Of a stretch of 64,000 nt of DNA, positions 1 through 64,000 are shown piece after piece (positions within the stretch are counted from its first letter, which is position 1; each line of letters begins with the position of its first letter). The DNA is from Larsenimonas rhizosphaerae. GTDB lineage: Bacteria > Pseudomonadota > Gammaproteobacteria > Pseudomonadales > Halomonadaceae. The DNA lies in NCBI RefSeq assembly GCF_023700005.1, contig NZ_JAMLJK010000002.1, forward strand, positions 62,001 through 126,000. The letters run 5' to 3'. Under the pieces are notes generated by a model. It did not search any database and had not been told where the DNA came from. It was given only the letters and a program-made list of their open reading frames with translations. The position numbers and the translations under genes were made by a program.

Positions 1-288
1 TTCGTCCTCCTCGGCATCAATGACACTTTTAGGAATCATGAGCCCGGCGCAGGGAACAAGGGCATCGATGCGCCCGAATCGAGCGTGCGCTTCCTGCACC
101 CAGGCCGGCTCCTGGCCCTCGGTTGCATCATAGGCGAACAGGTGGCAGCGGCCATCATCATCCCAGGCGGGGCGGCTCGGGGTACGCATTCCCAGCGACA
201 GCTGCCAGCCCTGCTGATACAGGTGTCTTGCGATGTCGGCACCGATGCCGCGATTGGCACCGGAAACGAGTGCAACTCTAACGTCCAT
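1..288 (-). CDS. SDR-family oxidoreductase, N-terminal part (runs off window)
   Basis: The first 96 codons of a short-chain dehydrogenase/reductase; the rest lies beyond the left edge. Reading leftwards from the ATG at 286-288, the protein opens with a beta strand and the dinucleotide-binding glycine motif SGANRGIG (about residues 9-16), followed by the first Rossmann helix and strand, and a segment with D and R typical of cofactor selection. It ends in a CAGL segment that corresponds to the NNAG motif of the family. The catalytic Tyr/Lys are outside the window, so substrate cannot be judged. Confidence 0.8.
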   Translation of the reverse strand, partial: MDVRVALVSGANRGIGADIARHLYQQGWQLSLGMRTPSRPAWDDDGRCHLFAYDATEGQEPAWVQEAHARFGRIDALVPCAGLMIPKSVIDAEEDE

Positions 289-375
289 GGCAGTATTTCT
301 CCCGTCGGCAGGCAAGTGTATAGCCGCTTACTGTAGGCAGCGACATACCCGCCGGCCACCCTGGTCCGGCATTTT

Positions 376-867
376 CTAGATCAGGGCCATGCTCTGCTGC
401 GCCTGCTCAAGCGCCAGCAGCTGTTCCTTGAGGGTCAGGCCACCGGAATAACCGGTCAACTGCCCCTTGCTGCCCACGACCCGATGGCAGGGAATCATGA
501 TCGGCAGCGGGTTTTTATTGTTGGCCATGCCGACGGCGCGCGCCGCTTCCGGTTGCTCAATGGCCCTGGCAATCTCGCCATAACTGCGCACCTCGCCCCA
601 GGGAATGGCCTGCAGTGCCTGCCAGACACGATGCTGAAAAGGCGTGCCCTGAGGTTCGAGTGGCACGGTGAAGTGGTGGCAGTGCCCGGCAAGGTAGGCG
701 CACAATTCTCTGGCGGCCTGCTCCAGGATCGGGTGATGGAGGCTGTCATCGTCACTGGTGGCATCGGGTGTGGTCAAAAATTCGATGCTGGTCAGTGCGT
801 GATCACTGGCAGTCAGTCGAAGGGTACCGATCGGCAGATCGGCAAGGGTCAGGCGGGCCGTTGTCAT
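376..867 (-). CDS. ogt: Methylated-DNA--protein-cysteine methyltransferase
   Basis: A 163-aa O6-alkylguanine-DNA alkyltransferase. It removes alkyl groups from O6-alkylguanine by transferring them irreversibly to its own cysteine. The active-site motif IPCHRV places the acceptor at Cys127, and the helix-turn-helix DNA-binding segment precedes it (roughly residues 90-115). The C-terminal LTGYSGGL segment is also typical. The ATG at 867 is chosen because homologous sequence begins there; an upstream in-frame ATG at 927 would add 20 unlikely residues. It stands alone, with no Ada-type regulatory domain, so it matches Ogt rather than Ada. Confidence 0.93.
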   Translation of the reverse strand: MTTARLTLADLPIGTLRLTASDHALTSIEFLTTPDATSDDDSLHHPILEQAARELCAYLAGHCHHFTVPLEPQGTPFQHRVWQALQAIPWGEVRSYGEIARAIEQPEAARAVGMANNKNPLPIMIPCHRVVGSKGQLTGYSGGLTLKEQLLALEQAQQSMALI

Positions 868-1013
868 TGTTCTGCTCCGGTGCGGGCAATACGTCAAGCC
901 TGGCACACCGGGTACGGTGCCAGGCACAAATAGCGCCCTGATATGACCAAAGACCAGGGGGCGTCAGGGGCCCCTGCCGTCATCAGCGATCGTGTCATCA
1001 TCTGGTCGGGCAT

Positions 1014-1040
1014 GAAAAAGGCGCCCCGGGATGGGGCGCC
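1014..1040 (-). terminator. Rho-independent terminator of ohr
   Basis: An inverted repeat with 9-bp GC-rich arms and a short loop at about 1020-1040 is followed, on the minus strand, by five T residues. It lies 20 bases past the ohr stop codon, so it should end the ohrR-ohr transcript. Confidence 0.8.
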
Positions 1041-1060
1041 TTCTGTCGATGAGTCAGGTT

Positions 1061-1489
1061 TCAGACGCTGACGTTGAGCGTGACATCAATATTGCCGCGG
1101 GTCGCGTTGGAGTAGGGGCATACACCATGGGCCTTCTCGACCAGCGCATCAGCCTGTTTCTGCTCAAGGCCGGGCAGTGACACGTTCAGGGTGACTTCGA
1201 TACCAAAGCCGCCGGGAACCCTGCCGATGCCGACATCACCCGTGATGCTGGTATCTTCCGGCAGGGACACCTTTTCCTGGCCCGCGACAAACTGCAGTGC
1301 GCCAATGAAGCAGGCAGAGTACCCGGCAGCAAAGAGCTGTTCCGGGTTGGTGCCCTCTCCGCCGGCGCCCCCCAGCTCCCTGGGCGTCGACAGTTTGACG
1401 TCCAGGGCGTTATCGGCTGAAGTGGCCTGACCATCACGGCCGCCGGTAGCGGTAGCCTGGGCACGGTAAATAACCTGTTCGATGCTCAT
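1061..1489 (-). CDS. ohr: Organic hydroperoxide resistance protein Ohr
   Basis: A 142-aa OsmC/Ohr-family thiol peroxidase that reduces organic and fatty-acid hydroperoxides in the cytoplasm. The two redox cysteines fall at Cys60 (in AAGYSACF) and Cys124 (in [12 protein letters not shown]), the same numbering as in characterised Ohr proteins. Length is normal for the family. It lies 43 bp downstream of ohrR on the same strand and is probably co-transcribed with it, ending at the hairpin at 1014-1040. Confidence 0.95.
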
Positions 1490-1532
1490 GAAATGCTCCT
1501 GTCAGAGTAGGTTGCTGCAACAAGGGAAACGA

Positions 1533-1973
1533 TTACTGATCCAGATTGTGCCGAAGCTGATCCAGGGATGCCTTGAGCGAGGCCAGCTCTTCCGGTGAGC
1601 AATGGCTGGCGTCAAAGGCCTGGGCCGGAATACAGGCAGCGCGCTGCCGAAGTGCGCTGCCTTCCTCGGTCAGTGTCACGGTGACCTGGCGTTCATCCGT
1701 GCTGCTTCGCTGGCGGACAAGCAGACCCGCGGTTTCAAGGCGTTTCAGCAGCGGGGTCAGCGTGGCCGAGTTCAGATGAAGCAGCTCACCGATCCGTGAC
1801 ACGCCCTGGCCATCGCGCTCCCATAGCACCAGCATGACCAGGTACTGCGGGTAGGTCAGTGCCAGCTCGTTCAACAGCCGACGATAGGTTCTACCCACTG
1901 CCAGCTGAGCGGCGTACAGGGAAAAACACAGCTGTGACTCAAGGCTCAGGTCGTTATCTGTATCCGTCGACAT
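1533..1973 (-). CDS. ohrR: MarR-family peroxide-sensing repressor OhrR
   Basis: A 146-aa winged-helix MarR-family repressor. A single reactive cysteine near the N terminus (Cys16, in [10 protein letters not shown]) is the sensing residue of OhrR proteins. The DNA-binding wing is seen in the [11 protein letters not shown]...SSTDERQ segment. The start at 1973 is preferred over 1979 because a GAGG ribosome site sits 8 bases before it; the other ATG is only 2 bases away. The gene precedes ohr, so repressor and peroxidase form one autoregulated operon. Confidence 0.92.
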
Positions 1974-1994
1974 CGTCATGTCCTCAATATAGAT

Positions 1995-2015
1995 CGTGCG
2001 CGATTTAATTGCACG
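1995..2015 (-). promoter_or_regulatory. Candidate OhrR operator
   Basis: An imperfect dyad upstream of ohrR. On the minus strand its core is CAATTAAATCG, close to the CAATT-N-AATTG core known for OhrR sites, flanked by outer CGTGC/GCACG arms. The location, just ahead of the ohrR-ohr operon, supports an autoregulatory operator. The match is by eye. Confidence 0.5.
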
Positions 2016-2140
2016 CTACCATATAGGCGTATTTGGCATACCCTTATCGTCAAAGGGTATCAGTCGGTATGAAAGGGTGTCGCTGGCTCATCGAAAAACG
2101 GCCCTGAACCAATGCGAGGGCCGTGGCGTGCAAAGTGTGC

Positions 2141-2353
2141 TCAGCGGTGACGCAGGGGCTCGAGCAGCGGCGACAGACCGTTGTGGTCGATCTCGCGCAT
2201 CAGGGCCATCAGGCGCCCAAGCTCGCCATCGGGAAACCCTTCCCGAGCGAACCAGTGCAGGTAATGGCCGGGCAGATCCGCCAGCAGGCGCCCTTCGTAC
2301 TTGCCGAACGGCATTCGCCACTGCACCAGTTTCTGAAGATCATCCGGATTCAT
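2141..2353 (-). CDS. DUF3820 family protein
   Basis: A 70-aa protein with the conserved WRMPFGKYEGRLLADLP segment at residues 12-28, the hallmark of the small DUF3820 family common in gammaproteobacteria. Function is not established. No membrane segment or signal peptide is visible. The ATG at 2353 has a GAGG ribosome site 6 bases upstream. It sits next to the translation-rescue gene arfB on the same strand, 69 bp apart. Confidence 0.85.
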   Translation of the reverse strand: MNPDDLQKLVQWRMPFGKYEGRLLADLPGHYLHWFAREGFPDGELGRLMALMREIDHNGLSPLLEPLRHR

Positions 2354-2422
2354 GGCTACCCTCGGACAGATAAATGAGCGGTCGGTGCATGGCCGTGAGA
2401 GACAGATGACAGGAAGCGGGGC

Positions 2423-2839
2423 TCAATGATCCACCCGTCCTCGCAGGCGCTTTTTGGCACCATCGCGTGTCTTGCTGTCCATCCGTTTGCGTTTGGCATT
2501 TCGGCTCGGTCTGGTCGCCTTGCGCGGCTTGTCGGAATACAGCACCGGTCGGATCAATTCCCTGAGACGGGCCAGGGCATCCTCTCGATTCTGCTCCTGG
2601 GTTCGGTGCTGCTGGGCCTTGATCACCACCACCCCATCCCGGGTGATCCGGCGATCGCGCAGGGCCAGCAGCTTTTCCTTGAAGCCCGGATGCAGGCTGG
2701 AAGCGCGGATGTCGAAGCGCAGGTGAATGGCCGACGACACCTTGTTGACGTTCTGACCGCCCGCACCCTGTGCACGTACGGCCGTCAGCTCGATTTCATT
2801 GTCGGGAATCGAGACGTTGCGTGAAATATCCAGTGGCAT
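2423..2839 (-). CDS. arfB: Ribosome-rescue peptidyl-tRNA hydrolase ArfB
   Basis: A 138-aa class-I release-factor-like protein (ArfB/YaeJ). It enters stalled ribosomes lacking a stop codon and hydrolyses the peptidyl-tRNA. The catalytic GGQ motif is at residues 27-29 in AQGAGGQNVNKV. The basic C-terminal tail (KPRKATRPSRNAKRKRM and following) is the part that binds the empty mRNA channel. It lacks the codon-recognition domains of RF1/RF2, as expected. A GGGAGA ribosome site precedes the ATG. Confidence 0.94.
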   Translation of the reverse strand: MPLDISRNVSIPDNEIELTAVRAQGAGGQNVNKVSSAIHLRFDIRASSLHPGFKEKLLALRDRRITRDGVVVIKAQQHRTQEQNREDALARLRELIRPVLYSDKPRKATRPSRNAKRKRMDSKTRDGAKKRLRGRVDH

Positions 2840-2869
2840 TTGCGGTATCTCCCTTGTTCAGTGGTGGAT

Positions 2870-3544
2870 TTACCAGCCAAGCCAGATGGTATGGCGTGCG
2901 CCCTTGCCGGGACGATGAGCACGTACGGTATGCTCTTCGACACACAGCCCGGCACGCTTCAGGCGTTCACTGAACGCCGGGTCCATCCCGGCGGACCACA
3001 CGGCCACCACTCCCTCCGGTCGCAGTGCTTCCTGAATGGTCTGAAGGCCCTTTGCATTGTACAGCCGGTCATTGTCCTTGCGGGTCAGACCTTCAGGGCC
3101 GTTGTCGACATCAAGCATGATGGCATCGAAGGCACCGGGGTGCTGTTCCAGCACGGCAACCACATCATCCACAATGATGCGACACCGGGGATCATTGATC
3201 GGGTAACCGGCTGCCGCGCCCAACGGGCCGCGATTCCATTCGACAACGCCCGGCACCAGTTCGGCCACCACGACCTCGGCCTGTGCAGGCAGGCTTTTCA
3301 GGGCGGCGGCCAAGGTAAAGCCCATGCCCAGTCCGCCCACCAGCACCCGCACGGCCGAATGCGCCGCAACGCGCGCGCAGGCCAGCTCCGCCAGAGCATC
3401 TTCCGAGCCGTGCAGGCGGGTATTCATCAGTTCACCGGGTTTGCCTGCGATACGGATCGAAAATTCATCATCACGCTGCAACAACCGCAGGTGACCGCGC
3501 CCGCCGGGAATGGCCGCTGTATCGATTTCACTTAGTTTGGCCAT
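2870..3544 (-). CDS. Spermidine-synthase-like SAM-dependent methyltransferase fold protein
   Basis: A 224-aa protein with a Rossmann methyltransferase/spermidine-synthase fold. The nucleotide-binding segment VLVGGLGMGFTLAA lies at residues 67-80, an acidic residue ends the next strand (VVVAELVPGV), and a DDV and an ML-D-VDNGPEGL segment follow. It is shorter than true spermidine synthases and lacks their full N-terminal domain, so polyamine synthesis is not implied. Role unknown. It lies 30 bp upstream of arfB on the same strand and may share its transcript. Confidence 0.75.
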   Translation of the reverse strand: MAKLSEIDTAAIPGGRGHLRLLQRDDEFSIRIAGKPGELMNTRLHGSEDALAELACARVAAHSAVRVLVGGLGMGFTLAAALKSLPAQAEVVVAELVPGVVEWNRGPLGAAAGYPINDPRCRIIVDDVVAVLEQHPGAFDAIMLDVDNGPEGLTRKDNDRLYNAKGLQTIQEALRPEGVVAVWSAGMDPAFSERLKRAGLCVEEHTVRAHRPGKGARHTIWLGW

Positions 3545-3579
3545 GAGGCTCGCCTGTCAAAGGGGGGGAGGGTGCAGCG

Positions 3580-3903
3580 TCAATGCTGTGCCGGCACCAG
3601 GTGAATCGCGCGCTCTTCAAGGCATTCAAAGCTGCCGATGTCGAAATCACGGCAGTTCTGTGGACGGCGCGAGTGAATGGTGCACAGCATGGTATTGCGA
3701 TCGACCGCGGCGCACCAGCCATCTTCCTCCTGACGCATGACCAGCCCGCCCCAGGCATCTTCCTCGACGAGGTGATGAGGAATGTTGCGGGCCAGGTCAT
3801 CGCTGTCCAGAAGCACTTCGAGCCGACAGCAGCAGGCCTCGCAGTTGAAGCAGCTGACCTCCTGCGGGGCGGTCGTATCATGGGGATCCGGGGTAGCCGG
3901 CAT
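3580..3903 (-). CDS. YkgJ-family cysteine-cluster protein
   Basis: A 107-aa protein of the YkgJ/CxxCxxCC family, probably binding a metal or iron-sulfur centre. Cysteines are arranged as CFNCEACCC near residues 18-26, then WCAAVD, MLCTIHSRRPQNCRDFDIGSFEC towards the C terminus. The biochemical role is unknown for the family. An AGGATG ribosome site precedes the ATG at 3903. It lies 35 bp before the methyltransferase-like gene on the same strand. Confidence 0.85.
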   Translation of the reverse strand: MPATPDPHDTTAPQEVSCFNCEACCCRLEVLLDSDDLARNIPHHLVEEDAWGGLVMRQEEDGWCAAVDRNTMLCTIHSRRPQNCRDFDIGSFECLEERAIHLVPAQH

Positions 3904-3997
3904 TGAAACATCCTGTGTTGTGATCGCGTCTTGATACCGGGGGCAGAATACCGCGAACGGGCATGTCAGAACATCGAACAGGTAATATATATCAAAT

Positions 3998-4015
3998 TAG
4001 AATAACGTTATTCTA
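3998..4015 (+). promoter_or_regulatory. Perfect 18-bp palindrome upstream of sulfide-oxidation genes
   Basis: TAGAATAACGTTATTCTA is an exact palindrome in an AT-rich stretch 58 bp before the likely start of the persulfide dioxygenase gene. Its length and symmetry suit a dimeric ArsR-type repressor such as the sulfide sensors BigR/SqrR. No such regulator is encoded in this window, so the protein that binds it is inferred only by type. Confidence 0.6.
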
Positions 4016-4073
4016 TAAAATGAACTATCCTGAGTCCTGCCTTCCTACATTAGTGACGTTCAATGGTGATGCA

Positions 4074-4967
4074 ATGACAACCTTCGCCCACTCTCCTGGC
4101 CAGCCTGATGTCGCCGGCTTCTTTGACCCCGACACCTTCAGTGTTCAGTACGTGGTGAGTGACCCGGCCACCAGCGCCTGCGCCATTATTGATCCGGTAC
4201 TGGATTACGATGAAAAGGCCGGTGCCACGTCCACCCATCATGCGGATGCCCTGCTTGACTATATTGCCCGAGAGAGGCTGACGCTCGCCTGGATTCTGGA
4301 TACCCATCCCCACGCAGACCACCTGTCCGCCGCCCACTACCTGCATGAGCGGACTGGTGCTCCGGTCGGCATCGGGCGGGCCGTTACCGAGGTCCAGGCG
4401 CTCTGGAAGGACATCTACAACCTGCCGGCCCTGGACACCGATGGCCGCCAGTGGGATCACCTGTTCGATGATGGCGAGACCTTCGCTCTGGGCGAACTTT
4501 CCGTCAGGGTCATGCACTCTCCCGGCCACACCCTGGCCTCGGTCACCTACGTCATCGGTGATGCGGCCTTTGTGCATGACACCCTGTTTCAGCCTGATTT
4601 CGGTACCGCACGCGCCGACTTTCCCGGCGGAAGTGCCTCCGCGCTCTGGGACTCCATTCAGGCCATTCTGGCCTTGCCGGAACAGACCCGGTTGTTTACC
4701 GGCCACGACTATATGCCTGACGGGCGAGCGCCTCGCTGGGAAAGTACCGTGCAGGAGCAGCGCAATACCAACGTGCATCCGCTGGGTGAGCAGCAGCGCG
4801 ACGAGTACATCGCGATGCGCAATCACCGCGACAGCGATCTGCCGATGCCCAGGCTGCTGCTGCATGCGCTGCAGGTCAATGTACGGGGAGGGCGGCTGCC
4901 CGCCCCGGAAGACAATGGGCGACGCTATTTGAAGATTCCCCTCGATGCGCCGGGCATCAGCCGTTGA
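4074..4967 (+). CDS. MBL-fold persulfide dioxygenase (ETHE1/Blh type)
   Basis: A 297-aa metallo-beta-lactamase-fold enzyme. Close relatives (ETHE1, Blh) oxidise glutathione persulfide to sulfite and glutathione. The metal motif THPHADH is at residues 77-83, with further ligands in SPGHTLAS, HDTLF and TGHDY. It is followed 54 bp later by sulfide:quinone oxidoreductase, the usual partner that makes the persulfide. The ATG at 4074 matches the family start (FDPDTFSVQYVV soon after); an ATG at 4020 overlaps the promoter zone. No rhodanese domain is fused. Confidence 0.88.
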   Translation: MTTFAHSPGQPDVAGFFDPDTFSVQYVVSDPATSACAIIDPVLDYDEKAGATSTHHADALLDYIARERLTLAWILDTHPHADHLSAAHYLHERTGAPVGIGRAVTEVQALWKDIYNLPALDTDGRQWDHLFDDGETFALGELSVRVMHSPGHTLASVTYVIGDAAFVHDTLFQPDFGTARADFPGGSASALWDSIQAILALPEQTRLFTGHDYMPDGRAPRWESTVQEQRNTNVHPLGEQQRDEYIAMRNHRDSDLPMPRLLLHALQVNVRGGRLPAPEDNGRRYLKIPLDAPGISR

Positions 4968-5021
4968 GGCTCGATGGCCTCATTATCCTGCCCTCGGGCA
5001 CCACATGAACCGGAGAACCGC

Positions 5022-6290
5022 ATGAGTGGCATGAATGATCTGAACCAGGAGGCGTCGGCGCACATCACCGGCCATGACGTGGTCATCATCGGCGGCGGGG
5101 CCGGTGGCATTGCCGTGGCCGCCAGCCTGCACCGCCGTGAGCCGGCGCTGGATATTGCCATCGTTGAGCCGGCCGCAGAACACTTCTATCAACCGGGCTG
5201 GACGCTGGTCGGTGGTGGGGTATTCACCCCTGAGCAGACACGCCGCACCATGGCTTCGGTCATGCCCTCCTTCGTGACCTGGCACCGCTGTGCGGCCACG
5301 GCACTGCTGCCGGACCAGCACCAGGTCGAACTCGACAGCGGCGCGACCCTGCGTTATAGAGCGCTGGTGGTGGCCCCTGGTCTGACCCTTGACTGGAGCG
5401 CCATTGAGGGGCTGGACGCGGCGCTGGGTCATCATGGCGTCACCTCCAACTACCGGGCTGACCTGGCGCCCTATACCTGGTCACTGACGCAATCGATGAC
5501 CAGAGGACGGGCGCTTTTTACCCAGCCACCGATGCCAATCAAATGTGCCGGGGCGCCCCAGAAGGCAATGTATCTCTCCTGCGCCGAGTGGGAGCGAAAG
5601 GGGGTTCTGGGCGATATCGATGTGAATTTTCACAATGCCGGCGGCGCCCTGTTTGGCGTAGCGGCCTTCGTCCCTGCGCTTGAACGCTACATAAGGCGCT
5701 ACGGTATTCAGTGCCGGTTTCAGCAGACGCTGATCGCGGTCGACGGTCCGGCCAGGCTCGCGCGTTTTCAGGTCACCAGCGAAGCGGGGAATGATGTGGC
5801 CGATGTGCCTTTTGACATGCTGCACGTGGTGCCGCCTCAGCGCGCGCCAGAGCTTGTGCGCACCTCTGTACTGGCCAATGACGCAGGCTGGCTGGATCTC
5901 ACCCCGGAGACGCTGCAGCACACCCGTTTCGAGGATGTGTTCGGGCTGGGAGATGCCAGCGGCACCAGTAATGCCAAGACCGCTGCCGCAGTGCGAAAGC
6001 AGGCCCCCGTCGTGGCAGACAACCTGGTTGCTCAACTGAAGGGCGACCCGCTGCCCTCGTGCTATCGCGGATACGGTGCCTGCCCGCTGACGGTCGAGCG
6101 TGGCCGGGTGGTGCTGGCGGAGTTCGGCTACGGTGGCGAGCTACAACCCACCTTTCCCGACTGGGTCAACCAGGCCCGGCAGGCTACTCGACTGGGCTGG
6201 CACATCAAGGCACGGCAGCTGCCGTTCATCTACTGGAACCTGATGCTGAAAGGCCATGAATGGCTGGCCGGTCCGGACAGGCGAGCCTGA
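5022..6290 (+). CDS. sqr: Sulfide:quinone oxidoreductase, type II
   Basis: A 422-aa membrane-associated flavoprotein that oxidises sulfide and passes electrons to quinone. The FAD-binding motif VVIIGGGAGGIAVA is at residues 20-33 and the second nucleotide segment near GLGDASG (309-314). The two cysteines of the human-type enzyme are visible: Cys175 in IKCAGAPQKAMYLS and Cys354 in YGACPLTVERGRVVLAEFGY. That pattern marks type II rather than bacterial type I SQR. A GGAG ribosome site precedes the ATG. It is paired with the persulfide dioxygenase upstream, forming a sulfide detoxification operon. Confidence 0.92.
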   Translation: MSGMNDLNQEASAHITGHDVVIIGGGAGGIAVAASLHRREPALDIAIVEPAAEHFYQPGWTLVGGGVFTPEQTRRTMASVMPSFVTWHRCAATALLPDQHQVELDSGATLRYRALVVAPGLTLDWSAIEGLDAALGHHGVTSNYRADLAPYTWSLTQSMTRGRALFTQPPMPIKCAGAPQKAMYLSCAEWERKGVLGDIDVNFHNAGGALFGVAAFVPALERYIRRYGIQCRFQQTLIAVDGPARLARFQVTSEAGNDVADVPFDMLHVVPPQRAPELVRTSVLANDAGWLDLTPETLQHTRFEDVFGLGDASGTSNAKTAAAVRKQAPVVADNLVAQLKGDPLPSCYRGYGACPLTVERGRVVLAEFGYGGELQPTFPDWVNQARQATRLGWHIKARQLPFIYWNLMLKGHEWLAGPDRRA

Positions 6291-6373
6291 CGGGCGTAGC
6301 ACCAGCAGATGTTCAGCATTTGAGCAGGATACTGCTGCCGTCTTCAGCCGATACCAATGGTACTACTCACGCA

Positions 6374-6409
6374 AAAAAGCGGCAGTGATTTCAAATCACT
6401 GCCGCTTTT
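6374..6409. terminator. Bidirectional terminator between sqr and the symporter gene
   Basis: A perfect inverted repeat with 16-bp arms. It has A residues before and T residues after on both strands, so it can end the rightward sulfide operon and the leftward symporter operon. Confidence 0.85.
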
Positions 6410-6471
6410 ACGTTCACGGCCCCGGTGGCCCGTCAGCGTGTTTCAGTCCGCACGCCATACAGGGCGCACGA

Positions 6472-7908
6472 TCAGAGGGACGAGGCAGCGGGAGTGAGCG
6501 CGCGACGTGTTGCCAGGCTCACACCGACGTAGCAGGCCGCAGAGGCGAGGCAGCCGTAGAGCGGGCCCTGCACCCAGCCGAGATCCGTACCCAGCAGAAG
6601 GAAGGCGCTGACGCTGAACCCAGCGGCGATGGAGGAGAACGCCCCCGCGCTGTTGCCCTGCCAGAACGTCGAGCACAGCGTCACCCCGAACAGCGACGCC
6701 ATCAGCGTGCCGTTACCCAGAATGCCCAGCCACAGGATCATCACCGGAGGCATGTAGGCCATGCCGACAAAGCCGCAGATCCCCACGATCAGCACCATCA
6801 ACCGGTTGAACGTCATGGTGGTCGTGAACCCCTTGTGTACCCCCAGTGCCGCGCGCAGATCATAGGAGAGCGCCGTCGAGACCGTATGCATCAGTGAGTT
6901 CGCGGTCGATTTCATGGCGAAAAGAATGAACAGCGTGATGACGCTGGACATCAGAGGGCTGACCCCTTCCGCCAGAAACGTGGGCATGGCCATGTCCGGA
7001 GAAGCGAGATCGGGGAAATAGGCCTTGGCGTAGAGCCCCGCCAGCGGCGTGAAGTTGAGCAAAAGGCCAAGAATGGCGACCCAGATGCCGACCCGCGCCA
7101 TGCTGACGTTTTGCTTGATGGCGAGAAAGCGTACCGACATGAACGGCAGCGCTGCGGCCCACAGAAAGGCGTAGGGAAGCAGTAGCAGCGCCGAGGCCGG
7201 GCTGTCACCGTAGGGGGCTCCGGATGAGGGGTTGGCAAGCTCCGGGTTGATCACATCGAGCCTGGCGATCAGCTCGCCCACGCCAATTTCGACAAAGACG
7301 ACATAGGCGATGACGCAGGAGGCCAGCACCATCCCCAGGACCATCACGGCATCGGTCCAGGCCACGGCCCGTAGCCCGCCGAACATGGTATAGCCGACCA
7401 CCAGCAGCGTGATCAGCAGCGCGCCCATCGTCGGTGAAACTCCCAGCCAGCCGGAGACAAGAAGGCCGATCGCCTTGATCTGGGACACCAGAAAGACGCT
7501 CAGCAGCAAAATGATGATGACGGCCACCAGTCCCTGCAGCCAGCGTCCGGCCATGCCCGCCGAATGGGTCTGTGCGATGTACTCGGGCATGGTACGACTG
7601 CCCAGCGTGCGGGCCTTGCGACGCAGATAGTTGGCGAAAAACAGTGTAGCGATCAAAAAGGCGGGCGTGTAGAACGCGTTTGAAAAGAGCTCGAGCGATC
7701 CGTACTCGTAGGCGACCCCCGGGGAGCCGATGAAGACGAAACCGCTGTAGCCGGTGGCGATCAGGGTAGCGGCGGCCACGAAGGGGCCGAGCGAATTATT
7801 GGCAACGAGAAAGCCTGACTCGTCCTGGTCGCCGGCCACTCGCATCGAGTAGAGCGACAGACCGATCAGGATCGTGGCGGACACGATCAGTAGGGCCCAG
7901 TTCAACAT
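6472..7908 (-). CDS. Sodium:solute symporter (SSS family)
   Basis: A 478-aa polytopic inner-membrane transporter of the SSSF family (relatives PanF, PutP). About 13 hydrophobic segments can be counted, starting with LLIVSATILIGLSLY at the N terminus. Family-typical pieces include ATGYSGFVFIGSPGVAYEYG (sodium-site region), the conserved GYTMFGGLRAVAWTDAVM, and SVRFLAIK. Substrate is not readable; organic acids, amino acids and related small molecules are usual. It lies 42 bp downstream of a 33-aa membrane microprotein and near a LysR gene and a monooxygenase-RidA-hydrolase operon that may handle its substrate. Confidence 0.9.
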   Translation of the reverse strand: MLNWALLIVSATILIGLSLYSMRVAGDQDESGFLVANNSLGPFVAAATLIATGYSGFVFIGSPGVAYEYGSLELFSNAFYTPAFLIATLFFANYLRRKARTLGSRTMPEYIAQTHSAGMAGRWLQGLVAVIIILLLSVFLVSQIKAIGLLVSGWLGVSPTMGALLITLLVVGYTMFGGLRAVAWTDAVMVLGMVLASCVIAYVVFVEIGVGELIARLDVINPELANPSSGAPYGDSPASALLLLPYAFLWAAALPFMSVRFLAIKQNVSMARVGIWVAILGLLLNFTPLAGLYAKAYFPDLASPDMAMPTFLAEGVSPLMSSVITLFILFAMKSTANSLMHTVSTALSYDLRAALGVHKGFTTTMTFNRLMVLIVGICGFVGMAYMPPVMILWLGILGNGTLMASLFGVTLCSTFWQGNSAGAFSSIAAGFSVSAFLLLGTDLGWVQGPLYGCLASAACYVGVSLATRRALTPAASSL

Positions 7909-7950
7909 GGGATAGTCCTCGGATAATTGTTATTGAAAGAGGTCTGTTGG

Positions 7951-8052
7951 TCAGTGGGGCTGGCGTTGCCTGTCCAGCAGCAGCGCTGCGACAGCAAGCG
8001 CAAGCGTGGCGGCTGACACGACACCGAAGGCGATTAAGGTCCATGAACTCAT
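7951..8052 (-). CDS. 33-aa single-pass membrane microprotein
   Basis: A very short gene with ATG at 8052, a GGGAGA ribosome site upstream, and one hydrophobic helix (LIAFGVVSAATLALAVAALLL, near residues 6-26 of the product) ending in a basic tail DRQRQ. It sits directly before the symporter gene on the same strand. Small subunits next to SSS transporters are known (for example YhdT beside PanF), so an accessory or stabilising role is plausible but inferred. I do not recognise a named family. Confidence 0.55.
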   Translation of the reverse strand: MSSWTLIAFGVVSAATLALAVAALLLDRQRQPH

Positions 8053-8427
8053 GGGGTTCTCCCTGGAAGGTGATACCTGATGAAGCCAAGCGGTCACTAC
8101 GCAGTGCGCGACCGGGGACGACAGGAAAGCCGTGATGAACGGTGGGGGCCGGTCGAGCAGCGCTCGAACAGGCATGAGTCTGAGAGCATGTGGATCGAAT
8201 GCGAGGACATGGGGACTCCGTTGTTGACTGTTGTTGTGAGTCGTTTTGCAGGCATGGCGCCCTGAACGGTGAGCCGACTTTTCTTAATACCAAGGTCTCA
8301 CCGTGTAGCTCCACGATAAGCAGGGCCCCGGATTGGTTAAAATACTTTTATGCGAACGTTGGGATAGGTTTCGCTGATGCAGTTCCGCACCGCCATGGCC
8401 GTGCCAGGGCATTGACGGTGCGAGTGG
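8053..8427. promoter_or_regulatory. Promoter region of the symporter operon
   Basis: No gene is supported here. An AT-rich dyad, TTAAAATACTTTTAT (8337-8351), stands out in GC-rich surroundings about 285 bp upstream of the microprotein start. A similar element occurs at 13459-13473 upstream of the flavin monooxygenase operon. A shared regulator, perhaps the adjacent LysR protein, is inferred. Confidence 0.4.
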
Positions 8428-9381
8428 TCAGGCGTCGGGGGTGGAAGACGAGGGGGTCGAGCGCGGTGAGTTGATGGGCTCAAGGACAAGGTCGGTCCGT
8501 GAGGCGAGCTGGCGCATGGCCTCTGCCGCCGGACTGAGGGTGAGGTGACGAAGGCTGGCGATGCCCATGGACAGCGGTCGGGCGTCCTCCTCAAGCGTGA
8601 GCGCCACCAGACGTTTGCCATCGAACGCCTTGTCGGTCGTCAGCGGCGTGTTGAACAGCGAAAAGCCAAAGCCGTTGGCGACGAGGCCGCGAATCATGTC
8701 GAGTGATTTCGCCCGATAAATGATGTCGGGCACAATGCCCTCGGCTTCGAACAGGGAGAGAAAATATTCACGGCTCTGGGGCCAGTCCAGCAGCACCATG
8801 GGATGCTCGATGAGCCGGGCAAGGCTTACGCTGCCCTGCCGGGCGAGTGGATGATCCTCGGCCACGACGGCATAGGGAGGAAAGCGCGAGAGCGGGGTGA
8901 ACTCGATCTCCTGAGGCAGCTGAAGATCATAGGCAAACGCCAGTTCGTACTCGCCGTTGTGCAGCCCCTTGAGAATGTCTTCCTGCGTCATCTCGTGGCA
9001 GCTCAGGTTGACGTCCGGGTAGGCATCCGCGTACTTGCGCAGCAGGCGAGGGAGGAAAACGGGCGCAAACGTGGGAAACGCCACCAGCTTGAGTTCGCCG
9101 GCGATCGTATCTCCCAGCGACATTGCATACTGCATCAGATTGTCCGAATCGCGAAGCAGCTGCCGGGCTCGCGTCATCAGCTGTCTTCCCGAGGGGGTGA
9201 GGGACAGCCCCTGAGCATGATGGCGCACAAAGAGCTGAAGTCCCGTCATCTCCTCGATCTGGTGAATGGCGGCAGAGATCGAGGGTTGTGAAACATAGAG
9301 TTGTTTCGCGGCGCCCGTCACGCTGCCGAGTTCGCCTGCGACGACAAAATAGCGCAGTTGCTTGAGGGTAAATTGACGCAT
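8428..9381 (-). CDS. LysR-family transcriptional regulator
   Basis: A 317-aa LysR-type regulator. The N-terminal winged helix is clear: LKQLRYFVVAGELGSVTGAAKQLYVSQPSISAAIHQIE at residues 7-44, with LFVRH and LTPSGRQL following. The remainder is the periplasmic-binding-protein-like effector domain (about 95-300). The C-terminal tail is rich in Ser, Thr and Pro. It lies between the symporter unit and the M20/DUF1028/RidA/monooxygenase operon, all on the minus strand, and is the obvious local regulator of both. Confidence 0.92.
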   Translation of the reverse strand: MRQFTLKQLRYFVVAGELGSVTGAAKQLYVSQPSISAAIHQIEEMTGLQLFVRHHAQGLSLTPSGRQLMTRARQLLRDSDNLMQYAMSLGDTIAGELKLVAFPTFAPVFLPRLLRKYADAYPDVNLSCHEMTQEDILKGLHNGEYELAFAYDLQLPQEIEFTPLSRFPPYAVVAEDHPLARQGSVSLARLIEHPMVLLDWPQSREYFLSLFEAEGIVPDIIYRAKSLDMIRGLVANGFGFSLFNTPLTTDKAFDGKRLVALTLEEDARPLSMGIASLRHLTLSPAAEAMRQLASRTDLVLEPINSPRSTPSSSTPDA

Positions 9382-9489
9382 CGGTTCGGCCGTCCTGCAG
9401 TTGGAGTAAGCGTTACGCTGGAGAGAGTTCGTCTACCCACAAGCGTACCAGACGGCACCGATGCCGAAGGTCTGCCCTGCCTGGAATAG

Positions 9490-10731
9490 CTACCGGCCTG
9501 GCCGGGATGCCGCGATGAACGGCGCGTGGCCTCCATGGCTACTGTCACTGGCGTCTGTCGTCAAGGCGTCGACCATCTCGTGCAGCCAGGCAACGCACTG
9601 GTGCAGCTGATCCGTTTCGATGAACTCATCCGGTGTGTGGCCCTGCGCCATGTCGCCGGGGCCGCAAACGAGGGTCGGGATGTCGAGCCCATTCTGGAAA
9701 AGTCCGGCCTCGGTGCCGTAGCCGATGCGGGCGCGATCCTGATCCTCGATCAACCCCAGCGTGAACGCCAGCAGCGGGCTGGTTTCCTCGACCGAGAGCC
9801 CCGGATAGTCGCCGAGCCGGGTGACCTCGATGCGAGCCTCATCGTGATGCGCGCGCATGTCGGCTTCGACCGTCCTGGCGACGGCCGTGAGGGCCTCGAG
9901 CAGTGCTTCGGGATCATCCTCGGGGACGGTGCGCATCTCGATATCGAGATGGCATGTCGCCGGCACGATATTGAGCGCCTCTCCCCCCTGCACGACGCCG
10001 ACCTGAAGCGTGGTCCAGGGCACCGAAAATCGCTCGTCAAACGGGCCATGTTGGGCTTTTGCCCTTGCCTGCGTGTCGATCCACTGGATCATATGCCCTG
10101 CGGCATGAATCGCATTGACGCCCTCCGGGGCCATGCCCGAATGGCTCGCCTTGCCGGTGACCGACACCCGTATGGCGAGCTTGCCCTTGTGCGCCGTCGC
10201 CACCCGCATCCGCGTGGGTTCTCCGACGATGCAGGCCACGGGGCGATGGGCAACGCCCTTGAGATCGTCGATGAGACTGCGCACCCCGACGCAGCCGACC
10301 TCCTCATCGTGAGAGAAGGCGAGATGAATCGGCACGCCAAGCTCGGCCCGGGTCATCGCCGGCACGGTTGCAAGCACCGCGGCGAGAAAGCCCTTCATGT
10401 CTGCCGCGCCGCGCCCGTAGAGACGACCTTCCAGCGCCGTCAGGGTAAAGGGGTCGGTGTGCCAGGTCTGGCCGGTGACGGGAACAACATCGGTATGTCC
10501 CGACAGGATGACGCCACCACGGTCCTGCGGGCCGATGGTCGCGAAGAGATTGGCCTTCTCGCCGGTCGTGTCGAGTACGCGACGCGAGGCGACCCCGTGG
10601 TCGTCGAGATAGCACTCGATGAAGGCGATCAGTTCGAGGTTGGAGCGGTGGCTGGTGGTATCAAACCCCACTAGGGTGGTGAGCAGGTCAACGGCATCAG
10701 TAGTAGATGGCATGGCAGTTCGAAATCCCAT
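9490..10731 (-). CDS. M20-family deacylase, acetylornithine deacetylase (ArgE)-like
   Basis: A metal-dependent amidohydrolase of the M20/ArgE group, about 407-413 aa. Metal-site motifs are present: SGHTDVVPV (His and Asp), GRGAADMKG (Asp), DEEVGCVG (catalytic Glu), VGEPT, and a C-terminal GPGDMAQGHTPDEF with the last His. Starts at 10731 or 10713 are both possible; neither has a strong ribosome site. Its setting with a flavin monooxygenase, RidA and DUF1028, not with arginine genes, suggests it acts on an N-acyl catabolic intermediate rather than in arginine synthesis. Confidence 0.85.
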   Translation of the reverse strand: MGFRTAMPSTTDAVDLLTTLVGFDTTSHRSNLELIAFIECYLDDHGVASRRVLDTTGEKANLFATIGPQDRGGVILSGHTDVVPVTGQTWHTDPFTLTALEGRLYGRGAADMKGFLAAVLATVPAMTRAELGVPIHLAFSHDEEVGCVGVRSLIDDLKGVAHRPVACIVGEPTRMRVATAHKGKLAIRVSVTGKASHSGMAPEGVNAIHAAGHMIQWIDTQARAKAQHGPFDERFSVPWTTLQVGVVQGGEALNIVPATCHLDIEMRTVPEDDPEALLEALTAVARTVEADMRAHHDEARIEVTRLGDYPGLSVEETSPLLAFTLGLIEDQDRARIGYGTEAGLFQNGLDIPTLVCGPGDMAQGHTPDEFIETDQLHQCVAWLHEMVDALTTDASDSSHGGHAPFIAASRPGR

Positions 10732-10834
10732 GAAGGAACGGCGCACACGATGATGTGTCATGTGCGCCGTCAGGAAGGAAGCAGGCTTCTCGGCAGGCCG
10801 CCGGTCAGCGGCCATGTTCTGGCGAAGCCGGGGC

Positions 10835-11509
10835 TTAACGCACGTCTCCCGGCACGCCATAGGAGGGCGACTCATCGGGGCGGACAGCGCGACAGACGTA
10901 GTCGTCGCGCTGGGGCAGGTAACGCGTCCAGAGCTGGCGCAGTTCGACGATGGGGTCGTCGTGCCAGTCGACACGCAGGTCGACGACCGGCCAGCTGGCC
11001 TGACTGGTGACCTTCAGGCCTGCGGAGTGGACGGGGCCCATTTCGCCGCCGGCGTCGACGCCCGCGGCCAGGGCCACCAGCAGACGCTCGGCCAGTTCGC
11101 CCGTGGCGTTTTCGAAGGCGGCGACCGTGACGTCGACCACGCTGGCCTCCGCCAGCATGTTGCCCCCCGCCACGCAGTCGTTGCCGGCACGCGTCGCATG
11201 AATGCCCAGCGTCTCGGCGCCGCTGTGAACGGCGCTGTCGCCGTGGGCATCGAGCACCTGAAGCTGGCGCCACTCGGGATAGTCTTCACTGTCCAGCAGT
11301 TTCGTCAGCACCTCGCCGGCGGTCAGGCCGGAGTGCAGATGTTCGAGCCCCAGCTGACCAAGCACCGGATTGGTGACGTTCTGCGTCAGCACCACCCCAT
11401 GGCGCGGGCCGACGAAGACGCAGCGGCTGGCCACACAGATGCTTGATGAGGTGATGGCCGCGCCGAACTGGCCTGTCTCACGGCAGAAACCGGCAATCGA
11501 TAGCGTCAT
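10835..11509 (-). CDS. DUF1028 family protein (Ntn-hydrolase-like)
   Basis: A 224-aa DUF1028 protein. The family start MTLSIAGFCRETGQFGAAITSSS, residues 1-23, and the AGNDCVAGGNMLA segment near 108-120 are characteristic. The family has an Ntn-hydrolase-type fold, but its reaction is unknown. Its ATG overlaps the stop of the RidA gene by 4 bases (ATGA), so the two are translationally coupled. The grouping with RidA, a monooxygenase and an M20 hydrolase implies a role in breaking down a nitrogen-containing compound. Confidence 0.85.
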   Translation of the reverse strand: MTLSIAGFCRETGQFGAAITSSSICVASRCVFVGPRHGVVLTQNVTNPVLGQLGLEHLHSGLTAGEVLTKLLDSEDYPEWRQLQVLDAHGDSAVHSGAETLGIHATRAGNDCVAGGNMLAEASVVDVTVAAFENATGELAERLLVALAAGVDAGGEMGPVHSAGLKVTSQASWPVVDLRVDWHDDPIVELRQLWTRYLPQRDDYVCRAVRPDESPSYGVPGDVR

Positions 11510-11931
11510 TGGTCACTCTCCTGTTGGGGAATAACGGCGATCACGTCGATTTCCATCAGCCACTCGGGCTGGGCCAGTCCCGCGACCACCAGACCGGTGG
11601 AGATGGGAAACACTCCCTTGAGCCACAGCCCGACTTCACGATAGACCGGCTCGCGAAAGCGAGGATCAGTGATATAGGTCGTGGTCTTGACGATATGCGA
11701 GAGGTCGCTGCCCGCCTCCTTCAGCAGCTGGGCGACGTTTTTCATCGCCTGTTCTGCCTGGGCGCGCGGGTCGCCGAGGCCGACGAGATTGCCGTCGAAA
11801 TCGGTGCCGACCTGCCCGCGGACATAGACGGTGTCACCGGCCCGCACGGCCTGGCACAGGTCGTTGTCCAGGCTCTGATTGGGGTAGGTGACCCTGGTAT
11901 TGAACATGCGAATACGTGTATGCGTCGGCAT
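11506..11931 (-). CDS. RidA family protein
   Basis: A 141-aa YjgF/YER057c/UK114-type protein. RidA proteins hydrolyse reactive enamine/imine intermediates. The C-terminal half shows KTTTYITDPRFRE and the PEWLMEIDVIAV ending with the usual conserved Glu of the pocket. The N-terminal residues through about 20 vary from canonical RidA and may indicate a catabolic subgroup. Its start overlaps the monooxygenase stop by one base (TGATG) and its stop overlaps the DUF1028 start, so three genes are coupled. Confidence 0.88.
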   Translation of the reverse strand: MPTHTRIRMFNTRVTYPNQSLDNDLCQAVRAGDTVYVRGQVGTDFDGNLVGLGDPRAQAEQAMKNVAQLLKEAGSDLSHIVKTTTYITDPRFREPVYREVGLWLKGVFPISTGLVVAGLAQPEWLMEIDVIAVIPQQESDQ

Positions 11932-13229
11932 CAGATCGTCCTCTCGACATCGGCGGGCGTGCCCTGTGGCTGGGCGTCGGCGTGATAGGCCAGATACTTG
12001 CGCTGGGTCGCGATGTGGTCAGCGACGTGTTTGGCGTCGTGCCAGACCCCCCAGATGAAGCTCGACCCGCGACGGGAAAGCCACGGCAGGCCCAGGAAAT
12101 AAACGCCCGGCTCTTTTGAGACGCCGCGCTGATGCTGGGGTTTGCCCTGGTCGTCAAAGGCATCGACATTCAGCCAGCTGTAATCCTGGGAAAAGCCGGT
12201 CGCCCAGACGATGTTGCTCACACTAGCGGCGTCGAGGTCGAGCGAGCTCAGCGGGTTCGTCAGGCAATCCGGGTCGGGCAAGCGTTCCCGCGCTTCAGGG
12301 TCAGGCGGCAGATCAAGCCCGTTGCGGGCCGCGTAGGCATCCGCGGCGTCCAGCAGCGAGAGATGGTTGGCATCGCCCAGGGCGATGTTTTGCACCAGGT
12401 CCGACTCGAAGGTCACCATGCCTTCATCAAACCCCTGGGTTCTGCCCACGAGTGTCATGCCGCTGGCGGCAAGGCGGCGAAAATCGATCGTATTACCGCC
12501 TCGTGCCCCGCTCACGGCGATGGTCACATGCTCGGTGCCCGGCTTCATCGCCTCGGCATCCCACTCGCCCAGCACGCCCAGCCACCAGCAGAAATCACGG
12601 CCGCGATAGGTGCGCGGCGGACGGTGATGCGGGCCCACGGAGAGATAGACCTGTCGGCCTGCACGCATCAGCTCTTCGGCAATCTGAACGCCTGATGAGC
12701 CTGCACCCACCACCAGCACGGCGCCCTCGGGCAGCTGCTCGGGATTGCGGTATTCGGAGCTGTGGATCTGAGTCAGTGCATCGGTTCGAGGCGCAATCGG
12801 CGGAATCAGCGGTCGCTGAAACGGCCCCGTAGCGACCACGACGCGGGCAGCCTCCAGCGTGCCTTCCGAGGTCTTGATGGTGAACCCGGGGCGGCCTTCG
12901 TTGCGCACCACCGACGTTACCTCGACGCCGGTCTGGACGGGGGCATCCATGTTCGCTGCGTAGGTTTCGAAATACGCTGCGACCTGTTCCTTGCCCGCAA
13001 AGGCATCGGGGCCGACATCGGCAAAGGTCATGCCCGGGAAGCGATCATGCCAGGCCGGGCCATTGGCCACCAGGGAGTCCCAGCGCTGTGTGCGCCAGCG
13101 TTCCGCGATGCGGTCGCGCTCCAGTACCAGGTGTGAAACACCCGCCTGTATGAGATGTTCGCTCATGGCGATACCGGCCTGTCCGGCGCCAATTACGAGC
13201 GTGTCAACGTAGCTTTTCTGCAGAGCCAT
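11931..13229 (-). CDS. Flavin-containing monooxygenase-like NAD(P)-binding oxidoreductase
   Basis: A 432-aa flavoprotein of the FMO/YUCCA/CzcO-like group. It has two Rossmann motifs: FAD site VIGAGQAGIAMSEHL near residues 12-26 and NADPH site VLVVGAGSSGVQIAEEL near 170-187. The FMO-type FATGY-like motif appears as VVWATGFSQDYSWL, here IVWATGF. It probably N- or C-oxygenates an amine or ketone. The ATG at 13229 begins the homologous region. It is the first gene of the coupled run with RidA and DUF1028 and the M20 hydrolase. Confidence 0.85.
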   Translation of the reverse strand: MALQKSYVDTLVIGAGQAGIAMSEHLIQAGVSHLVLERDRIAERWRTQRWDSLVANGPAWHDRFPGMTFADVGPDAFAGKEQVAAYFETYAANMDAPVQTGVEVTSVVRNEGRPGFTIKTSEGTLEAARVVVATGPFQRPLIPPIAPRTDALTQIHSSEYRNPEQLPEGAVLVVGAGSSGVQIAEELMRAGRQVYLSVGPHHRPPRTYRGRDFCWWLGVLGEWDAEAMKPGTEHVTIAVSGARGGNTIDFRRLAASGMTLVGRTQGFDEGMVTFESDLVQNIALGDANHLSLLDAADAYAARNGLDLPPDPEARERLPDPDCLTNPLSSLDLDAASVSNIVWATGFSQDYSWLNVDAFDDQGKPQHQRGVSKEPGVYFLGLPWLSRRGSSFIWGVWHDAKHVADHIATQRKYLAYHADAQPQGTPADVERTI

Positions 13230-13620
13230 GATGTTGTTTTCCGTTGAGTAGGTGAAAGGCGGGGGTGATACCGACACTGTCTCGCCTATCGATCGTCGAA
13301 GAGAGATCGGGTGTAATTACCTGGAGGTGCGGTGGCATGCCCCGGGGCCGTGTGAAGGCAAGGGCTGTGGGGGAGGCATATCGAACAGGGAGACGGCTGA
13401 CATGGGGGCTTCCTCGGATTTTATTGTGCCTGGAAGCTTACGAAGTCGGAGTGGATCATTAAAATATACTTATTTTTTCTTTTGGATCAGCTTTAGTAAT
13501 CCTGGTGTGGCGAACACTCATGCTGGGCCCGCGTGTTCACCGAAAGATGCGTGAATCGGCCGGATGCAGCGGCCAGGGCACGACTCCATGCCCGTGCCGC
13601 GGCTGATGCGATGCCCGGCC
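13230..13620. promoter_or_regulatory. Promoter region of the monooxygenase operon
   Basis: No gene is supported. The stretch 13452-13495 is markedly AT-rich and holds TTAAAATATACTTAT (13459-13473), resembling the element at 8337-8351 ahead of the symporter operon. It is about 230 bp upstream of the monooxygenase ATG. The remainder shows no recognisable structure. Confidence 0.4.
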
Positions 13621-14358
13621 CTATCCGAACGCATCGAGCGCCAGGTAGTCACTGTTCTGTTCCCGGATCTCATGGCCCTGGGCCCGAATCCGGTCGCCCA
13701 CGGCGTGAGCGTGAGGCCGCTCGGCCATGGCCTCAAGCCATGCCTTCACGTGGGGGTAGTTCTTGAACCGATAGCCGACCGCCATGATTTGATGCAGCTC
13801 GCAGCTGATGGCGAGATCGGCAAGTGTCGGGTGTCCATCGCCGGTCAGGGCAGGAGTGCCCTGCTGCTGGCGTGAAAGGTGGGCCTCCAGCATGGCAAGG
13901 CCGGGTGTGAGGCCGTCCTGAAGTGGCGTCAGTAACGTGGATTGAATCTCGCGCTTGAGCATCGGCAGGGTCTGATGCAGGTTCATGATGTGATGAAACA
14001 TGTCATGTCGGCGCACGTTGCCGTGGTGCCAGTCGAGCCATTGATCGATGCGTGCCGAGCGGGCTGGGTCGGCATCACCCGGATACCAGCGCTGCGCGCC
14101 CTCCTGATCTGCCGCGGTGCGGCACAGATACCGCATGATGGCGTGGCTTTCACCCAGATACAGCGGCGTGCCGTGATCGTCGACCCAGAGCGCGGGGATG
14201 GTCTGCAGGGCATTGATGTGAGTAAACCAGTCGGTATGGGTCTCGCCGCCGGCAAAATCGACTTCATGGAAAGTGTGTTCGATGCCCAGCTCGCGCAACA
14301 GGATGTCGACGGCTCTTGAGGGTTGAGACAGGCGATGGGCGTAGAGTGTGATGGTCAT
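13621..14358 (-). CDS. Glutathione S-transferase family protein
   Basis: A 245-aa cytosolic GST. The N-terminal thioredoxin-like domain is seen in ITLYAHRLSQPSRAVDILLRELGI and in LQTIPALWVDDHGTPLYLGESHAIMRYL, where the cis-Pro and the ES glutathione-binding pair (near residues 54-68) are present. The helical C-terminal domain follows (about 90-230). The Ser near residue 11 in LSQPSRA suggests a theta-like active site. Substrate is unknown. The start at 14358 fits the family; it is divergent from the LuxR gene next door. Confidence 0.88.
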   Translation of the reverse strand: MTITLYAHRLSQPSRAVDILLRELGIEHTFHEVDFAGGETHTDWFTHINALQTIPALWVDDHGTPLYLGESHAIMRYLCRTAADQEGAQRWYPGDADPARSARIDQWLDWHHGNVRRHDMFHHIMNLHQTLPMLKREIQSTLLTPLQDGLTPGLAMLEAHLSRQQQGTPALTGDGHPTLADLAISCELHQIMAVGYRFKNYPHVKAWLEAMAERPHAHAVGDRIRAQGHEIREQNSDYLALDAFG

Positions 14359-14498
14359 GGGCAGCCTCCTTGCCAGGGGTGAACGACGCAAGGGTCAGTC
14401 TAGTCCGATGCGCGCGCTCGGGTCGACGCGAGGGGGCGGACTTGAAATCCATGCGGATATGCCGTTATCTCTGGGGTGTTACGGCACAGGAACTTCTC

Positions 14499-15356
14499 AT
14501 GACGCCAGTCACTTCTTCCCTGGACGGCTTTCTGACGCACAAGGCCGCTGCCGATTGGCATCAGGCACTGGCGCGCTTGTTTTCGCGCTCAAGCACCGCT
14601 GAGTTTCCCGAACACCTGACCCGCTTTCTACGTCAGATCACCGACATTCAGTCCATCCTGATCAGTACCTACAAGGGCCGCGCCCGACCGTTGATGATTC
14701 GTGACGATTACGCCAGTGACCTGCGTGAACACGCCATCGGGCGGTATCTCGGCAAGGCGTATCTGCTTGATCCGTTCTTTACCGCGATTCAGCGCGGAGC
14801 CGATCAGGGGGTGTATTCGCTGCGGGAGCTGGCGCCGGATCGCTTTCACGAGAGCGAGTATTATCAGTACTACTATCGCGCGCTGGATCTGAGCGACGAG
14901 GTCGGCATTCTGGCCCGCGTGGATGCCAACGTCGTGATGATGGTGTCATTGGGGTTTCGCGAAGAGTGCGCGCCGCTGACGCGCCGAAGCCTGCATGCGC
15001 TTCGAAGCGTGGCACCGGTACTTCAGGTGATGCTCACCGAATTCTGGCACTGGCAGGCCGGGCTGTTTCAATCCCATACGGATACCCAGGCACCGATCGA
15101 GCTGGCGTTTGCCAGTTTCGGCGAGGGGCTTCTGACGCCGCGTGAACAGGAAATCGTGCATCTGCTGCTGGCCGGGCACTCGACCAAGTCGGCTGCTCGA
15201 GAGCTTGGCATCAGCGATGGCACGGTCAAGGTGCACCGCAAGAACCTGTACCAGCGTCTGGATATCTCGACCCAGTCGCAGCTGTTCAGGCTGTTTCTTG
15301 ATCACGTGGCGCTGGTCTCACGGCGTCAGCCAGGCGGGCCGGCCGCCCCTGCCTGA
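14499..15356 (+). CDS. LuxR-family transcriptional regulator
   Basis: A 285-aa regulator with a clear C-terminal GerE/LuxR helix-turn-helix: LTPREQEIVHLLLAGHSTKSAARELGIS and the following TVKVHRKNLYQRLDI, about residues 206-255. The N-terminal 190 residues are an uncharacterised sensor region without an obvious receiver or autoinducer motif. An AGGAA element lies 11 bases before the ATG at 14499; upstream in-frame starts exist but look less likely. It precedes, on the opposite strand, the PuuC-like dehydrogenase and may control the polyamine genes that follow. Confidence 0.85.
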   Translation: MTPVTSSLDGFLTHKAAADWHQALARLFSRSSTAEFPEHLTRFLRQITDIQSILISTYKGRARPLMIRDDYASDLREHAIGRYLGKAYLLDPFFTAIQRGADQGVYSLRELAPDRFHESEYYQYYYRALDLSDEVGILARVDANVVMMVSLGFREECAPLTRRSLHALRSVAPVLQVMLTEFWHWQAGLFQSHTDTQAPIELAFASFGEGLLTPREQEIVHLLLAGHSTKSAARELGISDGTVKVHRKNLYQRLDISTQSQLFRLFLDHVALVSRRQPGGPAAPA

Positions 15357-15376
15357 CGGAAGTATGACGCTGGTGA

Positions 15377-16882
15377 TCATGCCTTGACGTTCAGCGCCAT
15401 CCATACCGCCTTGAGCTCGGAGTATTCCTCAAGGCTGTGGTAGGACTTGTCTCGCCCGTTACCGGACTGTTTGACGCCACCGAAGGGCATGGTCATGTCG
15501 CTGCCCGCCCAGTTATTGACGTAGACCTGGCCGGACCTGAGCCGCCGGGTCACCCGCATGATGCGATCGATATCCTGACTCCAGAGTCCGGCAGCCAGGC
15601 CATAGACACTGTCGTTGGCCAGCGCGATGGCCTCGTCTTCACTGTCAAAGCCCATGATCGAAAGCACCGGCCCGAATATTTCCTCGCGTGCGATGGTCAT
15701 GTCGGCGTTCACGTCATTGAAGATGGTCGGCGGAATGAACAGCCCCGGGCCGTCAAGAGCCTGGCCTCCGGTGCACAGGTGGGCACCTTCCTCGACGCCG
15801 CGCCGGATATAGGTCATGACCCGGTCATACTGCGCCTGATCCACCATGGCGCCCATCGCCGTGGCAGGGTCGAGGGGGTCGCCTGGCTGCATGTGCTCGG
15901 CGGCGGCCACCACGCGCTCCACCAGGGCATCACGAATGCGGTTGTCCACCAGTAGCCGTGATCCCGCGATACAGACTTCGCCCTGATTGTGAAAGATCGC
16001 GCTGGCGGCGTGGGCAGCCACCGCGTCCAGGTCTCGGCAGTCGGCAAACACCACGTTCGGGCTCTTGCCGCCGCATTCGAGGTAGACCTTCTTGAGGTTG
16101 GACCGGCCGGCGCACTGCATGAGCTGCTTGCCGACCTGCGTCGACCCGGTAAAGGCGAGGCAGTCCACATCCATTGACAGCGCCAGCGCCTGACCCACGG
16201 TATGCCCGTACCCCGGCAATACCTGGAAGACGCCGTCTGGCACGCCGGCTTCGGCGACCAGCGCAGCCAGTCGGAGCGCCGACAGCGGCGATTTCTCGGA
16301 CGGTTTGAGAATCACGCTGTTGCCTGCGGCCAGGGCCGGTGCGATCTTCCAGGCGGTCATCATCATCGGAAAGTTCCACGGCACGATCGCGGCCACGACC
16401 CCGAGTGGCTCCCGAAGCACCAGCCCCAGGTGCTCCTCGCCGGTCGGGGCAATCTCGCCATAAAGCTTGTCGATGGTTTCGGCCTGATAGCGGATGCAGC
16501 CGATGGCGCCATCCAGATCCCCCAGGGCGCTGGTGATCGGCTTGCCCATGTCCAGGGTGTCCAGCAGGGCCAGCTCGTGACGGTGGTGAGCCATCAGGTC
16601 AGCGAGGCGCAGCAGGGTGCGCTTGCGCTCGGCGGGAGGGCGGCGAGACCAGTGCCCTGCCTCGAAGGCACGGCGCGCATGGCGCACGGCGGCATCGGCT
16701 TCCGGGGCATCGCAGGCGACGACCTCGGCCAGTACTTCACCGGTTGCCGGATTGAGGGTGGTCAGACGTGCCCCGTCCTGGGCGGCGGTATGGCGCTGGC
16801 CGATCCAGGCGCGGGTTTCAAGGTGAAGCTGGCTGGCCAGGCGTTGCCAGTCAGCGTGGGTCTCGGGCGTGGTATGAGTCAT
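15377..16882 (-). CDS. Aldehyde dehydrogenase, PuuC-like (gamma-aminobutyraldehyde type)
   Basis: A 501-aa NAD(P)-dependent aldehyde dehydrogenase. Signature pieces: VVAAIVPWNFPMMM (cofactor), FTGSTQVGKQL, LECGGKSPNVVFADC (general-base Glu), NQGEVCIAGSRLLV (catalytic Cys) and EEIFGPVLSIM. The overall sequence resembles PuuC, which oxidises gamma-glutamyl-gamma-aminobutyraldehyde and related omega-amino aldehydes. A GGAGA ribosome site favours ATG at 16882 over 16900. It is transcribed with nothing obvious upstream except the carbamoyl hydrolase 45 bp away, consistent with putrescine breakdown. Confidence 0.85.
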   Translation of the reverse strand: MTHTTPETHADWQRLASQLHLETRAWIGQRHTAAQDGARLTTLNPATGEVLAEVVACDAPEADAAVRHARRAFEAGHWSRRPPAERKRTLLRLADLMAHHRHELALLDTLDMGKPITSALGDLDGAIGCIRYQAETIDKLYGEIAPTGEEHLGLVLREPLGVVAAIVPWNFPMMMTAWKIAPALAAGNSVILKPSEKSPLSALRLAALVAEAGVPDGVFQVLPGYGHTVGQALALSMDVDCLAFTGSTQVGKQLMQCAGRSNLKKVYLECGGKSPNVVFADCRDLDAVAAHAASAIFHNQGEVCIAGSRLLVDNRIRDALVERVVAAAEHMQPGDPLDPATAMGAMVDQAQYDRVMTYIRRGVEEGAHLCTGGQALDGPGLFIPPTIFNDVNADMTIAREEIFGPVLSIMGFDSEDEAIALANDSVYGLAAGLWSQDIDRIMRVTRRLRSGQVYVNNWAGSDMTMPFGGVKQSGNGRDKSYHSLEEYSELKAVWMALNVKA

Positions 16883-16927
16883 GACAGTCTCCGTGGACAA
16901 GGTGGCGCGTACGTCAGTCAGGCCGCA

Positions 16928-18166
16928 TCAGTCGCGGCATCGGTCCAGCGACAGCAGGGCATCGCACAGCACCTGGGCTCCCTGGGCGCAGTGTTCGGGC
17001 GAGGCGTATTCGGCTTCGTTGTGGCTGAGTCCCTTCCAGCACGGCACAAAGATCATGGCCGTAGGGGTTCGGCGAGAAACGTAGACCGCGTCATGGCCTG
17101 CGCCGCTGACCATTTTCCGGCAGCGATAATGCCGCGCCCGGGCGGCCTGTTCGATGGCGGCGATGCAGGTCGGGTCGAAATGCGTCACCGGGGACGCCCA
17201 GATGCGTTCGACGTGAGTCTGTACGCCGAATGCCTCGCCACAGGCCTCGAGTTCGGTCCTGAAGCGCTGTTGCAGCGCATCCAGCGCATCATCATCGGTC
17301 TGGCGCAGATCAACGCTCAGGCGCACTTGGCCGGGTACGACGTTACGCGAGCTGTCAGGCACGTCGAGGGTGCCGAAGGTAATGCGGGTCGTGCCGGTCT
17401 CATCGGCCACGGCATAGTGGTGCAGCCGGTCGATCAATCGGGCCGCTGCGGCCAGGGCATCAGCGCGGGCGGCCATGGGTGTGGTACCCGCGTGTGCGCT
17501 CTGACCGGTAAAGACCACATCGAACCAGCGCATGCCCTGCACCCCGGTCACGATACCGATGCTTTCGCCGGCCGCTTCAAGCACCGGGCCCTGCTCGATA
17601 TGCAGCTCGATGAAATGCGAAAGGTGCGGCTCGCCGACCGGGGTGTCGCCCGTGAAGCCGATGGCCTCGAGGGCCTGGCCGAAGGTAATGCCATCGCGGT
17701 CGGTGCGGGTCAGCGTGTACTCCGTGTCGAAGGCGCCCGCCCAGGTACCGGAGGCCACCATGGCCGGTGCGAATCGACTGCCTTCCTCGTTGGTCCAGAC
17801 CACCAGCATCAGCGGGTGCGTGGTGGTGATGTCGTGTTCGCTGAGGGTGCGAAAGACTTCGAGCCCGGCCAGCACGCCCAGGACGCCGTCAAAACGCCCG
17901 CCGTTGGGCTGGGTATCCAGGTGGCTGCCGGTGGCGATCGGGGGGAGGTCCGGCTGGCGTCCTTCGCGGCGAATGAACAGATTGCCGACGCCATCGACCT
18001 GTGTGGTCAGGCCCAGTGCCTCGCACCAGTCCAGCAGCAGAAGGCGGCCGTCGCTGTCTTCCGGTGTCAGGGCCAGCCGACAGCTGCCGCCGTTCGGCCC
18101 GGGGCCGATGGCAGCCATGGCCATGAGGCTGTTCCACAGGCGTTCGCCGTTGATCGAGGTAGTCAT
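16928..18166 (-). CDS. Zn-dependent M20 amidohydrolase (N-carbamoyl amide / allantoate type)
   Basis: A 412-aa M20-family hydrolase of the HyuC/AllC/beta-ureidopropionase group. Metal-binding motifs are visible: GSHLDTQPNGGRFDG (His, Asp), EEGSRF (catalytic Glu pair), HIEQGPVLE (His, Glu), GQSAHAGTTPM and a C-terminal LSHNEAEY (His). These enzymes cleave carbamoyl groups to ammonia, CO2 and an amine or amino acid. With agmatine deiminase nearby and no nitrilase-type AguB in view, N-carbamoylputrescine is an attractive but unproven substrate. The start at 18166 begins the homologous region. Confidence 0.85.
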   Translation of the reverse strand: MTTSINGERLWNSLMAMAAIGPGPNGGSCRLALTPEDSDGRLLLLDWCEALGLTTQVDGVGNLFIRREGRQPDLPPIATGSHLDTQPNGGRFDGVLGVLAGLEVFRTLSEHDITTTHPLMLVVWTNEEGSRFAPAMVASGTWAGAFDTEYTLTRTDRDGITFGQALEAIGFTGDTPVGEPHLSHFIELHIEQGPVLEAAGESIGIVTGVQGMRWFDVVFTGQSAHAGTTPMAARADALAAAARLIDRLHHYAVADETGTTRITFGTLDVPDSSRNVVPGQVRLSVDLRQTDDDALDALQQRFRTELEACGEAFGVQTHVERIWASPVTHFDPTCIAAIEQAARARHYRCRKMVSGAGHDAVYVSRRTPTAMIFVPCWKGLSHNEAEYASPEHCAQGAQVLCDALLSLDRCRD

Positions 18167-18418
18167 GTCCACGCGTCCTGTTGTTGGTGTTGTGGGATCG
18201 TTGATGGCCTGGCGCCGCTGACGCCGGGCGACGGATCGCTCCGGGGCCGGCAGGTGCCCGGTGACCACTGTCCCACGACCATAGGCGCGCAGTGAGGGTG
18301 AGGGGTATACCCCAATGGGGATATTTCAGCGGTACCTGTCGGCTCGCTAGCCTGTCGGTGACCCTTTCCCGCGACGGATCCGATGACACGGGCCGTCAAT
18401 ACGACATGAGGCCATGCC

Positions 18419-19840
18419 ATGAACACGACGCCCCCCCGCGAGACGACGGACCTTGATACCCCCGAGCGCGCTCAGGCGCTCTGGCAGAAGGACAAGGATC
18501 ACTTCATTCATCCCTTTACCGATTTCAGCCGGTTCGGCACCCATGGCTGCGACATCATCACCGAAAGCGAAGGCATTCATGTACAGGACGCTCAGGGCAA
18601 CCGGTTCATCGATGGCATTGCCGGACTCTGGTGTGTGAACGTCGGCCATGGCCGACGCGAGATCGGTGAGGCCATGGCCGAGCAGGCCACGCGGATGGCC
18701 TACTTCTCGACGTTCAACAACCTTTCGAACGTTCCGGCGACGCTGCTGGCGGACAAGCTGGCGGATCTGGCGCCTGCCCACCTCAATCACGTGTTCTACA
18801 GCTGTGGTGGCTCGGCCGCCAATGACGCTACCGTGCGTCTGGTGCATTACTACTTCAACCGACTGGGCAAGCCGTCCAAGAAACGGATCATTTCCCGCAA
18901 CAACGCCTATCACGGCACGACCTACATGGCAGCCAGCCTGACCGGGATTGCCAGCAACAACTGGGATTTTGATACCCTCGATCACCTCGTCACGTACCTC
19001 AGCGAGGCCAACTGCTACCGTCGCCCCGAGGGCATGAGCGAGTCGGCGTACTGCGATCATCTGGTTCAGGAGTTTGAAGACACCATCGCGCGCCTCGGGG
19101 CGGATAATATCGCCGCGTTCATCGCCGAGCCGATCATGGGCGCCGGTGGGGTGCTGGTAGCGCCCGAGGGCTATCTGCGGCGCATGCAGGCCGTCTGTCG
19201 TAAACATGACATTCTGCTCATCGCCGATGAGGTAGTGACCGCCTTCGGCCGTCTGGGGCATTTCTTTGCATCGGAAGCCGTGTTCGGCGTGCAGCCCGAT
19301 ATCATCAACTGCGCCAAGGGATTGTCGTCGGGCTATGCACCGCTCGGGGCGACGCTGATTTCCGATGACATGTACGAGGTGCTGTCCAGGCCCCAGGGCC
19401 CGGGTGGCGTACTGAGCACCGGCTTTACCTATTCCGGCCATCCGGTGAGTTGCGCGGCAGCGCTCAAGAACATCGAGATCATGGAGCGCGAACGCATCTG
19501 CGACAACGTGCTTGAGGTCGGGCCGTATCTGGAAGAGCGGCTGGCCACGCTTTCAAGGCACGCAACCGTCGGTGATGTGCGCGGCAGCCACTTCATGATG
19601 TGTCTTGAAAACGTGGCCGACAAGACGACGCGGGCACTGCTGCCGGTCGAGGCGCGCGTGGGAGACCGTGTGGCGGATGAGGCGCAAGCGAGGGGGCTGA
19701 TCATTCGCCCGGTCGGCCATCTCAATATCATCTCGCCGCCTCTGATCTGGACACGCGAGGTCGTCGATCAGGTGGTGGATATTCTGGATCAGGCCCTGTC
19801 GGCTACGACTGACGGGCTCCGGGCGGACGGGTATCTATGA
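18419..19840 (+). CDS. Class III omega-aminotransferase (putrescine/amine:pyruvate type)
   Basis: A 473-aa PLP-dependent aminotransferase. The PLP lysine lies in DIINCAKGLSSGYAPLGA (about residue 301) and the PLP aspartate in LLIADEVVTAFGRLG (near 268). SCGGSAANDATVRLV binds phosphate. The sequence style matches SpuC-like putrescine:pyruvate and other omega-aminotransferases. It would give 4-aminobutanal and alanine, which fits the PuuC-like dehydrogenase and the alanine dehydrogenase nearby. It starts a rightward operon with the antiporter, agmatine deiminase and ald. Confidence 0.88.
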   Translation: MNTTPPRETTDLDTPERAQALWQKDKDHFIHPFTDFSRFGTHGCDIITESEGIHVQDAQGNRFIDGIAGLWCVNVGHGRREIGEAMAEQATRMAYFSTFNNLSNVPATLLADKLADLAPAHLNHVFYSCGGSAANDATVRLVHYYFNRLGKPSKKRIISRNNAYHGTTYMAASLTGIASNNWDFDTLDHLVTYLSEANCYRRPEGMSESAYCDHLVQEFEDTIARLGADNIAAFIAEPIMGAGGVLVAPEGYLRRMQAVCRKHDILLIADEVVTAFGRLGHFFASEAVFGVQPDIINCAKGLSSGYAPLGATLISDDMYEVLSRPQGPGGVLSTGFTYSGHPVSCAAALKNIEIMERERICDNVLEVGPYLEERLATLSRHATVGDVRGSHFMMCLENVADKTTRALLPVEARVGDRVADEAQARGLIIRPVGHLNIISPPLIWTREVVDQVVDILDQALSATTDGLRADGYL

Positions 19841-19946
19841 CCTGCCGCCTGTACCGATGACCGACAAGTAGCACAGCAGCAAGGGCGGTCCGCCGCCCTA
19901 CAGCCCCGACGATCCAACAATGACAACACAGTAAGAGGGCGAAACG

Positions 19947-21293
19947 ATGGATACCTTTGGACCTGCCAGTCTTATTCCCACACTGGTCGTGCTGGTCATG
20001 GCCATTTTTACCCGACGAACCATTGAATCCCTGATGACAGGAGCTCTGGTCGGCATGTTGATGCTCGACCCGTTCAGCATCGTCACCCAGGCATCGGATA
20101 CGGTGCTGACGGTACTGGGCAACGACACCGTAACCTGGATCATTCTCGTGTGCGGCCTGTTCGGCAGTCTGATCGCCCTGCTGGTACGCACCGGCGGCGT
20201 ACTGACCTTTGGCGATCTTGTCACCCGACGTATTCACGGCCGTCGCCAGGGGCTGCTGGCCACCTGGTTTCTGGGGCTGATCATCTTTGTCGATGATTAC
20301 CTCAATGCGCTGGCCATCAGTGCGTCGATGAAAAAGATCACTGACCGGTTCAACGTGTCTCGAGAAATGCTGGCCTATATCGTTGATTCGACCGCCGCGC
20401 CCGTGTGCATTCTGGTGCCGTTTTCGACCTGGGCGGTATTTTTCTCGGGCCTTCTGGAAGACAACCAGATCACTACCAACGGCATGTCGCTCTATATCGA
20501 GGCGATCCCCTACATGTTCTATGCCTGGGTGGCGGCCATCGTGGTGCCTTTGGTGGCGATGGGATGGATTCCGGCCATCGGGCCGATGAAAAAGGCCGAA
20601 GCGCGTGCGGCCGCCGGCCAGCCCATCCCCGATGGCGCCGAGGAAAGCGCACTCGAAATCGCCGATGATGACGAGCGCCGGCCCCACCTGATCAATTTTC
20701 TGCTGCCGATCGCCAGCCTGATCTTTTTTACCTGGTATTTCGATATCGATATTCTGCGCGGCGTCATTGCGGCCCTCGCGGTCATGCTGGTGCTGATCCT
20801 TTCTCAGCGCCTGATGGGGTTCAACGATACCTTTGACACCATGCTCGACGGGTTCAAGTCGATGATCCTGCCGCTCGGCACCCTGGTCGCCGGCTTCGTC
20901 CTGAAAGAGGTCAACGATGACCTCGGTCTGACCCAGTTCGTCGTGACAACGCTTGAGCCGCTGATGACCGCCCAGATGCTGCCTGCCATCGGGTTCGTGA
21001 CCATGGCCTTTCTGGCCTTCGCCACCGGTTCCTTCTGGGGGCTGTTTGCCGTCGCGCTACCCATCATTCTGCCCCTGGCCATCAGCGTGGATGCCAGCAT
21101 GCCACTGGTTGTCGGCGCGCTCATTTCCGCCAGTGCCTTTGGCAGCCACGCCTGTTTTTACGGCGACTCGACCGTGCTGTCTGCCCAGGGCAGTGGCTGC
21201 ACCCCCATGGCCCACGCGCTGACGCAGTTGCCCTACGCCCTGCTCGCCGCAGGCGTGGCGACGGTGGCGTTCGTGATTGCCGGTTACCTTTGA
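19947..21293 (+). CDS. NhaC-family Na+/H+ antiporter-like transporter
   Basis: A 448-aa membrane protein with about 11-12 hydrophobic segments. The family-typical IIFVDDYLNALAISASMKKI and STAAPVCILVPFSTWAVF segments, near residues 112-170, mark the NhaC group. A charged cytoplasmic stretch (about 213-250) splits the protein. Members exchange Na+ and H+ or, in some cases, amino acids or organic ions. Its place inside an amine catabolic operon makes polyamine or arginine-derivative exchange possible, but this is inferred. Confidence 0.87.
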   Translation: MDTFGPASLIPTLVVLVMAIFTRRTIESLMTGALVGMLMLDPFSIVTQASDTVLTVLGNDTVTWIILVCGLFGSLIALLVRTGGVLTFGDLVTRRIHGRRQGLLATWFLGLIIFVDDYLNALAISASMKKITDRFNVSREMLAYIVDSTAAPVCILVPFSTWAVFFSGLLEDNQITTNGMSLYIEAIPYMFYAWVAAIVVPLVAMGWIPAIGPMKKAEARAAAGQPIPDGAEESALEIADDDERRPHLINFLLPIASLIFFTWYFDIDILRGVIAALAVMLVLILSQRLMGFNDTFDTMLDGFKSMILPLGTLVAGFVLKEVNDDLGLTQFVVTTLEPLMTAQMLPAIGFVTMAFLAFATGSFWGLFAVALPIILPLAISVDASMPLVVGALISASAFGSHACFYGDSTVLSAQGSGCTPMAHALTQLPYALLAAGVATVAFVIAGYL

Positions 21294-21302
21294 GGACATG
21301 CC

Positions 21303-22454
21303 ATGTCGACCCTTATGCCCCATGACGCCAATAACATGAATCACACCCACGATGATCACGCTGATCGTGTCCCGGGGGCGCTGGGATTTCGGATGCCCGG
21401 CGAATTCGAGCCCCACGAGGCCTGCTGGATGCTATGGCCCGAGCGCCCCGATAACTGGCGGCTGGGCGCCAAGCCTGCACAGGAGGCGTTCGTGGCGGTG
21501 GCCACGGCCATTGCCGAGAGTGAAACCGTGTATATGGGGGTCAGCGACAGTCAGTATGAAAATGCCCGCCATCAGTTGCCGGCGCATATCCGTGTCGTGG
21601 AACTGTCCAGCAATGATGCCTGGATGCGTGACGTCGGCCCGACCTTTCTGACGCATCCATCGGGCCGGTCCGCCCTCATCGACTGGACCTTCAACGCCTG
21701 GGGCGGCCTGAGTGACGGGCTTTACTTTCCCTGGGACAAGGATTGCCGCATCCGGCTCAAGATCGCCGAGATGCTGGGTGTGGAGCGCTTTGCCACCGAC
21801 CTGGTGCTTGAAGGCGGTGCCATTCACGTCGACGGCGAGGGCACGTTGATCACCACCGAGGAGTGCCTGCTCCATCCCAGCCGCAACCCGGGCATCAGCC
21901 GTGCCGAGATCGAGCGAACACTGGCCGAACTGCTGGGTATTTCACGCGTAATCTGGCTGCCGAGGGGCTGCTATCAGGATGAAACCAACGGCCATGTCGA
22001 CAACCTGTGCTGTTTCATCGCGCCGGGTGAGGTGGTGCTGAACTGGACCGAGGACGCGAGTGATCCACAGTACGCCATTTCACACGAGGCGCTTCGCGTG
22101 CTCGACGCCGCGGAGGACGCAAGGGGGCGGCGGCTCACCGTCCATAAGCTCATCGCCCCCCGCCCGCTTTACATCGATGAGGCCGAGGCCAATGGGGTGG
22201 ACCGCCTGCGGCATTCGCGCCCGCGTCTGGCCGGGGATCGCATGGCGGGCTCCTACGTGAATTTCTACATGGCCAATGACGCGATCATCATGCCGTTGCT
22301 GGACCCGGCCCGGGACGATCAGGCGCGGGATGCACTCGCCGCGCTGTTTCCGACGCGTCGGATCGTGGGCGTGCCGGCCCGTGAAATCCTGCTGGGCGGC
22401 GGCAATATTCACTGCATCACACAGCAGCAGCCCCGGGCCGGTGTCCGGTGGTGA
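21303..22454 (+). CDS. aguA: Agmatine deiminase
   Basis: A 383-aa guanidino-group-modifying enzyme that converts agmatine to N-carbamoylputrescine and ammonia. The catalytic Cys371 is in GGGNIHCITQQQPRA, and the conserved FNAWGG, LEGGAIHVDGEGT and NGHVDNLCCFI segments hold the other active-site residues. Length matches the family. A GAGG ribosome site precedes the ATG, and the gene begins only 9 bp after the NhaC-type transporter, so they are co-transcribed. Confidence 0.95.
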   Translation: MSTLMPHDANNMNHTHDDHADRVPGALGFRMPGEFEPHEACWMLWPERPDNWRLGAKPAQEAFVAVATAIAESETVYMGVSDSQYENARHQLPAHIRVVELSSNDAWMRDVGPTFLTHPSGRSALIDWTFNAWGGLSDGLYFPWDKDCRIRLKIAEMLGVERFATDLVLEGGAIHVDGEGTLITTEECLLHPSRNPGISRAEIERTLAELLGISRVIWLPRGCYQDETNGHVDNLCCFIAPGEVVLNWTEDASDPQYAISHEALRVLDAAEDARGRRLTVHKLIAPRPLYIDEAEANGVDRLRHSRPRLAGDRMAGSYVNFYMANDAIIMPLLDPARDDQARDALAALFPTRRIVGVPAREILLGGGNIHCITQQQPRAGVRW

Positions 22455-22546
22455 TGACTCTGGCGGTCACGAATTGACCCGGAACATCGCATGTCATCCC
22501 TGGTTGTTTCTACGCTTTAAACACGGCCAACAAGGAGAAGTGGACC

Positions 22547-23668
22547 ATGAAGATTGCCATTCCAGCGGAGATCAAGAATCACGAGTACCGGGTGTCGATG
22601 ACGCCGGCCGGCGTGCGTGAGCTGACCGAGCGGGGCCATACCGTGGCTGTCGAACGCGGTGCCGGTGTCGGCAGCGGCTACCCTGATGATGCCTACGAAC
22701 AGGCCGGGGCGCGCATCGAGTCGGACGTCGATGCGCTGTGGGCCGGGGCGGAGCTGATCATCAAGGTCAAGGAGCCGCAGCCGGTCGAGGTGGCGCGGCT
22801 TGAGGCACATCAGACACTCTTTACCTACCTGCATCTGGCCGCCGATGAAGCGCTGACGCGCTCGCTGTTGAAGACGGGTGCCACCTGCATCGCTTATGAA
22901 ACCATCACCGATGGCCACGGCGGTCTGCCCCTGCTGGCCCCCATGAGCGGCGTGGCCGGCCGCATGGCGGTTCAGGCCGGCGCGCATTGCCTGGAAAAGG
23001 CCCAGGGCGGTGCCGGTATCCTGATGTCGGGCGTGCCCGGCGTCGCCCCGGCTCGGGTCACGGTGATCGGTGGCGGGGTCGTGGGTGAAAACGCGGCGCG
23101 CATGGCTCTGGGGCTCGGGGCCGATGTCACGGTGCTGGACCGTTCGCTGGCACGCCTTGAATTGCTGGATCAGCGCTATCAGGGCCGGTTGCGTACGGTC
23201 TACTCCACTCGGGATGCCATCGAGGCGGCCGCGCGCGACTCCGATCTGATCGTTGGCGCCGTTCTGGTGCCGGGCGCCAGTGCCCCTCGGCTGATCACCC
23301 GGGAGATGCTGTCGATGATGAAGCCGGGCAGCGTGCTGGTGGATGTCGCGATCGATCAGGGGGGATGTTTCGAGACCAGTCGGGCTACCACGCATGCCGA
23401 TCCTGCCTACATCGTGGACGATATCGTGCACTACTGTGTGGCCAACATGCCCGGCGCCGTGGCGCGTACCTCCACTCAGGCCTTGAGCAATGCCACGCTT
23501 CCCTGGATCGTGCGTCTGGCCGAGCACGGCTGGCAGGAGGCGCTCGCCGAGGATGAACATTTCCGTCGCGGCCTGAACCTGACCGGTGGCGCGCTGGCGC
23601 ACCCGGCCGTGGCCGAAGCCTTCGGAGAGTCCTGCGCATCGGTAGAAGCCCTCTTCGAGCGCGGTTGA
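22547..23668 (+). CDS. ald: Alanine dehydrogenase
   Basis: A 373-aa NAD-dependent alanine dehydrogenase that converts L-alanine to pyruvate and ammonia. Active-site residues stand at their textbook positions: Arg15, Lys75 and His96. The NAD motif [17 protein letters not shown] is at about 169-185. In this operon it would recycle alanine made by a pyruvate-dependent aminotransferase. An AAGGAG ribosome site is visible upstream. A strong hairpin terminator lies 40 bp past the stop. Confidence 0.95.
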
Positions 23669-23707
23669 GCCCAGGGCTGACACGGCATATCCGTGTTTTT
23701 CTGATCG

Positions 23708-23734
23708 CTGCCCACGCCTGGCGTGGGCAGTTTT
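23708..23734 (+). terminator. Rho-independent terminator of ald
   Basis: Ten-bp perfect inverted arms with a 3-base loop are followed by four T residues. It closes the rightward aminotransferase-ald operon. Confidence 0.88.
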
Positions 23735-23810
23735 GCATGTCTGTCTTTCAAGGAAGAGTGAGGTAGGCGGCGGTCTGTGGTGACTCGGGTTTTCAGCCAC
23801 GTAAAAGGCC

Positions 23811-23841
23811 AGCGGCACCTGTTTTCAGATGCCGCTGGCCT
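23811..23841 (-). terminator. Terminator of the leftward tct operon
   Basis: An inverted repeat with 11-bp arms (loop about 8-9 bases) is followed on the minus strand by TTTTA. It lies 20 bp after the stop of the TctA-TctB gene. Confidence 0.8.
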
Positions 23842-23861
23842 CGGTCGATCGATTCAGCCCC

Positions 23862-25841
23862 TTAGTACATCAGGGAATCAATCCATCCTGACGGGTACTC
23901 CAGGTTCAGCAACGACTGCATGGTCAGCAGGAAGGTGCCGATGCCCAGCGCAACCAGCAGGGAGGTGCCCCAGTTCGCCCTGGCAACGATGCGGATGAAC
24001 AGCAGTGCCATCAGGCAGGCGCAGGCTACAAAGCCGAACAACGATGCCAGGGCGACGAAGGCAAGCAGACCTGCAAGCCACGCCATGGACTGGCCGATCG
24101 GTTGATGTTCCCAGCGCACGTTGCCTCTCAGGGCCTGTACGCCGGCGAGAAGCGCCCCGATGGCCATGATTCCGATGGCCAGCATCGGGAAGATACCGCC
24201 GATGGTGGACATGCCACTGACGTCGTACCAGGCACCGGCCGCGAGCGCAAGCAGGCCAACGATCAGCGTCAGGTCGATCCGGCCGAACGTGGGCTCGGCG
24301 TCATTGAGCGGTGCGCTCTCTGCATCGAGGGCTGCTGACGATTCGGCATCGAGGGCTGCTGGCGATGTCTTGTGTTTCTTCTGATAGACACGCTTGATCA
24401 GCGGGATGGCAAACGCCAGCACGATCAGTGACAGAATGACAATGACGCCGGGCCGCATGAAGGCGGACATGCCATGGAACTGAACGCTCTGATAGAAGTA
24501 GGTCTCGGCGCCAGGGGCCAGCACGAAGCCGATCAGAAACGCCGGACGTGACCACCCTGCCTGCTTGAAGAGCAGACCGATGGCGCCGATGGCGATCAGG
24601 GTATACCAGTCGCCGAGCGACCGCGTGGCCTGGAAGGCGGCAAACAGGATTAGTGTGGTAATGATGGGCGCGAGAAACACGAAGGGCACACGTGTGACCT
24701 GTGCTACCGGGCGGGCAAGCATCAGACACAGCCCGGCCCCCAGAATATTGGCCAGCGCGAGTGACCAGATAATCGTATAGGTGAGATCAAGGTTGGTGGT
24801 GACCATGGTCACACCAGGCTCAAGGCCCAGCAACAGCAGTCCACCCAGGAAGATGGCCGCAGTCCCCGACCCGGGTACACCGAACAGCAGTGTCGGCACC
24901 ATGGCGCCGCAGGCACAGGCGTTGTTGGCAGACTCAGGCGCGATGACACCCCGGATGTCGCCCTTGCCGAAGTTCTTCTCACCCTTCGCCGTTTTGGCGG
25001 CAATGGCGTAGGTAATCCAGTCCACGACCGAGCCGGCAAGCCCTGGAATGGTACCGATGATGCTTCCGATGCAGGCACACTTTGCCACCAGGCCGCGGTT
25101 ATCCCTGACATCGCGCAGGCCCTGTCGCCAGCCGTGACCGAGCGAGGTGGTTTCCTGGGCGATGCTGCCCCGACGAATCAACAGGTCCACAACTTCCGGA
25201 AGGGCAAAGATGGCCAGACCGACCACGATCAGGGGCACACCATCGAAAAGGTACTCCACCCCGAGGTTCAGACGGAACTCACCGGTGGCCGGTGCGGTAC
25301 CGATGGCGCCGACCAAAAGGCCAAGGCCGCAGGCGGCCAGGCCCTTGTACAGGTTATCGCTGGACAGTACGGCCACCATTGCCAGCCCGAGCAGGGTAAG
25401 CACGAAAAGCTCCGCCGAGGAGAATGTGAGCACCAGGGGCCTGGCGATAAGAATAAAGCCCGTCAGTACGATGGCACCGATGACGCCACCGCACAGCGAT
25501 GACAGAAAGGCACTGGAGAGAGCCCGGGCAGCCTCACCCTTCTTGGCGAGGGGAAACCCGTCCATCACGGTCGCCTGCGACGCGCTGGAGCCGGGAATGC
25601 CCATGAGTACCGACGTGAAGGTATCGCCTGTCGGAATGACGGCGACCATACCCATCAGCATGCCCAGGGCCAGCCCCGGTTCCATGCCATACAGAAAGGG
25701 GAGCAGCAGGGCCATACCGGCAATGCCACCCAGCCCTGGAATGATTCCTACAAGCAGGCCGATCGATACCCCAAGTCCCATGTACATGAGATGCGAGACG
25801 CTCAACACCTCACTCAGGCTCGTGACTAAGGCACTTATCAT
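23862..25841 (-). CDS. Tripartite tricarboxylate transporter, TctA-TctB fusion
   Basis: A 659-aa inner-membrane protein. Residues 1 to about 500 are a full TctA permease, with GIIPGLGGIAGMALLLPFLYGM, MGIPGSSASQATVMDGFPLAKKGEAARAL and GTIPGLAGSVVDW. A hydrophilic linker near 500-525 contains a tandem ALDAESSAALDAESA repeat. The remaining roughly 130 residues, with four hydrophobic segments, look like the small TctB/DUF1468 subunit. Normally TctA and TctB are separate genes; the fusion explains why no tctB gene is present. It works with the TctC protein encoded just upstream. Confidence 0.9.
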   Translation of the reverse strand: MISALVTSLSEVLSVSHLMYMGLGVSIGLLVGIIPGLGGIAGMALLLPFLYGMEPGLALGMLMGMVAVIPTGDTFTSVLMGIPGSSASQATVMDGFPLAKKGEAARALSSAFLSSLCGGVIGAIVLTGFILIARPLVLTFSSAELFVLTLLGLAMVAVLSSDNLYKGLAACGLGLLVGAIGTAPATGEFRLNLGVEYLFDGVPLIVVGLAIFALPEVVDLLIRRGSIAQETTSLGHGWRQGLRDVRDNRGLVAKCACIGSIIGTIPGLAGSVVDWITYAIAAKTAKGEKNFGKGDIRGVIAPESANNACACGAMVPTLLFGVPGSGTAAIFLGGLLLLGLEPGVTMVTTNLDLTYTIIWSLALANILGAGLCLMLARPVAQVTRVPFVFLAPIITTLILFAAFQATRSLGDWYTLIAIGAIGLLFKQAGWSRPAFLIGFVLAPGAETYFYQSVQFHGMSAFMRPGVIVILSLIVLAFAIPLIKRVYQKKHKTSPAALDAESSAALDAESAPLNDAEPTFGRIDLTLIVGLLALAAGAWYDVSGMSTIGGIFPMLAIGIMAIGALLAGVQALRGNVRWEHQPIGQSMAWLAGLLAFVALASLFGFVACACLMALLFIRIVARANWGTSLLVALGIGTFLLTMQSLLNLEYPSGWIDSLMY

Positions 25842-25881
25842 TGTCTGTTACCTCTTTTCTTGTTGAGGGGCGTCCGGTCCA

Positions 25882-27003
25882 TTACTTCGTCAGGACCCGG
25901 ACGCCGTACCGGTCCTTGAGCCAGTCGATGACCCATTGCCGGTTTGCATCGCTGAGTTCCATTGCGGCAGCCAGTTGCTTCGCGGCGACCTCACCCACGA
26001 CCGGCTTGTATGGCCCGATCTGCTTGCGTGCGGCGGCAAGAAAATCGTCGTTGCTCATCAGCGTGCGGGCCCCCTGGCGATAGCGCGCAATCAGGTCGGG
26101 ATTGACGCCTTTCGGGATCAGCAGCAGTTTCTGCAGCGCGTACCCGCTGGCGAAGAACTTGTGAAAGACCTGATAGGCCACATCGTCACGGCTGGTGCCT
26201 TCGCGGGCGAGGTAGAGTTCGCTGAACGTGGGAAGGTCCGGGAAGGCCGGGTCGCGCACGATATGGCCATCCTCATCCATGACACCCAGCGAGAAGAGCG
26301 GAACAGCCTTGCCGTCGTTGACCAACGGGGTAACGTTACTGAAGTAGGCCGATGTGGTCTGGAAATCGACGCCTGCCTCGCCTCGTTCGAATGCCAGGCG
26401 ACCCTCACCACGGCTGCGCATCCCGAAGACCGGCTCGACGGCAAGTCCCAGCATGTCAAAGGCCAGCATGACGGGCATTTCAAGCCCTGTCGGGGTTTGC
26501 ATCGCAAACTTGGTGGGGTTGTTTCGAAGGGCTTCCAGGATCTCGTCGGTCGTTTTGCCGAACTTCGGCTGCGTATAGACGACGCCGCCGGTCGGGGCTG
26601 CGACGATCGGCGTCCAGCTGTCGTAGTCGAACCGAACACGAGGGTCCTTCAGCATGGCCGGGTATTGCGTTGAGGCCGAAGTCACCAGCATCTGCTCGCC
26701 ATTGTCCTTGGCACGGGAGTAGAACAGGCTGGCGCCGGTCAGCGATCCGCCACCGGGCACGTTATTGATGACGATGGCGGGCGTGCCGGGCAGCGACTGA
26801 GCCATCCAGTGCGACATGAAGCGTGCCCAGACGTCCGTTCCGCCACCAACGCCGAACGGTACGGTCCAGGTCAGCGTGTCCGGGATGGCCGGTTCGTCAC
26901 TGGCCGTGGTGTCGGCACTGGCGGCGAACGGGCATAGCGCGAGCACGAAAGCCAGCGCACATCGGCGATAAAACCGCAGTGAAGGTGTGACTGTGAAGTG
27001 CAT
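25882..27003 (-). CDS. Tripartite tricarboxylate transporter solute-binding protein (TctC/Bug)
   Basis: A 373-aa periplasmic binding protein. The N terminus is a signal peptide: basic residues, then ALAFVLALCPFAASA, cleaved near residue 30. The mature part opens with DTLTWTVPFGVGGGTDVWARF, the ligand-carboxylate loop of the Bug/TctC family. It delivers a carboxylated substrate to the TctA-TctB fusion encoded 40 bp downstream. A GGGGA ribosome site precedes the start. It is longer than the usual 320 aa of the family. Confidence 0.9.
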   Translation of the reverse strand: MHFTVTPSLRFYRRCALAFVLALCPFAASADTTASDEPAIPDTLTWTVPFGVGGGTDVWARFMSHWMAQSLPGTPAIVINNVPGGGSLTGASLFYSRAKDNGEQMLVTSASTQYPAMLKDPRVRFDYDSWTPIVAAPTGGVVYTQPKFGKTTDEILEALRNNPTKFAMQTPTGLEMPVMLAFDMLGLAVEPVFGMRSRGEGRLAFERGEAGVDFQTTSAYFSNVTPLVNDGKAVPLFSLGVMDEDGHIVRDPAFPDLPTFSELYLAREGTSRDDVAYQVFHKFFASGYALQKLLLIPKGVNPDLIARYRQGARTLMSNDDFLAAARKQIGPYKPVVGEVAAKQLAAAMELSDANRQWVIDWLKDRYGVRVLTK

Positions 27004-27081
27004 GTTTTCCCCTTCTTCTGGTTTTTATTGAAAGGATGAAAATCGTGTAAGCAGGCTGGCGTGCGAGATTTTCAGGTGAAT

Positions 27082-28158
27082 TTACCCAGCGACTGTCGTT
27101 TCAGTCTCGTCCGGAACAAAAACGGTGCCGCTGAAGAGGCGGCGTGCGGTCCGCACCAGCGAACAGCTCGGCCACTGTTCTCCCTCGGTCCAATGGCTGA
27201 TCACCGACAGGGCGCCACTTGGGTGTTCGAAGTCCATGAGTCCGTTGTCCTTCGGTGCTGCCGAAAGGCCCTTGGTAATGCCGGTGGCATCGGCGCAGGC
27301 AATCGCAAGGCCTACAGCACCGGTAATCGCGAGCGCCCGATGGCATCGGCTTGGCATGAAATAACGAACCTGGAGCGTACCTTCACGCGGTGCACTGATC
27401 AGCACGGGTTTGGGAATCACCTTGTTCGAGACGTCACCCAGGCCCATGGCATGGCCCGCCTTCAGTCGGAGGGACTCGAGCGTCTTCAGCAGTTCACGGT
27501 CAGCATCGAGTTCTTCCGGTGTTTCATCCCCGCGCTTGCCGAGGTCAGCGGCGCGAATCAGTACCATGGGCATCGCGGCATCAACACACGTCACTTCGAT
27601 ACCATCAATGATGTCCCGCGCCTGTCCTGTCGGGTACAGCGCGCCGGTCTTGGCACCGACCACATTGCGAAACGACAGCAACACCGGTGCAGCCGAGCCC
27701 GGTACGCCATCGATCCGGGTGTCGCCTGCGTAGGTGACCTGACCGTTCGGGGTTTGAATGTCGGCATCGATGATGCTTTGAGTATTCACATTGCGAATGG
27801 TGACGCGGGTTGTGTCACCCGAGGCCGTTACCAGCCCCTGCTCGATCGCAAAGGGACCTACCGCACTGAGCATATTGCCGCAATTGGGGGATGTATCGAC
27901 GCGGCGCTGCTCGACCATCACCTGAACGAACAGATAATCCACATCGATGCCTGGCTCGGAGGAGGGCGAGACGATCGCGACCTTGCTGGTCTGCGGATAA
28001 CCGCCCCCGATACCATCTACCTCGAGCTCGTTGCCTGACCCCATGAGCGCCAGCAACATCTCGTCGCGGAGGTGCTCATCCTCGGGCAGATCGCTGCCGA
28101 GAAACAGAGGGCCTTTTGATGTGCCGCCGCGCATCAGCACGCAGGGAATGCTTTTCAT
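27082..28158 (-). CDS. PrpF-family isomerase (4-oxalomesaconate tautomerase-like)
   Basis: A 358-aa protein of the PrpF/GalD group, with the diaminopimelate-epimerase-like fold. Hallmarks: CVLMRGGTSKGPLF at the N terminus, a DTSPNCGNMLSAVGPFAIE segment holding the active-site Cys near residue 93, and KPVLISAPR. Relatives tautomerise 4-oxalomesaconate or isomerise aconitate. Grouped with a tricarboxylate transporter and a LysR regulator, it probably processes an unsaturated tricarboxylate once imported. An AAGGAG ribosome site precedes the ATG. Confidence 0.87.
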   Translation of the reverse strand: MKSIPCVLMRGGTSKGPLFLGSDLPEDEHLRDEMLLALMGSGNELEVDGIGGGYPQTSKVAIVSPSSEPGIDVDYLFVQVMVEQRRVDTSPNCGNMLSAVGPFAIEQGLVTASGDTTRVTIRNVNTQSIIDADIQTPNGQVTYAGDTRIDGVPGSAAPVLLSFRNVVGAKTGALYPTGQARDIIDGIEVTCVDAAMPMVLIRAADLGKRGDETPEELDADRELLKTLESLRLKAGHAMGLGDVSNKVIPKPVLISAPREGTLQVRYFMPSRCHRALAITGAVGLAIACADATGITKGLSAAPKDNGLMDFEHPSGALSVISHWTEGEQWPSCSLVRTARRLFSGTVFVPDETETTVAG

Positions 28159-28239
28159 CCGTTGCTCCTTTCATCGTGGCCACTTGACCTGGCCCTGGTG
28201 GAAGGCAAACTGACATGCATGGAATGTCTTATCTAATGC

Positions 28240-28277
28240 AACTATATAGTTAATTGATGCGTTTCATGCATATATGC
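28240..28277. promoter_or_regulatory. Palindromes in the prpF/LysR divergent promoter
   Basis: AACTATATAGTT (28240-28251) and GCATATATGC (28268-28277) are perfect palindromes in an AT-rich stretch between the divergent genes. The location is where a LysR regulator would bind to control both itself and the leftward prpF-tct operon. Binding is inferred. Confidence 0.5.
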
Positions 28278-28366
28278 GGCGATATAACGTAACTAATTGA
28301 AAGTAATAGATAAATTAAATAATGCGTGAGGGGGTAATTAATGCACCGTTCAGCCGGGTTCGACCA

Positions 28367-29299
28367 ATGAACTATGAGCTACAGCAGATCAAGGCCTTCC
28401 TGAAGGTAGTAGAGCTGGAAAGCTTTCAGGGCGCGGCAGAGGCGCTGAATCTTTCCCAGCCGGCGCTGAGCCGACGCATCAAGAAACTCGAGTCGATACT
28501 GGGCACCGCCTTGCTGTCACGCACGACACGCAGCGTGTCCCTGACCACGGTAGGGCGTGACTTCTTTCCTCAGGCAAAACGGCTGGTTGATGAGTTCGAT
28601 CATGCCCTGTTCAACATACGTGCGCTGGCCGAAAACCGGATTGGCCAGATTACGCTGGCCTGCATCCCCACGGCCGCATTCTATTTCCTGCCGGCCGTCA
28701 TTCGCGAATACAACGCCCGTTATCCCAACATCCGCATCCGCCTGCTTGACCTCAGTGCCAACGATGGGCTCGAGGCCGTGCTCAGCGGTGAAGCGGAGTT
28801 CGGTATCAACATGCTGAGCGGACACCACCCGGACATTCTCTTTACGCCCTTGGTGGTGGAGCCCTTCGTGCTCGTCTGTCGCCGCGATCATCCGCTGGCG
28901 AACAAGGATCAGGTCACCTGGACCGAGCTGATTCAGCACAAGCTGATCGGGGTCGGCAAGATGAGTGGTAATCGTATGCTGCTGGACCATGAGCTGTCGG
29001 AGCTGGCCAATCGGCCGACCTGGTTTTACGAAGTCCAGCACCTGTCGACGTCGCTGGGCATGGTCGAGGTCGGTCTGGGCGTTGCTGCGGTGCCCAGGCT
29101 TTCGATGCCCGACGATGAGCACCCGGTACTGGTTCAGCGTCCGCTGGTTGAACCACTGGTCAAGCGGACTCTGGGCATGGTGCGCCGTCGAGATAGCGCC
29201 CTGTCACCCGCGGCGGAGCGTTTTGTCGAAACCCTGCTACGGCACTGGGACAAGGGCAGCGACGATGACACGACTGCCCAGGTCTCCACGATGGACTGA
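28367..29299 (+). CDS. LysR-family transcriptional regulator
   Basis: A 310-aa LysR regulator. The winged helix lies at residues 1-60 (LQQIKAFLKVVELESFQGAAEALNLSQPALSRRIKKLE), followed by the effector domain (about 90-295). ATG at 28367 begins the conserved domain; no strong ribosome site is seen. It is divergent from the prpF-tct operon, so control of tricarboxylate uptake is most likely. The iac-like cluster lies downstream, but separated by nearly 400 bp with its own operator-like repeats. Confidence 0.92.
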   Translation: MNYELQQIKAFLKVVELESFQGAAEALNLSQPALSRRIKKLESILGTALLSRTTRSVSLTTVGRDFFPQAKRLVDEFDHALFNIRALAENRIGQITLACIPTAAFYFLPAVIREYNARYPNIRIRLLDLSANDGLEAVLSGEAEFGINMLSGHHPDILFTPLVVEPFVLVCRRDHPLANKDQVTWTELIQHKLIGVGKMSGNRMLLDHELSELANRPTWFYEVQHLSTSLGMVEVGLGVAAVPRLSMPDDEHPVLVQRPLVEPLVKRTLGMVRRRDSALSPAAERFVETLLRHWDKGSDDDTTAQVSTMD

Positions 29300-29484
29300 G
29301 ACGTCTGCTCCGGTTGCCTGCCTGTTTCTCCCTGCCCGGGTCGGGCGGGCCGCCCGGCGCGCCGGTGAATCACGGTGGGTGTCATCCTGCTCCTGATTGA
29401 ACGCAGCAAGCACGGGAGGCCGTGAAGGAGGCAGGAGGCATGCCATCGGGATAGCCAGGTTGCGACTAAAGATGGTTTTACTTT

Positions 29485-29504
29485 ACTTGAAAATTCATGT
29501 GATA
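29485..29504 (+). promoter_or_regulatory. Operator-like repeat, copy 1, upstream of the iac-like operon
   Basis: ACTTGAAAATTCATGTGATA, repeated with one mismatch at 29651-29670. TTGAAA at 29487-29492 could serve as a -35 element with TGTATT at 29510-29515 17 bases on. The core is close to a dyad, as expected for a MarR-type site. Confidence 0.6.
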
Positions 29505-29650
29505 TGGGTTGTATTGGATGCATGGACAGCGTTAGCACCCACGACAGTTCGTTCGTCATCGTCGTTGAGTATCGCATCGCTGTTGTTGGCTCCCGGGTGC
29601 GTGGTCCGTGTTGTTCGAGTGCCTATGGAAGCCCGTTTTTTTATCCAAAT

Positions 29651-29670
29651 ACTTGAAATTTCATGTGATA
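29651..29670 (+). promoter_or_regulatory. Operator-like repeat, copy 2, directly before iacH
   Basis: ACTTGAAATTTCATGTGATA matches copy 1 at 19 of 20 positions; its first 16 bases form a dyad with 14 of 16 positions matching. It ends 16 bp before the amidase ATG. A decamer GTAAAGTAAA follows (29672-29681), and its reverse complement precedes copy 1 (29477-29486), so the whole arrangement is repeated in mirrored form. Confidence 0.6.
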
Positions 29671-29686
29671 GGTAAAGTAAACGCTT

Positions 29687-30829
29687 ATGTCCGCACTCGT
29701 ACACTCTCTGGATCTTGGCACCGGCCCCCTGCGGGTTGTGGTCAAGGACAGCATCGACATCGCCGGCTACCCCACTCGCGCCGGGTGCCAGGCGCTGGCC
29801 GATGCCCCGGCGGCGACGCAGCATGCGGCGATCGTTGAGCGCACTCTGGCCGCGGGGTATCGCATCGTCGGCAAGGCCAACCTCCATGAACTGGCGTTCG
29901 GCATGAGTGGGCTCAATGCCTGGACCGGAACGCCCGACAATCCGAATTTTCCGGCCCTGATTCCGGGGGGCTCATCCAGTGGCTCGGCCGCGGCAGTGGC
30001 CGCGGGGCTGGCGGACATCGGCATCGGTACCGATACCGGCGGCTCGATTCGTGTCCCCGCAGCGTGCTGCGGCGTTTACGGACTCAAGCCGACCTTTGGC
30101 CGTCTCAGCCGTCGGGGTGCCATGCCCGCGTACAGCAGCCTCGACTGTGTAGGGCCGCTGAGCGCCGACCTCGAGACGCTGATTGCCTTCATGGCAGCGG
30201 TCGACCCCACGTTCCGTGTCACGGCTGACGACACGCCGCCCAGCCTGGGCGCGCTGGAGGTCCACGCCGACCCGGCGATCAGCGGGGCGGTCGCCGCCTG
30301 TCTGGAAGGCGCCGGGCTGGACAGTTCGACGCGCGCTCTGCCGCAGATGGATGAGGCCTACGCAGCGGGCATGGCACTGATCAATCGCGAGACCTATATC
30401 GCCTGCCGGGCCTGGCTCAACAGCGGGCGCCTGGGAGCTGATGTCGAGCGCCGCCTGCGTGCAGCGGCCCAGACCAGCGACGCCGAGATACGTGAGGCCG
30501 AGGCAGTACGTCGTGCCTTCGTCGCCAGCGTCGATCGGCTACTCGAGGAGCACGCGGTGCTGGCGCTGCCGACACTGCCGCACTTTCCGATGACTCGCGC
30601 CGCTGCTGAAGAAGGGCAGCAGGACCTGACGGTTTCCTCCCTGGTGCGACCTTTCAACCTGTCGGGGCATCCCGCCCTGAGCCTGCCGCTGGCGACGGAT
30701 CATGGCCGCCCTGTGAGCCTGCAGCTTGTCGGCCGACGCGGCGACGACGCCGGTGTCTGCCAGGCCGCGCGCTACCTGCTCGCGCGCTCGGCAGCAACCC
30801 CCTCAATCAAAGGAGATGCGTATGTATAG
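29687..30829 (+). CDS. iacH: Amidase signature family protein, IacH-like
   Basis: A 380-aa amidase. The Ser-cisSer-Lys triad is visible: Lys20 in VVVKDSIDIAG, Ser96-98 in PGGSSSGSAAAVA, and nucleophile Ser120 in GTDTGGSIRVP. Known iac clusters include an amidase (iacH), thought to act on an amide intermediate of the indole-acetate route. It opens the operon, just after the two operator-like repeats. It overlaps the next gene by 8 bases. Assignment to iacH rests on context rather than on a diagnostic motif. Confidence 0.85.
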   Translation: MSALVHSLDLGTGPLRVVVKDSIDIAGYPTRAGCQALADAPAATQHAAIVERTLAAGYRIVGKANLHELAFGMSGLNAWTGTPDNPNFPALIPGGSSSGSAAAVAAGLADIGIGTDTGGSIRVPAACCGVYGLKPTFGRLSRRGAMPAYSSLDCVGPLSADLETLIAFMAAVDPTFRVTADDTPPSLGALEVHADPAISGAVAACLEGAGLDSSTRALPQMDEAYAAGMALINRETYIACRAWLNSGRLGADVERRLRAAAQTSDAEIREAEAVRRAFVASVDRLLEEHAVLALPTLPHFPMTRAAAEEGQQDLTVSSLVRPFNLSGHPALSLPLATDHGRPVSLQLVGRRGDDAGVCQAARYLLARSAATPSIKGDAYV

Positions 30830-31967
30830 CCTGGTCGATAAAGCCCAATGGGGCGGCGAGGTGCGTTTCGATGCGCTGCTCGACGATATCCGTGGTCGAC
30901 GCGAGGAGTTTGAGGCGCAACGCCATATCTCGGCGGACATCATCGATGCGTTCAAGGACATCGGTGTCTACCGGGCCCTGGTGCCCAAATGCTACGGCGG
31001 TGACGAAAAATCCCCGGCCGAGTTTCTGAAGATGGTTGAGGCGATCTCGGCGGCCGACGGTTCTGCCGGCTGGGTGGCGAGTTTCGGCATGAATCCCTTC
31101 TACCTGGCCGCACTGCCCAGGGACACCATCACCCGGATCTGGAAGGACTCCCCGGACGTCGTGTTCGCCGGTGGCATCTTTCCGCCACATCCCGCCGAGA
31201 AGGTCGATAACGGCTACCGCATCAAGGGACGCTGGAAATTTGCCAGTGGCTGCATGGGCGCGACCCTCTGCGGTGTCGGCATCCAGCCCGACGAGCCTGG
31301 CGCTGCGCCACGCATGGCCGTGCTGCCGCCCGATCAGGTGCGAGTCGATCCTACCTGGGACATGGTCGGCATGGCCGCCACCGGCAGCCACGATCTGGTT
31401 GTGGACGATGCCTACGTCGCCGAGGAATGGACCTTCGTACGCGGTGCCAGCGCGACCATCGACGCGCCCTTTGTTCGTTACCCGTCACTGGCCTTTGCCG
31501 CTCAGGTGCTGGCCGTGACCACGCTGGGCCTGGCACGTGAAGCGCTCGATGTGATGCGGGCCATGGCCGGGGGCCGCAAATCGGTCACCGGTGCGCCGAA
31601 CCTGGGGGAGCGCGAATACGCTCAGATCGGCCTTGCAAAGGCCGAGGCCCAGGTGCGCGCCGCCCGCGCCTTCTTCTACGAGAGCACCGAGGCGGCCTGG
31701 AGCGCTGTCGAGGCCGGCGGTGAGCCTAGCCGCGACCAGATCAACCTGTTGCGCCTGTCCACGACCCATCTGACGCGGGAATGTGCCGAGGCAATCCGCT
31801 GTGTGTATCAGCTCAGTGGCATGAGTGGTGCCGAAAACGGGCATCCGCTGTCGCGCATTCTGCGTGATTCGATGCTCTGCACCCAGCATGCCTTCATGGG
31901 CGAGATCACCTTCAAGAACGCCGGCGCCATCTTCTTCGACCACGACCCGCTACCGGGCTACCTATGA
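30822..31967 (+). CDS. iacA: Acyl-CoA-dehydrogenase-fold flavin monooxygenase, IacA-like
   Basis: A 381-aa protein with the acyl-CoA dehydrogenase fold, of the group that uses reduced flavin and O2 to hydroxylate aromatics (IacA, HsaA, p-hydroxyphenylacetate hydroxylase C2). GRWKFASGC near residue 135 and TWDMVGMAATGSHDLVVDD near 170-190 are typical. IacA attacks the indole ring of indole-3-acetate. ATG 30822 is chosen because AGGAG lies 6 bases upstream; ATG 30816 is too close. Reduced flavin would come from the reductase at 36193. Confidence 0.87.
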   Translation: MYSLVDKAQWGGEVRFDALLDDIRGRREEFEAQRHISADIIDAFKDIGVYRALVPKCYGGDEKSPAEFLKMVEAISAADGSAGWVASFGMNPFYLAALPRDTITRIWKDSPDVVFAGGIFPPHPAEKVDNGYRIKGRWKFASGCMGATLCGVGIQPDEPGAAPRMAVLPPDQVRVDPTWDMVGMAATGSHDLVVDDAYVAEEWTFVRGASATIDAPFVRYPSLAFAAQVLAVTTLGLAREALDVMRAMAGGRKSVTGAPNLGEREYAQIGLAKAEAQVRAARAFFYESTEAAWSAVEAGGEPSRDQINLLRLSTTHLTRECAEAIRCVYQLSGMSGAENGHPLSRILRDSMLCTQHAFMGEITFKNAGAIFFDHDPLPGYL

Positions 31968-32022
31968 GTCGGGCCATCCACTCACTCACCGGATCATTCA
32001 TTCGCTAACGGAGAATCACGAC

Positions 32023-32370
32023 ATGAAACATCGCGTACTGTTTTGCTGTGGCATCAACCAGAATTTCATGGACGCCACCGCCGAGGAGGCCAAGGAGGTC
32101 TGGGAAGCCACCCGGGCCATGCTGCAGGGCATCGATGGCCTGCCCGGCCTCACCATTCTGGGCATCATGGACGATGACCGCATTCAGGTCGGCCCCTCTC
32201 TTGCCGCGCCCTGGACCTTCTACATCATGGCCGACGTCGAGACCTACGAAGCCATCGTCGACGCCTGCAACTTCTTCCGTTCCACGCCCGTGGGCGACGG
32301 TACCTACAAGCTCTGGAAATACTGCCGTGTCGAGGCGCGCATCGGTCGCGAGCTCGTCGTCCCCGAGTAA
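32023..32370 (+). CDS. iacB: IacB-like small protein
   Basis: A 115-aa protein beginning MKHRVLFCCGINQNFMDA, with a compact alpha/beta pattern resembling ferredoxin-like ABM folds. Its place directly after the IacA-like monooxygenase and its sequence style match IacB of known indole-acetate clusters; its reaction is not established. A GGAG ribosome site lies 8 bases before the ATG. No membrane segment is seen. Confidence 0.75.
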   Translation: MKHRVLFCCGINQNFMDATAEEAKEVWEATRAMLQGIDGLPGLTILGIMDDDRIQVGPSLAAPWTFYIMADVETYEAIVDACNFFRSTPVGDGTYKLWKYCRVEARIGRELVVPE

Positions 32371-32455
32371 CGGATTTTGTTTCCGACGTTTCCTGAAAAA
32401 CGTTTCTCGACAGACGTGTCGGCAAAGACCTGAAAACTGCTAGCGCGAGGCCATT

Positions 32456-33730
32456 ATGACTATCGACAACAGGATTGAACTCGTTCCTGAACCGGATGAA
32501 CTGGTGTTCAAGGACCATATCCGCACCCCCATGTATGACGATGCGGCGCTGTTCGACGCCGAGATGGACCGCATCTTCAAAAAGACCTGGGTATGGGTCG
32601 CTCATGAGAGCGAAATTCCCGACAAGGGGTCGTTCAAGCTGTCCCAGGTGGGACGTGACCCGGTGATCGTGGTGCGTGACAGGAAAGGCAGGATCCACGT
32701 CATGATCAACCGTTGCCGCCACCGGGCAGCCACGGTGTGCGAGGTGAAACAGGGCAAGACCGCCTCGTTCCAGTGTCCCTACCACGGCTGGGGCTACGGT
32801 CTGGACGGCTCGCTGCGCGCGCTGCCCTATCCCGAGCAGTACGGCGATGACTTCGACAAGGCACAGCATGGTCTGCTCAAGCTGCGCACCGAATCCTACG
32901 CCGGAATGGTCTTTGCCACCTTCAACGAAGAGGTCGAGCCGCTGGTCGAGTTCCTCGGACCGGTAACGAAGTGGATCGATCTGTTCATGAAGCAGGGCGC
33001 CGGGTACCCGGTCAAGGCGATCGGCGAGCATCAGTTCAGTGTGCCGATGAACTGGAAGATCCAGCTCGAAAACACCACTGACGCCTATCACTTCCCGGTG
33101 GTGCACAAGTCATTCCTGCAGTCGCTGGACGATGAGACCGAGGAGGTCTTCTCGTTCCTCGAGCAGGGCAAGGGCTACGTCGAGGATCTCGGCAACGGTC
33201 ACTCGGTCATGGTGATGATCCCCGAACTGGTGGATCTGGAAGACAACCTCGATGCACCGATCCCCGAACGCTTCCAGACACTGGCTCAGGAACTGCGTGA
33301 CGAGGGGCATGACGATCAGCAGGTGCGACGCATTGTACGCGCCGTGGGGGGCGCCGGCTTCAACCTCAACCTGTTCCCCAACGTGTCGCTATCGCTGGCC
33401 TTTTTCCGCGTGCTGACGCCGGTGAACGTCGGTTGCACCGACGTTCGGCATATCGCCATCGGCATGGACGGTGGCCCTGATGCCGCCAACCGTGCGCGGC
33501 TGCGGCTGCACGAGCACTTCCAGGGCCCGATGGGCTTCGGCTCGCCTGATGATGCGGAGGTATGGGAGCGCATTCAGCGTGGTGTTCAGGGGGGCGCCGA
33601 GCTGCCCATTCTGATCAACCGTGGCCTTGAGGACGAGCAGCCCGGCGAGGCGGGACCGCGCGGACATATCAGTGCCGAGACCGGCATGCGTGCGGCGTAC
33701 GACATGTGGAAAAGGATGATGCAGTCATGA
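32456..33730 (+). CDS. iacC: Rieske dioxygenase large subunit, IacC-like
   Basis: A 424-aa ring-hydroxylating oxygenase alpha subunit. Rieske [2Fe-2S] ligands are Cys87-X-His89 and Cys107-X2-His110 (CRHR and CPYHGW). The mononuclear iron site is in ENTTDAYHFPVVHKS, with His212, His217 and nearby Asp209. It forms an oxygenase with the small subunit encoded next and takes electrons from the reductase at 34976. In iac pathways this enzyme acts late, on the oxidised indole-acetate intermediate, and leads to the dihydroxy aromatic product. Start and stop of the next gene overlap (ATGA). Confidence 0.92.
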   Translation: MTIDNRIELVPEPDELVFKDHIRTPMYDDAALFDAEMDRIFKKTWVWVAHESEIPDKGSFKLSQVGRDPVIVVRDRKGRIHVMINRCRHRAATVCEVKQGKTASFQCPYHGWGYGLDGSLRALPYPEQYGDDFDKAQHGLLKLRTESYAGMVFATFNEEVEPLVEFLGPVTKWIDLFMKQGAGYPVKAIGEHQFSVPMNWKIQLENTTDAYHFPVVHKSFLQSLDDETEEVFSFLEQGKGYVEDLGNGHSVMVMIPELVDLEDNLDAPIPERFQTLAQELRDEGHDDQQVRRIVRAVGGAGFNLNLFPNVSLSLAFFRVLTPVNVGCTDVRHIAIGMDGGPDAANRARLRLHEHFQGPMGFGSPDDAEVWERIQRGVQGGAELPILINRGLEDEQPGEAGPRGHISAETGMRAAYDMWKRMMQS

Positions 33731-34212
33731 CCGATACCCGAAACGATTCCCTGCTGTGGAGCGCCCAGGCCTTTATCTGGGCCGAAGCGGACATGCTTGA
33801 TCGCCGCGACTACGAGGCGTGGCTCGCCCTGTGGCGCGACGATGGCTTCTACACCCTGCCGATCGGCGACACCCAGGACTTCGATAACGCACTCAATCTG
33901 TGCCACGACGACGCCCACATGCGGCGCGAGCGCATCAAGCGCTTCCAGCAGGGCTTCTCGATTTCCTCGGCGCCGCCGGCGCGTACCATACGCACGCTGT
34001 CGCGCTTCGTGATCGAGGCAACCGAGGGCGATGACGTCAGGGTTCGCTGTGCGGAGCATCTGATCGAGGACAAGTTCGGCCGCCAGCGCATCTGGGCCGC
34101 GGACCTGACCTACACCCTCACTGTCACCCCGGACGGCTTCAAGATCCGTCACAAGGTGGCGCGCCTGCTCAACTCCGACGGGATGCTGAACTCGTTCAGC
34201 TATTTATTCTGA
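33727..34212 (+). CDS. iacD: Rieske dioxygenase small subunit, IacD-like
   Basis: A 161-aa beta subunit of a ring-hydroxylating dioxygenase, with the cystatin-like NTF2 fold. FIWAEADMLDRRDYEAWLALWRDDGFYTLP near the N terminus is the usual opening, and LTYTLTVTPDGFKIRHKVARLLNSD near the end is typical. It packs with the IacC-like subunit and helps shape the oxygenase hexamer. Its ATG overlaps the iacC stop, and its own stop overlaps the next start, so three genes are translationally linked. Confidence 0.9.
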   Translation: MTDTRNDSLLWSAQAFIWAEADMLDRRDYEAWLALWRDDGFYTLPIGDTQDFDNALNLCHDDAHMRRERIKRFQQGFSISSAPPARTIRTLSRFVIEATEGDDVRVRCAEHLIEDKFGRQRIWAADLTYTLTVTPDGFKIRHKVARLLNSDGMLNSFSYLF

Positions 34213-34970
34213 TGACACTACCTGCTCCCGACAAGATTCATACCGCAGTGGTCACCGGCGGCGCGCGTGGCTTCGGCGCCGAGGCGGTGCGTGCCCTGCA
34301 CCGTGCCGGCTTCCGGGTGGTGATCTCCGACATCGACCCCGAGCCGGCCGCGGCGCTGGCCAGCGAGCTGGACCTCTCCGGCGAGACCGCGATGACCGCG
34401 ACCCTCGATGTAAACCGGCCCGAGGACTTCCAGGCCGTGCTCGACAAGTGCATCGAACGCTGGGGCTCGGTGGAGGTGCTGGTCAACAACGCCGCGCGTA
34501 CGGCGGTGCAGGGGGTGCTGGAGATCGACCCCGCGGATTTCAACGCCGTGCTCGCGACCAACGCCGGCGGTACCTTCGCCGGCAGTCAGATCTTCGGGCG
34601 CCACTTCAAGGCTCAGGGCTACGGGCGCATCGTCAATCTGGCCTCGCTGGCGGGGCAGAACGGCGGCACCGCGACCGGCGCCCACTACGCCGCATCCAAG
34701 GGCGCCATCCTGACCCTGACCAAGATCTTCGCCCGTGACCTGGCACCCTTCGGCGTCACATGCAACGCCATCGCTCCCGGCCCGATGGACACCCCCATGG
34801 TGCGTTCGGTGCTGGGCAACAACCTTGAGCAGGCCCTTGCTAATATCCCGGTGGGCCAGCTCGGGGATCCCCACTTCGTTGCCGAACTGGTGGTACTGCT
34901 GGCAGGCCCCAACGCGGCCTTCGTCAACGGCGCCTGCTGGGACGTCAACGGTGGAATCTACATGAGGTGA
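34212..34970 (+). CDS. iacE: SDR-family dehydrogenase, IacE-like
   Basis: A 252-aa short-chain dehydrogenase/reductase. NAD(P) motif TGGARGFGAEAV near residues 16-27, NNAA near 94, and the catalytic Tyr-X3-Lys in YAASKGAI near 160. In iac pathways IacE acts on 2-hydroxy- or dioxindole-type intermediates made after IacA. Its ATG overlaps the previous stop and its stop lies within the start region of the reductase gene, which fits one polycistronic unit. Confidence 0.9.
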   Translation: MTLPAPDKIHTAVVTGGARGFGAEAVRALHRAGFRVVISDIDPEPAAALASELDLSGETAMTATLDVNRPEDFQAVLDKCIERWGSVEVLVNNAARTAVQGVLEIDPADFNAVLATNAGGTFAGSQIFGRHFKAQGYGRIVNLASLAGQNGGTATGAHYAASKGAILTLTKIFARDLAPFGVTCNAIAPGPMDTPMVRSVLGNNLEQALANIPVGQLGDPHFVAELVVLLAGPNAAFVNGACWDVNGGIYMR

Positions 34971-34975
34971 TGCCA

Positions 34976-35947
34976 ATGGAGACCCCCAAAACGCGCCTGA
35001 CGCTGACCATCGACGAGCGCATCGACGAGCCGGGCAACATCGCCAGGCTGCGGCTTCGCGCACCCGATGGCGCACCGCTGCCGCCATTCACTGCCGGTGC
35101 TCACCTGGACATACACATCCATGACGCCGAGGTCGATCTGTGGCGACAGTACTCGCTGTGCTCGGATCCGGCCGAGACGGGGTTCTACGAGATCGGCGTG
35201 CTGCGTGATCCCAACAGTCGTGGTGGTTCGGAAACCCTGCACCGGATCGTACGCACCGGCGGCACGCTTGAGGTCGAGGGACCGAGGAATCACTTCCCCC
35301 TGAATGAAGCGGCCCCTCAGAGCCTGTTGTTCGGAGGCGGCATCGGCGTGACACCGATGATAGCGATGGCCCGGCGGCTTCGTACGCTGGGACAGGACTT
35401 CACGCTGCACTACTGCACACGGTCGCAGGACGCCACCGCCTTCCGCGATGCGGTAGCGGATGCCGGACTCGCGGATGCCGTGGTCTACCACCACGACGAT
35501 GACCCGGCGACCCGGCTTGATCTGGACGCCGTGCTGGCCGAGGCATGCGCCGGGGCCAACATCTATGTCTGTGGTCCGCAGGGGTTCATGGACTGGGTGA
35601 TCGGCCGTGCGGGCGCTTGCGGCATCGATGATGACCGCATTCACAAGGAGTTCTTTTCCGCCGACGTCGATGTCTCGGGCGAGGCCTTCGAGGTGGTGGC
35701 CGAACGCTCCGGGCTCACGGTCAGCGTGGGCGCTGAAGATACCATCGCCAGGGCGCTGGCGCGTGCCGGAATCGCGGTCGAGGTGAAATGCGAGGAGGGC
35801 GTGTGCGGCACCTGCGTGACCGATGTCCTCGACGGCGAGATCGATCATCGCGATCACTTCCTCACCGGCGAGGAGCGCGAGGATGGTGACCAGATGTGTG
35901 TCTGCTGTTCGCGGGCCAAAGGCAATCGGCTCGTGCTCGATATCTGA
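34976..35947 (+). CDS. iacF: Ferredoxin-NAD(P)H oxidoreductase for the Rieske oxygenase, IacF-like
   Basis: A 323-aa phthalate-dioxygenase-reductase-type flavoprotein. An FMN-binding part with RQYSLCSDP at about residue 56, an NAD-binding part with LFGGGIGVTPMIAMARRL near 120 and YVCGPQGFMDWV near 195, and a C-terminal plant-type [2Fe-2S] domain with CEEGVCGTCVTDVLDGEIDHRDHFL and a last Cys in MCVCCSRA. It feeds electrons to the IacCD oxygenase. ATG at 34976 has GAGG 8 bases upstream; ATG 34970 is the alternative. Confidence 0.92.
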   Translation: METPKTRLTLTIDERIDEPGNIARLRLRAPDGAPLPPFTAGAHLDIHIHDAEVDLWRQYSLCSDPAETGFYEIGVLRDPNSRGGSETLHRIVRTGGTLEVEGPRNHFPLNEAAPQSLLFGGGIGVTPMIAMARRLRTLGQDFTLHYCTRSQDATAFRDAVADAGLADAVVYHHDDDPATRLDLDAVLAEACAGANIYVCGPQGFMDWVIGRAGACGIDDDRIHKEFFSADVDVSGEAFEVVAERSGLTVSVGAEDTIARALARAGIAVEVKCEEGVCGTCVTDVLDGEIDHRDHFLTGEEREDGDQMCVCCSRAKGNRLVLDI

Positions 35948-35967
35948 ACCCACAAAGGAATACAACA

Positions 35968-36159
35968 ATGCCAACCGTTCACGTTTACATGATTGAGGGG
36001 CGAACCCCGGCCCAGAAGGAATCCATGATTCGTCAGGTGACCGATGCCGTTGCGAACTCCCTCGATGCGCCACCGGCCAACGTCCGCGTGATCATCAGCG
36101 ATATTCCCAAGGGCGACTATGGCATCGGTGGCGAGACCGCCGAGCGCCTGGGCCGCTGA
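35968..36159 (+). CDS. 4-oxalocrotonate-tautomerase-family protein
   Basis: A 63-aa tautomerase. After removal of Met, Pro1 is the catalytic base and Arg11 and Arg39 (in EGR and NVRVII) match the two substrate-binding arginines of 4-oxalocrotonate tautomerase. Not a standard member of published iac clusters as I know them. Here it sits between the oxygenase reductase and the flavin reductase, in a cluster that also makes maleylacetate; it could speed ketonisation of hydroxymuconate, or act on another enol. The start follows AAAGGAA. Confidence 0.88.
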   Translation: MPTVHVYMIEGRTPAQKESMIRQVTDAVANSLDAPPANVRVIISDIPKGDYGIGGETAERLGR

Positions 36160-36192
36160 ACCGCGTCTGACTACCTCAACGGAGGGTCGATC

Positions 36193-37119
36193 ATGAGCTT
36201 CGATACGAGAGATTTCCGCAGCGCGCTGGGCAAGTTTGCCACCGGCGTGACAGTGATTACCGCGCGCGATGGCGACGACGACCATGGCGTTACCGCCAGC
36301 AGCTTCAACTCGGTGTCAATGGATCCCCCGCTGATCCTCTGGAGCATCGACAAGGGGGCCTACAGTCTGGATGCCTACCGCCACGCCGAGCACTTCGTGG
36401 TCAATGTGCTGGGTAACGAGCAGGTCGACATCTCCAACCGCTTCGCCCGGCGGGGCGAGGACAAGTTTGCCGGCATTGCCATCGACAAGGGGCTGGGGGA
36501 TGTCGCCCGAGTCATCGGGGCTGCTGCCCATTTCGAATGCCGCACCTGGGCCGTCTACGAGGGCGGTGATCATCTGATCATCGTTGGCGAAGTGTTGCGT
36601 TATGCCTACCGCAATGAGGGCAGCGCCCTGGTCTTCCACAACGGCCGCTACGCCGTTCCCGAGCCGCACCCGCTGATGCTTGATGTCGGTGAGACGCCGG
36701 CGATGGATGGCCGGCTGGGCCGGCACCTGCTTTACCTGATGCGTCAGGCACTGGCCGCCTATCGTGGCGATTTCTACCCGCGGCTCGCAAGCCTTGGTGT
36801 CAATGACAACGAGTGGCGGGTGCTGACCCTGCTCGCCGACAGCGGGCCGCTGGCCGCCGACGTGCTGGCGCGACGCGTGACGCAACCGCTCGTGGAGCTC
36901 GAGGATACCCTTGCCGCGCTGAGTGAGCGCGGTCTGCTGAGCATGGATGCCGCCCGGGGCGTGTGTCTTACCGATGCCGGGCAGGCGCTGGCGCTGCGTC
37001 TTCTGACCATGGCCGACGACTATGAACGTCGTCTGTTTGAAAGTCTGGCGGAAAACGAAGCCGACGCGCTCAAGTCGGGGCTTGGACGCGTGATCGAGCG
37101 TCTCGGCGCCCCTTCGTGA
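36193..37119 (+). CDS. iacG: Flavin reductase with C-terminal MarR-like domain, IacG-like
   Basis: A 308-aa two-domain protein. Residues 1-165 are an NAD(P)H:flavin reductase domain (FRSALGKFATGVTVITARDG, ASSFNSVSMDPPLILW). Residues about 175-305 form a winged-helix MarR-like domain (RLASLGVNDNEWRVLTLLADSG and following). The same architecture occurs in the C1 reductase of Acinetobacter p-hydroxyphenylacetate hydroxylase, where the MarR-like part is an effector-sensing autoinhibitory domain. It should supply reduced flavin to the IacA-like oxygenase. A GGAGGG ribosome site precedes the ATG. Confidence 0.88.
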   Translation: MSFDTRDFRSALGKFATGVTVITARDGDDDHGVTASSFNSVSMDPPLILWSIDKGAYSLDAYRHAEHFVVNVLGNEQVDISNRFARRGEDKFAGIAIDKGLGDVARVIGAAAHFECRTWAVYEGGDHLIIVGEVLRYAYRNEGSALVFHNGRYAVPEPHPLMLDVGETPAMDGRLGRHLLYLMRQALAAYRGDFYPRLASLGVNDNEWRVLTLLADSGPLAADVLARRVTQPLVELEDTLAALSERGLLSMDAARGVCLTDAGQALALRLLTMADDYERRLFESLAENEADALKSGLGRVIERLGAPS

Positions 37120-37176
37120 CCCCTCCATACGAGAGGTCACTGTGCAAGCAAGCCAATCAAGTCAAGGAGACCGACC

Positions 37177-37743
37177 ATGTCGGACGTAACGAATGATGAA
37201 GTGAAGGCGCTGGTAGCACGTATCGAGATACTGGAGGCCGAGGCCGACATCCGCCGTTTGCAGGCGCGCTACATGTTCCTCTGTGATACCCCGATCCCCG
37301 AGTATGGGGTGACCAGTGATGCCGAACGCATCGATCGGATCATGGCGCTTTATACCGAGGATGCCGTCTGGGAAGGCGTCGGTGAATACTACGACGGCCA
37401 GTTCGGGCGTGCCGAGGGGGCGGCAGCGATTCGGCGGCACTTCGAAGGCTTCTGGAAAAAGGACGCGGACCCCATGCTGCTGCTCAACGTCCACTACCTG
37501 ACCTCGGAGCAGATCCATGTCCGCGGCGACCTCGCCGAGGGGCAATGGGTTCACTGCCAGCCCTGGATCTTCTCCGACGGCAAGGCGCTGCTGCGCTCAT
37601 CACGACTCAACAATGCGTTCCGCAGGGAGCCCGACGGGCAGTGGAAGATTACACGTACACGCACCGAGAACGTGTTCGTGGCGCCGCTCAAGGAAGGCTG
37701 GGCGACGGACTTTCCCAGCGAGTCGGTACTGCTCAAGCGCTGA
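37177..37743 (+). CDS. iacI: SnoaL/NTF2-like protein, IacI-like
   Basis: A 188-aa NTF2-fold protein of the SnoaL-like group. LQARYMFLCDTPIPEYGVTSDAERIDRIMALYTEDAVWEG and the following residues show the usual pattern of such hydrolase/isomerase-like folds. Known iac clusters include IacI of this type, but its reaction is unsettled. An AAGGAG ribosome site is 8 bases before the ATG. The next gene begins 9 bp after its stop. Confidence 0.8.
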   Translation: MSDVTNDEVKALVARIEILEAEADIRRLQARYMFLCDTPIPEYGVTSDAERIDRIMALYTEDAVWEGVGEYYDGQFGRAEGAAAIRRHFEGFWKKDADPMLLLNVHYLTSEQIHVRGDLAEGQWVHCQPWIFSDGKALLRSSRLNNAFRREPDGQWKITRTRTENVFVAPLKEGWATDFPSESVLLKR

Positions 37744-37752
37744 GGAGGCGTT

Positions 37753-38811
37753 ATGGCACACGATTTCGTGTACACGTCCCATCCGGCACGCATCATCTTC
37801 GGGCCTGGCAGTCAGGCCCGTATTGCCGATGAACTGCGCCACCTGGACTGTCGCCGGGCGCTGGTGCTGTCCACACCCACCCGCCGCAACGCGGCGCTGG
37901 AGCTTCACGACCAGCTCGGTGAGCTGGCCGTCGGAGTGTTCAGTGAGGCCGCCATGCATACGCCGGTAGCCGTGACCGAGCGCGCCATGGCGGCGTTCGC
38001 GCAGGTCGATGCCGACTGCGTCGTGGCGCTGGGCGGGGGGTCGACCGTGGGGCTGGCCAAGGCGATTGCTCACCGCAATGACGCTCCCCAGGTCGTGGTG
38101 GCGACCACCTACGCCGGTTCCGAGGTCACACCCATTCTGGGGCAGACCGAGAACGGCCTGAAGACCACGATCAAGGGGCCCGGCATCCTGCCCGAGGTGG
38201 TGATTTATGACGCCGAACTTACCGTTGATCTGCCGCCGGCGATCAGCGTCACCAGCGGCCTGAACGCCATGGCGCATGCGGTGGAGGGGCTCTATGCGCG
38301 CGATCGTAACCCGCTGACCGGGCTGATGGCCGTAGAGGGGCTCGACAGCCTGAAGCGGGCACTGCCGGCCATCGTCGCCCGGCCGCACGATCTGGAGGCG
38401 CGCAGCGACGCGCTTTACGGTGCCTGGCTGTGCGGCAGTGTGCTGGGCAGTGTCGGCATGTCGCTGCACCACAAGCTGTGCCACACCCTGGGCGGCAGTT
38501 TTGATCTGCCTCACGCCGAAACCCACGCCATCCTGCTGCCGCACACCGCGGCCTATAACGCTCGGGCAGCGGCCGATGTTCTGGCGCCGGCCGCGCGGCT
38601 GTTCGGTGGCGAGCTGGGTGGCGGACTTTACGACTTCGCCGCCGGCCTGGGCGCGCCGCTCGCCCTTGAGACGCTTGGGTTGCGTGAGGCCGACCTGGAC
38701 CGAGCGACCGAGCTGGCGGTCATGAACCCCTACTGGAACCCGCGTCCGATCGAGCGCCATGCCATCCGCGAGCTGCTGGGTCGCGCCTGGCGTGGCGAGC
38801 GCCCGGCGTAA
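37753..38811 (+). CDS. Maleylacetate reductase
   Basis: A 352-aa iron-containing-alcohol-dehydrogenase-fold enzyme. VALGGGSTVGLAKAIAHR near residue 94 binds NAD, TTYAGSEVTPILGQTE is the maleylacetate-reductase signature, and HHKLCHTLGGSFDLPHAETHAILLPH supplies the metal histidines. It reduces maleylacetate to 3-oxoadipate, the step after hydroxyquinol or chlorocatechol ring cleavage. Catechol pathways do not need this enzyme, so its presence points to a trihydroxybenzene as the ring-cleavage substrate. A GAGG ribosome site precedes the ATG. Confidence 0.92.
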   Translation: MAHDFVYTSHPARIIFGPGSQARIADELRHLDCRRALVLSTPTRRNAALELHDQLGELAVGVFSEAAMHTPVAVTERAMAAFAQVDADCVVALGGGSTVGLAKAIAHRNDAPQVVVATTYAGSEVTPILGQTENGLKTTIKGPGILPEVVIYDAELTVDLPPAISVTSGLNAMAHAVEGLYARDRNPLTGLMAVEGLDSLKRALPAIVARPHDLEARSDALYGAWLCGSVLGSVGMSLHHKLCHTLGGSFDLPHAETHAILLPHTAAYNARAAADVLAPAARLFGGELGGGLYDFAAGLGAPLALETLGLREADLDRATELAVMNPYWNPRPIERHAIRELLGRAWRGERPA

Positions 38812-38865
38812 GGGTGCAATCGCGTGTCGAGGCTCGGGTGACCGGGCTGACAAGGAGAAGTGAGT

Positions 38866-39720
38866 ATGTCCCGGATCGACTATTTCACCGAAGCCAACTC
38901 CGTCGAGGCGGTCAATGCGCGCATGGGCGAGGATACCGACCCGCGGCTGCGTGAGGTCATGGCGTCGCTGGTGCGTCATCTGCACGGCTTCATCAAGGAG
39001 GTCGGGCTGACGCAGGAGGAATGGGAGGTCGCGATCGACTTCCTGACCCGTACCGGCCAGCTGTGTGACAACGAGCGGCAGGAGTTCATCCTGCTCTCCG
39101 ATACCCTTGGTGTGTCCATGCTGGTGGATGCGCTCGCGCATCGCCGTCCGGCGGGGGCCACCGAGAACACCGTATTCGGCCCCTTCCACGTGGACGGGGC
39201 GCCGGAACTGCCCATGGGCAGCTGTATTTCGCTCGATGGCAAGGGCGAGTCGTGTCGCTACTCGGGAAGGGTGCTTGATCTCGAGGGCCGGCCCATCGCG
39301 GGGGCGCGGATCGATGTCTGGTCGGACAACAGCGACGGCTTCTATGACGTACAGCAGCCCGGCCGGCAGCCGACGTGGAACAACCGGGGTGTGTTCGTCA
39401 CCGGTCCCGATGGCCGCTATGACTTCGTCGGCATCAAGCCGGTCTCCTATCCGATCCCCGACGACGGCCCTGTCGGCAACATGTTGACCCGGCTCGGGCG
39501 TCATCCCTGGCGGCCGGCCCATATGCATTTCCTGCTTACCCACCCGGACTACGAACGTATCGTCACCCACCTCTTCGTGGCCGGCGACGACTACCTGGCC
39601 TCGGACGCCGTGTTCGGGGTCAAGGCCTCGTTGATCGTGGCGTACCGTAGGGCGAATCAGAGCGATACCGAGTGGGAAGCGACAGCCGACTTCGTGATGA
39701 TTGCGCAGCCGCCTCATTGA
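38866..39720 (+). CDS. Intradiol dioxygenase, hydroxyquinol 1,2-dioxygenase type
   Basis: A 284-aa non-haem Fe(III) intradiol dioxygenase. The N-terminal helical dimer region (FTEANSVEAVNARMGEDTDPRLREVMASLVRHLH, in part) is the type seen in hydroxyquinol/catechol 1,2-dioxygenases. Iron ligands are visible as Tyr in SCRYSGRVLD, Tyr in KPVSYPIPDDGPVG, and His-X-His in RPAHMHFLL. The product would be 3-hydroxymuconate/maleylacetate from hydroxyquinol. Pairing with maleylacetate reductase favours hydroxyquinol over catechol. ATG at 38866 has AAGGAGA 7 bases upstream; a GTG at 38860 is less likely. Confidence 0.87.
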   Translation: MSRIDYFTEANSVEAVNARMGEDTDPRLREVMASLVRHLHGFIKEVGLTQEEWEVAIDFLTRTGQLCDNERQEFILLSDTLGVSMLVDALAHRRPAGATENTVFGPFHVDGAPELPMGSCISLDGKGESCRYSGRVLDLEGRPIAGARIDVWSDNSDGFYDVQQPGRQPTWNNRGVFVTGPDGRYDFVGIKPVSYPIPDDGPVGNMLTRLGRHPWRPAHMHFLLTHPDYERIVTHLFVAGDDYLASDAVFGVKASLIVAYRRANQSDTEWEATADFVMIAQPPH

Positions 39721-39839
39721 TGGACGCCGGGATCCGGAGCGCCTCGAGTGGATGGGCTCAACGCATCTGGACGGCTATTCCCGGTGGGCGGGCGATACCT
39801 TGCCTTCCACACCGGTCATGACTGCAAACAAGGAGAATC

Positions 39840-41273
39840 ATGATGCGTGACCATGAACTATTGATCGGTGGCGAGCGTGTGCCGGGCGATGAGGGGTACT
39901 TCGACGTGACCGATCCGGCCAGCGGTAGCGCCTTTGCCCGGTGCCCGGCGGGTTCGCCGGCACAGCTGGATCGCGCGGTCGACGCCGCCCGGTCCGCCTT
40001 CGGCGAATGGCAGGGCGCCAGCCATGCGCAGCGCTGCGAGGCGCTGACTCGGGTGGCCGATGACATCGAACGTGAGGCCGATGAACTGGCACGGTTGATC
40101 GTGCGGGAGCAGGGCAAGCCGCTGACGCTTGCCCATGCTGAAATCGCCGGGGGGGTGGCCTGGACACGCTATGCGGCGAGTCAGGAAATCCCGGTGGAGA
40201 CGATCGAGCAGACGCCGGCCCAGCAGATCGAGTTGCACCATCGGCCGGTGGGCGTGGTGGCCTCGATCACGCCCTGGAACTGGCCCTTCATGATCGCGGT
40301 GTGGCACATCATGCCGGCGCTGCGTGCGGGCAACTGTGTGGTCAGCAAGCCTTCCAGTCTGACGCCGCTGAGCACGATTCGTCTGGTCGAGATCATTGCC
40401 CGCCATGTGCCTCGGGGCGTGATCAACGTGGTCACGGGGGAGCGGGGCCTGGGCAGCGCCATTACCGGGCACCCGGGGATCGACAAGATCGTGTTCACCG
40501 GCTCTACCGAGACCGGCCAGAGCGTCATGCGGGCCTCGGCGGGTAACCTTAAGCGCCTCACTCTGGAACTGGGGGGCAATGATGCCGCCATTGTGCTGCC
40601 GGATACGCCGATTGCGGCAGTGGCCGAGGCGATCTTCCAGGCGGCCTTTCTCAACATGGGCCAGACCTGCTCGGCACTGAAACGGCTCTATGTGCATGAG
40701 TCCCAGTATCGGGAGCTCGGCGAGGCAATGGCTGACATCGCACGGCGTCAGGTGGTGGGCGCTGGACTGGAGGAGGGCGTGACCTTCGGTCCGGTGCAGA
40801 ATGCTGACCAGCTCGCGCTGGTGAGTGAGCTGGTCGATGATGCCCGTGCACAGGGCGCCGAGGTGCTGTGTGGTGGCGAGCGCCTGGCGCGGGACGGCTT
40901 CTTCTATCCGCCGACCATCGTCATGGGGGTCAGCGATGGCCAGAGGCTGGTGGACGAGGAGCAGTTCGGCCCGGTGCTGCCGCTGATTGCCTATACCGAT
41001 GTCGAGGATGCCCTGCGCCGTGCCAATGCATCATCAATGGGGTTGGGTGGTTCGGTCTGGGGGGCTGATGAGGTTCGCGCCCGGGCCATCGCCAACCGTC
41101 TGGAAAGTGGTGTGGCGTGGGTCAACTGTCACGCCCGGATTCAGCCCGACACTCCCTTTGGTGGCTGCAAGATGTCCGGCTTCGGGGTCGAGTTCGGGAT
41201 GCAGGGGCTGCTTGAGTTCACCACGCCACAGCTGCGCTTTACGTGCCCGCTGCCGTCCCCGGCAGCGAGCTGA
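39840..41273 (+). CDS. Aldehyde dehydrogenase
   Basis: A 477-aa NAD(P)-dependent aldehyde dehydrogenase. ASITPWNWPFMIAVWHI (cofactor), FTGSTETGQSVM, LELGGNDAAIVL (general base), NMGQTCSALKRLYV (catalytic Cys near 277) and EEQFGPVLPLI are present. In this cluster an indole-type acetaldehyde (from tryptamine or serotonin) or an arylacetaldehyde is a plausible substrate, giving the acid that the iac enzymes use. The start has a double ATG with AGGAGA ahead. A promoter-sized gap of 119 bp separates it from the dioxygenase. Confidence 0.87.
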   Translation: MMRDHELLIGGERVPGDEGYFDVTDPASGSAFARCPAGSPAQLDRAVDAARSAFGEWQGASHAQRCEALTRVADDIEREADELARLIVREQGKPLTLAHAEIAGGVAWTRYAASQEIPVETIEQTPAQQIELHHRPVGVVASITPWNWPFMIAVWHIMPALRAGNCVVSKPSSLTPLSTIRLVEIIARHVPRGVINVVTGERGLGSAITGHPGIDKIVFTGSTETGQSVMRASAGNLKRLTLELGGNDAAIVLPDTPIAAVAEAIFQAAFLNMGQTCSALKRLYVHESQYRELGEAMADIARRQVVGAGLEEGVTFGPVQNADQLALVSELVDDARAQGAEVLCGGERLARDGFFYPPTIVMGVSDGQRLVDEEQFGPVLPLIAYTDVEDALRRANASSMGLGGSVWGADEVRARAIANRLESGVAWVNCHARIQPDTPFGGCKMSGFGVEFGMQGLLEFTTPQLRFTCPLPSPAAS

Positions 41274-41751
41274 CCGACGCATCATGTCAGCACGGATGGC
41301 TGATTCAGGGCTGTTGCGTCAGCCATCCGCCTTCTCTGATCGGAAGCGCGCCGGGCACCGCCCGGTTCGCACAAGGGCCGGGCTGCCGCGGCTGAGGTGC
41401 CGCCGGGGTTGTTGGCGTCAACCAAGCTTGATATCTTCCGTCCCGTTACCGGCCTGACTCAGCAGCCGGTGTGCCGATGACCTGCGCGAAAAGTACAGCG
41501 AGGCGTTGATGAGTGCTGCGGCTGGCGCGCTTCGATGAGCGAAGTGGTCCACGCCCCGGGGTGTTTTTTCATCAGCCACTTCTGCTTCTCGGCGAGCTAT
41601 CACATGCAGTTCGTCGAGTCCTCTCCTGACACCTGCCAACGGGGCTGATATCAGTGCCTGACGCGAAGGCATGCAGCACCGAGGCGGTTTTCACGGGTCA
41701 GGCGATACAGCAAAACCCTTTAATGACTTTATCGCCCTGGAGCGCACTTAT
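41274..41751. other. Intergenic region without a supported gene
   Basis: A dyad with 10-bp arms at 41294-41303 and 41319-41328 lies 20 bp past the dehydrogenase stop and may be a weak terminator, though no T-run follows. The remainder has normal GC and no recognised coding signal; an 84-codon reading frame on the minus strand (41418-41672) has no support. Confidence 0.5.
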
Positions 41752-42228
41752 ATGGTCGACAAGGACGAGTTGGCTTCCTCCTTCTTTCCGCTCTCCGATG
41801 AATATCGCGCCCATGATTTTCCGCTCTACTGGGTTGCGCGTCTGAATGCAAAGTACAGTGCCGAGGTAGATGCTCTGCTCAAGCCCGAGGGGTTGAGTTC
41901 GTCCAGGTGGCGGGTGCTGGTCATCCTTCATGAGCAGGGCCGCCTGAGCATGTCCGATATTTCCACCCACGTCGTGGCCAAGCTCTCTACGGTGACCAGA
42001 ATCGTCTACAAGATGCAGGAGGCAGGCCTGCTCGAAACCGCGCCCTCTCCGCAGGATCGCCGGGTCACCGAGGTGGTGCTTACTGCTGAAGGTGAAGCCA
42101 AGCTGGCGGTGGCCAGAACGCTCACCGCCCGGGTGGTGGAAAAGGCGTTCGATGGTCTGAGCAAGGCGGAGATCGTTCACGTCAACCAGTGCCTGAGCAA
42201 GATGTTCCGTAACCTCAACGCGCCCTGA
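41752..42228 (+). CDS. iacR: MarR-family regulator, IacR-like
   Basis: A 158-aa MarR regulator. The winged helix is in SSRWRVLVILHEQGRLSMSDIS through LSTVTRIVYKMQEAGLLETAPSPQDRR (about residues 55-110). Known iac clusters are controlled by a MarR repressor (IacR) relieved by indole-acetate, and this gene closes the cluster. The start at 41752 follows GGAG 9 bases upstream. The operator-like repeats at 29485 and 29651 are the natural candidates for its binding. Confidence 0.82.
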   Translation: MVDKDELASSFFPLSDEYRAHDFPLYWVARLNAKYSAEVDALLKPEGLSSSRWRVLVILHEQGRLSMSDISTHVVAKLSTVTRIVYKMQEAGLLETAPSPQDRRVTEVVLTAEGEAKLAVARTLTARVVEKAFDGLSKAEIVHVNQCLSKMFRNLNAP

Positions 42229-42623
42229 CGCTTGCCTGCGGGCTCGCTCGGCCGGTACCTGCCGTTCGGGATAATGCCCGCTTTCGATCCGCGCCTGACC
42301 TTGCCTCATGATTGCAACGATCATAAGGCGTGAGGCCGCTGCTGGAGACGCCCCCCTGGCGTCACTGCCTGAATCACTGGTGCGGCCCCTGCTGGTGCAT
42401 CCTCTTCCCGCTGTTCCATGCCACCGGGCATGCCGGTGAGGAGGGCATGGTGCATCGACGGGAGAGCGCCACGTGATCCTGGTGGGCAGGGAAAGGAAAG
42501 TTCCTGGCAGGAGAGAACAAGAACGCCCCCTCCGGTAGATGTAGGTTGGTTCAATATACTGTGATGCCGTGATCAGTATCCGACAATAACAAAATCGACC
42601 CTGTCTTACGGAGGTCATTGACC
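42229..42623. other. Gap between iacR-like gene and permease gene
   Basis: No gene is supported. A short dyad, ACCGG/CCGGT at 42423-42437, stands within a larger CATGCC/GGCATG arrangement near 42417-42450. The right end (42541-42600) is AT-richer and probably holds the permease promoter. No copy of the iac operator-like repeat is found here. Confidence 0.45.
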
Positions 42624-44021
42624 ATGCCCGATATAACAAAAGCAGCTCACGCGATACCTGACTCCCCCCCCGCCGCCCGGCCAGTCATCGGTTTCAAGAC
42701 CATGATTGCAATCTGTGTGGGGACCGTAGTGGTACAGGGGGTCATGGCGTCCGGGCTGCTGGGGTTCGGCATTGGAGGCCTGAGCTTCCTGGCCGCCATG
42801 CTGGTGGCGTTCCTGCTGGCCATCTGCAACGCCATGTCGTTTTCAGAGCTCTCGCTGATGTATCCACAGGCCGGTACGCTGGCCACCTATACCCAGAAGG
42901 CCATCGGACATTTCCCGGCCATCGTGTCGGTGTTCGCAGGCTACATCGTGGTGGCCGTCTTCGCGATTCCGGCCGAGTTTCTGCTGGTTGATGCCCTGCT
43001 TCAGGCCCTGTTCCCCGGGATACTTCCCACGCACGTGGTGCCGCTTCTGATACTGGTAGCGATTGCCATATTCAATATCCTGGGTACCGATGTCTTCGCC
43101 CGGCTTCAGAACGTATTCACCTTTTCCATGATCGCCGTCATCCTGCTGGTCGGCGTGACAGCACTGACTCAGCCGCTGACACCGGCCGCAGCCAGCAGTG
43201 CGGCGGGCATCGACTGGGGGCTGGGCGGCATCGCCGACGGCAGTTTCTTCGGGCTGGTAGCACTTGCCATGTGGATGTTCGTTGGCTGCGAGTTCGTCTG
43301 CCCGATGATCAGCGATATCCGTCAGCCGGAAAAACGTATTCCACGGGCCATGTTCCTGTCGCTGGGCATTATCTTCGTGCTCTTTATCCTGTTCTGTCTT
43401 GGCGGGGGGCGGTATCTTTCCGATGAGACCCTGACCACGTCGCCGCTGCCTTATCTTGATCTGGTCGATGCGGTCTTCGGCAAGACCGGGTTGATCATCG
43501 CGACCGTAATGGGCATGACCGCCACCTGCAGTACGGTCAACACGGTTCTGGCCGCCGTACCGCGCATGCTTTCGGGCATGGCCGACAATGGCCAGGCCTT
43601 TGCCATCATGGGCAAAATGCATTCGCGCTATAACACCCCCTGGGTCGGCATCCTGTTTCTGGCAGCCGTCTCGACGGTGACCTTTCTGCTGGTCAACCCA
43701 CAGCAGATCATTGCGCTGGTCATCGCCGCGGCGACCAGCTGGCTGATGGCCTACATCGTGGCGCATATCGATGTGATCGTACTGCGTCGGCGCCACCCCG
43801 AGCATCGTCGCCCGTACCGTACGCCGTTCTATCCGCTGCCGCAGGTGCTGGGAATCATCGGCATGACCTATGTGATCTTCCATGCCTCACCCTCGCCGGA
43901 CATGACCGCCACGATCTATAGCCTCCTGGGTGGGGTACTGGGTGTCGTCAGTCTGATTGCGATCATCTGGGTCAAGTTCAAGATGAAAAAGGGCCTGTTC
44001 GAGGCAGACCTGAGCGACTAG
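42624..44021 (+). CDS. APC-family amino acid/amine permease
   Basis: A 465-aa inner-membrane transporter with about 12 hydrophobic segments. The N-terminal GFKTMIAICVGTVVVQGVMASGLLGFG (start of helix 1) and the ALAMWMFVGCEFVCPMISDIRQPEKRIPRAMF segment (helix 6 and the following loop) are typical of the amino acid-polyamine-organocation superfamily. Lying between the iac-like and hpa genes, it may import an aromatic amine, amino acid or acid. GGAGGT precedes the ATG at 42624. Confidence 0.87.
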   Translation: MPDITKAAHAIPDSPPAARPVIGFKTMIAICVGTVVVQGVMASGLLGFGIGGLSFLAAMLVAFLLAICNAMSFSELSLMYPQAGTLATYTQKAIGHFPAIVSVFAGYIVVAVFAIPAEFLLVDALLQALFPGILPTHVVPLLILVAIAIFNILGTDVFARLQNVFTFSMIAVILLVGVTALTQPLTPAAASSAAGIDWGLGGIADGSFFGLVALAMWMFVGCEFVCPMISDIRQPEKRIPRAMFLSLGIIFVLFILFCLGGGRYLSDETLTTSPLPYLDLVDAVFGKTGLIIATVMGMTATCSTVNTVLAAVPRMLSGMADNGQAFAIMGKMHSRYNTPWVGILFLAAVSTVTFLLVNPQQIIALVIAAATSWLMAYIVAHIDVIVLRRRHPEHRRPYRTPFYPLPQVLGIIGMTYVIFHASPSPDMTATIYSLLGGVLGVVSLIAIIWVKFKMKKGLFEADLSD

Positions 44022-44039
44022 TGCATGCAGGCTGATCCA

Positions 44040-44066
44040 CAGGGCACCTCGATATGAGGTGCCCTG
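44040..44066 (+). terminator. Terminator of the permease gene
   Basis: Perfect 11-bp arms with a 5-base loop lie 19 bp after the permease stop; the T-run is short (GTGCGTTTC). Confidence 0.65.
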
Positions 44067-44222
44067 TGCGTTTCAGGCTCGGCCTCAGCGTCATGGCAAT
44101 CGCCGAGAGGGCGTGTTGCACTCCCGGTGCCCCGTGCTGTCATCGGGGGGCTCGAATCATGCCTCAGTAGCCGGAACAGGATGCGCTGGGAAGGCATGGC
44201 CATTGGTGGGGCTGCTGGAAGG

Positions 44223-44657
44223 TTATTCCTTTGGATCGAGCTGCTGCACTTCATCGAGCAGGCTCATCAGCGTCCGGTATTTCTCCGGGCCGAGGTGCTG
44301 CTGGATGCGTTGATACTGGCGCATCATCTCGCCTTTCATGCTGTCGAACAGCGCATTGCCTTCGGGCGTCAGCGTGACACACAGCCGCCGCTGGTCGGTT
44401 TCAGGCTTCCAGCGGCTGACCAGGCCGCTCTGCTCCAGTCGCAGGAGCACCCCGGTCAGGCTCGGGCGCAGAATGCAGGCGCGCTCGGCGAGCTGATAGC
44501 TTTCAAGGGTCTGATTGTCGGACTGCCACAGGATGCGAATGACGCGCCACTGCTGTTCGGTGACGTTGTTGCGGTTGAGATGTGGCCTGAAAAAATCCAT
44601 GGCGGATTCACGCGCCTGAAGCAGGGCAAGGGTCAGGGAGGGAGTGGGGCGCGCCAT
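44223..44657 (-). CDS. hpaR: MarR-family repressor HpaR
   Basis: A 144-aa MarR regulator. LTLALLQARESAMDFFRPHLNRNNVTEQQWRVIRIL and CILRPSLTGVLLRLEQSGLVSRWKPETDQRR match HpaR of the homoprotocatechuate pathway closely. HpaR represses the meta-cleavage genes until 4-hydroxyphenylacetate or homoprotocatechuate is present. It is transcribed leftwards, away from the hpaI gene 99 bp to the right. No strong ribosome site is seen. Confidence 0.9.
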   Translation of the reverse strand: MARPTPSLTLALLQARESAMDFFRPHLNRNNVTEQQWRVIRILWQSDNQTLESYQLAERACILRPSLTGVLLRLEQSGLVSRWKPETDQRRLCVTLTPEGNALFDSMKGEMMRQYQRIQQHLGPEKYRTLMSLLDEVQQLDPKE

Positions 44658-44756
44658 GTTATGCCTTGTCTGGAAGTCGCTGGAGGAATCGTATCCTGAC
44701 GGTTGCGGGCGGGGCTGTCGAGGCCTGGTACCTGTTCAGCCGCCGCGATGTTCGAG

Positions 44757-45560
44757 TCAGTAGACCGAGGACGTTGACGGGGCGGCGCTGTCGTTGCCCT
44801 TGAACTCGCCGGCCCGTGCTGTCAGTGCGCCCATCAGCAGGCTGGTATCCACGCCCACGGCCACGAAGGTGGCGCCAAGCTCGAGATAGCGTCGGGCCAG
44901 TGCCTTGTCTGCCGACAGGATCCCGGCGGCCTTGCCGGCCGTTTGAATTCGGGTGAGGCCCTCTTCGATGGCCGATTGCACGGCCTTGTGGCCCGGGTTA
45001 CCGCGATGACCGAGTGAGGCGCTTAAATCCGCCGGGCCGATGAAAACCCCATCGACCCCGTCGACGCCGGCAATCTCATCGAGGTTTTCAAGCCCCTGGC
45101 GGGTTTCGATCTGCACCAGCAGGCAGATCTGGTCATCGGCGTGGGCGAGGTAATCCGGAATCGAGTTCCAGCGCGAAGCGCGAGCCAGGGCGCTACCGAC
45201 GCCGCGAATGCCGTCTGGAGGATAGCGAGTGGCGCGGACCAGCTCGCGGGCCTGTTCGGCGGTATCGACCATCGGGACCAGCAGGGTCTGCACGCCAAGG
45301 TCCAGATACTGTTTGATCGTTGCGGCGTCGCCTGCTGGGGGCCGGGCGACCGGTTGCGCCGGATAGGGTGCCATGGCCTGAAGTTGTTCGAGGATGGTAC
45401 GCAGGTCGTTCGGGGCGTGTTCGCCATCGATCAGAAGCCAGTCGAAGCCGGCATTGGCGGCAAGCTCGGCGCAGTAGCCGTTGGCGAGTCCGAGCCAGAG
45501 GCCGATCTGGGCTTCCCTGCGGCCAAGGGCCTGCTTGAAGGTATTGATGGGCATGTCCAT
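44757..45560 (-). CDS. hpaI: 4-hydroxy-2-oxoheptanedioate aldolase HpaI
   Basis: A 267-aa class II pyruvate aldolase of the HpcH/HpaI family. [13 protein letters not shown] near residue 40, [37 protein letters not shown] near 148-185 hold the metal Glu and Asp and the catalytic groups. It splits 4-hydroxy-2-oxoheptanedioate into pyruvate and succinic semialdehyde, the last step of homoprotocatechuate breakdown. GAGGAA precedes the ATG at 45560. Confidence 0.93.
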
Positions 45561-45781
45561 AAGGCGTTCCTCGTGCGTTATCGTGTGGAAATACGGCGTT
45601 GATCCGGGCGAACGTGTGACCGGTGTATATACCCTCGACGGGGCTGCCGCCGTCGACGGGGTATGAAGATTGATTCGTCAGCGTGTCGATGCCCCGGCGA
45701 GGCCATGGAGCGCCGCGCCTGTCGGTGGTTAAGATAGAGGCTTGTCGAGCGATAGCCCCGCGCGAACCCAGGAGTAATGTC

Positions 45782-46681
45782 ATGGCGCTGGAGCCCATTC
45801 CCAACATCACGATCGGTCAGGAGTATGACCAGCGGTACGCCGATGCCACCGTGCATTACGACGCACTGGGCCGCATGGCGGAGTTCTATGGGCGTAATAT
45901 GCCGGTGCATCATCATGACCGCTTCTTTCAGGTTCACTACGTCAAGCGTGGCATGGTGCGGGTCTATCTGGACGAGCGGCAGTTTCACCAGCAGGGCCCG
46001 ATGTTCTTTCTGACCCCACCGACCGTGCCGCACTCCTTCACGACCGAGGAGGGCAGTGATGGTCACGTGCTGACCGTGCGTCAGCAGCTGGTGTGGTCGC
46101 TGCTCGATGAGCTGCCCGAGCTGGGCGATGCCTCGGCGGTAGCACCTGTGTGCGTGGCGACCGGCCGGGTGAGCGACGAGGCGCGGCTTGACGTCAACCG
46201 CATCGAACGGCTGTTCGACGAGCTGCATCTTGAGTTCGAGGCCGACCGACCCGGGCGAGAGGGCGCGCTGACAGCGCTTACCCGGCTGATCTTCGTGAGC
46301 CTGTTTCGGCTCTCGGCCAATTCGCTGCCGGCACAGAGTGTACGGCACGACGAGCTGTCGCTGTTTCACCGCTTCAATCTGGAGATCGAGGCTCGCTACA
46401 CCGCCCACTGGACGCTGTCGGAGTATGCCCATGCGCTGAATGTGACCGAGGCCCGGCTCAACAGCGTCTGCCGCCGCATCGCCGGGGTGCCCAGCAAGCG
46501 TGTGGTGCACGACCGCGTGATGCAGGAAGCGCGGCGGCTTCTGACCTTTACCCGCATGAGTGTCAATGAGATCGGTTACCGGCTCGGGTTTCAGGACCCG
46601 GGCTATTTCTGTCGATTCTTTGCACGGCATGCAGCCACCACCCCCTCGGGTTACCGTCGCGATCAGCCGGGCCACCGGTAA
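45782..46681 (+). CDS. hpaA: AraC-family regulator HpaA
   Basis: A 299-aa AraC/XylS regulator. The N-terminal sensing cupin shows VHYDALGRMAEFYGRNMPVHHHDRFFQVHYVKRG and the LTPPTVPHSF...EGSDGHVLTVRQQLVW segment, closely similar to HpaA, which activates the 4-hydroxyphenylacetate hydroxylase genes hpaBC. The C-terminal two helix-turn-helix motifs follow (about 200-295, with RLGFQDPGYFCRFFARH). ATG 45782 follows AGGAG 8 bases upstream. hpaBC are not in the window. Confidence 0.88.
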   Translation: MALEPIPNITIGQEYDQRYADATVHYDALGRMAEFYGRNMPVHHHDRFFQVHYVKRGMVRVYLDERQFHQQGPMFFLTPPTVPHSFTTEEGSDGHVLTVRQQLVWSLLDELPELGDASAVAPVCVATGRVSDEARLDVNRIERLFDELHLEFEADRPGREGALTALTRLIFVSLFRLSANSLPAQSVRHDELSLFHRFNLEIEARYTAHWTLSEYAHALNVTEARLNSVCRRIAGVPSKRVVHDRVMQEARRLLTFTRMSVNEIGYRLGFQDPGYFCRFFARHAATTPSGYRRDQPGHR

Positions 46682-46693
46682 CCGGCCTGTCGT

Positions 46694-47494
46694 TCAGTCG
46701 AACGTCAGCGATACGCTGCCGAACGCGCCATAGTCGGCATCGATTCGGCTGCCCGAGGGGCATTCGATCGGACCGATGAACGAGCCTGACAGGATGATCT
46801 GACCGGCCTCGATGCGCTGGCCGTACGTCGCCATCCGCCGCGCCAGCCACACAAGGCCGGTGACCGGGTCATCCAGGACCCCGGCGCCAAGCCCCGTCGC
46901 GACCACGTCGCCATTGTGCTTGACGATCGAGCCGACCCAGCGCAGATCGAGCGCGCCTGGATCGTGGCGTTCGGCACCCAGCACGATGCCGGCATTGGCG
47001 GCGTTATCGGACACGGTATCGACGATCACGCGGGCCTGGCCGGTCTCCTCGTCCTTTCGCACGATGCGGGTATCGAGGATTTCGAGGGCCGGCGTCACGT
47101 ACTCGGTCGCGGCCAATACTTCCTCGCGCGTCACGTCACCTTCAAGCGGTGCCCTCATGACAAAGGCGATCTCCGCTTCAACGCGGGGCGCGATGAAATG
47201 GCCCCTGGGAATGACGGCGCCGGTGTCATGGCGCATGTAATCATAGAGTACGCCGCTGTCGGGCGTGGTGATGCCGAGGGCGTCCTGCATGACCTTGGAG
47301 GTCAGCCCGATCTTCCAGCCGAGAATGGCGTGATCCCGCGTCTTGCGCGTCATCTGGGCGGTCTGGATCGCGTAGGCATCGTCCAGCGTCATGTTCGGGT
47401 AGCGTCGGGACAGCAGTCCGATCTGCTCGCGGGTGGCTTCTGCGGTCAGCAGTGCCTCGGCCGCCTCGGCAACCTGGGTGTCACTCAGTGCCAT
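46694..47494 (-). CDS. hpaH: 2-oxo-hept-3/4-ene-1,7-dioate hydratase HpaH
   Basis: A 266-aa hydratase, the usual length. GWKIGLTSKVMQDALGI, RVEAEIAFVM (metal Glu) and NAANAGIVLGAERHDPGALDLRWVG are family features. It adds water to the dienoate made in the homoprotocatechuate route, giving the aldolase substrate. ATG 47494 has GAGG ahead and lies inside the end of hpaG, a 14-bp overlap. It is the last gene of the leftward operon hpaF-E-D-G-H. Confidence 0.92.
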   Translation of the reverse strand: MALSDTQVAEAAEALLTAEATREQIGLLSRRYPNMTLDDAYAIQTAQMTRKTRDHAILGWKIGLTSKVMQDALGITTPDSGVLYDYMRHDTGAVIPRGHFIAPRVEAEIAFVMRAPLEGDVTREEVLAATEYVTPALEILDTRIVRKDEETGQARVIVDTVSDNAANAGIVLGAERHDPGALDLRWVGSIVKHNGDVVATGLGAGVLDDPVTGLVWLARRMATYGQRIEAGQIILSGSFIGPIECPSGSRIDADYGAFGSVSLTFD

Positions 47495-48371
47495 GTCGTT
47501 CGTCCTCCACGCCATTGACCAGCCTGCCGATACCGTCGGCCTCGACCTCGATCACATCCCCCGGCTTGAGCCAGATCGGCGGATCGAAGCGGGCACCGGC
47601 GCCTGTGGGTGTGCCGCACACGATCACGTCGCCCGGCACCAGAGTGGTGAAGGTCGATACGTAATTCACGATATAACGAAAATCGAACATCATCCGTGAG
47701 GTGCGATCATTCTGGCGCACTTCACCGTTGACGCGGGTCGTCAGTTCGATGTCATCGAGTTGCTCCGCGCGCCTGAACGGCACGAGCCACGGGCCGATGG
47801 CACCGGTGGCGTCGAAGTTCTTGCCCTGGGTGACGTTGAACTTGGCGTGGCGAACCCAGTCGCGAATGGTGCCCTCGTTGCACAGCGTCAGCGCCGCGAT
47901 GTGCTCATAGGCCTTCTCGCGCGCAATCCGGCGGCCGCCCTTGCCAATCACGATGGTGACCTCGCCTTCGTAGTCGAGCTGCTCGCTTTCCGGCGGGCGC
48001 ACCAGGTTCTCGTTGTGGCCGACGAAGCTTCCGGGGAAGCGAATGAATAGCGATGGCTTGCTCGGCGCTGCCTGACCGTCCTTGTATTCTTCGTTGCGCG
48101 ACGGGAAATTGACGCCGACACAGATCATCTTCTCGGGATTGGCGACCGGGATCAGAAAGGTGACGTCATCTTCACGGTAACTCGGGCTGCGGCCATCGGC
48201 AGCGCTCAGCAGTTCGTCGATGGCACCGGCCTCGATGACTTCCTTGAGGCCCTTGAAGCGGGGGCCGAATTCCGGTGTCAGATCGACAATACCCGCGTCG
48301 GTAACGACGCCGTAGCGATCAGCGCCATTGGCACGAAAGGCCGCGAGGCGCGGGGGAAGGGCATTATTCAT
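47481..48371 (-). CDS. hpaG: FAH-family decarboxylase/isomerase HpaG
   Basis: A 296-aa fumarylacetoacetate-hydrolase-family enzyme. ICVGVNFPSRNEEY near 82-95, the metal-binding DYEGEVTIVIGKGGRRI near 133, and VIVCGTPTGAGARFDPPIWLKPGDVIEVEADGIGRLVN at the end. It fits 5-oxopent-3-ene-1,2,5-tricarboxylate decarboxylase of the homoprotocatechuate pathway. E. coli HpaG has two such domains; here there is one. Isomerisation is left to the separate HpaF. Confidence 0.88.
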   Translation of the reverse strand: MNNALPPRLAAFRANGADRYGVVTDAGIVDLTPEFGPRFKGLKEVIEAGAIDELLSAADGRSPSYREDDVTFLIPVANPEKMICVGVNFPSRNEEYKDGQAAPSKPSLFIRFPGSFVGHNENLVRPPESEQLDYEGEVTIVIGKGGRRIAREKAYEHIAALTLCNEGTIRDWVRHAKFNVTQGKNFDATGAIGPWLVPFRRAEQLDDIELTTRVNGEVRQNDRTSRMMFDFRYIVNYVSTFTTLVPGDVIVCGTPTGAGARFDPPIWLKPGDVIEVEADGIGRLVNGVEDERHGTE

Positions 48372-48413
48372 GGCGTGTCTCCTGATGGCCCGAGCGTGCT
48401 CGGGCCCTTTGAA

Positions 48414-49394
48414 TCATGGGGCGACGATGGGCGTGGCGTTGAGCTGGGAATCCACCGGTTCGAGGTTTTCGAACTCGGAGCCGTGCTCGAACCAGGAGCG
48501 CGGTGCCGGAGCGCCCCAGAGCGTCTGACGCTGAGGGTCTTTCAGATCCCACTTGATCGCTTCCAGATCCGGGTCGACGGTCTGGTAATCCGAGCAATAG
48601 ATCTCGATGCGGTGACCGTCCGGGTCGAGGATGTAGAGGAAGAAGGCGTTGGAGATGCCGTGGCGGCCCGGGCCGCGCTCGATGTTGTCGACGTAACCGG
48701 TGGTGGCCATCAGGTCACACAGATCGATGATGTTGAGCGGCGTCGGGACCCAGAACGCGGTGTGGTGCAGCCGCGGGCCACGGCCATTGGTGAAGGCCAT
48801 GTCATGCACGCCGCCCTTGCGGTGCGTCCATGCTGCCCATAGCTTGCCGCTTTCTTCATCCTCGGTGTACTCGGTCACGCGAAAGCCGATCTGGTTGTAA
48901 AAGTCGACAGACGTGTCCACGTTCGGAGAAAACAGATTGAAGTGATCGATGCGCAGCGGTTTGACACCCTTGTAGAGCGCGTACTGCTGATGAATGGGCG
49001 AGAGCCGGTCCATCTTGAAGTACAGCTCGATCGGTACATCAAAGCAGTCGGTGGTGCGTAGTGTGCGGCCCTGGTAGGGGCGTTCGACCCACTCGACCGG
49101 GTGGCCCCTGTCCTTGAACCAGTCATGGGCCTTGTCGAGTTCCTGCTCATCAAAGACCTTGAGCGAGAGCGATTTCACCACCGCGCGGTCGCTTTTTTCA
49201 AGCACGATGCAGTGGTGACCGCGCTCTTCCATCGCGCGCAGGTAGATGCGGCTGTCGTCCTCATCGGTGACCTGAAGGCCCAGGGTATCAACGTAGAAGT
49301 GACGGCTCCGGGCCAGATCGCTGACGCCGAACACGACGTGGCTCAGGCGAATGATGTTGAATGCAGGGTAAAGATTCGGTGTTGGAATAGGCAT
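48414..49394 (-). CDS. hpaD: 3,4-dihydroxyphenylacetate 2,3-dioxygenase HpaD (type I extradiol)
   Basis: A 326-aa vicinal-oxygen-chelate extradiol dioxygenase. Metal ligands are visible: His151 in LRIDHFNLFSP, His210/211 in RLHHTAFWV and Glu264 in DGHRIEIYCSDY. This matches the Brevibacterium/Arthrobacter homoprotocatechuate 2,3-dioxygenase type. E. coli HpaD belongs to the unrelated LigB (type III) class, so this enzyme is a different evolutionary solution to the same step. Iron or manganese could be the metal; sequence does not tell. Confidence 0.92.
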   Translation of the reverse strand: MPIPTPNLYPAFNIIRLSHVVFGVSDLARSRHFYVDTLGLQVTDEDDSRIYLRAMEERGHHCIVLEKSDRAVVKSLSLKVFDEQELDKAHDWFKDRGHPVEWVERPYQGRTLRTTDCFDVPIELYFKMDRLSPIHQQYALYKGVKPLRIDHFNLFSPNVDTSVDFYNQIGFRVTEYTEDEESGKLWAAWTHRKGGVHDMAFTNGRGPRLHHTAFWVPTPLNIIDLCDLMATTGYVDNIERGPGRHGISNAFFLYILDPDGHRIEIYCSDYQTVDPDLEAIKWDLKDPQRQTLWGAPAPRSWFEHGSEFENLEPVDSQLNATPIVAP

Positions 49395-49465
49395 GAAGAG
49401 ACTCCTTTTTTCGGCTCACGGATGTTTGAAAGGCGAGGCGGTCATGCGGCCTCGCGACAATGGCA

Positions 49466-50974
49466 TCATCCGAGTTTCGGCACCTGATGGGCCTTGCGTG
49501 GGAAGGAGACGTTGACGGTCTCCATGTAGAAATCGAACGACCAGTCACCGCCATCGCGGCCAATGCCTGATGCCTTGACGCCGCCGAACGGCGACTCCAG
49601 GTGACGGACGTTTTCGGAGTTGACCCAGATCATGCCCGCTTCCAGCTCGTCGGTCAGACGCATGGCGCGGTCGAGATCGTTGGTCCAGAGGTACGCGGCA
49701 AGGCCATACTGCGTGTCATTGGCCAGACGCAGTGCCTCGTCTTCATCCTTGAATGAAATGGCAGTAAGAACCGGGCCGAAGATCTCTTCCTGGGCGACCG
49801 TCATGTCATTGGTAGCGTTGGTAAAGAGCGTCGGACGGATGAAACAGCCTTCCTGGCCAACCTTCTCGCCACCGGCGGCGATGGTGGCCCCCTCTTCACG
49901 CGCCTTGTCGAAGTACGACAGCACCTTTTCTTCGTGCTCGGGGTGAATCAGCGGCCCAACCACGGTCTCCGGGTCCAGCGGATGACCGACCTTCACGCCG
50001 TTGGCGACCTCCGCCACGCGCCGCGTGACTTCTTCGTAGATGCTTTCCTGCACCAGCAGGCGCGAGGAGGACGTGCAGCGCTCACCATTGAGGGAGTAGA
50101 TCATGAAGGTGGCGGCGTTGACGGCGCGGTCGATATCGGCGTCGTCGAACACGATGACCGGATTCTTGCCGCCGAGTTCGAAGTGAAAGCGCTTCAGCGT
50201 TGGCGCGGCCTGAGCCATGATCAGCTGGCCGGTGCGGCTTTCACCGACGAAGGCGATGGCCTTGATGCCGGGGTGCTCGGTCAGCGCCTTGCCGGCGTCT
50301 TCACCCATCCCGTTGACCAGGTTCAACACCCCTTTCGGGAGGCCGGCGTCCTCGGCGATCTCGACCAGAAGCTTGGCGGTCATCGGCGAGAATTCGGCCG
50401 GTTTGTGCACCACGGTGCAGCCCGAGGCCAGCGCCGGGGCGATCTTCCAGGTCGAGAGCATGAACGGCGTGTTCCATGGCGTGATGACCCCGACCGGGCC
50501 CAGCGGACGTTTGGAGGTCACGTTCATCTGCGTATCGTTTCGAAGCGACAGTCCATCCTCGGCCTGTGGGGCGCGGTCGGCGAAGAAGCGGAAGTTGGCG
50601 GCGCCTCGAATGGCGGCCTTCGACATGAAGCGCAGCGACTGGCCGGTGTCCATGCATTCGGTAAAGGCGATTTCTTCGGCGCGGGCCTCGATCGCTTCGG
50701 CCACCTTGATCAGGATCGCGCGGCGCTCCTTGCCCGGGGTTCTGCTCCAGGTCTTGAATGCCTGCTCCGCGGCCCTGACGGCACGGTCGATGTCGCTGGC
50801 GCCACCGTGAGCGACGTCGGCCAGCGCGGTGAGGTCGATTGGCGACAGCGTTTCAAATGTCTTGCCGGAGTCGGCCGGTACCGACTCGCCGTTGATATGG
50901 TTCAAAACGCCCTGATCGCGAAAGCGCTTCATGTAGCCCTGTGCGCGGGCGATGTTGTCGTCCAGTTGGCTCAT
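49466..50974 (-). CDS. hpaE: 5-carboxymethyl-2-hydroxymuconate semialdehyde dehydrogenase HpaE
   Basis: A 502-aa aldehyde dehydrogenase. VGVITPWNTPFMLSTWKIAPAL, FVGESRTGQLIMAQAAPTLKRFHFELGGKNPVIVFDDADIDRAVNA and SLNGERCTSSSRLLVQ (catalytic Cys near 301) match HpaE. It oxidises the semialdehyde formed by HpaD ring cleavage. It lies between hpaF and hpaD in the same operon. Confidence 0.93.
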   Translation of the reverse strand: MSQLDDNIARAQGYMKRFRDQGVLNHINGESVPADSGKTFETLSPIDLTALADVAHGGASDIDRAVRAAEQAFKTWSRTPGKERRAILIKVAEAIEARAEEIAFTECMDTGQSLRFMSKAAIRGAANFRFFADRAPQAEDGLSLRNDTQMNVTSKRPLGPVGVITPWNTPFMLSTWKIAPALASGCTVVHKPAEFSPMTAKLLVEIAEDAGLPKGVLNLVNGMGEDAGKALTEHPGIKAIAFVGESRTGQLIMAQAAPTLKRFHFELGGKNPVIVFDDADIDRAVNAATFMIYSLNGERCTSSSRLLVQESIYEEVTRRVAEVANGVKVGHPLDPETVVGPLIHPEHEEKVLSYFDKAREEGATIAAGGEKVGQEGCFIRPTLFTNATNDMTVAQEEIFGPVLTAISFKDEDEALRLANDTQYGLAAYLWTNDLDRAMRLTDELEAGMIWVNSENVRHLESPFGGVKASGIGRDGGDWSFDFYMETVNVSFPRKAHQVPKLG

Positions 50975-51001
50975 CGAGAATTCTCCAGAGGAAGTAGTGG
51001 C

Positions 51002-51388
51002 TCACTGCTTGGACAGTCGGGAGTGGATCGGTGTGTCCTTCCAGCTCAGCGCGGCATCGATCTCGCGGATCTCGAGCGAAAGGGCGAAGTGCGGAGTGGA
51101 AAGCGGCGTGGCAAGCACGCTCTGCACGGCGGCGAACAGTCGGTCACCGGCGGCCTTGAGGTCGGCCTGGGTCCGGCCGCTGCCCACACTCAGGGTCATG
51201 GCCAGAAAGTCATTGTCCGGGTGGTCGTCGGCCACGATGCAGTGCTCGGCGGCAAAGGCGCGGATGCGAATGCCGGCGAGCGGAAAGAGGTCGCAGCCCG
51301 TCATCACCCGATGGGCGGCGAGGCAAACCTCGCGCACGTCAACGCGCTGTTCGAGGTGAGGTGAATATTCGATATGCAAGTGGGGCAC
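51002..51388 (-). CDS. hpaF: 5-carboxymethyl-2-hydroxymuconate isomerase HpaF
   Basis: A 128-aa tautomerase-superfamily isomerase. The GTG start at 51388 is chosen because AAGGAGA lies 6 bases upstream and the mature protein then begins with Pro (PHLHIEYS), the N-terminal proline needed for catalysis. LLAAHRVMTG-like and GSGRTQADLKAAGDRLFAAV segments follow. A longer in-frame ATG start would bury this proline and is rejected. It is the first gene of the leftward hpaF-E-D-G-H operon. Confidence 0.9.
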   Translation of the reverse strand: MPHLHIEYSPHLEQRVDVREVCLAAHRVMTGCDLFPLAGIRIRAFAAEHCIVADDHPDNDFLAMTLSVGSGRTQADLKAAGDRLFAAVQSVLATPLSTPHFALSLEIREIDAALSWKDTPIHSRLSKQ

Positions 51389-51444
51389 GTCGTTCTCCTT
51401 TGATGCCTGCAGCAGATGTGGCCGACCGCAGTACGTCTTGGTCG

Positions 51445-51456
51445 TTAATATATTAA
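51445..51456. promoter_or_regulatory. Palindrome upstream of hpaF
   Basis: TTAATATATTAA is an exact palindrome 57 bp before the hpaF start, in a local AT-rich stretch. A similar TTAATTATTAA occurs at 53900-53910 before the TRAP genes. It may overlap the -10 region of the hpa operon, where an HpaR site would be expected. Confidence 0.45.
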
Positions 51457-51682
51457 TGAGTTTATGGGGCTGCTGTGTCAAGGGGGTGTTTCTACTCATT
51501 TCGATCTACATGAAATGCGTTGGCCAGGAGCAGGCCATACCCTTCCTTCATGGCCGAAGGAGCGCCCTTGTGCCCTCCAGAGAGCATGGGCGTCCCCGAG
51601 TCATTCATAGATTAACGAGCGGAGAGGAGGCGTGGTGGCCGGGCCGACCAAGGTAGGGCGTGTATTTATGAAAAGTACAATC

Positions 51683-51707
51683 ATGAGGATGTAAAACACA
51701 TCCTCAT
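51683..51707 (+). promoter_or_regulatory. 25-bp inverted repeat before the hydroxybenzoate monooxygenase gene
   Basis: ATGAGGATGT and ACATCCTCAT are perfect 10-bp arms around AAAAC. TACAAT at 51676-51681 could be a -10 element, which would put the transcription start inside the repeat. It could be a repressor operator or a 5' RNA hairpin. No T-run follows. Confidence 0.5.
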
Positions 51708-51833
51708 CGTGACAGGGGGTGTTCAGCATGAACCGTATAAGGGCTGCGGATGCGGCGTGTTACCGGGGGTGCGCTCACTGAGGTGCCGCCATGCATGCCG
51801 TCCGGAGCCAACAGGTTCAATGAGGAGAAGACC

Positions 51834-53714
51834 ATGCAATTTCACCATTATGGCTACGTGTCCGGTGATCCCCGTGTTCAGCCGGCATCCGGCGAAGGGC
51901 TGGATCGCCCCGAGGTTTTGCCCGATGACGTCGATGTTCTGATCGTCGGTACCGGCCCTGCCGGCATGATCATGGCGGCGCAGCTGGCTCAGTTCCCCCA
52001 CATTCGTACCCGTATCATCGAGCGCCGGGCGGGCCGGCTCGAAATCGGCCATGCCGATGGCATTCAGGCCCGAAGCGTTGAAACCTTCCAGGCGTTCGGC
52101 TTCGCCGACCGGATCACGGCCGAGGCGTATCGCATTACTGAAATGGCATTCTGGAAACCGGATCCGAAACAGCCCGAGCACATCATTCGCACGGCACGTA
52201 CCCCGGATGACCCGGAGGGCATCAGTGAGTTTCCGCATCTGATCGTCAACCAGGCGCGTGTGCTCGATTATCTGGCTGAATCCGCCGCCAACGGGCCGGC
52301 CCGCATCCGCCCGGATTTTGGTATCGAGTTCAAGGGACTTGAGGTCGAGGAGCAGGGCGATTACCCGGTCAGGGTCTCGCTCAGGCATGTGGCCGGGCCG
52401 GATGAAGGTCGGGAACGTACGGTACGGGCCAAATATGTGGTCGGCTGTGACGGGGCGCGAAGCGGCGTGCGAAGCGCCATCGGGTGCACCCTTGCCGGCG
52501 ATCAGGCCAACCATGCCTGGGGTGTGATGGACGTACTGGCGCGCACCGACTTCCCGGATATCCGTACCAAATGTGCCATTCAGTCCCATTCCGGCGGCAG
52601 CATTCTGTTGATCCCGCGTGAGGGGGGGCATCTGTTTCGAATGTACGTCGATCTTGGCGAAGTGCCGGCCGATGGCAGCAGTGCCGTGCGCAACACGCCG
52701 ATCGAGCAGATCATCGCCAGGGCCAACGAGATTCTCACGCCCTACACACTTGATGTGCGAAACGTGGCCTGGCACAGCGTCTATGAGGTCGGTCATCGAC
52801 TGACGGACCGCTTCGATGACGTTGATAATCCGGACTCCGGGCAGCTGCCACGAGTATTCATCACCGGCGATGCCTGTCATACCCACAGCGCCAAGGCCGG
52901 CCAAGGCATGAACGTCTCGATGCAGGATGGCTTCAATCTGGGATGGAAGCTGGCCTACGTGCTGTCCGGTTGCAGCCCGGCGAGTCTGCTTTCGACCTAC
53001 TCCGCCGAGCGTCAGGTGGTTGCCAAAAACCTGATCGATTTCGACAGGCAGTGGTCGACGATGATGGCCAGGCGCCCGGAGGAGTTCGAGGATCCCAGCG
53101 AGCTGGAAGAGTTCTACACCCGCACCATCGAGTTTCCGGCCGGTTTCATGACCGAGTATGCGCCGTCGCTGATCACCCATGCAGACGATCATCAGGCGCT
53201 CGCGACCGGCTTTCCCATCGGCAAGCGCTTCAAGTCGGCAAGGGTCTCGCGGGTCTGTGACGGTAATCCGCTGCAGCTCGGGCATCAGGCCCGAGCCGAT
53301 GGGCGCTGGCGTCTTTACGTGTTCGCCGATGCCGCCACCGCCGAGGCCGACTCGACCACCCGGCGGCTGGCCGAATGGTTGACCCATGCGAGCGACTCAC
53401 CGCTCAAGGCGGTGCTGTCGGGTGGCGCGTGGGTTGACTGGTTTGACGTCAAGGTGATCTATCAGCAGCGGCACGAGGATATCGCGATCGGCGAAGTACC
53501 GAGCGTGTTCACGCCCGAGGTCGGCCCGTTCCAGCTGGTGGACCTTGAAAACGTCTACGGCGTGACGCCCGACGAGGATATCTTCGATGTGCGTGGCATC
53601 GACCGCGCCGGTGCGCTGGTCGTGGTCCGCCCGGATCAGTACGTGGCCAATGTTCTTCCCCTGACCGCCATTGACGAGCTGGCGGCCTTTTTCAATCCCA
53701 TCCTGACGCGCTAG
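51834..53714 (+). CDS. FAD-dependent 3-hydroxybenzoate 4-monooxygenase-like protein (MobA/phenol 2-monooxygenase family)
   Basis: A 626-aa class A flavin hydroxylase. FAD motif VLIVGTGPAGMIMAAQLAQ near residues 35-53, the second motif VVGCDGARSGVR near 205, and GDACHTHSAKAGQGMNVSMQDGFNLGWKLAYVL near 345-378 (FAD ribose). A C-terminal thioredoxin-like domain follows (about 450-620). The style is that of MobA, converting 3-hydroxybenzoate to protocatechuate. A GAGGAGA ribosome site precedes the start. No protocatechuate ring-cleavage gene is in the window. Confidence 0.88.
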   Translation: MQFHHYGYVSGDPRVQPASGEGLDRPEVLPDDVDVLIVGTGPAGMIMAAQLAQFPHIRTRIIERRAGRLEIGHADGIQARSVETFQAFGFADRITAEAYRITEMAFWKPDPKQPEHIIRTARTPDDPEGISEFPHLIVNQARVLDYLAESAANGPARIRPDFGIEFKGLEVEEQGDYPVRVSLRHVAGPDEGRERTVRAKYVVGCDGARSGVRSAIGCTLAGDQANHAWGVMDVLARTDFPDIRTKCAIQSHSGGSILLIPREGGHLFRMYVDLGEVPADGSSAVRNTPIEQIIARANEILTPYTLDVRNVAWHSVYEVGHRLTDRFDDVDNPDSGQLPRVFITGDACHTHSAKAGQGMNVSMQDGFNLGWKLAYVLSGCSPASLLSTYSAERQVVAKNLIDFDRQWSTMMARRPEEFEDPSELEEFYTRTIEFPAGFMTEYAPSLITHADDHQALATGFPIGKRFKSARVSRVCDGNPLQLGHQARADGRWRLYVFADAATAEADSTTRRLAEWLTHASDSPLKAVLSGGAWVDWFDVKVIYQQRHEDIAIGEVPSVFTPEVGPFQLVDLENVYGVTPDEDIFDVRGIDRAGALVVVRPDQYVANVLPLTAIDELAAFFNPILTR

Positions 53715-53967
53715 CCATCTGTCCTCTGGTACACCGTATCGGTCGGCTCCTGGCGAGGTTCCACCGGGAGCCGGCATAAGCAGCCAGGGGCTTTCTTCTT
53801 CATTGTTTATTGTGTGTGTGCCCCGCCATGGCTGCGCTGGTGGCGGGGCCGTTGCCATGGCATTCGGTCGTTCATTCAGGGGATTCTTATTCTAAAGACT
53901 TAATTATTAATTTGTTAATGAAATGCTAGTGTGCTTGTGACGTGGTCTACATAAAAAGGAAAAAGCC
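53715..53967. promoter_or_regulatory. Control region before the TRAP genes
   Basis: Two GC-rich hairpins (about 53751-53775 and 53821-53848) could end the monooxygenase transcript, though neither has a T-run. The right half is AT-rich and carries TTAATTATTAATTTGTTAATG at 53900-53920, similar to the hpaF upstream palindrome. Confidence 0.45.
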
Positions 53968-55023
53968 ATGGGAATGTTGACAAGAACCCTGCTGGGTACC
54001 TGCCTGTCACTGGGCGCTTTACTGGCCGTATTCAGTTCGTCGGCGCAGGCTGCCACGACCCTTCGTATCGCGCACTTTCTGCCTTCCGTATCCAATATCC
54101 AGAAAAACGTACTGGAGCCGTGGTGTGCGGAGTTGCAGACGCGTTCCGAAGACGAGCTTCGCTGTCAGATTTACCCATCGATGCAGCTGGGAGGGACACC
54201 GGCTCAGCTGGCGGACATGGCACGTAATGGCGTGGTGGATATTGCCTGGACCGCGCTGGGGTATTCCGCCGGACGGTTTCCGCGAAGCGAGACGCTGGAG
54301 CTGCCGTTCATGCTGCCGGCCGGCGGGGTGACCGCCAACAGGATCATCTGGGAGTTCACTCAGCGTTACGCCCAGGACGATTTCAAGGAGTACAAGGTGC
54401 TGGCGGTACATACCGATGGTGGCACCGCGTTTCATACCCGTAATACACCCATTCGTGGTGCCGGTGACATGAAGGGGCTGCGAATGCGGGCATCTACCCG
54501 TATGGCATCACAGGTGATCGATGCGCTGGGGGGCGCACCGGTCAGCATGCCACCGGCACAGATCGCCGATACCCTGTCAAAAGGCGTCATCGATGGTGCT
54601 GCACTCAGTTGGGAAGTGGTATTGCCTGCCAAGCTGGACGAAGTGACACGGTTTCATAGCGACACGCGAGCCGATCAGACCTCGCCCACGATCACGGTGC
54701 TGGCGCTTCTCATGAACAAGCGTCGATATGACCGGCTGCCTGACGAACAGAAACAGGTGCTGGACGCGTTGAGTGGCGCGGCCCTGTCTCAGCGCGCTGG
54801 CGTGGCCTGGGACAAGGCCATCGCCGAGGCCCGGCAGACCGTGGCCAGCGATCCGACCCAGACACTTGTTACCCTGGATGATGCGGCTCATGACGCCATG
54901 CGCCAGGCGACACAGCCGATTGTCGATCGGTGGGCGAATTCGACAGAAGGCGGAATCGATCGCCCCGCCCTGATTACCGGCTTGCAGGGCATTGTTGCTG
55001 AACAGGCCCCGGAGTTGAAGTGA
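53968..55023 (+). CDS. TRAP transporter solute-binding protein (DctP family)
   Basis: A 351-aa periplasmic binding protein. Signal peptide: basic start, then LGTCLSLGALLAVFSSSAQA, cut near residue 28. The mature DctP fold shows LRIAHFLPSVSN, WCAELQTRSEDELRCQIYPSMQLGG and the carboxylate-binding Arg in GLRMRASTRMASQVIDALGG. It captures an organic acid, perhaps an aromatic acid given its neighbours. AAAGGAA lies before the ATG. It is followed by dctQ- and dctM-type genes. Confidence 0.92.
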   Translation: MGMLTRTLLGTCLSLGALLAVFSSSAQAATTLRIAHFLPSVSNIQKNVLEPWCAELQTRSEDELRCQIYPSMQLGGTPAQLADMARNGVVDIAWTALGYSAGRFPRSETLELPFMLPAGGVTANRIIWEFTQRYAQDDFKEYKVLAVHTDGGTAFHTRNTPIRGAGDMKGLRMRASTRMASQVIDALGGAPVSMPPAQIADTLSKGVIDGAALSWEVVLPAKLDEVTRFHSDTRADQTSPTITVLALLMNKRRYDRLPDEQKQVLDALSGAALSQRAGVAWDKAIAEARQTVASDPTQTLVTLDDAAHDAMRQATQPIVDRWANSTEGGIDRPALITGLQGIVAEQAPELK

Positions 55024-55070
55024 CCCCAGGGCCACATTCGTTTCATGTCGGTTAACAAGGGAAGGCTGTC

Positions 55071-55565
55071 ATGCATGCACTATTGCGACGGAGCGCCATC
55101 GGTCTGGCGCTGATGGGTGGTGGACTGCTGCTGTGTGCCATCGGGTTGTCGCTGGTCTCGCTGGTGGGCAGGAAGCTGTGGGCCATGCCGGTGCCGGGCG
55201 ATATCGAAGTGCTGCAGATGCTGGTGGCCGTGGCGGTGGCGTGCTTTCTGCCACTGTGCGAGATCAATGATCACCACATTCGTGTCGATATCCTGGCGTC
55301 CCTGTTTCCTTCATGCATCAATCGCGGATTAATGGTGTTTTCGCACCTGATGCTGGGCGTCGTCAGTATGGTGCTGCTGTGGCGTACGGCACTGATGATG
55401 CTCGACAGCCATGCCTATGCCTCTCAAAGCACCCTGCTGGGCGTGCCCCTGTGGATACCTCAGGCGGCCATGTTGCCAGGCCTTGCCCTGATGGGGCTAT
55501 GCGCGCTGTCTCAGGCGGCCCGTTATCTGACACGAACCCTGCCTGAGCTGGAGGAAACAGCATGA
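55071..55565 (+). CDS. TRAP transporter small permease (DctQ family)
   Basis: A 164-aa inner-membrane protein with four hydrophobic segments, the size and pattern of DctQ. The EVLQMLVAVAVACFLPLCEINDHHIRVDI segment, near residues 44-72, is typical. It is 47 bp after dctP and its stop overlaps the dctM start (ATGA), so the subunits are coupled. Confidence 0.9.
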   Translation: MHALLRRSAIGLALMGGGLLLCAIGLSLVSLVGRKLWAMPVPGDIEVLQMLVAVAVACFLPLCEINDHHIRVDILASLFPSCINRGLMVFSHLMLGVVSMVLLWRTALMMLDSHAYASQSTLLGVPLWIPQAAMLPGLALMGLCALSQAARYLTRTLPELEETA

Positions 55566-56884
55566 TGAGCGGTCTCGATATAGGCGGTCTGGCGCTGGGT
55601 ATCCTGTTGCTATTGCTCGGCCTTCGCCTGCACGTCGGCGTGGGCATGCTGGTGGCCGGCATGGTGTGCTATCTCCTGGTCAATGAAGGTGATACCTCGG
55701 CGCTGCTGTTTACCATCAATAATCTGGTGTATACGCGGTTTTCGAGTTACGACCTCGCGGTCATCCCCCTGTTTGTGCTCATGGGGCAGTTTGCCATTCA
55801 TGGCGGGCTGTCCCGGGCGCTGTTTCGTGCCAGTGCGACCTGGATCGGCCACTGGCGTGGCGGGCTGGCCATGTCGGCGGCCGGGGCCTGCGCCGGTTTC
55901 GGGGCTATCTGTGGCTCCTCTCTGGCCACCGCCACGACCATGAGCCAGGTAGCGCTGCCCGAGCTTGAGCGGCATCACTACGGAAAGCGGCTGGCTACAG
56001 GCACGGTGGCTGCCGCGGGCACGCTGGGCATACTGATCCCGCCATCGGTGCCCCTGATCGTATATGCGGTGCTGACCCAGGTGTCGATTGCCAAACTGTT
56101 CATGGCCGCCATCCTGCCAGGCCTTGTCGCTGTGCTGGGGTATTTTGTCGTGATTCGTATCATGGCGATGAAAACCATGCGCGATGTCGAGCGTGCCCCG
56201 AAGCATTCCTGGGCCGAGCGCCTGACCAGCCTGCGCGAAATTGCTCCGGTACTGCTTATCTTCGGCGTCGTCATTTTCGGGTTGTATGGTGGCTGGGCCA
56301 ACCTGACCGAGGCGGCTTCCATCGGTGCGGCAGCCTGCGGTGTCTATGCGGCATGGCGCGGAGGAATGCGGGGCGACGGGCTTTACAGGAGCCTGCTGGG
56401 CACTGCGGAAGCCACGGCGATGATTTACCTGGTCGTGATCGGGGCTGATTTGCTCAACAGTGGCCTGGCCCTGAGTCAGTTACCCTTCGAGCTGGCAGAC
56501 TGGGCCAGCGGCAGCGGCCTGGCACCGTTGACGGTGCTGCTGCTGATCCTTTTGATCTATCTGGTGCTGGGCTGTGTCATGGACTCCCTGTCCATGATCC
56601 TGCTGACCATTCCCATTTTCTTTCCGATCATCATGCAGCTCGATCTGTTCGGTCTGACCGGGCCGGAAAAAGCGATCTGGTTCGGGATCGTGGCCTTGAT
56701 GGTGGTGGAGATCGGTCTGATTACGCCACCGATGGGAATGAACCTGTTCATTGTGCAGAAATACAGCCGCAACACCTCACTCGGCACGGTCAGCCGAGGC
56801 ATCGTGCCGTTTCTGGGAGCGGATATGGTGCGTATCGCGGTGGTGGTATTCGTGCCGGCACTGTCACTGGCATGGCTTGGGTAG
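55562..56884 (+). CDS. TRAP transporter large permease (DctM family)
   Basis: A 440-aa membrane protein with about 12 hydrophobic segments, the sodium-coupled channel of the TRAP system. GAICGSSLATATTMSQVALPELERHHYGKRLATGTVAAAGTLGILIPPSVPLIVYAV and the ITPPMGMNLFIVQK segment are family hallmarks. Together with the preceding genes it forms a complete TRAP transporter. Confidence 0.93.
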   Translation: MMSGLDIGGLALGILLLLLGLRLHVGVGMLVAGMVCYLLVNEGDTSALLFTINNLVYTRFSSYDLAVIPLFVLMGQFAIHGGLSRALFRASATWIGHWRGGLAMSAAGACAGFGAICGSSLATATTMSQVALPELERHHYGKRLATGTVAAAGTLGILIPPSVPLIVYAVLTQVSIAKLFMAAILPGLVAVLGYFVVIRIMAMKTMRDVERAPKHSWAERLTSLREIAPVLLIFGVVIFGLYGGWANLTEAASIGAAACGVYAAWRGGMRGDGLYRSLLGTAEATAMIYLVVIGADLLNSGLALSQLPFELADWASGSGLAPLTVLLLILLIYLVLGCVMDSLSMILLTIPIFFPIIMQLDLFGLTGPEKAIWFGIVALMVVEIGLITPPMGMNLFIVQKYSRNTSLGTVSRGIVPFLGADMVRIAVVVFVPALSLAWLG

Positions 56885-57217
56885 CAGCTGAATGAGTACC
56901 TGATGCGTGAGGGTTAATGAAGAAAACCGCAAATGCGCCGTTGCTTTCAGCGTTGGATGCGTCGTTGCGGTCATCGAAGATCCACCTTTCCCGGACACGT
57001 CTGGAGTGTGCATTGTGGCAACTTGAGGCAGGTTTTTGTCAGGAGCAGACAAGAGTCGCGCAGCCAGTCTCGCTAGCCTGTCAAACGGGGATGTGCCTTT
57101 GACGCTTGAGGCCACTCGCACCAGAAGCACTACAACGATAAGTATCGCAGCGACACTCCCCTCAACAAAAAGCATTGCCACTTCCATGCATTGCAACAAC
57201 AAAGGGAATACTGCTTC
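56885..57217. other. Promoter region of the porin gene
   Basis: No gene is supported. The last 40 bases before the porin ATG carry an AAAGGGA ribosome site. No repeat or clear terminator is seen. Confidence 0.45.
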
Positions 57218-58561
57218 ATGACTATTTCACGCTACCGCCCCGTGCTGCCTGCGCTCGCTGCAGGCACGGTCATTTCGCTTGCCTTGTCCGGAAATGCCTC
57301 GGCACTCGAGATTTACGACACCGCCAGGACCAAAATCAATCTGAACGTCTCCGGGGTGGCCGGGGCCTTTCACAGCCAGAAGGGCTATTCCCAGACCTCG
57401 ACCGCCGAAGCGGGAGGTCGCGACTGGCAGGAAGGGTTCATCAAGTACGGCATTGATCTCACGCATGCGTTGTCGCCCACGGCCGGGTCGCTCTATGCCA
57501 ACGTGGCCTGGACCTCCAGTGGCACCTGGGGACAGGGAGATGCCGCTGGATTTACCACTGGCGATGAGCGCCGGACCCATCTCGAGGATCTGGCCGTTGG
57601 CTGGAAATCCGGCAACCTGATTCCGGCGCTTGGTCCTGATGGCCTTGATGTGTCGGTAGGGCGCCAGCGCATTCAGGTCGGCGATGGGTTTCTGATCTCC
57701 GGAGATTCGCTCAATTTCGGCGACGGGATACTTGACGGTGATCTGGACCGGGGCGGTGCATACTATCTGGCCGCGCGGCAGTCGTTCGAGCGAACCGCCG
57801 TGGTCAGACTCGGTGGCGATGCAGGCTGGCGGGGGGATCTGATGTGGATCCAGTCGGGTAACCCGGGCCAGGCCAAGCCTGAAATGGCGGTGGGCACGCT
57901 CGAGCATGTGACCGATGAGGCCACCCTCGGGGCGACCTACCTCAAGGTGCTCACGACCGACAGCGACTACGCCTTCCTCTATCCTGACCGCGATGATACC
58001 CGGGTCTACAGCGTCTATGGCCACGGCAATGCCGGTGTCGACAACCTGTTTCTGTCCGGACAGTACGCCTTCCAGGAAAAGGGCAATGGTGATAACGAAA
58101 ACGCGTGGTATCTGGAGACGGGCTGGACCTTCAGCGATATGGCCTGGTCACCCTATGTGAGCTATCGCTTCAGCCGATTCTCGGAGGGCTACGATCCGTT
58201 GTTCTACGGCAATGGCCGGGCACTCGGTACCTGGTTCCAGGGCGAGGTGGCGGCCAACTACGCCGGCCCGTTCGCGACCAATGCGCGTGTGCATCAGGTC
58301 ACGCTGTCGGTCACCCCGACCGAACGGCTCAGCCTTGGAATGCTTGCATACCGGTTCGACACCCTCGATGCCAATCAGGGTCCCAACTTCGATGGCAACG
58401 AAATCGACCTCTATGGTACCTGGGCGATCAACGATCACTGGTGGGTGTCGCCGCTGGTGGGCCGCTTTGATCCGGATAAATCGGCCTCGAATGGTGGTTC
58501 CCAGCTGGGCGACAGTGACGTGAACTACTACACCCAGCTGCTGGTCGGGTTCAACTTCTAG
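57218..58561 (+). CDS. Outer-membrane beta-barrel porin
   Basis: A 447-aa porin-like protein. It has a signal peptide (PVLPALAAGTVISLALSGNASA, cut near residue 28), then alternating short strands with aromatic girdles, and it ends LLVGFNF with the terminal Phe used by the outer-membrane assembly machinery. OprD-like or alginate-export-type families are both possible; I cannot separate them. Next to a TRAP transporter and an aromatic aldehyde dehydrogenase, it is likely the entry channel for the same substrates. Confidence 0.85.
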   Translation: MTISRYRPVLPALAAGTVISLALSGNASALEIYDTARTKINLNVSGVAGAFHSQKGYSQTSTAEAGGRDWQEGFIKYGIDLTHALSPTAGSLYANVAWTSSGTWGQGDAAGFTTGDERRTHLEDLAVGWKSGNLIPALGPDGLDVSVGRQRIQVGDGFLISGDSLNFGDGILDGDLDRGGAYYLAARQSFERTAVVRLGGDAGWRGDLMWIQSGNPGQAKPEMAVGTLEHVTDEATLGATYLKVLTTDSDYAFLYPDRDDTRVYSVYGHGNAGVDNLFLSGQYAFQEKGNGDNENAWYLETGWTFSDMAWSPYVSYRFSRFSEGYDPLFYGNGRALGTWFQGEVAANYAGPFATNARVHQVTLSVTPTERLSLGMLAYRFDTLDANQGPNFDGNEIDLYGTWAINDHWWVSPLVGRFDPDKSASNGGSQLGDSDVNYYTQLLVGFNF

Positions 58562-58710
58562 ACTCCGGCAGAAAAAGTCATGTGTCTGGCAGCCTCAGGC
58601 AAGCTGTCAGATGCATGGCGCATTAGCCTGATGATCAGTCCCCCTTTTACGTGTCGAGCGCCGTCCTGCGGCTGCACCCTTCGACACCTCGCATGCTCAG
58701 GAGATCATTC

Positions 58711-60195
58711 ATGAGTCAGGACACAGCATCACAGGCCGTACAGGACTTTTTCAAGCGGGCGACAGGCTCGTTCATCGATGGTGCCTTTGTCAGCGAGGGC
58801 TCGCCGCGCGACGTCATCGATCCCTCCACCGGCAAGCCGCTGACGCAAGTAGCCGAGGGCGATGTGGCACTTGCCGATCGCGCCGTTGCGCTGACCAAAC
58901 AAAGCTTTGACGACGGTCGCTGGAGCAGCATGACACCGGCGGCACGCGAACGGATCCTGTTGCGTTTTGCTGATCTTCTCGAGCAGAACGGCGAAGAGCT
59001 TGCCCGGATCGAGACCCTCAACCAGGGTAAATCGATCAATATCTCACGCGGTGTCGATGTCGGCTTCTCGGTCGATTTCATTCGCTACATGGCCGGCTGG
59101 ACCACCAAGATTGAAGGCAGTACACGCGAAGTGTCCATCGGCATGCCCGAAGGGGCGAAGTTCACCACCTACACGCTTCGCCAGCCTGTCGGTGTCGTGG
59201 CGGCGATTGTTCCATGGAACTTTCCGATGATGATCGCGCTGTGGAAAGTGGTTCCGGCGCTGGCGGCGGGCTGTACGGTCGTATTGAAGCCGGCCACCGA
59301 AACACCGCTCAGCGTGCTGCGGCTGGCCGAGCTTGCGGCCGAGGCCGGTGTGCCCAAAGGCGTATTCAACGTGGTGCTGGGCTCGGGGGCAACGGTCGGA
59401 ACACGGCTGTCCGAGCATCCGGACGTCAGAAAGGTAACCTTCACCGGCAGTACTGAAATCGGCAAGCAGATCGGTCACGCTGCGGTCGAGCACATGGCGC
59501 GCTTTTCGCTGGAACTCGGTGGCAAGAACCCGATGCTGGTGCTTGAAGATGCCGACCTTGAAAAGGCGGTCAATGGCGCATTGATGGGCGGGCTGTTCAA
59601 TCAGGGACAGGTCTGCGCGGCGGCATCGCGCTTCTATGTTCACTCAAGTCTGCATGACCGTTTCTGCGAACAGTTGGCCAGGGCCGTCGATACCATGCAG
59701 GCAGGCCCGGGCATCGACCCCGAGGCACAGGTCAACCCGCTGGTATCCAAACGTCAGCAGGTAAGCGTGCAGGGCTATATTGACCGTGCGCGTGATCATG
59801 GCGCCAACGTGCATATCGGCAACAAGGTGCCGGCCGAAGGCTTTTATATCTCGCCCACGGTGATCAGCGGTGCGACCCACGACATGGAAATCGCTCGCGA
59901 AGAGGTCTTCGGGCCGGTACTGACCGTAATCCCCTTCGATGATGAGGAAGAGGCCCTGCGCATGGTCAACGACAGCGAGTACGGTCTGGGAGCCAGCCTC
60001 TGGACCGAGAGTCTGTCCAGGGCCATGACAATGACGCCACGCATCGAGGCCGGAATCGTCTGGGTCAACACCCACGTGACGCTCGATCCGGCCATGCCGT
60101 TTGGTGGGGTCAAGATGTCAGGCATCGGCAAGGAATTCGGTCCGGAAGCGGTCAACGCCTATACCGAACTCAAGTCGATCTGTATCGCCTACTGA
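58711..60195 (+). CDS. feaB: Aldehyde dehydrogenase, phenylacetaldehyde dehydrogenase (FeaB)-like
   Basis: A 494-aa NAD-dependent aldehyde dehydrogenase. VVAAIVPWNFPMMIALWKVVPALAAG, FTGSTEIGKQIG, LELGGKNPMLVLEDADLEKAVNGALMGGLFNQGQVCAAASRFYVH (catalytic Cys near 302) and the WVNTHVTLDPAMPFGGVKMSGIG ending resemble FeaB, which oxidises phenylacetaldehyde and 4-hydroxyphenylacetaldehyde. A FeaR-like regulator lies next to it on the other strand. It would convert amine-derived aldehydes to arylacetates that feed the hpa (and perhaps iac) genes. Confidence 0.85.
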   Translation: MSQDTASQAVQDFFKRATGSFIDGAFVSEGSPRDVIDPSTGKPLTQVAEGDVALADRAVALTKQSFDDGRWSSMTPAARERILLRFADLLEQNGEELARIETLNQGKSINISRGVDVGFSVDFIRYMAGWTTKIEGSTREVSIGMPEGAKFTTYTLRQPVGVVAAIVPWNFPMMIALWKVVPALAAGCTVVLKPATETPLSVLRLAELAAEAGVPKGVFNVVLGSGATVGTRLSEHPDVRKVTFTGSTEIGKQIGHAAVEHMARFSLELGGKNPMLVLEDADLEKAVNGALMGGLFNQGQVCAAASRFYVHSSLHDRFCEQLARAVDTMQAGPGIDPEAQVNPLVSKRQQVSVQGYIDRARDHGANVHIGNKVPAEGFYISPTVISGATHDMEIAREEVFGPVLTVIPFDDEEEALRMVNDSEYGLGASLWTESLSRAMTMTPRIEAGIVWVNTHVTLDPAMPFGGVKMSGIGKEFGPEAVNAYTELKSICIAY

Positions 60196-60204
60196 GCGCA
60201 CCGT

Positions 60205-60225
60205 CGACCCGGCTCTGCCGGGTCG
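60205..60225 (+). terminator. Hairpin after the FeaB-like gene
   Basis: Nine-bp perfect arms with a TCT loop start 10 bp past the stop. No clear T-run follows, so rho-independent function is uncertain. Confidence 0.45.
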
Positions 60226-60412
60226 GCACCATCGCTTCTGCCCGCTGGCGTTTATCCCTGATCGGCACGGGGCTTGCACAATTACCGATGCCTTTTTCGA
60301 ATCCTGCGCTCAGGTACTGCCTTTAATCATGTCGCGCCGATGGCCTGTACTGTCATGGGCGTTTGCGTGCGTGAGCCATCGATGTCGTGTGCGGTATTGC
60401 CGCGTATATGCG

Positions 60413-61351
60413 TCAGGCCGCGTACTCCAGGCGCGAGCGACGATATTCCCGTGGCGAACTTGCGAACTCACGCTTGAAAGAGCGGCTGAAGTGCGCCGAA
60501 TCGGTAAAGCCCCATTTGTAGGCGATCTGAGTGATCGAGCGCTTCATCAACGTAGGGCTGGCCAGTTCCTCGGCACAGCGTGCCAGCCGCCGGCGTTGAA
60601 CATAACGACATACCGTTTCCTCGTGCTGTTCGAACAGGCGATAGAGCTGACGCACCGACATATGGAAGACGCTTGCCAGCCGCTCCGGGCCGATGTCCTC
60701 TTCATGCAGATGCTGGTCGATGAATTGCTGTACGCAGGTAAACAGCGTGCCATCGGCTTCGTCCAGAAACGATGGCGTGAGGGCCTGGTGCTGATGGATC
60801 GCCGGCAGCAGCGCGACCAGGGAGTCCGAGATACCGCGCTCGCGTTCATCGGTCGAGGGCAGTGCTTCGGTAACCATCCGGTTGACCACCAGTTGCAGGA
60901 TCTGGCTGCTGGCACAGTCGCCCGTGACCTTCATGAAGGGAATGGTCATGTTACCGAAGCGCCTGACTACATCGCTGCGCGAAAGATGCAGGGAGTCATG
61001 CTCGATCAGCCCGTGGGGAACGATATCCCAGGCACTGATGGAATCCATCAGTGCCATTTCGCCCGGACGCAGGGTAATGTGGGTACTGTTCTGTATCAGT
61101 GTGGCGTGCCCCTGTTTCTGCACCACCAGAAAACAATGGCGATCTTCATTGCGCCGCTGGGCACTGCTGCTGGTAATCTTTTCGACATTCGTGACGATAT
61201 TGGCAATATCGATACCGCCGTTGGAGCGGTTCGCTATGCTGCCCTGAAAGCTTCGACGGTCGCCCGTGATGCAATCAAAATGGCCACAGGTTTGCCTTAC
61301 AGCGCCAAGCCAGGCATCTAACGACATTGAAATTGCATTCGTGGTTGGCAT
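60413..61351 (-). CDS. feaR: AraC-family regulator, FeaR-like
   Basis: A 312-aa AraC/XylS regulator. The N-terminal sensing part with MSLDAWLGAVRQTCGHFDC and LRPGEMALMDS resembles FeaR, which activates tyramine/phenethylamine oxidation genes including feaB. The C-terminal double helix-turn-helix is clear: MSVRQLYRLFEQHEETVCRYVQRRRLARCAEEL and ITQIAYKWGFTDSAHFSRSFKREF. It is convergent with the FeaB-like gene. ATG at 61351 or 61327 are both possible. Confidence 0.85.
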   Translation of the reverse strand: MPTTNAISMSLDAWLGAVRQTCGHFDCITGDRRSFQGSIANRSNGGIDIANIVTNVEKITSSSAQRRNEDRHCFLVVQKQGHATLIQNSTHITLRPGEMALMDSISAWDIVPHGLIEHDSLHLSRSDVVRRFGNMTIPFMKVTGDCASSQILQLVVNRMVTEALPSTDERERGISDSLVALLPAIHQHQALTPSFLDEADGTLFTCVQQFIDQHLHEEDIGPERLASVFHMSVRQLYRLFEQHEETVCRYVQRRRLARCAEELASPTLMKRSITQIAYKWGFTDSAHFSRSFKREFASSPREYRRSRLEYAA

Positions 61352-61508
61352 TGGGTCACCATTTTCATTAATAATTTAATGGTTTGGTCGACGCTAAGAA
61401 AAAAAACGGTCTGACACCACCATCCATTGGTCAAGCATTTCCATGGTCCGACCGGAGCGCTTACGGCAATAAAGCAAATTACGTGCCATGCGCCCGAAGG
61501 AGTCATTG

Positions 61509-62438
61509 ATGACAATCACGTTCCATCATTACCTTGATGCTGCCGAACACGCACAGCGTCTTGAAGGATGGCAGCATGAATCCAGCCAGATAGAAGCCGG
61601 GCTGTTCTCGGGAGAGATCGTTGATATCTCGAGCGAGAAAGTGCGGTTGTTTCGCGAAAGCGCCAATCTGGGGCTGTCGCAACGCATGCATTTTCCTGAA
61701 TCGCAATGGCATCTGGTAACCCCCCTTCTCTGGTCCAGGGATGATCATTTCAAAGCCGATACGTTGACCGTACTGCCAAGCTGCGATCAGTTCTGGGGTG
61801 TATCGCAATCCAGCTACGATCTGCTGGTGATCTCGGTTGACCGAGGCCGTCATGAATGGCTGGCACGCGATGAGCATCGTCTACGTCAACTTGAGGTATC
61901 GCATGCGTGTCTGAATCAGGTGCGCAGCCAGTGGCAGTGGATGACCGACTATCTGAGACACCGGTTCCGCGATGAACCAGTGCCCATGGCGTTGCAGCGT
62001 TCCCTGACGCGCCAGCTCGAGGAGAGCATCGAGCTGTTGCTCGGCAGTGATGTGCTCACCGTCGAGCTGGATGCCAGCAACTATCGGACCCGGCGCTACA
62101 TCGTTGATTACTGCCAGTCGCTGATCCACAGTCGCCCGGATGACCCGCCGTCACTGATGGCCCTCTGTGATCAGCTGAAGATTTCACGGCGTACGCTTCA
62201 GTACAGCTTTCAGGCCGAGGTGGGGCAGTCGCCGGTGACCTATCTGCGCGCCCTTAGGCTCAATGCCGTGCGGCGCAGCCTGCTTCAGGATCCCACCCAG
62301 CGACTGGCGGATGCGGCTGCCGGCCAGGGGTTCTTCCATCAAAGCTACTTCTGCCGGGAATACCGGCGGCTGTTTCAGGAGCTGCCCTCTGCCACTCGTG
62401 ACCGCGCACTGGCGGCCAACCGGCAGGGCGCGGCGTAG
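61509..62438 (+). CDS. AraC-family regulator (EutR-like)
   Basis: A 309-aa AraC regulator with a C-terminal double helix-turn-helix (SLMALCDQLKISRRTLQYSFQAEVGQSPVTYLRALRLNAVRRSLL and QGFFHQSYFCREYRRLFQELP). The overall pattern resembles EutR-type proteins. AAGGAG precedes the ATG at 61509. It is divergent from the FeaR-like gene and convergent with the DAO-family gene; its target is not clear. Confidence 0.87.
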   Translation: MTITFHHYLDAAEHAQRLEGWQHESSQIEAGLFSGEIVDISSEKVRLFRESANLGLSQRMHFPESQWHLVTPLLWSRDDHFKADTLTVLPSCDQFWGVSQSSYDLLVISVDRGRHEWLARDEHRLRQLEVSHACLNQVRSQWQWMTDYLRHRFRDEPVPMALQRSLTRQLEESIELLLGSDVLTVELDASNYRTRRYIVDYCQSLIHSRPDDPPSLMALCDQLKISRRTLQYSFQAEVGQSPVTYLRALRLNAVRRSLLQDPTQRLADAAAGQGFFHQSYFCREYRRLFQELPSATRDRALAANRQGAA

Positions 62439-62462
62439 CCGCCGCCCCCACGCGTCTGCCCC

Positions 62463-63758
62463 CTAAAATCGGCCGAACCGATAGGGCCGTGGATCGATGA
62501 TCGGCTCATGATCCATGACAAGGTCGGCTGCGAGCTGGCCTGCCGCTGGAGAGGTGCCGAACCCATGGCCGGAGAAGCCGGTGGCCAGTGTCAGCCCCGG
62601 CACGCCCGGCACGGCATCGATGACCGGGTTTGAATCCGGCGTGATATCGATCATTCCCGCCCAGGATTCTTCCACGGTCATGTTCGAGAACACTGGCCAG
62701 GCTGCCGACAGGTTGCGATACGCTTCATCGTTGAGCCCCTGGTTGATCGCTGGGTCCGTGGTGCGGGCGCACGTACGCTCGAACGGCGATTGCCCATTCT
62801 GCCAGCGCCTTTTCTGTGTGAGGTCCCGCCAGAAATGCTTGCCCAGCGAGACCCGAAGCAACCCGCGCTGCGTACGCAGGGCATTCAGGTATTTGGAACC
62901 GACCAGCAGATGATCCAGCGTCAGCGGGGCATCCAGTGCACCGCGCTGAGTGACGATAAAACCGCCATCCTTGTGCTTTCTGAACGAGAAATCCGGGCCA
63001 CCGACGGCGACATCGGTAGGACCTTCCATGGCGCCGGTACGGAATACCGATACGACGAGCGGGAGCGTCGGAAGTGAAATGCCAAGGTTGCCCAGAAAGC
63101 GCCGTGAGCCCATGCCACCAGCCAATAGCACCTGATCACAGCGGATCTCGCCTTGCTCGGTCACCACCCCACTGACGCGGCCACCGGAGCGGGTAATGTT
63201 GCGCACCGCGCAATGCTCGATGATTACCGCACCGTGGGCGATGGCCGCGCGGGCAATGGCGCTGGAGGCCAGCGTCGGTTCGGCGCGCCCGTCGGACGGC
63301 GTGAAGATGGCACCGGCCCAGTCCCCGCGCCCCCCTGGCACCTGGGCGTCGATTTCGCGTGGACTCAGTATTTTTGAATCAAGAGACAGATCGGTCACTG
63401 ACTTGAGCCAGGCTTCGTGCACGGCAAGCTGATCGGCCGTGCGCGATAGAAACATGATGCCTGCTTGACGGTAGCCGACATCGTGGCCGGTGCGTTCGGC
63501 CATGGTGGACCACAGCCTGTCAGAGGCGAGCGCCAGCGGTACATCCTCGTGATGGCGGTTGGTCTTTCGAACCCAGCCCAGATTACGGGAGGATTGCTCT
63601 CCGGCCAGCCGGCCCTTTTCCAGCACGACGACCGGAATGCCTCGCTCGGCGAGGGTCAGGGCGGCGGTCAGGCCGATGATGCCGCCACCGATGATGACCA
63701 CGGTGGTCGAGGCAGGAAAGTCGGTAGAAGTCTCGACGGGTGCGATTGTCGGTGCCAT
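62463..63758 (-). CDS. DAO-family FAD-dependent oxidoreductase
   Basis: A 431-aa D-amino-acid-oxidase-fold flavoprotein. FAD motif VVIIGGGIIGLTAALTLAERGIPVVVLEK near residues 20-48 and the C-terminal GLTLATGFSGHGFGTSPAAGQLAADL, near 390-415, are typical. Substrates of the family are amino acids and N-methylated amines. The HHEDVPLALASDRLW segment and lack of membrane helices argue for a soluble dehydrogenase or oxidase. It heads leftwards, 25 bp from the AraC gene; a RidA gene lies just upstream, which often removes the imine products such enzymes make. Confidence 0.87.
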   Translation of the reverse strand: MAPTIAPVETSTDFPASTTVVIIGGGIIGLTAALTLAERGIPVVVLEKGRLAGEQSSRNLGWVRKTNRHHEDVPLALASDRLWSTMAERTGHDVGYRQAGIMFLSRTADQLAVHEAWLKSVTDLSLDSKILSPREIDAQVPGGRGDWAGAIFTPSDGRAEPTLASSAIARAAIAHGAVIIEHCAVRNITRSGGRVSGVVTEQGEIRCDQVLLAGGMGSRRFLGNLGISLPTLPLVVSVFRTGAMEGPTDVAVGGPDFSFRKHKDGGFIVTQRGALDAPLTLDHLLVGSKYLNALRTQRGLLRVSLGKHFWRDLTQKRRWQNGQSPFERTCARTTDPAINQGLNDEAYRNLSAAWPVFSNMTVEESWAGMIDITPDSNPVIDAVPGVPGLTLATGFSGHGFGTSPAAGQLAADLVMDHEPIIDPRPYRFGRF

Positions 63759-63848
63759 GAGCGTGTCCTGGTGGTCGGTGATTCAACGCGGTGTAATGGC
63801 CTGTCCGGTTACACTGCGTTGATTCAAATCAAGGGGCCGAGTGTCGTC

Positions 63849-64000
63849 CTACCGTGCCGAGGTGTCGATCAGATTGATGTCGGCACGGCTGGCGCCGCGA
63901 TAGGCGGTTACTTCCAGCTCGACCTTGTAGACTTCGGCGCCCAGGGGGGGGCAGGTCACGGTGATGACGGGGTCGATGCCACGCATGGTCTCGCCGAACA
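63849..64000 (-). CDS. RidA family protein, C-terminal part (runs off window)
   Basis: The last 50 codons of a RidA/YjgF protein, ending at the TAG at 63849-63851. VTVTCPPLGAEVYKVELEVTAYRG is the usual closing segment of one Rid subgroup. The gene starts beyond the right edge. It lies 90 bp upstream of the DAO-family gene on the same strand, so it may clear imines made by that enzyme. An eight-G run lies within it at 63944-63951; the frame is intact. Confidence 0.8.
   Translation of the reverse strand, partial: FGETMRGIDPVITVTCPPLGAEVYKVELEVTAYRGASRADINLIDTSAR

Follow-up and report, generated by a model that had tools for sequence, protein, structure and literature searches.

The window analysed here, a stretch of 64,000 nucleotides from Larsenimonas rhizosphaerae, contains a gene cluster resembling an iac operon, the type of operon that converts indoleacetic acid to catechol. 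All of the cluster genes and sites given below lie on the forward strand. The first gene of the operon encodes an iacH-like amidase (29687-30829; PF01425, E 2.3e-72), whose orthologs are 63-87% identical, and it is followed by an iacA-like gene for a flavoprotein monooxygenase/acyl-CoA dehydrogenase (30816-31967; PF08028), with orthologs in relatives, and by a small open frame of 115 amino acids between iacA and iacC (32023-32370) that is probably iacB-like, a name given from position alone. Genes similar to iacC, iacD, iacE, iacF and iacG (32456-37119), for dioxygenase subunits, an SDR protein, a reductase and a flavin reductase, come in the same order as in relatives, and the SnoaL-like, Fe-ADH, intradiol dioxygenase and aldehyde dehydrogenase genes of the cluster (37177-41273), assigned by Pfam, are ordered as in the relative G035, Salinicola tamaricis and Modicisalibacter coralii. 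A gene for a MarR-family regulator similar to IacR (41749-42228; open reading frame from 41671, start approximate) and an amino acid permease gene complete the cluster. The iac gene names were assigned from domains and gene order, set against the table in PMC11373566, and homologs of iacA, iacC, iacD, iacE, iacF, iacG and iacH, the set by which an iac operon is recognised, are present together in this one cluster. In the record of S. tamaricis F01, iacH, iacA, iacC, iacE, iacF, iacG and the intradiol dioxygenase gene are split between frames (L169:7741-17830), perhaps through sequencing errors.

The intergenic region ahead of the operon, bounded by a LysR gene (28322) that ends at 29299 and by the start of the amidase gene at 29687, carries two nearly identical 20-mers: site 1, ACTTGAAAATTCATGTGATA, at 29485-29504, 186 bp past the LysR gene, and site 2, ACTTGAAATTTCATGTGATA, at 29651-29670, 16 bp before the amidase start. 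The two lie on the same strand with one mismatch, 166 bp apart from start to start and with 146 bp between them, and can be read as a 21-bp direct repeat with 20 of 21 bases identical. The first-pass annotation of this DNA had given the positions, the one-base difference and the 166 bp spacing of these 20-mers correctly, and it had placed one of them just ahead of the amidase start, which is where site 2 lies and which is a position conserved in relatives. Its description of the core as nearly a dyad also holds, with a 16-bp core that forms a partial dyad: 14 of 16 positions are self-complementary at site 2 and 12 of 16 at site 1, the latter core being one base off the commonest core. Shuffled versions of the window gave zero matches to the 20-mer, and in a search of the whole 3.29 Mb genome, a check that the annotation had proposed, sites 1 and 2 were the only copies at up to two mismatches and no other credible copy was found. 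A third copy, with three mismatches, falls within a T6SS tssC-like reading frame, and a match in an nqrF-like gene is likewise within coding sequence; neither was considered credible.

Control of iac operons by IacR is already known. IacR, of the MarR family, is reported to repress the iac operons of Enterobacter soli LF7 and Acinetobacter baumannii, with presumed release by indoleacetic acid (PMC9613470), and an operator for the A. baumannii protein has been published according to PMC9711524, which cites Shu et al. (2015) for it. The MarR protein of the window has a PF01047 winged-helix domain (E 1.2e-13), and its best matches in the PDB are 7kua (E 1.8e-40), 7l19 (1.2e-28) and 7l1i (4.4e-18), with the next at 2e-9; these three are P. 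putida, E. soli and A. baumannii proteins listed as IacR (PMC11630574), so that its closest characterised relatives are IacR proteins. Its gene (41749) lies inside the iac cluster that starts at 29687, as it does in relatives. Among 146 relatives, a MarR ortholog was found in eight and the 20-mer (up to two mismatches) in six, all six of them among those eight (hypergeometric P 2.3e-9, a value confounded by the fact that box and regulator are parts of one cluster). The MarR ortholog was not found in the two genomes of the same genus, and widening the MarR search to the class, at a strict cut-off, gained only one further genome. No box at up to three mismatches was found ahead of the MarR gene of the window, and autoregulation through the box is therefore not indicated. 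It is worth noting that Vreelandella maris (G033) has a MarR ortholog (L027:17036-17509), but the stretches read contained no iac genes, and a good box was lacking too. In Pseudomonas oryzagri, boxes of the form TTGACATTTCACGTGA occur near the MarR gene and elsewhere in the locus (L115:9145, L115:16888).

Other proteins encoded nearby might in principle read the boxes. An AraC-family gene adjoins the MarR gene in 5 of 22 Halomonadaceae loci, and is found beside it in S. tamaricis, S. endophyticus, M. coralii and two Halomonas species, while in P. putida 1290 the iac cluster has a LysR gene directly 5' of it (PMC6624763), and the LysR gene of the window ends 186 bp before site 1. However, other loci lack an AraC protein at that identity, and the window keeps only fragments of such a gene, yet both boxes are intact; nor was an ortholog of the window LysR found near 43 MarR loci or in the iac regions of Salinicola and M. 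coralii. MarR alone was found to be common to the iac clusters compared. Either protein as reader was accordingly judged unlikely, with only a slim prospect left to it, and since the boxes remain intact without AraC and no LysR ortholog accompanies the other clusters, the MarR protein is the likely reader. The fragments of the apparently lost AraC-family gene lie at 41394-41471 and 41532-41642, and no ortholog of it was found in the rest of the genome (best match 32%).

In our comparison across relatives, we found the box on the coding strand 21-31 bp before the aligned iacH start in all of the named Halomonadaceae with an iacH match (19/19), and ahead of iacH also in G035, G011 and G068; in V. 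rituensis it reads ACATGATTTTTCATGTGAAA, with a perfect outer dyad. A related box, TTGAN4TCAWGTGA, stands ahead of iacH or iacA in most of the more distant iac clusters. In 21 distant loci (382 kb; Marinobacterium, Neptuniibacter, Azospirillum and others) it has 17 exact matches against roughly 0.09 expected (an estimate for 11.5 specified bases on both strands), and 15 of the 17 are upstream of iacH or iacA in a shared orientation; in Marinobacterium the box lies between the divergent marR and iacA genes. This cross-genome comparison bears out that part of the first-pass reading in which the sites are MarR operators, and both 20-mers are supported as putative operators of an IacR-like MarR protein ahead of an iac-like operon.

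The boxes of relatives are also found ahead of dctP, the first gene of a TRAP transporter operon, dctPQM, and fall into two classes by their continuation. Those of the dctP type continue as TGTGATATTGA, with TG[TC]A following 17 nt after TTGAAA in most of them, and in those of the iacH type either TGTGATAAGTC or TGTGAAAA follows. In the window, site 1 (TGTGATATGGGTTGTATT) is like the dctP class, being an IacR-type box of the form TGTGATATNG, and site 2 occupies the position of the iacH class. In two genomes a second dctP-like gene has a variant box similar to that of the first dctP, at L025:8342 (TTTACTTTACTTTTCATGTGATG) and, in a slightly different form, at L026:9125; a box ahead of a second dctP gene was seen in G011.

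The arrangement of the transporter genes in relatives points to how the two sites came to stand together. Of the 19 named genomes, 17 have an intact dctM directly 5' of iacH, and the two that lack it are Salinicola endophyticus and S. tamaricis; dctPQM has its own box wherever this was examined, and in G035, G011, G068 and M. coralii the transporter genes were seen between the paired boxes. In the window and the two Salinicola species dctPQM is gone, and no dctM ortholog was found elsewhere in the genome of L. rhizosphaerae, which has distant paralogs only (best 37% identical). The DNA between the sites in S. tamaricis, set against M. coralii, retains a decayed dctP start (z 23.6) and dctM end (z 19.4). 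In the window, 29505-29564 (best aligned at about 29510-29546) matches the M. coralii dctP leader in a short local alignment with a score of 27, and 29565-29649 matches the dctM 3' end and the dctM-iacH spacer with a score of 47, the stop codon being lost; each score was reached in none of 1000 dinucleotide shuffles. In frame, LSIASLLLAPGCVVRVV of the window shares 10 of 17 residues with the DctM C-terminus LCIALLLLVPGLVTFVL, a match that is weak by tblastn alone (E 2.6). Read at the level of sequence, the DNA between the sites is a deletion scar of dctPQM. Site 1 is, by the same evidence, the putative former operator/promoter of the transporter, a remnant of the lost TRAP operon that now faces the iac genes. 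Site 2 would be the operator belonging to the iac operon itself, and the pair exists because the TRAP operon between its members was lost. One deletion shared by the window and Salinicola, followed by further loss in the window, would fit these remnants.

A simpler origin, in which the pair is a recent local copy of a single operator, might be suggested by the 21-bp direct repeat and its 20 identical bases. Nevertheless, the flanks of the two sites differ by class, dctP-like at site 1 and iacH-like at site 2, and relatives that keep dctPQM hold both sites about 3 kb apart, which contradicts duplication; we give this origin almost no credence.

The deletion of dctPQM also bears on the suggestion, made in the first-pass annotation, that the two sites might act through DNA looping. 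In a pair built for that purpose, MarR dimers on both sites would touch each other and loop out the 146 bp between them. In favour of this, the sites are almost identical and both stand on the same side of the operon, and 166 bp corresponds to 15.8 helical turns. However, a pair of this kind should keep its spacing in helical phase, and the spacing is not conserved in this way: it is 166 bp in the window, 327 and 332 bp in the two Salinicola species and about 3.0 kb in several relatives. Looping is unsupported because the spacings of the Salinicola sister species are half a helical turn out of step and the boxes of several relatives stand some 3 kb apart; the intersite DNA, moreover, is a decaying gene remnant. 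We therefore consider a looping pair very improbable. The mirrored flanks that the annotation had reported did not stand as a functional element either. The two 10-mers, TTTACTTTAC at 29477-29486 and GTAAAGTAAA at 29672-29681, are exact reverse complements as described, but the former shares two bases with site 1 instead of lying wholly ahead of it. It is the upstream portion of site 1 and was inherited from the lost transporter, whose promoter region is of the dctP type: TTTTACTTTAC is also found ahead of site 1 in the two Salinicola species, and TTTACTTTAC ahead of the dctP boxes in G011 and G068. The mirror beside site 2 belongs to this genome alone and is not conserved, with GTCAATGAAA at its position in Salinicola and M. 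coralii, and it is probably a chance match; mirrored flanks were rejected as an element on this ground.

A plausible promoter overlapping one of the sites had also been proposed. The candidate core, TTGAAA-17-TGTATT, lies at 29487-29515 and overlaps site 1, and the spacing is promoter-like and conserved in relatives (TTGAAA-17-TG[TC]A at most dctP-type sites), although a strict sigma-70 scan gave no match. The TTGAAA within the box may thus be a -35 element, with TGTATT 17 nt on at site 1, and more distant boxes have TTGACA or TTGACG in its place; since the strict scan was empty, the promoter remains a proposal. At site 2 there is no convincing -10 element and the ribosome-binding region sits in its place, and a roadblock there is therefore more likely than a promoter.

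By analogy with IacR and IadR, we infer that the MarR protein would bind both sites and be released by indoleacetic acid; we likewise infer the promoter position and the roadblock role in the following scheme. In the ancestral state, site 2 would have been the iac operator directly ahead of iacH, and site 1 part of the operator/promoter region of dctPQM. Deletion of dctPQM would have left the leader and the last dctM codons, and would have placed the repressed promoter of the transporter before the iac operon. Without inducer, one MarR dimer on site 1 would stop RNA polymerase at the promoter, and another on site 2, just ahead of iacH, would keep it from passing or prevent a second start there; with indoleacetic acid or a related auxin, both sites would be released. 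Taken as a whole, we consider this account, with two IacR-like MarR operators paired by the dctPQM deletion and the transporter promoter now in front of iac, to be probable.

Its most serious competitor is that site 1 might be a non-functional fossil, with site 2 alone regulating the operon from an unrecognised promoter nearby. The intersite DNA is indeed decaying, site 1 is one base off the commonest core, and in several relatives a single site was found near iacH, directly before the gene. By contrast, site 1 and TTTACTTTAC remain intact amid decayed neighbouring DNA in the window and in both Salinicola species, and site 2 has no recognisable -10 element; we regard a fossil as rather unlikely, though it deserves some weight. 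If site 1 is instead the working transporter promoter, it is possible, and we suggest it tentatively without leaning towards it, that the locus represents promoter capture by gene loss, in which an auxin-responsive TRAP promoter was moved onto a catabolic operon in a Salinicola-like lineage, creating a switch of two operators that responds more tightly or more strongly than the ancestral form and was kept by selection.

The arrangement resembles known IacR systems in that the MarR protein is encoded in the iac cluster with a candidate operator 5' of the first structural gene, but it differs from them in having two tandem operators before that gene, the upstream one from the lost transporter operon. 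IadR (MarR_73) of the Variovorax paradoxus iad locus is also a repressor with a DNA site before catabolic genes and release by indoleacetic acid (PMC9613470); the window shares with it a MarR repressor and a candidate site ahead of catabolic genes, whereas the window MarR is distant (7kfo, E 2.9e-9) and the gene sets differ. The TRAP-iac loci of other Halomonadaceae (M. coralii, Halomonas, Vreelandella) have the box before iacH in the same way, and before dctP where examined, but dctPQM lies between their boxes and is deleted in the window. In the literature searched, the coverage of which was incomplete, we came upon no account of the Halomonadaceae box, of its regulon or of the scar.

Overall, these comparisons yield an IacR-type operator sequence that can be followed beyond Halomonadaceae into other iac clusters of gamma-, beta- and alphaproteobacteria. 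They also provide a clear case in which a tandem operator, easily taken for a looping device, is the scar of a gene loss, one that may have rewired the promoter of its operon. Auxin-responsive regulons of transport, chemotaxis and catabolism thereby become findable by sequence. In G035, a methyl-accepting chemotaxis gene (L031:14821-17081) has an IacR-type box about 80 bp upstream, which suggests, from sequence, that chemotaxis belongs to the same regulon as iac.
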